Of a DNA stretch of 16,811 bases, positions 1 to 16,811 are shown one piece after another. The position numbers were made by a program, and so were the translations under genes. Numbering within the stretch: the first letter of the stretch is position 1; each line of letters starts with the position of its first letter. The notes under the pieces are model-generated. The model saw only the letters and a program-made list of their open reading frames with translations. It searched no databases and was not told the DNA's origin. This stretch comes from a bacterium. GTDB taxonomy: Bacteria; Blakebacterota; Blakebacteria; Blakebacterales; Blakebacteraceae. The stretch lies in assembly GCA_025774615.1 (NCBI GenBank), contig JALGVQ010000039.1:1-16811 (forward strand), given 5' to 3'.

Positions 1-2
1 CA

Positions 3-92
3 TCGCGGATATTCGCGGAGCGGTGTGACCATCTGAAAATGGAGCCGCCCGGAGATGGCTGGGACGGCGTCTGGACCATGACCACGAAGTAA
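3..92 (+). CDS. C-terminal tail of an unidentified upstream gene (partial)
   Basis: An open frame enters from the window edge and ends at TAA 90-92, giving about 29 residues that finish in GWDGVWTMTTK. The TAA shares its last base with an ATG at 92, and the next gene has a clear ribosome binding site right after it, so this looks like the 3' end of the preceding operon gene. The tail is too short for me to assign a family. It is kept as a coding tail because the frame is open and abuts the next gene in the manner of the other operon junctions here. Confidence 0.5.
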   Translation, partial: SRIFAERCDHLKMEPPGDGWDGVWTMTTK

Positions 93-106
93 TGCTGAAA
101 GCTACC

Positions 107-113
107 AAGGAGG
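107..113 (+). promoter_or_regulatory. Ribosome binding site deciding the start at 119
   Basis: AAGGAGG lies 5 nt before ATG 119. It decides against the longer in-frame ATG at 92, which has no such motif upstream. Confidence 0.75.
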
Positions 114-118
114 ACGGC

Positions 119-973
119 ATGAAGCCGTTACGCCCGATTATATCAATATTGTTCACCGGACTGCTTCTGATCCCGGTTTTCGGGACACAGGCACAGACGC
201 CGGAAGAGGATTATCCTGAACCTGGCGCGTTCATCATCGACTGGGAACGCCAGGTAGTCATCACTCACAGTCTCGGTGCGCCGAATACCAGTTTTCCCCA
301 GCCGGCCTGGAGGTCTTCCGCCTTGAGGGCGGCCAGGCAGGCAGCGTACCGGGATCTCCTGGAGGCGGTAAAGGGAGTCACGGTTTCATCGACGACAACC
401 GTCGAGAACGCCATGGTCACCAGCGACATCATCAGGTCGAGCGTGGATGGAGTCGTTAAGGACTTCAGGGTGCTCGACACGAGATACTTCGAGAGCATGG
501 ATGTCGGACTCATTGTGGAGATGCCGCTCACCGGAGCCCTCTACGACGCCGTTATGCCGGGTAACACGGGTGGCCGGATCGCGGATGCTCCCGCTCCCGG
601 GACACCACCCCCCCCAAGAGCGACCGGTGCGATCAGCGGACTGGTGGTGGACGCGACCGGGCTCGATGTCACACCTGCCATGGCCCCGAAGATCCTCGAT
701 GAAGAGGGCAACGAGGTATACGGCACCACGAAAGTACTGCGGCAGTTCGCCATGCAGCAGGGAGTCGTGGGGTACCACAACAATGTCGCCGGAGCCAGTG
801 GGGATGAGCGGGTTGCCGGCAACCCCCTTGTTGTTCGGGCGCTTCGCGCGACCGGTCCGAACGGGTGTGATCTGATCATCTCGACAGCTGATGCCGGTCG
901 GATCCGCTCGGCGGCGGAAAACCTCGCTTTCCTGGATGAATGCCGTGTCATGATCGTGCTCGGAGCCGAGTAG
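119..973 (+). CDS. LPP20-type exported envelope protein
   Basis: The protein is 284 residues. It begins with a Sec signal peptide (residues 1-26, basic start, hydrophobic core, cleavage probably after QAQ) with no lipobox cysteine. Residues about 35-150 resemble the LPP20/FlgT-N type of fold: a run of A/R-rich helix (ALRAARQAAYRDLLEAVKGV), then a Thr/Ser-rich 'TVSSTTTVEN' strand, then 'SSVDGVVKDFRVLDTRYF'. A proline-rich linker (about 155-168) leads to a second domain ending in 'CRVMIVLGAE', a layout I associate with LPP20-family proteins of unknown role. The start at 119 is chosen over 92 because of the AAGGAGG motif. An 8-C tract (608-615) encodes part of the Pro linker. It heads a co-directional envelope operon and probably acts in the periplasm. 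Its molecular function is not known; the family call is from motif recognition only. Confidence 0.75.
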   Translation: MKPLRPIISILFTGLLLIPVFGTQAQTPEEDYPEPGAFIIDWERQVVITHSLGAPNTSFPQPAWRSSALRAARQAAYRDLLEAVKGVTVSSTTTVENAMVTSDIIRSSVDGVVKDFRVLDTRYFESMDVGLIVEMPLTGALYDAVMPGNTGGRIADAPAPGTPPPPRATGAISGLVVDATGLDVTPAMAPKILDEEGNEVYGTTKVLRQFAMQQGVVGYHNNVAGASGDERVAGNPLVVRALRATGPNGCDLIISTADAGRIRSAAENLAFLDECRVMIVLGAE

Positions 974-1013
974 TGTCAGGGCACTAATAGTGAACCGGAA
1001 TATCCAGATGTGT

Positions 1014-1020
1014 AAAGGAG
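1014..1020 (+). promoter_or_regulatory. Ribosome binding site of the TPR-SLH lipoprotein gene
   Basis: AAAGGAG is placed 7 nt before ATG 1028, in the 54-nt gap after the preceding stop. Confidence 0.7.
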
Positions 1021-1027
1021 CGGCAAG

Positions 1028-2146
1028 ATGAAGCCGATAAAGACGATTCTCCCGGTCTCGGCGGCCATCGTTCTGACGGTCGTGCTTGCTTCCTGTGCGG
1101 GCAAGTACTCCCAGCAGTCGGTGCTCGATACGCCGGAAGCGCACTACCAGGCGGGTATCGAATTCCTCGCACGGGGACAGGTCGCAGAAGCGCGGCATGA
1201 ATTTGATTACGCGATCGGTCTCGACCGGGATTTTGCCCCCGGATATGAAGGTCTCGGACTCTGCGCGCTCGAAGAGGGCGACGGCGCCGGCGCTGAGCGG
1301 GAGTTCAAGCGCTCTATCGACAAGGAACGGGATTATGTACCTGCCCATGTCGGACTCGGGCGGGCGTATGTCATGCAGGGACAGCATAGCCGCGGCATCC
1401 GTTCCTTTGAGGATGCTATCGAGATCGACCCGAAATACGCACCTGCGTATGAATATCTCGGCCAGACACACGTTGAGATCAGAGATTTCGACGCCGCGGT
1501 AGATGCTTACCGGCGCGGGATCAACGAGATTCCGACGAACACCGGTCTGAACGATGGCTGGCAGCGGGTCAGCGAAATACAGCGGGCTACCCTGGGGGTG
1601 CCTGACGAGTACAAGGAGATCGCCCTCAGTGCGGCAGTGAGCCGGGCAGAGCTGGCGGTTCTTCTGAACTCAGAGCTCGATCTGCAGGAGATCTTCGTGG
1701 GTCGGCAGACGCCGCAGGCACGTACCTTTGCCCCACCGGGTCAGCAGAACGTGGAAGCAGGACGGATCGCGGCACCCACCGATGTCATGGGCGACCACTG
1801 GGCCAGGCAGCACATCGAGAAGTGTGTCCTGCTCGGTGCGATAGACCTGATGCCCGACGGCAGTTTCAGGCCGAATCAGGTTGTCACCAGGGTGGATCTG
1901 GCCATGCTGGTCCAGCGGGTCCTGGTAGAGGCATGGGACGACGCGAGCCTCAAATCCCGGTTCTTCGGCAGTGTCAGTCCCTTCCCGGACGTACCCGGAA
2001 CTCACTTTGCCTTCAACGCGGTCATGCTCGCCACGACACGCGGCATTATGACCGGCAAGCCGGATGGAACATTCTTCCTCGAGGGCACCCTCCCGGGTCA
2101 TGAGGCGATCCTCATCATCCGCAATCTGAAGGGGGTGCTGGAATAG
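1028..2146 (+). CDS. TPR and SLH domain lipoprotein
   Basis: The protein is 372 residues. A lipobox L20-A21-S22-C23 follows a hydrophobic stretch, so it is predicted to be lipidated at C23; Ala at +2 fits outer-membrane retention in E. coli-like sorting. Four consecutive 34-residue tetratricopeptide units cover about residues 35-170, each with the A/G-Y...LG...A...F..AI pattern. The C-terminal half has SLH (surface-layer homology) modules: a partial one near 200-217 and two fuller ones near 250-300 ('MPDGSFRPNQVVTRVDLAM') and 317-372 ('GKPDGTFFLEGTLPGHEA'). SLH domains bind cell-wall-linked polymers, and TPRs bind protein partners. A lipoprotein with both could tether an envelope complex between outer membrane and peptidoglycan; that is inference. 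The stop TAG (2144-2146) shares its G with the next gene's GTG start, indicating coupling. Confidence 0.88.
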   Translation: MKPIKTILPVSAAIVLTVVLASCAGKYSQQSVLDTPEAHYQAGIEFLARGQVAEARHEFDYAIGLDRDFAPGYEGLGLCALEEGDGAGAEREFKRSIDKERDYVPAHVGLGRAYVMQGQHSRGIRSFEDAIEIDPKYAPAYEYLGQTHVEIRDFDAAVDAYRRGINEIPTNTGLNDGWQRVSEIQRATLGVPDEYKEIALSAAVSRAELAVLLNSELDLQEIFVGRQTPQARTFAPPGQQNVEAGRIAAPTDVMGDHWARQHIEKCVLLGAIDLMPDGSFRPNQVVTRVDLAMLVQRVLVEAWDDASLKSRFFGSVSPFPDVPGTHFAFNAVMLATTRGIMTGKPDGTFFLEGTLPGHEAILIIRNLKGVLE

Positions 2147-3357
2147 TGTCCAGATACCAATACTTGAAAGCGGCCGCGATACTGGTTCTGGCTCTCGGAC
2201 TCATTCTGCCGGCATCACTTTTTGCGCAGGATGTGCCCCAGGAGGGCAGGGTAGTGACTGTCCAGGGGCGCGGAGCCATCATCGCGGGTGACAAGGTGAA
2301 AGCGCGCGATGACGCGGTCAACGACGCGCAGCGGAACGCCGTGGAGCGGGTCATGGGCACGCACGTGGAGAGCTCCACGATCACCGAGAACTTCATGCTT
2401 ATCCAGGACAACATCTACACCAAAACCAGCGGATACATCTCGAATTACGAGGTGACGAACGAGACCGAGGATCCTGACATGATCACCGTCACCGTTCGTG
2501 CCACGGTGAAGGAGTCAGAGCTTGTCTCAGACCTCGAGGCGATCGGGGTCCTGATGTCCCGGATGAATTACCCTCGTCTGCTGGTCCTGATAGATGAGCA
2601 GATATTCATCGACGAGGGGGGTGAGGAGCGGGTCCCGACCACAGTCGACAACGCGGCCACCACTACCGCCTTCATGGAGATGCTTCAGGCGAAGGGATTC
2701 CGGTTCGTCGATCCCATGACGGTGGCGATGAACACCCAGGCCAACATGCTGCAGTCGGCTCTTGAAGGGGATGTTGCCCAGGCGGTCATGATCGGACGGG
2801 CCCATCAGGCCGAGGTGATTGTGCTCGGCACGACGATCGCCAAGCGCGGCACCGCCGCCCAGCAGATGCTCGGTGGGATGGTCAGCATGCAGGTCTCAAT
2901 CACGGTGCGGGTACTGAGATCCGACACCGGTGAGATCATGGCCACCTCCCAGGAAACCGGCGTGCATTTAGGCGGAAGCCCGATCGACGCCTCGGCCGGC
3001 GCCATCAAGAAGGCGATGGACAAGTTGGGGCCGCGGCTCGAGGAAATGATCCTGGAGCGCTGGAACCAGGAGGTCACCGGCAGTCGCGTGATCGAGCTGC
3101 ACATCGTGAACCAGATAGGGTTCATGCCGCTGCAGCAGTTCCGCCAGCTCATTCCCTTCTATGTCCGTGGTGTGCAGGAAGTAACCCAGAAGAGTTTCCT
3201 CGAGGGTCTGGCGATCCTGGAGGTGCGCTCTGAAGGGGATGCCATGGCTCTGGCCACCGAACTCTCCGCGAAGGAGTGGGCGGAGTTCACCATCGAAGTC
3301 ACGGGGGTAACCGCGAACCAGGTCAGGATCCGGGTGACTCCAAAGGGATTCCGGTGA
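2146..3357 (+). CDS. FlgT-N-type exported protein (LPP20/CsgG-like fold)
   Basis: The protein is 403 residues, starting at a GTG that overlaps the previous stop (TAGTG), with GAAGGGGG about 10 nt upstream. A Sec signal peptide (1-28, ending LFAQ) has no lipobox. Residues about 32-125 match the FlgT N-terminal pattern: 'VTVQGRGAII', a helix rich in A/R/D ('ARDDAVNDAQRNAVERVMG'), 'VESSTITENFMLIQDNIYTK', then 'SGYISNYEV'. A middle domain (about 125-300) contains 'AEVIVLGTTIA' and 'VSITVRVLRSDTGEI', similar to CsgG/TolB-N-like domains. A C-terminal domain (about 310-403) looks like another alpha/beta module. In Vibrio, FlgT forms the flagellar H ring, but no flagellar gene is present here, so the gene should not be named flgT. 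It probably works with the LPP20- and CsgG-like neighbours in a periplasmic assembly. Confidence 0.8.
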   Translation: MSRYQYLKAAAILVLALGLILPASLFAQDVPQEGRVVTVQGRGAIIAGDKVKARDDAVNDAQRNAVERVMGTHVESSTITENFMLIQDNIYTKTSGYISNYEVTNETEDPDMITVTVRATVKESELVSDLEAIGVLMSRMNYPRLLVLIDEQIFIDEGGEERVPTTVDNAATTTAFMEMLQAKGFRFVDPMTVAMNTQANMLQSALEGDVAQAVMIGRAHQAEVIVLGTTIAKRGTAAQQMLGGMVSMQVSITVRVLRSDTGEIMATSQETGVHLGGSPIDASAGAIKKAMDKLGPRLEEMILERWNQEVTGSRVIELHIVNQIGFMPLQQFRQLIPFYVRGVQEVTQKSFLEGLAILEVRSEGDAMALATELSAKEWAEFTIEVTGVTANQVRIRVTPKGFR

Positions 3358-4187
3358 ACCACCTGGTCCGGGTGAACGGGAGGCGACTCAGCCGGCGTGT
3401 TCTGCGCTCCATTCCCATATCTGCCGTTCTGCTGCTCGGCACCGCGGTGATCGTCTTCAGTCAGGCGTGGGTGCTGGCAAAGGTGAGCTTCTACCTGGGT
3501 GAAGTTGGCTACAGGAAAGCCCAGAGTGAGGAGTGGACAGGAGTAGCTCTTCAGCAGTCTCTCTTTTCCGGCGATGCGGTCAAGACGGGGGCTGAATCGA
3601 GACTCGAGCTGAAGACCGGTGACGAAGGATTCGTCATGCGGATCGATGAAAACACTGAACTGGAACTCTCTCCCCAGAGCCTTGAGAACCCCGGCACGAA
3701 AGCAAAGGCCAGAGGAGGGCGGGTATGGACGAACGTCCGCCGGATGGCCGCGAACCGGAACAATCTCACCATCGAAACCCCGACGGTGCTGGCCGCGGTA
3801 CGGGGTACGGTCTTCCGGATCGATGTGCCTGATGTCAACAATACCATTCTCCGAGTGTATGAGGGAGAGGTTGAGGTACAACCAAACCTGGCGCCCCCAC
3901 CCGGTGAGGGGGGCGTGCGGGAAGTGGACGCGCCCCGTGAGATAGCTCCACCCAGGGAGGTCTCTGCCCAGCAGTGGATGGAGATCGTCTCGGCGAACCA
4001 GCAGCTCAGTTTCACCCGCGGCGAGAAACCGGTGATAACCGATTTCGATCCTGAAGCCGACGCTCAGCTCGACTGGGTGCAGTGGAACAGGGAGCGGGAT
4101 GCAGCACTGGACCGCTCCGACGTGCCGCCGCCGGATGAGAGTAAGAAGAATCAGAAGGACAGAAGGAAAAACCGTAAGAAGGATTAG
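3354..4187 (+). CDS. Membrane-anchored FecR-domain protein
   Basis: The predicted protein is 277 residues from GTG 3354. It overlaps the preceding stop by 4 nt (GTGA), with AAAGGGA 5 nt upstream; a longer frame open from 3276 would overlap the previous gene deeply and has no such signal. A basic N-terminus and one hydrophobic segment (about 19-42) form a signal anchor. Residues about 44-175 are a FecR-type beta domain with the hallmarks 'SGDAVKTGAESRLEL', 'ENTELELSP', 'GGRVWTNVRR', 'IETPTVLAAVRGTVFRI' and 'VYEGEVEV'. The end is strongly basic (KKNQKDRRKNRKKD). Classic FecR is an anti-sigma sensor, but I see no N-terminal anti-sigma motif and no sigma factor beside it. This is more like the stand-alone FecR domains found in envelope proteins. 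The role is unknown; the operon position suggests part of the same complex. Confidence 0.85.
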   Translation: MNHLVRVNGRRLSRRVLRSIPISAVLLLGTAVIVFSQAWVLAKVSFYLGEVGYRKAQSEEWTGVALQQSLFSGDAVKTGAESRLELKTGDEGFVMRIDENTELELSPQSLENPGTKAKARGGRVWTNVRRMAANRNNLTIETPTVLAAVRGTVFRIDVPDVNNTILRVYEGEVEVQPNLAPPPGEGGVREVDAPREIAPPREVSAQQWMEIVSANQQLSFTRGEKPVITDFDPEADAQLDWVQWNRERDAALDRSDVPPPDESKKNQKDRRKNRKKD

Positions 4188-4202
4188 AAAACGGAAGCAG
4201 GG

Positions 4203-5090
4203 ATGATGTCTTCAAGACGGTTGCCGAGCTGGAAACGGTGGATTGGTATCGCCACTGCTGTACTCATGCTGACGCTTTCGGTGGGGCCCTCGCTGGCGCT
4301 TGCCGCTGCGGCCCACACCGATCGAATGGAGTCTCAACCCCGGCAGCAGCAACAGCAGCAGGAACAACTCACCATCGGTGTCATTGATCTGGAAGCCAAT
4401 GGAGTCGAGGAAACTGAGGCAAAGGCAATCACCGAACGGCTCCGCATCTATCTGGGACGCACCGGCATCTTCGAGGTGATCGAGCGGAACCAGATGGAAT
4501 CGATCATGACCGAGATGGGGTTCCAGGCAAGCGGTGCCTGCAACACCGACGAGTGCGTGGTCCAGGTCGGCCAGGTTCTGGGCGCAAGCAAGATGGTGGC
4601 CGGCAGTGTCTCCAAGGTAGGTAACCTCTACTCCCTGCAGATCCGGATGGTGGATATCACCACGTCGCGGATAGAGAATCCACTCTTCGTGGATGTCAAC
4701 GGAATAGAACAGGTACTCCTGACCGCAACCCAGGACATAGCCAACGATCTGGCGGGGCTCGTCCGCCAGCAGTTGGGTGTCCCCTTCGAGCCGATCTCAC
4801 CCGAGGAACAGGCCCGTCAACAGGAGCAGATCGACCCTCAGACTGATCCTGCCCGCCAGCAGGAAGACCCCGTGACTCCTCCGGTCACCGGGGAGCAGCC
4901 AGGGGGAGAGGAAGAGCAACTCGGCACACAGCGACCACGAAAGAGATTCCCCTGGTGGATTTTCCTTTTGGGTGCCGCTGGCGGAGGTACTGCTTATCTT
5001 CTCAGTGGTGATGATCCCGGTACAGGAGGAACAACAGGACCGGGAACAATCGGAGCGCCGCCCGACAGGCCGACGATTCCGCCGAGATAA
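4203..5090 (+). CDS. CsgG-like protein with C-terminal membrane helix
   Basis: The protein is 295 residues (ATG 4203; the adjacent ATG 4206 is equally possible). A signal sequence or anchor covers about 10-37, with no lipobox. A Q6 run (48-53) is followed by a CsgG/TolB-N-like domain at about 56-190: 'LTIGVIDLEANGV', 'LGRTGIFEVIERNQ', 'LGASKMVAGSVSKVG', 'YSLQIRMVDI'. A cysteine pair C113-x4-C118 (ACNTDEC) sits in the middle. A Q/P/E-rich linker leads to RPRKR and one hydrophobic helix (about 248-268), then a Gly/Pro-rich tail. True CsgG is a lipoprotein pore in curli secretion; lacking a lipobox and carrying a C-terminal helix, this is a relative and not CsgG itself. It has a close paralogue in the gene at 7692. 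It starts 15 nt after the FecR gene, in the same operon. Confidence 0.82.
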   Translation: MMSSRRLPSWKRWIGIATAVLMLTLSVGPSLALAAAAHTDRMESQPRQQQQQQEQLTIGVIDLEANGVEETEAKAITERLRIYLGRTGIFEVIERNQMESIMTEMGFQASGACNTDECVVQVGQVLGASKMVAGSVSKVGNLYSLQIRMVDITTSRIENPLFVDVNGIEQVLLTATQDIANDLAGLVRQQLGVPFEPISPEEQARQQEQIDPQTDPARQQEDPVTPPVTGEQPGGEEEQLGTQRPRKRFPWWIFLLGAAGGGTAYLLSGDDPGTGGTTGPGTIGAPPDRPTIPPR

Positions 5091-5100
5091 TTAAATCACT

Positions 5101-5106
5101 GAGGAG
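5101..5106 (+). promoter_or_regulatory. Ribosome binding site deciding the start at 5112
   Basis: GAGGAG ends 5 nt before ATG 5112. The GTG at 5106 lies inside the motif and is an unlikely start. Confidence 0.65.
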
Positions 5107-5111
5107 TGGGG

Positions 5112-5735
5112 ATGATTCATCAGTCAGATCTCATATCTACCGGTCTGAGACGAATTTCCAGTTGTATCGTGCTCGCGCTGATCATGGCTTTGTGTATGAG
5201 TGTGTCCACACAGGCTCAGGATCTGCAGGGTTTTGAAGTCGACCCCATGGCCGTAGGGGACAAAGCTCCCACGTTCGTCATGAAGAAGAACGGTACGACC
5301 GATTACGTATTCCTGCGGGATTACGCGGGTGAACTCCGCCAGACGGCTGTCTTCCGCGGCGACACCCAGAAAGTCGTCGTCCTCTCCTTTTTCGCCAGCT
5401 GGTGCAAGCCGTGCCAGAAGGAAGCTCCGGTACTTGCCGACATCGCCAGCAGTTACGAGGGGCAGGATGTACAACTCTTCTTCGTGAACTGGGGCGATAC
5501 GGACAATGTGGCAGCTGAGTGGCTGCAGACCTACGGTGTGGAAGCGAACTGCCTCATGGATCCCTTTGGCGCCAATGCCAAGAAGTTCGGAGTCGATTCA
5601 CTCCCGCGGACGATCATTATCGACCAGCAGGGAATCGTACAACTCATTGAGAGGGGCTTTTCGGAGGAGAACGAGGCCCACTACCGGGAACTGGTGACCA
5701 GCAAGGTGAACGAACTGCTCAATCCGGGGGATTGA
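5112..5735 (+). CDS. TlpA/ResA-like envelope thioredoxin
   Basis: The protein is 207 residues, with an N-terminal hydrophobic segment (about 14-35, ending STQAQ) that acts as a signal peptide or anchor. The thioredoxin fold follows: 'AVGDKAPTFVM' opens a redoxin domain, 'VVVLSFFASWCKPC' carries the CXXC active site at C98-C101, and the cis-proline is P165 in SLPRT just before 'IIIDQQGIV'. This is the layout of TlpA/ResA-type periplasmic thiol-disulfide oxidoreductases. It sits 21 nt behind the CsgG-like gene and ends the envelope operon as far as spacing shows. A plausible substrate is a cysteine pair of a neighbouring exported protein, for example C113/C118 of the CsgG-like product; that is inference. 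Reductase or oxidase direction cannot be told from sequence. Confidence 0.88.
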   Translation: MIHQSDLISTGLRRISSCIVLALIMALCMSVSTQAQDLQGFEVDPMAVGDKAPTFVMKKNGTTDYVFLRDYAGELRQTAVFRGDTQKVVVLSFFASWCKPCQKEAPVLADIASSYEGQDVQLFFVNWGDTDNVAAEWLQTYGVEANCLMDPFGANAKKFGVDSLPRTIIIDQQGIVQLIERGFSEENEAHYRELVTSKVNELLNPGD

Positions 5736-5777
5736 TGGGCCCGGCGCCCGCTTTCTCCCATTAGTTTCTCAAACATC

Positions 5778-6230
5778 ATGTCAGATCCTCTTCATACGAA
5801 TACGACTTCCTCATTGCCTGATATGGCGGCCACGGATGCCGCAGCAGTCGAACTGGCCGCTACTCTCGAAAAGGGAAGTGTTGTTGCACTGACCGGCCCC
5901 CTTGGAGCGGGGAAGACCACGTTCGTGAAGGCCGTTGCCCGGGCCCTGGGTGTCGAAGAGGATGTGACCTCACCCAGTTTTGTGCGACTTAATATCTATG
6001 AAGGCCGATTCACCATCTATCACCTCGATCTCTACCGGGTGAAGGATGTTCCGGAATTCATCTTTTTCGGTCTCGATGAATGGCTGGACACCGATGGGGT
6101 CACGCTGATAGAGTGGGCCGACCGTGCGGCGGAGCTCCTGCCCGCTCATTCCATCACCGTTGCACTTGATTACGACGATAGGAGTGAGGGAAGGATCATG
6201 ACCGTTACGGAAGGTCCGCCCGGCAGCTGA
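5778..6230 (+). CDS. tsaE: tRNA N6-threonylcarbamoyladenosine synthesis ATPase TsaE
   Basis: The protein is 150 residues, the usual TsaE length. It has Walker A GPLGAGKTT at residues 40-48, the family signature 'VTSPSFVRLNIYEG', 'YHLDLYRVKD', the 'FFGLDEWL' segment and 'VTLIEWADRA' (Walker-B-like strand with Glu-Trp). TsaE is the cytoplasmic ATPase that works with TsaB and TsaD to make t6A37 in ANN-decoding tRNAs. No Shine-Dalgarno motif is visible before ATG 5778, and the preceding stop (5733-5735) is in the same frame, so the start cannot lie further upstream than 5736. Translation may be leaderless or weakly initiated. TsaB and TsaD are not in the window. It is followed 23 nt later by the GAF-PP2C gene. 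Confidence 0.95.
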   Translation: MSDPLHTNTTSSLPDMAATDAAAVELAATLEKGSVVALTGPLGAGKTTFVKAVARALGVEEDVTSPSFVRLNIYEGRFTIYHLDLYRVKDVPEFIFFGLDEWLDTDGVTLIEWADRAAELLPAHSITVALDYDDRSEGRIMTVTEGPPGS

Positions 6231-6253
6231 ATCGGAGGCAGGTCGATATCGTC

Positions 6254-7555
6254 ATGGTGCCAACCCCGCAGAATGACCCTCAGGCTGAGCTCGAAGCTGC
6301 ACAACTCGAGATCGCCAAACTCTCCTCGCTCATCGATGCGTCACAGACCATCAACTCCACGCTGGAACTCGATGAGGTCCTCGAACGGATACTCCTGACG
6401 GCGACCGAGAACGTCAGGGCCGACCGGGGGACGATCTACCTGGTGGACGCGGCCAATAATGAACTCTGGTCGAAGGTCCTGCAGGGGGAGACGAAGCTGG
6501 AGATCCGCCTTCCCATGGGTCAGGGACTGGCCGGGTTCGTAGCGCAGACCGGCGAGATCATCATCCTGGACGATGCCTACGAAGACCCCCGGTTCAACCA
6601 GGAAGTGGACCGGGAAAGCGGATACCGCACCAAATCATTGCTCACCACACCGATGCGGAACAAGAATGGTACGATCATCGGTGTCTTCCAGCTGCTGAAC
6701 AAGGCAGATGGTGTTTTTACTGATGAAGACGTCAGTTTCCTCGATGCCCTCTCTGCTCACGCTGCCATCGCGATCGAGAATGCCTTCCTGCTGAAGGAAT
6801 CCCTCGAGAAACGGGAGATAGAGAAGGAACTGGAGGTCGCCGAGAGCATCCAGCAGAGGCTGTTGCCTTCAGAACCTCCCGAGGTGGAGGGATATGAGTT
6901 TTCCGGTGTCTGTACGGCATGTGAATCGGTAGGTGGTGACAGTTACGACTTCATCCCGCTGGAGGATGGCCGCCTGCTCATTTCGATTGGCGATGTGGTC
7001 GGGCATGGCATCCCTGCTGCCCTGCTGATGGCAAATCTGTATGCGTCTCTGCGCAGCCACGCACAGTACGAGTTCGAGCTCACCGACATGGTGGTCAGGC
7101 TGAACAACTTCATCCACCGATCCACCGATACGATGCAGTACATAACCTTCTTCTGCGGAGTGCTTGAGCCCTCGACCGGTGTGTACACCTACGTCAACGC
7201 GGGGCACAACCCTCCCTATCATATCCCCTCGACCATCGGACCGGATGATGAGGTGCCTACCATGACCGAGGGCGGTGTTCCGCTCGGCATGATGCCCTCG
7301 ATGCCTTATGGATCAGGCAGCGTGACGCTCGAGAAGGGTGATACCCTCTTCCTCTTTACCGACGGCGTTACCGAAGCGATGGACGAGAACGAGGAACTGC
7401 TCGGTGAAGAAGCCGTAGAAGCCTGCCTCAAACAGTCGGCCGCGATGCCCCTGACCAGTATCCTCCATGAGGTGACTGTTGAGGTACGGGGTCACGCGGG
7501 TGACACTCCGCCCGATGACGATGTCACCATGGTGGGAGTGCAGCGGCTGCCATAG
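6254..7555 (+). CDS. GAF domain PP2C-type (SpoIIE/RsbU) serine phosphatase
   Basis: The protein is 433 residues and cytoplasmic. A GAF domain spans about 40-178 ('RADRGTIYLVD', 'GQGLAGFVAQTGE', 'LLTTPMRNKNGTIIGVFQLLNK'). A coiled-coil linker (about 180-205) ends in 'AESIQQRLLPSEPP', typical of RsbU-like proteins. The SpoIIE domain (about 210-433) keeps metal-binding acidic positions: GGDSYD (D229, D232), 'IGDVVGHGIPAALLMA' (D247), 'YVNAGHNPP', 'LFLFTDGVTEAMD' (D370) and DDDV (421-424). Such enzymes dephosphorylate an anti-sigma-factor antagonist (STAS protein) and so release a sigma factor or another partner when the GAF domain senses a signal. No STAS or RsbW-like gene is visible in the window, so partners are elsewhere. 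A GGAGG (6234-6238) lies 15 nt before the ATG, rather far. Confidence 0.93.
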   Translation: MVPTPQNDPQAELEAAQLEIAKLSSLIDASQTINSTLELDEVLERILLTATENVRADRGTIYLVDAANNELWSKVLQGETKLEIRLPMGQGLAGFVAQTGEIIILDDAYEDPRFNQEVDRESGYRTKSLLTTPMRNKNGTIIGVFQLLNKADGVFTDEDVSFLDALSAHAAIAIENAFLLKESLEKREIEKELEVAESIQQRLLPSEPPEVEGYEFSGVCTACESVGGDSYDFIPLEDGRLLISIGDVVGHGIPAALLMANLYASLRSHAQYEFELTDMVVRLNNFIHRSTDTMQYITFFCGVLEPSTGVYTYVNAGHNPPYHIPSTIGPDDEVPTMTEGGVPLGMMPSMPYGSGSVTLEKGDTLFLFTDGVTEAMDENEELLGEEAVEACLKQSAAMPLTSILHEVTVEVRGHAGDTPPDDDVTMVGVQRLP

Positions 7556-7567
7556 ACTTAGGTTGAT

Positions 7568-7597
7568 TTGACACAACTCTCCCCCACGTGATATACA
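7568..7597 (+). promoter_or_regulatory. Candidate sigma70-type promoter
   Basis: TTGACA (7568-7573) and TATACA (7592-7597) are separated by 18 nt. They lie in the only sizeable intergenic gap of the window (7556-7691, 136 bp), before the second envelope cassette. The -35 is a perfect consensus and the -10 matches 4 of 6. This assumes E. coli-like sigma70 recognition in this host. The rest of the gap shows no gene or convincing terminator. Confidence 0.45.
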
Positions 7598-7691
7598 TGA
7601 ACTGCCGCTGTATGTCTTGAGTCCTCATATAAGTTGCTGATTTACTGCCTATCCTGATCTGGCTGGAAAGGGTAATGGGCATACGGATCTA

Positions 7692-9152
7692 ATGATTCCC
7701 GGCTCTCGCCGACATATCTCACTTCCATCCAGGTCGTTCTTTGCGGGTCTGCTTGCGTTTTTCCTGAGCATGTCCGGATTCAATCAGGTTTTGGCTGAAG
7801 TCAGTCAGCAGGAACAGGAGCTATTGACGGTCGGTGTCATCGACCTGGATGTGAATAATGTCGATGAGGGAGAAGCCAGAGCGGTCTCGGAACGTCTCCG
7901 TATCTGGCTGGGACGGACCGGGGTATTCCAGGTAATCGAGCGGAACCAGATGGACACCATCATGGAGGAGCTGGGATTCCAGTACAGCGGGGCGTGCAAC
8001 ACTGATGAGTGCATCGTCCAGGTCGGCCAGATGCTTGGTGCGACAAAAATGGTCGCCGGCAGCATCTCAAAAGTCGGCACACTCTATTCTCTACAGATCC
8101 GCATCGTCGATATCACCTCATCACGGATCGAGCACACTTCATTCCGGGATGAACCGGGAGGCATGGAAAGTGTGCTCATGGAGGCAACCAGGGCAGTCGC
8201 CGACGAGCTGGCAGATTTCGTTCGCGGTACGTCCGCCTGGCCTCCAGTCGATCCTGTACAACCTGTAACACCAGCCACCGCGCAGATCACGATCGAGTCA
8301 ACACCGTCCGGTGCGACGATCATCATCGACAATCAGAATACCAGTCAGGTTACTCCGGCATCCTTTCCGCTCACGGCCGGCACCCACGATCTGACTTTGC
8401 GGTTGGCAGGTTACACTGAGAATTCTCAATCTTTCCCGGTTGTTGGCGGGCAGGACAGAACCATCAATACCTCGCTGACTGAGATATATGTTGGATCGGC
8501 CCAGCTTACCATCCGGAACTCACTGCTCGGCGCGACCCTGAAGGTGACGGGCGATGAGGAGAGAGACACCGCTCTGAACAACCCTGATGTAGCCGTGGAT
8601 CTCCCCCCCGGCCATTTCCTCCTGCGGGTCCGCGCTCCCGGATATGCGAAATGGAGTCAGGAAGTCGATCTCGAAGATGGTGACAGCAGCGTCATTCCCG
8701 TGAACCTCGTACCGAGATCGAGATTCACCGCGGGAATCCTGGCATTGATCCCCGGCGTCGGCCATTTCTACGCCAACAGGCCGGGCAAGGGAGTTCTCAT
8801 GCTTGTGGCAACCGCCGGATCGATCGTGTACGGCGCGAGTCAATTCGGGAACTATACGACTGAAAGAGACGAATACGACCAGCTGGTGACCGCCTACCGG
8901 GCCGCGACGACTTACCAGCAGTTGACTGCCATCAAGACCGAGATGGACGCCAAACACGTAGAGGTGCAGGAGACTCACGAAAAACTGGGTACGGTAGTCG
9001 GGATCATCGGTGGAGTCTGGCTTTTCAATATCATCGATGCGTCTCTCCTGATGCCGAGACTGAGACGTGCCTCCGGCAGTCTGCCGGTGCCGGACATCGA
9101 TCTGAACACCCGGAACGGTCGCCTCACCCTCTCACTGCGGGTGAATTTCTGA
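7692..9152 (+). CDS. CsgG-like protein fused to PEGA domains and a hydrophobic C-terminus
   Basis: The protein is 486 residues. A signal sequence (about 14-35, ending VLA) has no lipobox. A CsgG/TolB-N-like domain at about 45-178 is nearly the same as that of the gene at 4203 (79 of 103 aligned residues by hand) and keeps the cysteine pair, here C102 and C107. A PEGA domain follows at about 197-265 ('ITIESTPSGATIIID', 'AGTHDLTLRLAGY'), then a second PEGA-like module at about 271-342 ('LPPGHFLLRVRAPGY'). The C-terminus has hydrophobic segments at about 345-380 ('ALIPGVGHFYANRPGKG', reminiscent of DUF5683/TM2-like helices) and about 425-446. PEGA domains are surface or envelope beta modules. 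The start is not well supported by a Shine-Dalgarno: GGAAAGGG (7665-7672) is 19 nt away. The next gene starts 1 nt after its stop. Confidence 0.85.
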   Translation: MIPGSRRHISLPSRSFFAGLLAFFLSMSGFNQVLAEVSQQEQELLTVGVIDLDVNNVDEGEARAVSERLRIWLGRTGVFQVIERNQMDTIMEELGFQYSGACNTDECIVQVGQMLGATKMVAGSISKVGTLYSLQIRIVDITSSRIEHTSFRDEPGGMESVLMEATRAVADELADFVRGTSAWPPVDPVQPVTPATAQITIESTPSGATIIIDNQNTSQVTPASFPLTAGTHDLTLRLAGYTENSQSFPVVGGQDRTINTSLTEIYVGSAQLTIRNSLLGATLKVTGDEERDTALNNPDVAVDLPPGHFLLRVRAPGYAKWSQEVDLEDGDSSVIPVNLVPRSRFTAGILALIPGVGHFYANRPGKGVLMLVATAGSIVYGASQFGNYTTERDEYDQLVTAYRAATTYQQLTAIKTEMDAKHVEVQETHEKLGTVVGIIGGVWLFNIIDASLLMPRLRRASGSLPVPDIDLNTRNGRLTLSLRVNF

Positions 9153-9153
9153 G

Positions 9154-10062
9154 ATGGCACGGATGTCAGAGAAGAAGCCGCTTAATCTCCACTTCCTGAA
9201 GGGGAGAGGGTTCTCTTATTATCTGGCTGCCCTGGTTCTTGCCTTCTCAGTTCTGTTCCTCCCGGCCTGTGATTCACTGGTTTCGAACATCACAGAGCCC
9301 CCGATCGATCCACCGGCTGATAACCCGATCGATCCCGATCCTGATAATCCGAGCTTTGTGCCACCCAATTCGACCATTCTCACGCCATCCGAAGGTTCCA
9401 CCCATAGCACAGCCAATGTCACGATCACGTGGGAGGGGAACACCGGCGTGGTCGCATTCCAGAGCAGGGTTGATGATGGCGGCTGGTCGACCTGGTCGGA
9501 TCTGACTTCGAAGACCTTCGGTCCTCTTGATGAGGGAACGCACTCCGTTCACATCCGGGCCGCCTACGACACTCTGGTGGCCGGGCTGATCGAAGATACC
9601 CCAACCAATATCAACTTCACGATCGATGCGGTGCAGGGGGCTTCGCTGCGGTTCAGTCCTCCCTACCTCGAGGGTGGGACGACTGGTGATATCGCCCTGA
9701 GTCTGGTCGCCGAGGATGTGACCAATCTCATGATGGTGAAGGCGGTCTTCACCTTCGATCCGAATGTGATCACCCTGAATACGTGGGATGAGTCGAGTTT
9801 TCTGACCGGCAACGGAGGTTCGATCCTCTCGTACTACGATATCGACAATGTCGCAGGCCGCTGTGAGATCAATCTCTCAGTGGTAGATGGTGACCCGGAT
9901 GGAGTAACCGGCACTGGTACCCTTATCAACCTCACTTTCAGCGGCACAGCGGTTGGCCTGTCATCACTTGCCTTCGTCAGCGTTGAGACCGAGATGCGTG
10001 ATCCCTCCAACCTGCCTCTGACGATCATTAACCTGGTCGGGGCACAGGTGAGGGTACGGTGA
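9154..10062 (+). CDS. Lipoprotein with a cohesin-like domain
   Basis: The protein is 302 residues from ATG 9154 (ATG 9163 is an alternative). A hydrophobic segment ends in a lipobox-like LPAC, so it is probably a lipoprotein. A Pro/Asp-rich spacer ('ITEPPIDPPADNPIDPDPDNP') follows. Residues about 70-155 form an Ig/fibronectin-like beta domain ('TILTPSEGSTHSTANVTITW', 'SRVDDGGWSTW', 'EGTHSVHIRA'). Residues about 163-302 resemble a cohesin domain: 'TGDIALSLVAEDVTNL', 'VKAVFTFDPNVITL', 'GTGTLINLTFSG'. Cohesins bind dockerins in cellulosomes, but cohesin-like domains are widespread outside them. The gene is coupled to both neighbours: 1 nt after the preceding stop, and its TGA overlaps the protease ATG. 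The membrane-attached beta domains could hold the secreted protease at the surface (inference). Confidence 0.78.
   Translation: MARMSEKKPLNLHFLKGRGFSYYLAALVLAFSVLFLPACDSLVSNITEPPIDPPADNPIDPDPDNPSFVPPNSTILTPSEGSTHSTANVTITWEGNTGVVAFQSRVDDGGWSTWSDLTSKTFGPLDEGTHSVHIRAAYDTLVAGLIEDTPTNINFTIDAVQGASLRFSPPYLEGGTTGDIALSLVAEDVTNLMMVKAVFTFDPNVITLNTWDESSFLTGNGGSILSYYDIDNVAGRCEINLSVVDGDPDGVTGTGTLINLTFSGTAVGLSSLAFVSVETEMRDPSNLPLTIINLVGAQVRVR
10050..10054 (+). promoter_or_regulatory. Ribosome binding site of the protease gene
   Basis: GAGGG, inside the end of the lipoprotein gene, is 7 nt before ATG 10062. This favours ATG 10062 over GTG 10059. The start overlaps the stop of the preceding gene (TGATG). Confidence 0.55.
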
Positions 10063-13000
10063 TGGACAGGCGGATGAAGCAGCTGAAGCAAGCAGGTCTC
10101 AGGATGCAAGGCCGACTGGGTACAGCACTGCTCAGCATCCTGACCAGTGCCATGCTGCTACTCCCGAATCTGGCGCTGGCTCAGGGTAGCGATTCCGGGA
10201 CTAATCGGCTCGACCCGATCCTGCGGCTGGCGCTCAATCGCAGTGTTCAGATGCAGGAGGCCCGGGCTCGCGGTGAAGAGATCCCTCTGCTCGACCGCAA
10301 TATGGGGGTCATGGCTGCTCCAGCAGGGCTCGAGGTATGGGTGGAATTGATCGTGAAGGGTTCGGGAGCGGAAGCGGCGGTACGGGCTGCAGGAGGTACC
10401 GTCGGCAGCCGCCAGGGCCGGATCATCACCGCCCGGGTGCCATTGAGCTCCATTACCACCCTGGCGGAATCACCAGGCGTTGAGTACGTCGAAGCCTCGA
10501 CCGAGAACACCATTGCCATGGACGCCGGGCTCGATTCGATCGGCGCCGACGTTCTGCACAGCGGCGCCTACAACTACCGCGGCAGTGGCGTGCTGGTGGC
10601 AGTGTACGATACCGGGCTGGATTACTCCCATGACGACTTCCGCAACGGCGACGGCACGACCCGGGTGCTGTCCATGTGGGACCAGACCAACGGCAGCGGT
10701 ACCCCCCCGAGCGGCTATGGCTACGGCTCGGCCTGGTCTGAGGCCCAGCTCAATGATGAGCTCGATGGTTTTCCGGCCGGTCTGGTGACTCAACTCGACA
10801 TCAACGGCCATGGCACCCACGTGATGGGGATCGCCGCCGGGAACGGACGGGCCACCGGCAACGGCCAGCCTGACAGTGTTTACGTCGGCGTGGCTCCGGC
10901 GGCTGACCTGCTGGTGATCAAGGGGGGTGACGGCAGTTTCTCGAGCGCCAGCATCATCGATGGTATCGCCTGGACCTTCGCGAAGGCCGATGCCCTCGCC
11001 CAGCCTTGCGTGCTGAACCTCAGCCTGGGCGGGCACAGCGGCCCCCATGACGGCACCATGCTCTATGAAGAAGCGATCGATATTGCCTCAGGAACCGGTA
11101 AGGTAATTGTCGTCTCAGCCGGGAACGAGGGAAGTGACGCCCTGCACGACCGAACCCCGCTCTCCGCGGGGGCTCCGGCCGATTCCTTCAGCTTCACAAT
11201 CCCCAGCTATACGCCCAATGCCGGAACCAGCAACGATTATTTCCTCTGCAATATCTGGTATGAGGGTGCAACCACCGTCTCGGTTTCACTGAAGAACCCC
11301 TACGGTGTTGTCCACGGACCGGTGGCCACAGGCGGTACCTACGAAGCCGTTCCCACCTGGGGGACCATCGATATCGACAACGCCAGCGGCGGCGTTGATG
11401 CCCGCAACGGGGATTACCAGTGCATCATCCAGGTCTTCGACCAGTGGGAAGGTCTGGAGCCGATACCGGGCACCTGGACCATCATCTACCACCTCGACAG
11501 CGGGGCTTCCACCCCGGCCGACATGTGGTTCTACGGTAACACCTTCGGAGCCTCTGTCGATGTACCTACATCCTACCGCAGCGCTGCCCACCCCGGCACG
11601 GCCAATGATGCTCTCACGGTCGGGGCTTGGGTCTCGAAGTGGGGCTGGGACGCCCTCGACAGTGGCAGTTACACCTACACCGGCACCGACCGGACCAGTG
11701 ATTACGCCCTCTTCACGAGCTGGGGTCCTTCCCGGGATGGGCGACAGAAGCCCGAGATCGTCGCCCCCGGCCAGGGAATCATGTCGGCCATGTCCTTCCA
11801 CATGACCCCGCCGATCGACCCGTGGCGCGACCCCGACGGGGTCCACCGCATCTCCCAGGGAACCAGCCAGGCTGCTCCAGTCGTGACCGGTACGGTCGCC
11901 CTGCTGCTTGAGATCGATGAGACCCTCAATGTTGCCGATGTGAAAACACTTTTGCAGGACAACGCCAGGACCGACAGCTATACGGGAAGCGTTCCGAACG
12001 AAACCTGGGGATACGGCAAGCTGGACGCCCTGGCAGCGGCCGATGATCTGCTCTCAATATTGAATCCCCCCCTGATCGCGATTTATCAACCGACGGGTGT
12101 TCAGACCGGTGATATCACAATTCCTTATCTGGTCACCGATCCGGACAATTCGGAGATCGGGATCCTGGCCGAGTATTCAACCAGCAGCGGCACGTTCTGG
12201 CTGGCTGCCTCAGTCGGCGGTGATACGTCAGGTATCGCCGCGGCTGATTACGACTCCAGTCTGGTCTGGCAATCGGGGAGCGATCTTGCCGGCCAAGAGC
12301 ATTCCAATGTCTGGTTCAGAATTACTCCGCATGATGCAGGTGGATGGGGTACTTCTGATACCACCCTTATCGACATCGACAACCTTGCTCCACAGTGGAT
12401 CGCAGCCGAAGGAACAAGCGGAGATTCTACTCTCACCTTCTGGTTCAATGAACTGGTAGCCGATTCATCGGCTACGGATACATCCAATGTTTCATTATCT
12501 GGAGGACTGACTGCAGGAAGCATTACTGGCATTGACCACGATGTCTGGTCAACCAAAGCATCCATATCCGGTACCAGACATGCTCCTGAAGCAGGGGTCA
12601 TTGACGGTAAGCTCTACGTTGCAGGCGGAAATGACGGAAACAACCTCAACATTCTGGAAGTATATGATCCATCTACAGACAGCTGGACGACAAAGGCCTC
12701 CATGCCGACCAGCCGGTGGGTAGCACAAGCAGGAGTTATTGATGGATTACTCTATGTGGCTGGCGGAGGTGATGACGCGGGGGCATCAACCGCGTTAGAA
12801 GTATACGATCCATCCACAGATTCATGGACTACCAGGACCCCTATGCCCTTCGGCATATCAGTGGGAGTCGCCGGTGTGATCGACGGTAAGCTCTATGTAG
12901 CGTCTGTTGAAGGGACGTTGATGTATGACCCTTCAACGGATGATTGGCAGACAAAGGCCAGCAAACTCGGCTTTAGAAGCGGCCGTGCCGGTGGAGTGAT

Positions 13001-16000
13001 CGACGGCAAACTCTATATCGTTGCCGATGGTGATGGTTCGGTGGAGTCATATCTGGACATATATGACCCCTCCACAGACAGCTGGACGACGGGGCCCTCA
13101 GCACCTACTCCCAGACAAAGAGCAACCGCAGGAGTAATTGCCGGAAAACTCTATGTTGTGGGTGGAGACAATGATATCGGGGCGGTGAACACGCTGGAAG
13201 TATACGATCCTGCAACGAACGAATGGACAACAGAGACCTCCATCCCCACCGATAGAACCTTCCCGGCAGCAGGAGTTATTGATAACGAGCTCTATATTAT
13301 AGCTGGAGGAGGTGAGCTTATAGTAGAGGTCTACACTGCTCTACCTTCCCGCTTTGAGTTGACTCTGTCCAGTGGACAGAAGCTGTCCTCAACTGAACCT
13401 TCCGTCACACTGACAGCAACCAGCATCACAGACCTCAATGGTAATACAGCTGCTTCGCTTGACACGACCTTTGCACCTGCCGACCTGAACCGGCCGAGCA
13501 TCGGAGTATATCAACCCACGGGAACCCAGATCGGTGATGTCACTCTTCCATATGTCATTTCCGATCCCGAAGGCGGTCCAGTTGGACTGCTTGCGGAATA
13601 CTCGGTAGATGCCGGTACGACCTGGCTCGCAGCTACAATAACAGGCGATACCTCAGATATTGAACCGGCTGACTTTGACAGCAGCCTGGTCTGGCATAGC
13701 GTAACTGATCTGGCGGATCAGGAAGTAGCCGGAGTACGATTCCGGATCACTCCGCACGATCAAGGTGGTTCGGGTTCCGCCTCTATTACCCACATCGATA
13801 TAGACAACCAGTATCCGCAATGGATCGAAGCCGAAGGGACGAGCGGAGATTCTACTCTCACATTCTGGTTCGATGAGTTAGTAGCAGACTCTTCGGCTAC
13901 AGAGGTGACCAACTTCTCCCTCTCAGGGGGATTGACTGTCGGAAGCATCATTGGCAGCGATCATGATGTCTGGACCACAAAGGCCTCAGCGCCAACCAGC
14001 AGACTTCATGCTGCGGCTGACGTTATAGACGGTAAGCTCTATGTTGTGGGAGGCAATGGAGCTTTAAGTACGCTTGAAGTATACGACCCGTCATCCGACA
14101 GCTGGACAACAATGTCATCCATGCCAGCAGGAAGAGCGTTATTAGCGGCAGGAGTCATTGACGGCAAGCTTTACGCTGCAGGTGGATCCATCAATTGGGC
14201 AATACCCTGGCTTGAAGTATACGATCCGTCCACAGACAGTTGGACGGCAAAGGCCCCCATGCTCACTGCCAGACATGGAGCTGTAGGAGGCGTAATAAAC
14301 GGGCGGTTTTATGTTGCTGGTGGGCAAGATGGGTCAGATCTGCTGGAGGTATACGATCCCGTTACGGACAGCTGGGCATCAAAGACTTCCATACCCACAG
14401 GCAGGTGGCTAGCTGTAGCAGGAGTGATCGAGGGGAAACTCTACGTAGCCGGTGGTGGCAGCAGTGACGGGACAGACCTGGCTACGCTTGAAGTATATGA
14501 CCCATTGACAGACAGCTGGACGACGAAAGCTCCCATGCCCACGGCCAGATCGGATGCTGCAGCAGGAGTAATCGATGGGAAACTATATGTTGCTGGCGGG
14601 AATCTCAGCGGGGATCAACTGAACACTCTTGAAGTATACGATCCCGCAACAGACAGCTGGACTGTAAAATCCTACATGCTGGGGGTCAGACCCTGGATAA
14701 CAGCAGGAGAAATCGACGGAAAACTCTACATAGCAGGGATTTGGACTGGAAGTCTGGAGGTATACACTGCCATCCCATCCCGTTTTGAGCTGACCTTGTC
14801 CAGCGGTCAAACCCTCTCGTCGGCCGAACCTCCGGTTACATTGACAGCTACAAATATCATGGATCTTCACAGCAATGTTGCCACATCCCTTGATACGACC
14901 TTCGCACCATCGGATCCAAACCGGCCGGGTGTCACCCTCTGGCAACCAGGTGGGATCAAGAGTGGTGACATCATTGTTCCCTACACTATTTCTGACGCTG
15001 AAGGCAGTGACATCGGATTGCTGGCCGAATACTCGACAGACGGTGGATCGACCTGGCTGGCGGCATCTGTCAGTGGTGATACCTCCGGAATCGCGCTGGC
15101 CGATTTCGATTCGAGCCTGGTCTGGCTGAGCAGCTCGAATCTTGTGGATCAGGATCTGACCTATGGTGTCCAGTTCCGTCTCACACCGCATGATCCCGGG
15201 GGATGGGGTACGGCCGACATAACCCTGATTGATATCGACAACCTGGCCCCACAGGGATTCTCAGCTTCAGGTACCGCCGGTAACTCCACCATCACGTTCT
15301 GGTTCGATGAACTGGCGGATGAAGACACGGCGACCAACACCTCCAACTTCTCCCTCACCAGTGGACTGACGGTCGGGAGCATCGTCGGACGTGGTGCTGA
15401 TGAATGGTCCGTCCTGTCACCGATGCCCTCAAGGAGAGATCATGCTGTAGCGGGGGTTATGAACGGGAAACTCTATGTCGCGGGAGGTGAAGATTCGGGC
15501 AACAATTACACCTCCACCCTCTATGAATACGATCCATCAACCGGTGCCTGGGTAACGAAGACCTCCATGCCCACGGCGAGAGGTTGGGCGGTCGCCGGGG
15601 TGATCGACGGAAAACTCTATGTTGCAGGTGGCGCCAATCTGACAGGCCCAATGAGCAAACTGGAAGTGTACGATCCCTCGACCAATGCATGGACGACAAA
15701 GACCTCTATGCCCACCTCTTTCGTGCATTCAGCTGCGGGTGTCATAGACGGCAAACTCTATGTTGCGGGGAATCAGGACGGGGCGTCGCAGCCTCTGGGT
15801 GATGTCATAGTATACGATCCCTCTGCCGACAGCTGGTCAACTCTGGCTTCAATGCTCACCGCCCGGAAACATGCAGTCGCTGGAGTCCTTGACGGGAAGC
15901 TGTACGTAACGGGAGGAATGACTACCGGTGATGTCTACTCGAGCGCCCTGGAAGCATACGATCCCTCGACCGATAGTTGGACAACCCTGGCACCTGTCCC

Positions 16001-16520
16001 CACCACCCGGAATAATGCTGCTGCAGCTGTTATTGATGGCCAGTTCTACGTGGTTGGGGGATTCAACGATTCCGGGCCTGTGGCCGAGATGGAAGTATAC
16101 GATCCTGCCGCAAATAACTGGACACCACAAACCCCGATGCCGAACCAGGATGCCCATTCGGTAGCCGCCGGCATTGACGGAGTATTCTATCTTGCTGGTG
16201 GTCAGAGCAACGATGGTATCACCTTTGAAGCATACACGGTCCTGCCTCCCCGATTCGAACTGGCGCTGACCAGCGGGCAAGCGCTTCCCGACAGTTCCAC
16301 TTCGGTCACACTCACCGCTTCGAACATCTCTGATATCTACGGCAACACGATCGCTACTGCGCTCGACACCACGTTCAAGCCGTACTTCTACGACCCCACT
16401 CGTCCGGAGATATCCATCTATGGGCCCTCGGAGACCCAGGGCGGCGACATCACGCGATCTCGGCGCTATGTGGCTGCTGGCTTCGGTCAGTGGAGATACC
16501 TCGAACATCCTCAGCGCTGA
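10062..16520 (+). CDS. Giant secreted subtilisin-family (S8) protease with nested Ig/kelch repeats; 3' end frame-broken
   Basis: The ORF encodes 2152 residues. A Sec signal peptide (about 1-41, ending LALA) precedes an I9-like prodomain (about 86-150). The S8 domain (about 175-665) has an intact triad: D183 (VYDTGLD), H250 (NGHGTHVMG), S602 (SQGTSQAAP), and oxyanion Asn N355 (SAGNEG). N355 and S602 are 247 residues apart (66 in subtilisin), so a beta-rich insertion of about 180 residues lies between them. Then come three tandem units (670-1144, 1145-1621, 1622-2114). Each has an Ig-like domain, followed by a second Ig-like (Big_5-type) domain interrupted by six kelch motifs. A fourth unit starts at 2115, but the frame breaks near 16455 and the ORF ends after about 20 unrelated residues; unit-4 homology resumes in another frame. 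The natural C-terminus therefore lies beyond the window. It is probably an extracellular or surface protease. Confidence 0.9.
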   Translation: MDRRMKQLKQAGLRMQGRLGTALLSILTSAMLLLPNLALAQGSDSGTNRLDPILRLALNRSVQMQEARARGEEIPLLDRNMGVMAAPAGLEVWVELIVKGSGAEAAVRAAGGTVGSRQGRIITARVPLSSITTLAESPGVEYVEASTENTIAMDAGLDSIGADVLHSGAYNYRGSGVLVAVYDTGLDYSHDDFRNGDGTTRVLSMWDQTNGSGTPPSGYGYGSAWSEAQLNDELDGFPAGLVTQLDINGHGTHVMGIAAGNGRATGNGQPDSVYVGVAPAADLLVIKGGDGSFSSASIIDGIAWTFAKADALAQPCVLNLSLGGHSGPHDGTMLYEEAIDIASGTGKVIVVSAGNEGSDALHDRTPLSAGAPADSFSFTIPSYTPNAGTSNDYFLCNIWYEGATTVSVSLKNPYGVVHGPVATGGTYEAVPTWGTIDIDNASGGVDARNGDYQCIIQVFDQWEGLEPIPGTWTIIYHLDSGASTPADMWFYGNTFGASVDVPTSYRSAAHPGTANDALTVGAWVSKWGWDALDSGSYTYTGTDRTSDYALFTSWGPSRDGRQKPEIVAPGQGIMSAMSFHMTPPIDPWRDPDGVHRISQGTSQAAPVVTGTVALLLEIDETLNVADVKTLLQDNARTDSYTGSVPNETWGYGKLDALAAADDLLSILNPPLIAIYQPTGVQTGDITIPYLVTDPDNSEIGILAEYSTSSGTFWLAASVGGDTSGIAAADYDSSLVWQSGSDLAGQEHSNVWFRITPHDAGGWGTSDTTLIDIDNLAPQWIAAEGTSGDSTLTFWFNELVADSSATDTSNVSLSGGLTAGSITGIDHDVWSTKASISGTRHAPEAGVIDGKLYVAGGNDGNNLNILEVYDPSTDSWTTKASMPTSRWVAQAGVIDGLLYVAGGGDDAGASTALEVYDPSTDSWTTRTPMPFGISVGVAGVIDGKLYVASVEGTLMYDPSTDDWQTKASKLGFRSGRAGGVIDGKLYIVADGDGSVESYLDIYDPSTDSWTTGPSAPTPRQRATAGVIAGKLYVVGGDNDIGAVNTLEVYDPATNEWTTETSIPTDRTFPAAGVIDNELYIIAGGGELIVEVYTALPSRFELTLSSGQKLSSTEPSVTLTATSITDLNGNTAASLDTTFAPADLNRPSIGVYQPTGTQIGDVTLPYVISDPEGGPVGLLAEYSVDAGTTWLAATITGDTSDIEPADFDSSLVWHSVTDLADQEVAGVRFRITPHDQGGSGSASITHIDIDNQYPQWIEAEGTSGDSTLTFWFDELVADSSATEVTNFSLSGGLTVGSIIGSDHDVWTTKASAPTSRLHAAADVIDGKLYVVGGNGALSTLEVYDPSSDSWTTMSSMPAGRALLAAGVIDGKLYAAGGSINWAIPWLEVYDPSTDSWTAKAPMLTARHGAVGGVINGRFYVAGGQDGSDLLEVYDPVTDSWASKTSIPTGRWLAVAGVIEGKLYVAGGGSSDGTDLATLEVYDPLTDSWTTKAPMPTARSDAAAGVIDGKLYVAGGNLSGDQLNTLEVYDPATDSWTVKSYMLGVRPWITAGEIDGKLYIAGIWTGSLEVYTAIPSRFELTLSSGQTLSSAEPPVTLTATNIMDLHSNVATSLDTTFAPSDPNRPGVTLWQPGGIKSGDIIVPYTISDAEGSDIGLLAEYSTDGGSTWLAASVSGDTSGIALADFDSSLVWLSSSNLVDQDLTYGVQFRLTPHDPGGWGTADITLIDIDNLAPQGFSASGTAGNSTITFWFDELADEDTATNTSNFSLTSGLTVGSIVGRGADEWSVLSPMPSRRDHAVAGVMNGKLYVAGGEDSGNNYTSTLYEYDPSTGAWVTKTSMPTARGWAVAGVIDGKLYVAGGANLTGPMSKLEVYDPSTNAWTTKTSMPTSFVHSAAGVIDGKLYVAGNQDGASQPLGDVIVYDPSADSWSTLASMLTARKHAVAGVLDGKLYVTGGMTTGDVYSSALEAYDPSTDSWTTLAPVPTTRNNAAAAVIDGQFYVVGGFNDSGPVAEMEVYDPAANNWTPQTPMPNQDAHSVAAGIDGVFYLAGGQSNDGITFEAYTVLPPRFELALTSGQALPDSSTSVTLTASNISDIYGNTIATALDTTFKPYFYDPTRPEISIYGPSETQGGDITRSRRYVAAGFGQWRYLEHPQR
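12069..13493 (+). repeat. Tandem protein-coding unit 1 (Ig-like + kelch-in-Ig), 1425 nt
   Basis: The unit starts with an Ig-like domain ('IAIYQPTGVQTGDIT', 'WFRITPHDAGGWG', 'IDIDNLAPQ'). A second Ig-like half-domain follows ('STLTFWFNELVADSS'), then a kelch propeller, then the closing half ('SRFELTLSSGQKLSS', 'ITDLNGNTAASLDTTFAP'). It shares a perfect 20-nt match with unit 2 (12417-12436 versus 13842-13861, offset exactly one unit length). Confidence 0.85.
12534..13337 (+). repeat. Six-bladed kelch propeller 1
   Basis: Six kelch motifs of the form GVIDGKLYVAGG...LEVYDPSTDSWTTKASMP can be counted. The third and fourth lack the double glycine (VASVEG, IVADGDG). The starting strand (DVWSTKAS) and the ending strand (EVYT) can complete one blade, as in normal propeller closure. 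Confidence 0.85.
13494..14924 (+). repeat. Tandem protein-coding unit 2 (Ig-like + kelch-in-Ig), 1431 nt
   Basis: It has the same order as unit 1: 'IGVYQPTGTQIGDVT', 'FRITPHDQGGSG', 'STLTFWFDELVADSS', kelch block, 'SRFELTLSSGQTLSS', 'IMDLHSNVATSLDTTFAP'. It is the closest copy to unit 1 at nucleotide level in the Ig-like parts. Confidence 0.85.
13959..14768 (+). repeat. Six-bladed kelch propeller 2
   Basis: Six kelch motifs can be counted (DVIDGKLYVVGG through GEIDGKLYIAGI). Closing strands DVWTTKAS and LEVYT are at the same positions as in propeller 1. Confidence 0.85.
14925..16403 (+). repeat. Tandem protein-coding unit 3 (Ig-like + kelch-in-Ig), 1479 nt
   Basis: It has the same order as units 1 and 2 ('VTLWQPGGIKSGDII', 'FRLTPHDPGGWG', 'STITFWFDELADEDT', kelch block, 'PRFELALTSGQALPD', 'ISDIYGNTIATALDTTF'). 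It is more diverged and somewhat longer in the kelch block. Confidence 0.85.
15396..16238 (+). repeat. Six-bladed kelch propeller 3
   Basis: Six kelch motifs can be counted (GVMNGKLYVAGG through AGIDGVFYLAGG). Opening strand DEWSVLSP and closing strand FEAYT replace DVWTTKAS and EVYT of the other propellers. Confidence 0.85.
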
Positions 16521-16811
16521 TTACGACAACAGCTTGGTCTGGCAGAGTGGTACCGACCTGCTGAGTCAGGTGGTCGACGACGCCTGGTTGCGGATCACCC
16601 CGCATGATGCAGGTGGTTGGGGGAAAGCCGACACGATCACGGTCGATATTGATAACCTGGCTCCACAGTCGATCGGTGCCCGGGCTGTTGCCGGGAGCGA
16701 CTCTTTCGAGTTCTGGTTCGACGAGCCGGTCGTGGATGCCCGGGCGATGAACACCGGCAATATCATGATCACCGGCCTGACGATCGACTCGATCGAGAAG
16801 GTGCCTAACTG
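16404..16811 (+). repeat. Unit 4 of the Ig-like repeat, frame-broken and cut by the window end
   Basis: It begins in the protease frame ('PEISIYGPSETQGGDIT') and continues from about 16471 in the +1 frame ('WLLASVSGDTSN', 'WLRITPHDAGGWG', 'IDNLAPQ', 'FEFWFDEPVVD'). Between T of GDIT and the conserved W there are 16 nt, where units 1-3 each have 78 nt, a net loss of 62 nt. Confidence 0.8.
16468..16811 (+). CDS. Out-of-frame continuation of the protease repeat region (partial, open at window end)
   Basis: This frame is open to the window end and encodes Ig-like repeat sequence homologous to units 1-3 ('ADYDNSLVWQSGTDL', 'WLRITPHDAGGWG', 'IDNLAPQ', 'FEFWFDEPVVD'). An ATG at 16468 is in frame but lies inside a domain, with no Shine-Dalgarno, so it is not a credible natural start. 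I read it as the remainder of the same protein after a frame break, whether a real mutation or an assembly error. The window ends at 'LTIDSIEKVPN', which aligns with the point where the kelch propeller is inserted in the other units. Whether a fourth propeller follows is therefore unknown. Confidence 0.7.
   Translation, partial: MWLLASVSGDTSNILSADYDNSLVWQSGTDLLSQVVDDAWLRITPHDAGGWGKADTITVDIDNLAPQSIGARAVAGSDSFEFWFDEPVVDARAMNTGNIMITGLTIDSIEKVPN

Follow-up and report, generated by a model that had tools for sequence, protein, structure and literature searches.

The window, meaning the whole stretch of 16,811 nucleotides analysed here, is the complete contig C314 of a draft genome (3.3 Mb, 324 contigs) of a bacterium related to Latescibacterota. 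Its features relevant to this analysis are listed below.

7692 to 9152, plus strand: conserved neighbour gene with a CsgG-like N part and PEGA domains
9154 to 10062, plus strand: conserved neighbour gene encoding a lipoprotein, cohesin-like by eye
10059 to 16520, plus strand: gene for the S8 protease and its array of Ig-kelch composites (2153 aa in this assembly)
10581 to 12017, plus strand: Peptidase_S8 catalytic domain (profile match, triad motifs)
12069 to 12392, plus strand: unit 1, Ig-like spacer preceding the Big_5 domain (residues 671-778)
12390 to 12539, plus strand: unit 1, Big_5 N half
12540 to 13340, plus strand: unit 1, six-bladed kelch propeller
13341 to 13493, plus strand: unit 1, Big_5 C half
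13494 to 13817, plus strand: unit 2, Ig-like spacer (residues 1146-1253)
13815 to 13964, plus strand: unit 2, Big_5 N half
13965 to 14771, plus strand: unit 2, six-bladed kelch propeller (the one modelled by AF2)
14772 to 14924, plus strand: unit 2, Big_5 C half
14925 to 15251, plus strand: unit 3, Ig-like spacer (residues 1623-1731)
15249 to 15398, plus strand: unit 3, Big_5 N half
15399 to 16241, plus strand: unit 3, six-bladed kelch propeller
16242 to 16403, plus strand: unit 3, Big_5 C half
16404 to 16811, plus strand: beginning of unit 4, interrupted near 16450 by a loss of about 26 residues and a frameshift, and cut short by the contig end at 16811

From its N-terminus, the long protein consists of a signal-like stretch, a prodomain, a Peptidase_S8 domain and three tandem units. 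Peptidase_S8 (PF00082) is recognised at 123.4 bits (cut-off 21.8), and the triad residues D184, H251 and S603 lie in the canonical motifs DTG, HGTH and GTSQA, which are intact; an insertion of approximately 130 residues is located midway through the domain. The units (12069-13493, 13494-14924 and 14925-16403; residues 671-1145, 1146-1622 and 1623-2115) share a single open frame and are 56-61 % identical to one another. Each comprises an Ig-like spacer of approximately 105 residues, for which the Pfam search returned no match in units 1-3, a Big_5 N half of approximately 50 residues, six kelch blades (approximately 270 residues) and a Big_5 C half of approximately 50 residues. The preliminary description of this DNA had presented the repeat as an Ig half, a full set of six kelch motifs and a second Ig half, amplified three times in one protease. 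This order stands, as do the common junction in all three units and the number of blades (exactly six blade cores were counted per complete unit), but the true repeat also contains the spacer before each N half, unit 3 departs from the consensus that had been quoted (STITFWFDELADEDTA; RFELALTSGQALPDSS; DEW; EAYT), and the three complete units in one frame are followed by the beginning of a fourth. The spacer and Ig N half of unit 4 can be read in a different frame (16441-16794, E 4e-40), and the deletion and frameshift near 16450 may represent real damage or an assembly fault at the repeat.

Relatives of the composite protein were compared among four genomes of the phylum. The search for homologues with the same nesting, proposed with the preliminary description, found them at the same locus in G001 (contig C453), with three copies of the composite, one of which is cut by the contig end, and in G002 (contig C404), with one complete copy. 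The order of a CsgG/PEGA gene, a lipoprotein gene and the composite gene is common to the window, G001 and G002; the CsgG/PEGA and lipoprotein neighbours in the window are 35 and 36 % identical to those of G002, respectively, and the lipoprotein, which has no Pfam match, is 36 % identical to that of G001. The head of the composite protein differs between these genomes: the window has an S8 protease; in G001 a signal peptide leads directly into the first Ig half, without any protease; and G002 carries an additional kelch propeller in place of the protease. The design had been introduced as that of an S8 protease, which is true of the window protein but not of its syntenic orthologues; because the heads differ at the same locus, the array rather than the protease is its conserved part. 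In the regions 92-5090 and 7692-9152 of the window, two CsgG-like genes are clustered with TPR/SLH-like, FecR-like and LPP20/FlgT-like genes (by eye), which suggests an envelope or surface-assembly locus. A scan of GTDB r220 with the single strict Ig pattern TFWF[ND]E[LSP][VA] returned nothing beyond the two known relatives, a scan of viral contigs with unit 1 returned no relatives, and no description of the design was found in the open literature searched, a body of text that leaves out most subscription journals.

The kelch character of the propellers is evident from both motifs and modelled structure. In the Pfam search, Kelch_1 (PF01344) matched the protein strongly, with 505 bits (E 8e-156) over 14 stretches, and counting of blade cores gave six blades in each of the six complete units from two genera. 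The propeller of unit 2, as modelled by AF2, closes into a six-bladed ring that superposes on Keap1 with an rmsd of 1.1 Å over 251 residues and on NS1-BP with Z 39.3 and an rmsd of 1.5 Å over 264 residues, these structure matches (VIA-align and Foldseek) covering the propeller only and not the sandwich part. The blades thus close into complete rings, as the preliminary description had assumed. The likeness to Keap1, KLHL3 and NS1-BP lies in the six blades (rmsd 1.1-1.5 Å over 250-264 residues); in contrast to these proteins, the window propellers are bacterial, belong to a protein with a signal peptide and are enclosed in another domain rather than being chain-terminal. Among blades, variation is greatest in the b-c loop and at the blade start, whereas the core is kept. 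A DxW strand begins the propeller and the last blade is truncated; judging from the sequence and from general knowledge of kelch topology, this N-terminal strand would supply the outer strand of blade 6 and close it, so that the ends of the propeller would exit side by side.

The central claim of the preliminary description was that the propeller is grafted into a loop of a beta sandwich whose two parts are the flanking Ig halves. To address the integrity of the host domain, the kelch part was excised in silico and the halves were joined in six units. The joined halves matched the Big_5 profile (PF13205, gathering score 23.6) at positions 16-103 in a single run, and two of the six exceeded the gathering score (unit 1 of the window, 26.9, and unit a of G001, 26.4), with scores of 15.5-22.5 for the four others. 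Single halves (two N and two C halves tested) yielded no Big_5 match, and in the intact protein only a Big_5 C half was recognised, with a score of 18.6 that is below the cut-off; the gathering score was therefore exceeded only once the kelch part had been removed. A match of the Ig N half to a phage holin (18.6-20.2 bits, cut-off 26) was dismissed as chance.

Homologues of the host domain that lack the insert at the same site were recovered by profile search, MAFFT alignment and profile-profile comparison. Outside the family, 16 genomes supplied approximately 20 Big_5 domains without an interruption, which align straight through the junction of a profile built from the joined halves, whereas the copies within the family break near position 48 of the 96 profile positions, at the junction. 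Profile-profile comparison of the joined halves with the uninterrupted domains gave a probability of 98.6 % and E 1.4e-15 over 83 columns, and in an unforced MAFFT alignment 19 of 19 uninterrupted domains were split into approximately 50 and 41 residues, with the propeller left as a gap. The window's own genome yielded no uninterrupted copy of the host domain when searched. Big_5 matched 14 of 15 uninterrupted homologues. A profile search of the PDB with the joined halves alone found no match, but the uninterrupted domains as query reached SbsB (E 1e-9) and SbsC. With Big_5 and these S-layer Ig domains (PDB 4aq1, 2ra1) the host domain shares the strand order and the motifs FxE, sAtn..NysL..GLt and D..GN on both sides of the junction, and differs from them by carrying a kelch ring of approximately 270 residues in the hairpin between strands 4 and 5.

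Structure prediction is consistent with this arrangement. In a first AF2 run of unit 2, based on the six nested rows only, the propeller was confident and the Ig halves remained mostly below a pLDDT of about 65. In a second run, to which the uninterrupted domains were added, the mean pLDDT reached 93.0 and the pTM 0.82, although the confident sandwich depends on the uninterrupted-domain alignment and this run is not fully independent of it. High-confidence strands were assigned to both Big_5 halves, within positions 6-50 and 325-365 (four before and three after the kelch part at 54-320), and these are predicted to form one sandwich. The alternative that the Ig halves are separate small elements, with propellers strung serially between partial Ig-like linkers, could draw on the low confidence of the halves in the first run and on the serial Ig-kelch or FN3-kelch arrays that are common in other genomes (L144, L145, L147), but it is highly improbable, given that uninterrupted homologues cross the junction, that Big_5 is recognised in joined halves but in none of the single halves tested, and that a deeper alignment folds the halves at high confidence. 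Sequence and prediction together point to the halves being one domain, and we are highly confident that the architecture is that of a kelch propeller nested in a Big_5 Ig domain.

The history of the array is less clear. The Ig halves are 56-82 % identical between the units of the window, whereas its blades are no more alike at the same ring position than at different positions (0.546 vs 0.545 over three units; the corresponding values in G001 are 0.465 and 0.399), and trees of the Ig and kelch parts disagree weakly. Duplication of the whole composite, as previously put forward, thus fits the Ig halves but is not proven, because the blades lack positional identity; its record may have been erased by blade turnover or homogenisation. 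The identity of the Ig halves, the same order and junction, and the occurrence of the composite in the relatives indicate that grafting took place before the two genera arose. We propose that the graft arose before their split, that the N-terminal module at the locus was exchanged (a protease, nothing or another propeller), and that copy number would change through tandem duplication followed by blade turnover.

A kelch propeller nested in an Ig-like domain also occurs in another lineage. Among 57 propellers from other genomes whose flanks were read, L139 alone was clearly nested, most others being located at the chain start or alternating with whole domains. In L139 (G291:C44), a 1992-residue open reading frame from an unrelated lineage, a six-bladed kelch propeller is nested in an Ig-like repeat, as in the window protein, but the Ig family and the junction are different and there is a single copy. 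A profile of uninterrupted copies of this repeat (81 positions) places the N half at 3-40 and the C half at 41-81, and one uninterrupted copy lies directly upstream of the nested one in the same protein. The L139 nesting is an independent graft. Propellers of the Vibrio cholerae sialidase type also nest beta sandwich and propeller, with the order reversed relative to the window, since there the propeller hosts an inserted lectin-like domain (PMC2716378). Two long open reading frames (L144 and L145; G357:C167 and C7) contain whole Ig-like domains in serial alternation with six-bladed kelch propellers, several copies each. The Ig-like spacer is also found apart from kelch, repeated in tandem up to 16 times, in other genomes (L108, G123:C106; L109, G260:C201).

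With respect to export, type IX sorting tails and SprA are present in the genome. A subtilase paralogue (G000:C64, L059), 50 % identical to the window protease over the prodomain and catalytic domain, has a type IX tail at its end but, unlike the window protein, no kelch array. In the window protein itself, which is cut off by the contig end within unit 4, neither an export tail nor an anchor is seen. Besides the paralogue, a G003 protein that shares the spacer domain carries a type IX tail. In this G003 protein (L043/L058, G003:C173:2-1327), the spacer domain is followed by a dockerin-like stretch (by eye) and then the tail; it may be the C-terminal end of an orthologue. The tails and SprA in the genome, together with the tail on the paralogue, make type IX surface display of the window protein likely, and on this comparison it is probably a surface protein secreted by the type IX system.

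Taken as a whole, these observations are best explained by a surface subtilase with a rod of units, each holding a propeller in its Big_5 hairpin, the propellers binding substrate or matrix, and we regard this explanation as likely. The protein would be secreted and probably remain at the cell surface, exported and anchored through the type IX system, with the rod formed by Ig spacers and Ig sandwiches. In each unit, a complete six-bladed propeller would occupy the hairpin between strands 4 and 5 of the S-layer-type sandwich; because its entry and exit points coincide on one face, it would fit this loop without opening the sandwich. The propellers would project sideways, with their variable b-c and d-a loops facing outward, and, next to the protease, the array could bind substrate, matrix or molecules of neighbouring cells at several sites. 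The concentration of variation in the b-c loop and the blade start is, as read from sequence, the pattern that a binding face would be expected to show. Feeding substrate to the protease is not the whole role of the array, because one relative has the array without the protease. For the predicted function, in which a surface protease displays binding propellers laterally along an array, our confidence is evenly balanced.

One possible alternative, which we consider less probable, is that the array has no binding role and serves as a stalk or spacer distancing the protease from the cell, with kelch filler spread by recombination. Such a role would agree with blades that have no positional memory, with the variation of copy number and N-terminal module between relatives, and with the fact that no ligand is known for the array, but it is at odds with rings kept complete at six blades in all complete units of both genera, with variation that is greatest in the loops and spares the core, and with retention of the array in a relative that lacks the protease. 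That the propellers are instead enzymes beside the protease (e.g. galactose-oxidase-like or mutarotase-like) is very unlikely, as the partial NCBIfam matches to GlxA (68.6 bits, curated cut-off 800), YjhT/epimerase (NanM; 122.8 bits, cut-off 416) and mutarotase (141 bits, cut-off 243) are far under their cut-offs and are explained by shared kelch motifs. Moreover, Keap1 is the nearest match of the ring, which has six blades against the seven of galactose oxidase.

The preferred reading, in which binding propellers are displayed from a rod, has a wider and more tentative extension, namely that kelch propellers may recur as modules inserted into the Ig domains of bacterial surface proteins, because their termini meet at one point on one face. 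Different lineages would have independently made lateral arrays, and the locus in this phylum would swap its enzymatic head and keep the array as a changeable recognition device. The protein described here is a clean natural case in which an entire beta-propeller has been grafted into an Ig sandwich, and it is accompanied by the empty site, by relatives in two genera and by a second case of independent origin. It suggests that the architecture of large proteins can evolve via grafting and not end-to-end fusion, and it provides a natural template for showing propellers sideways from a rod.
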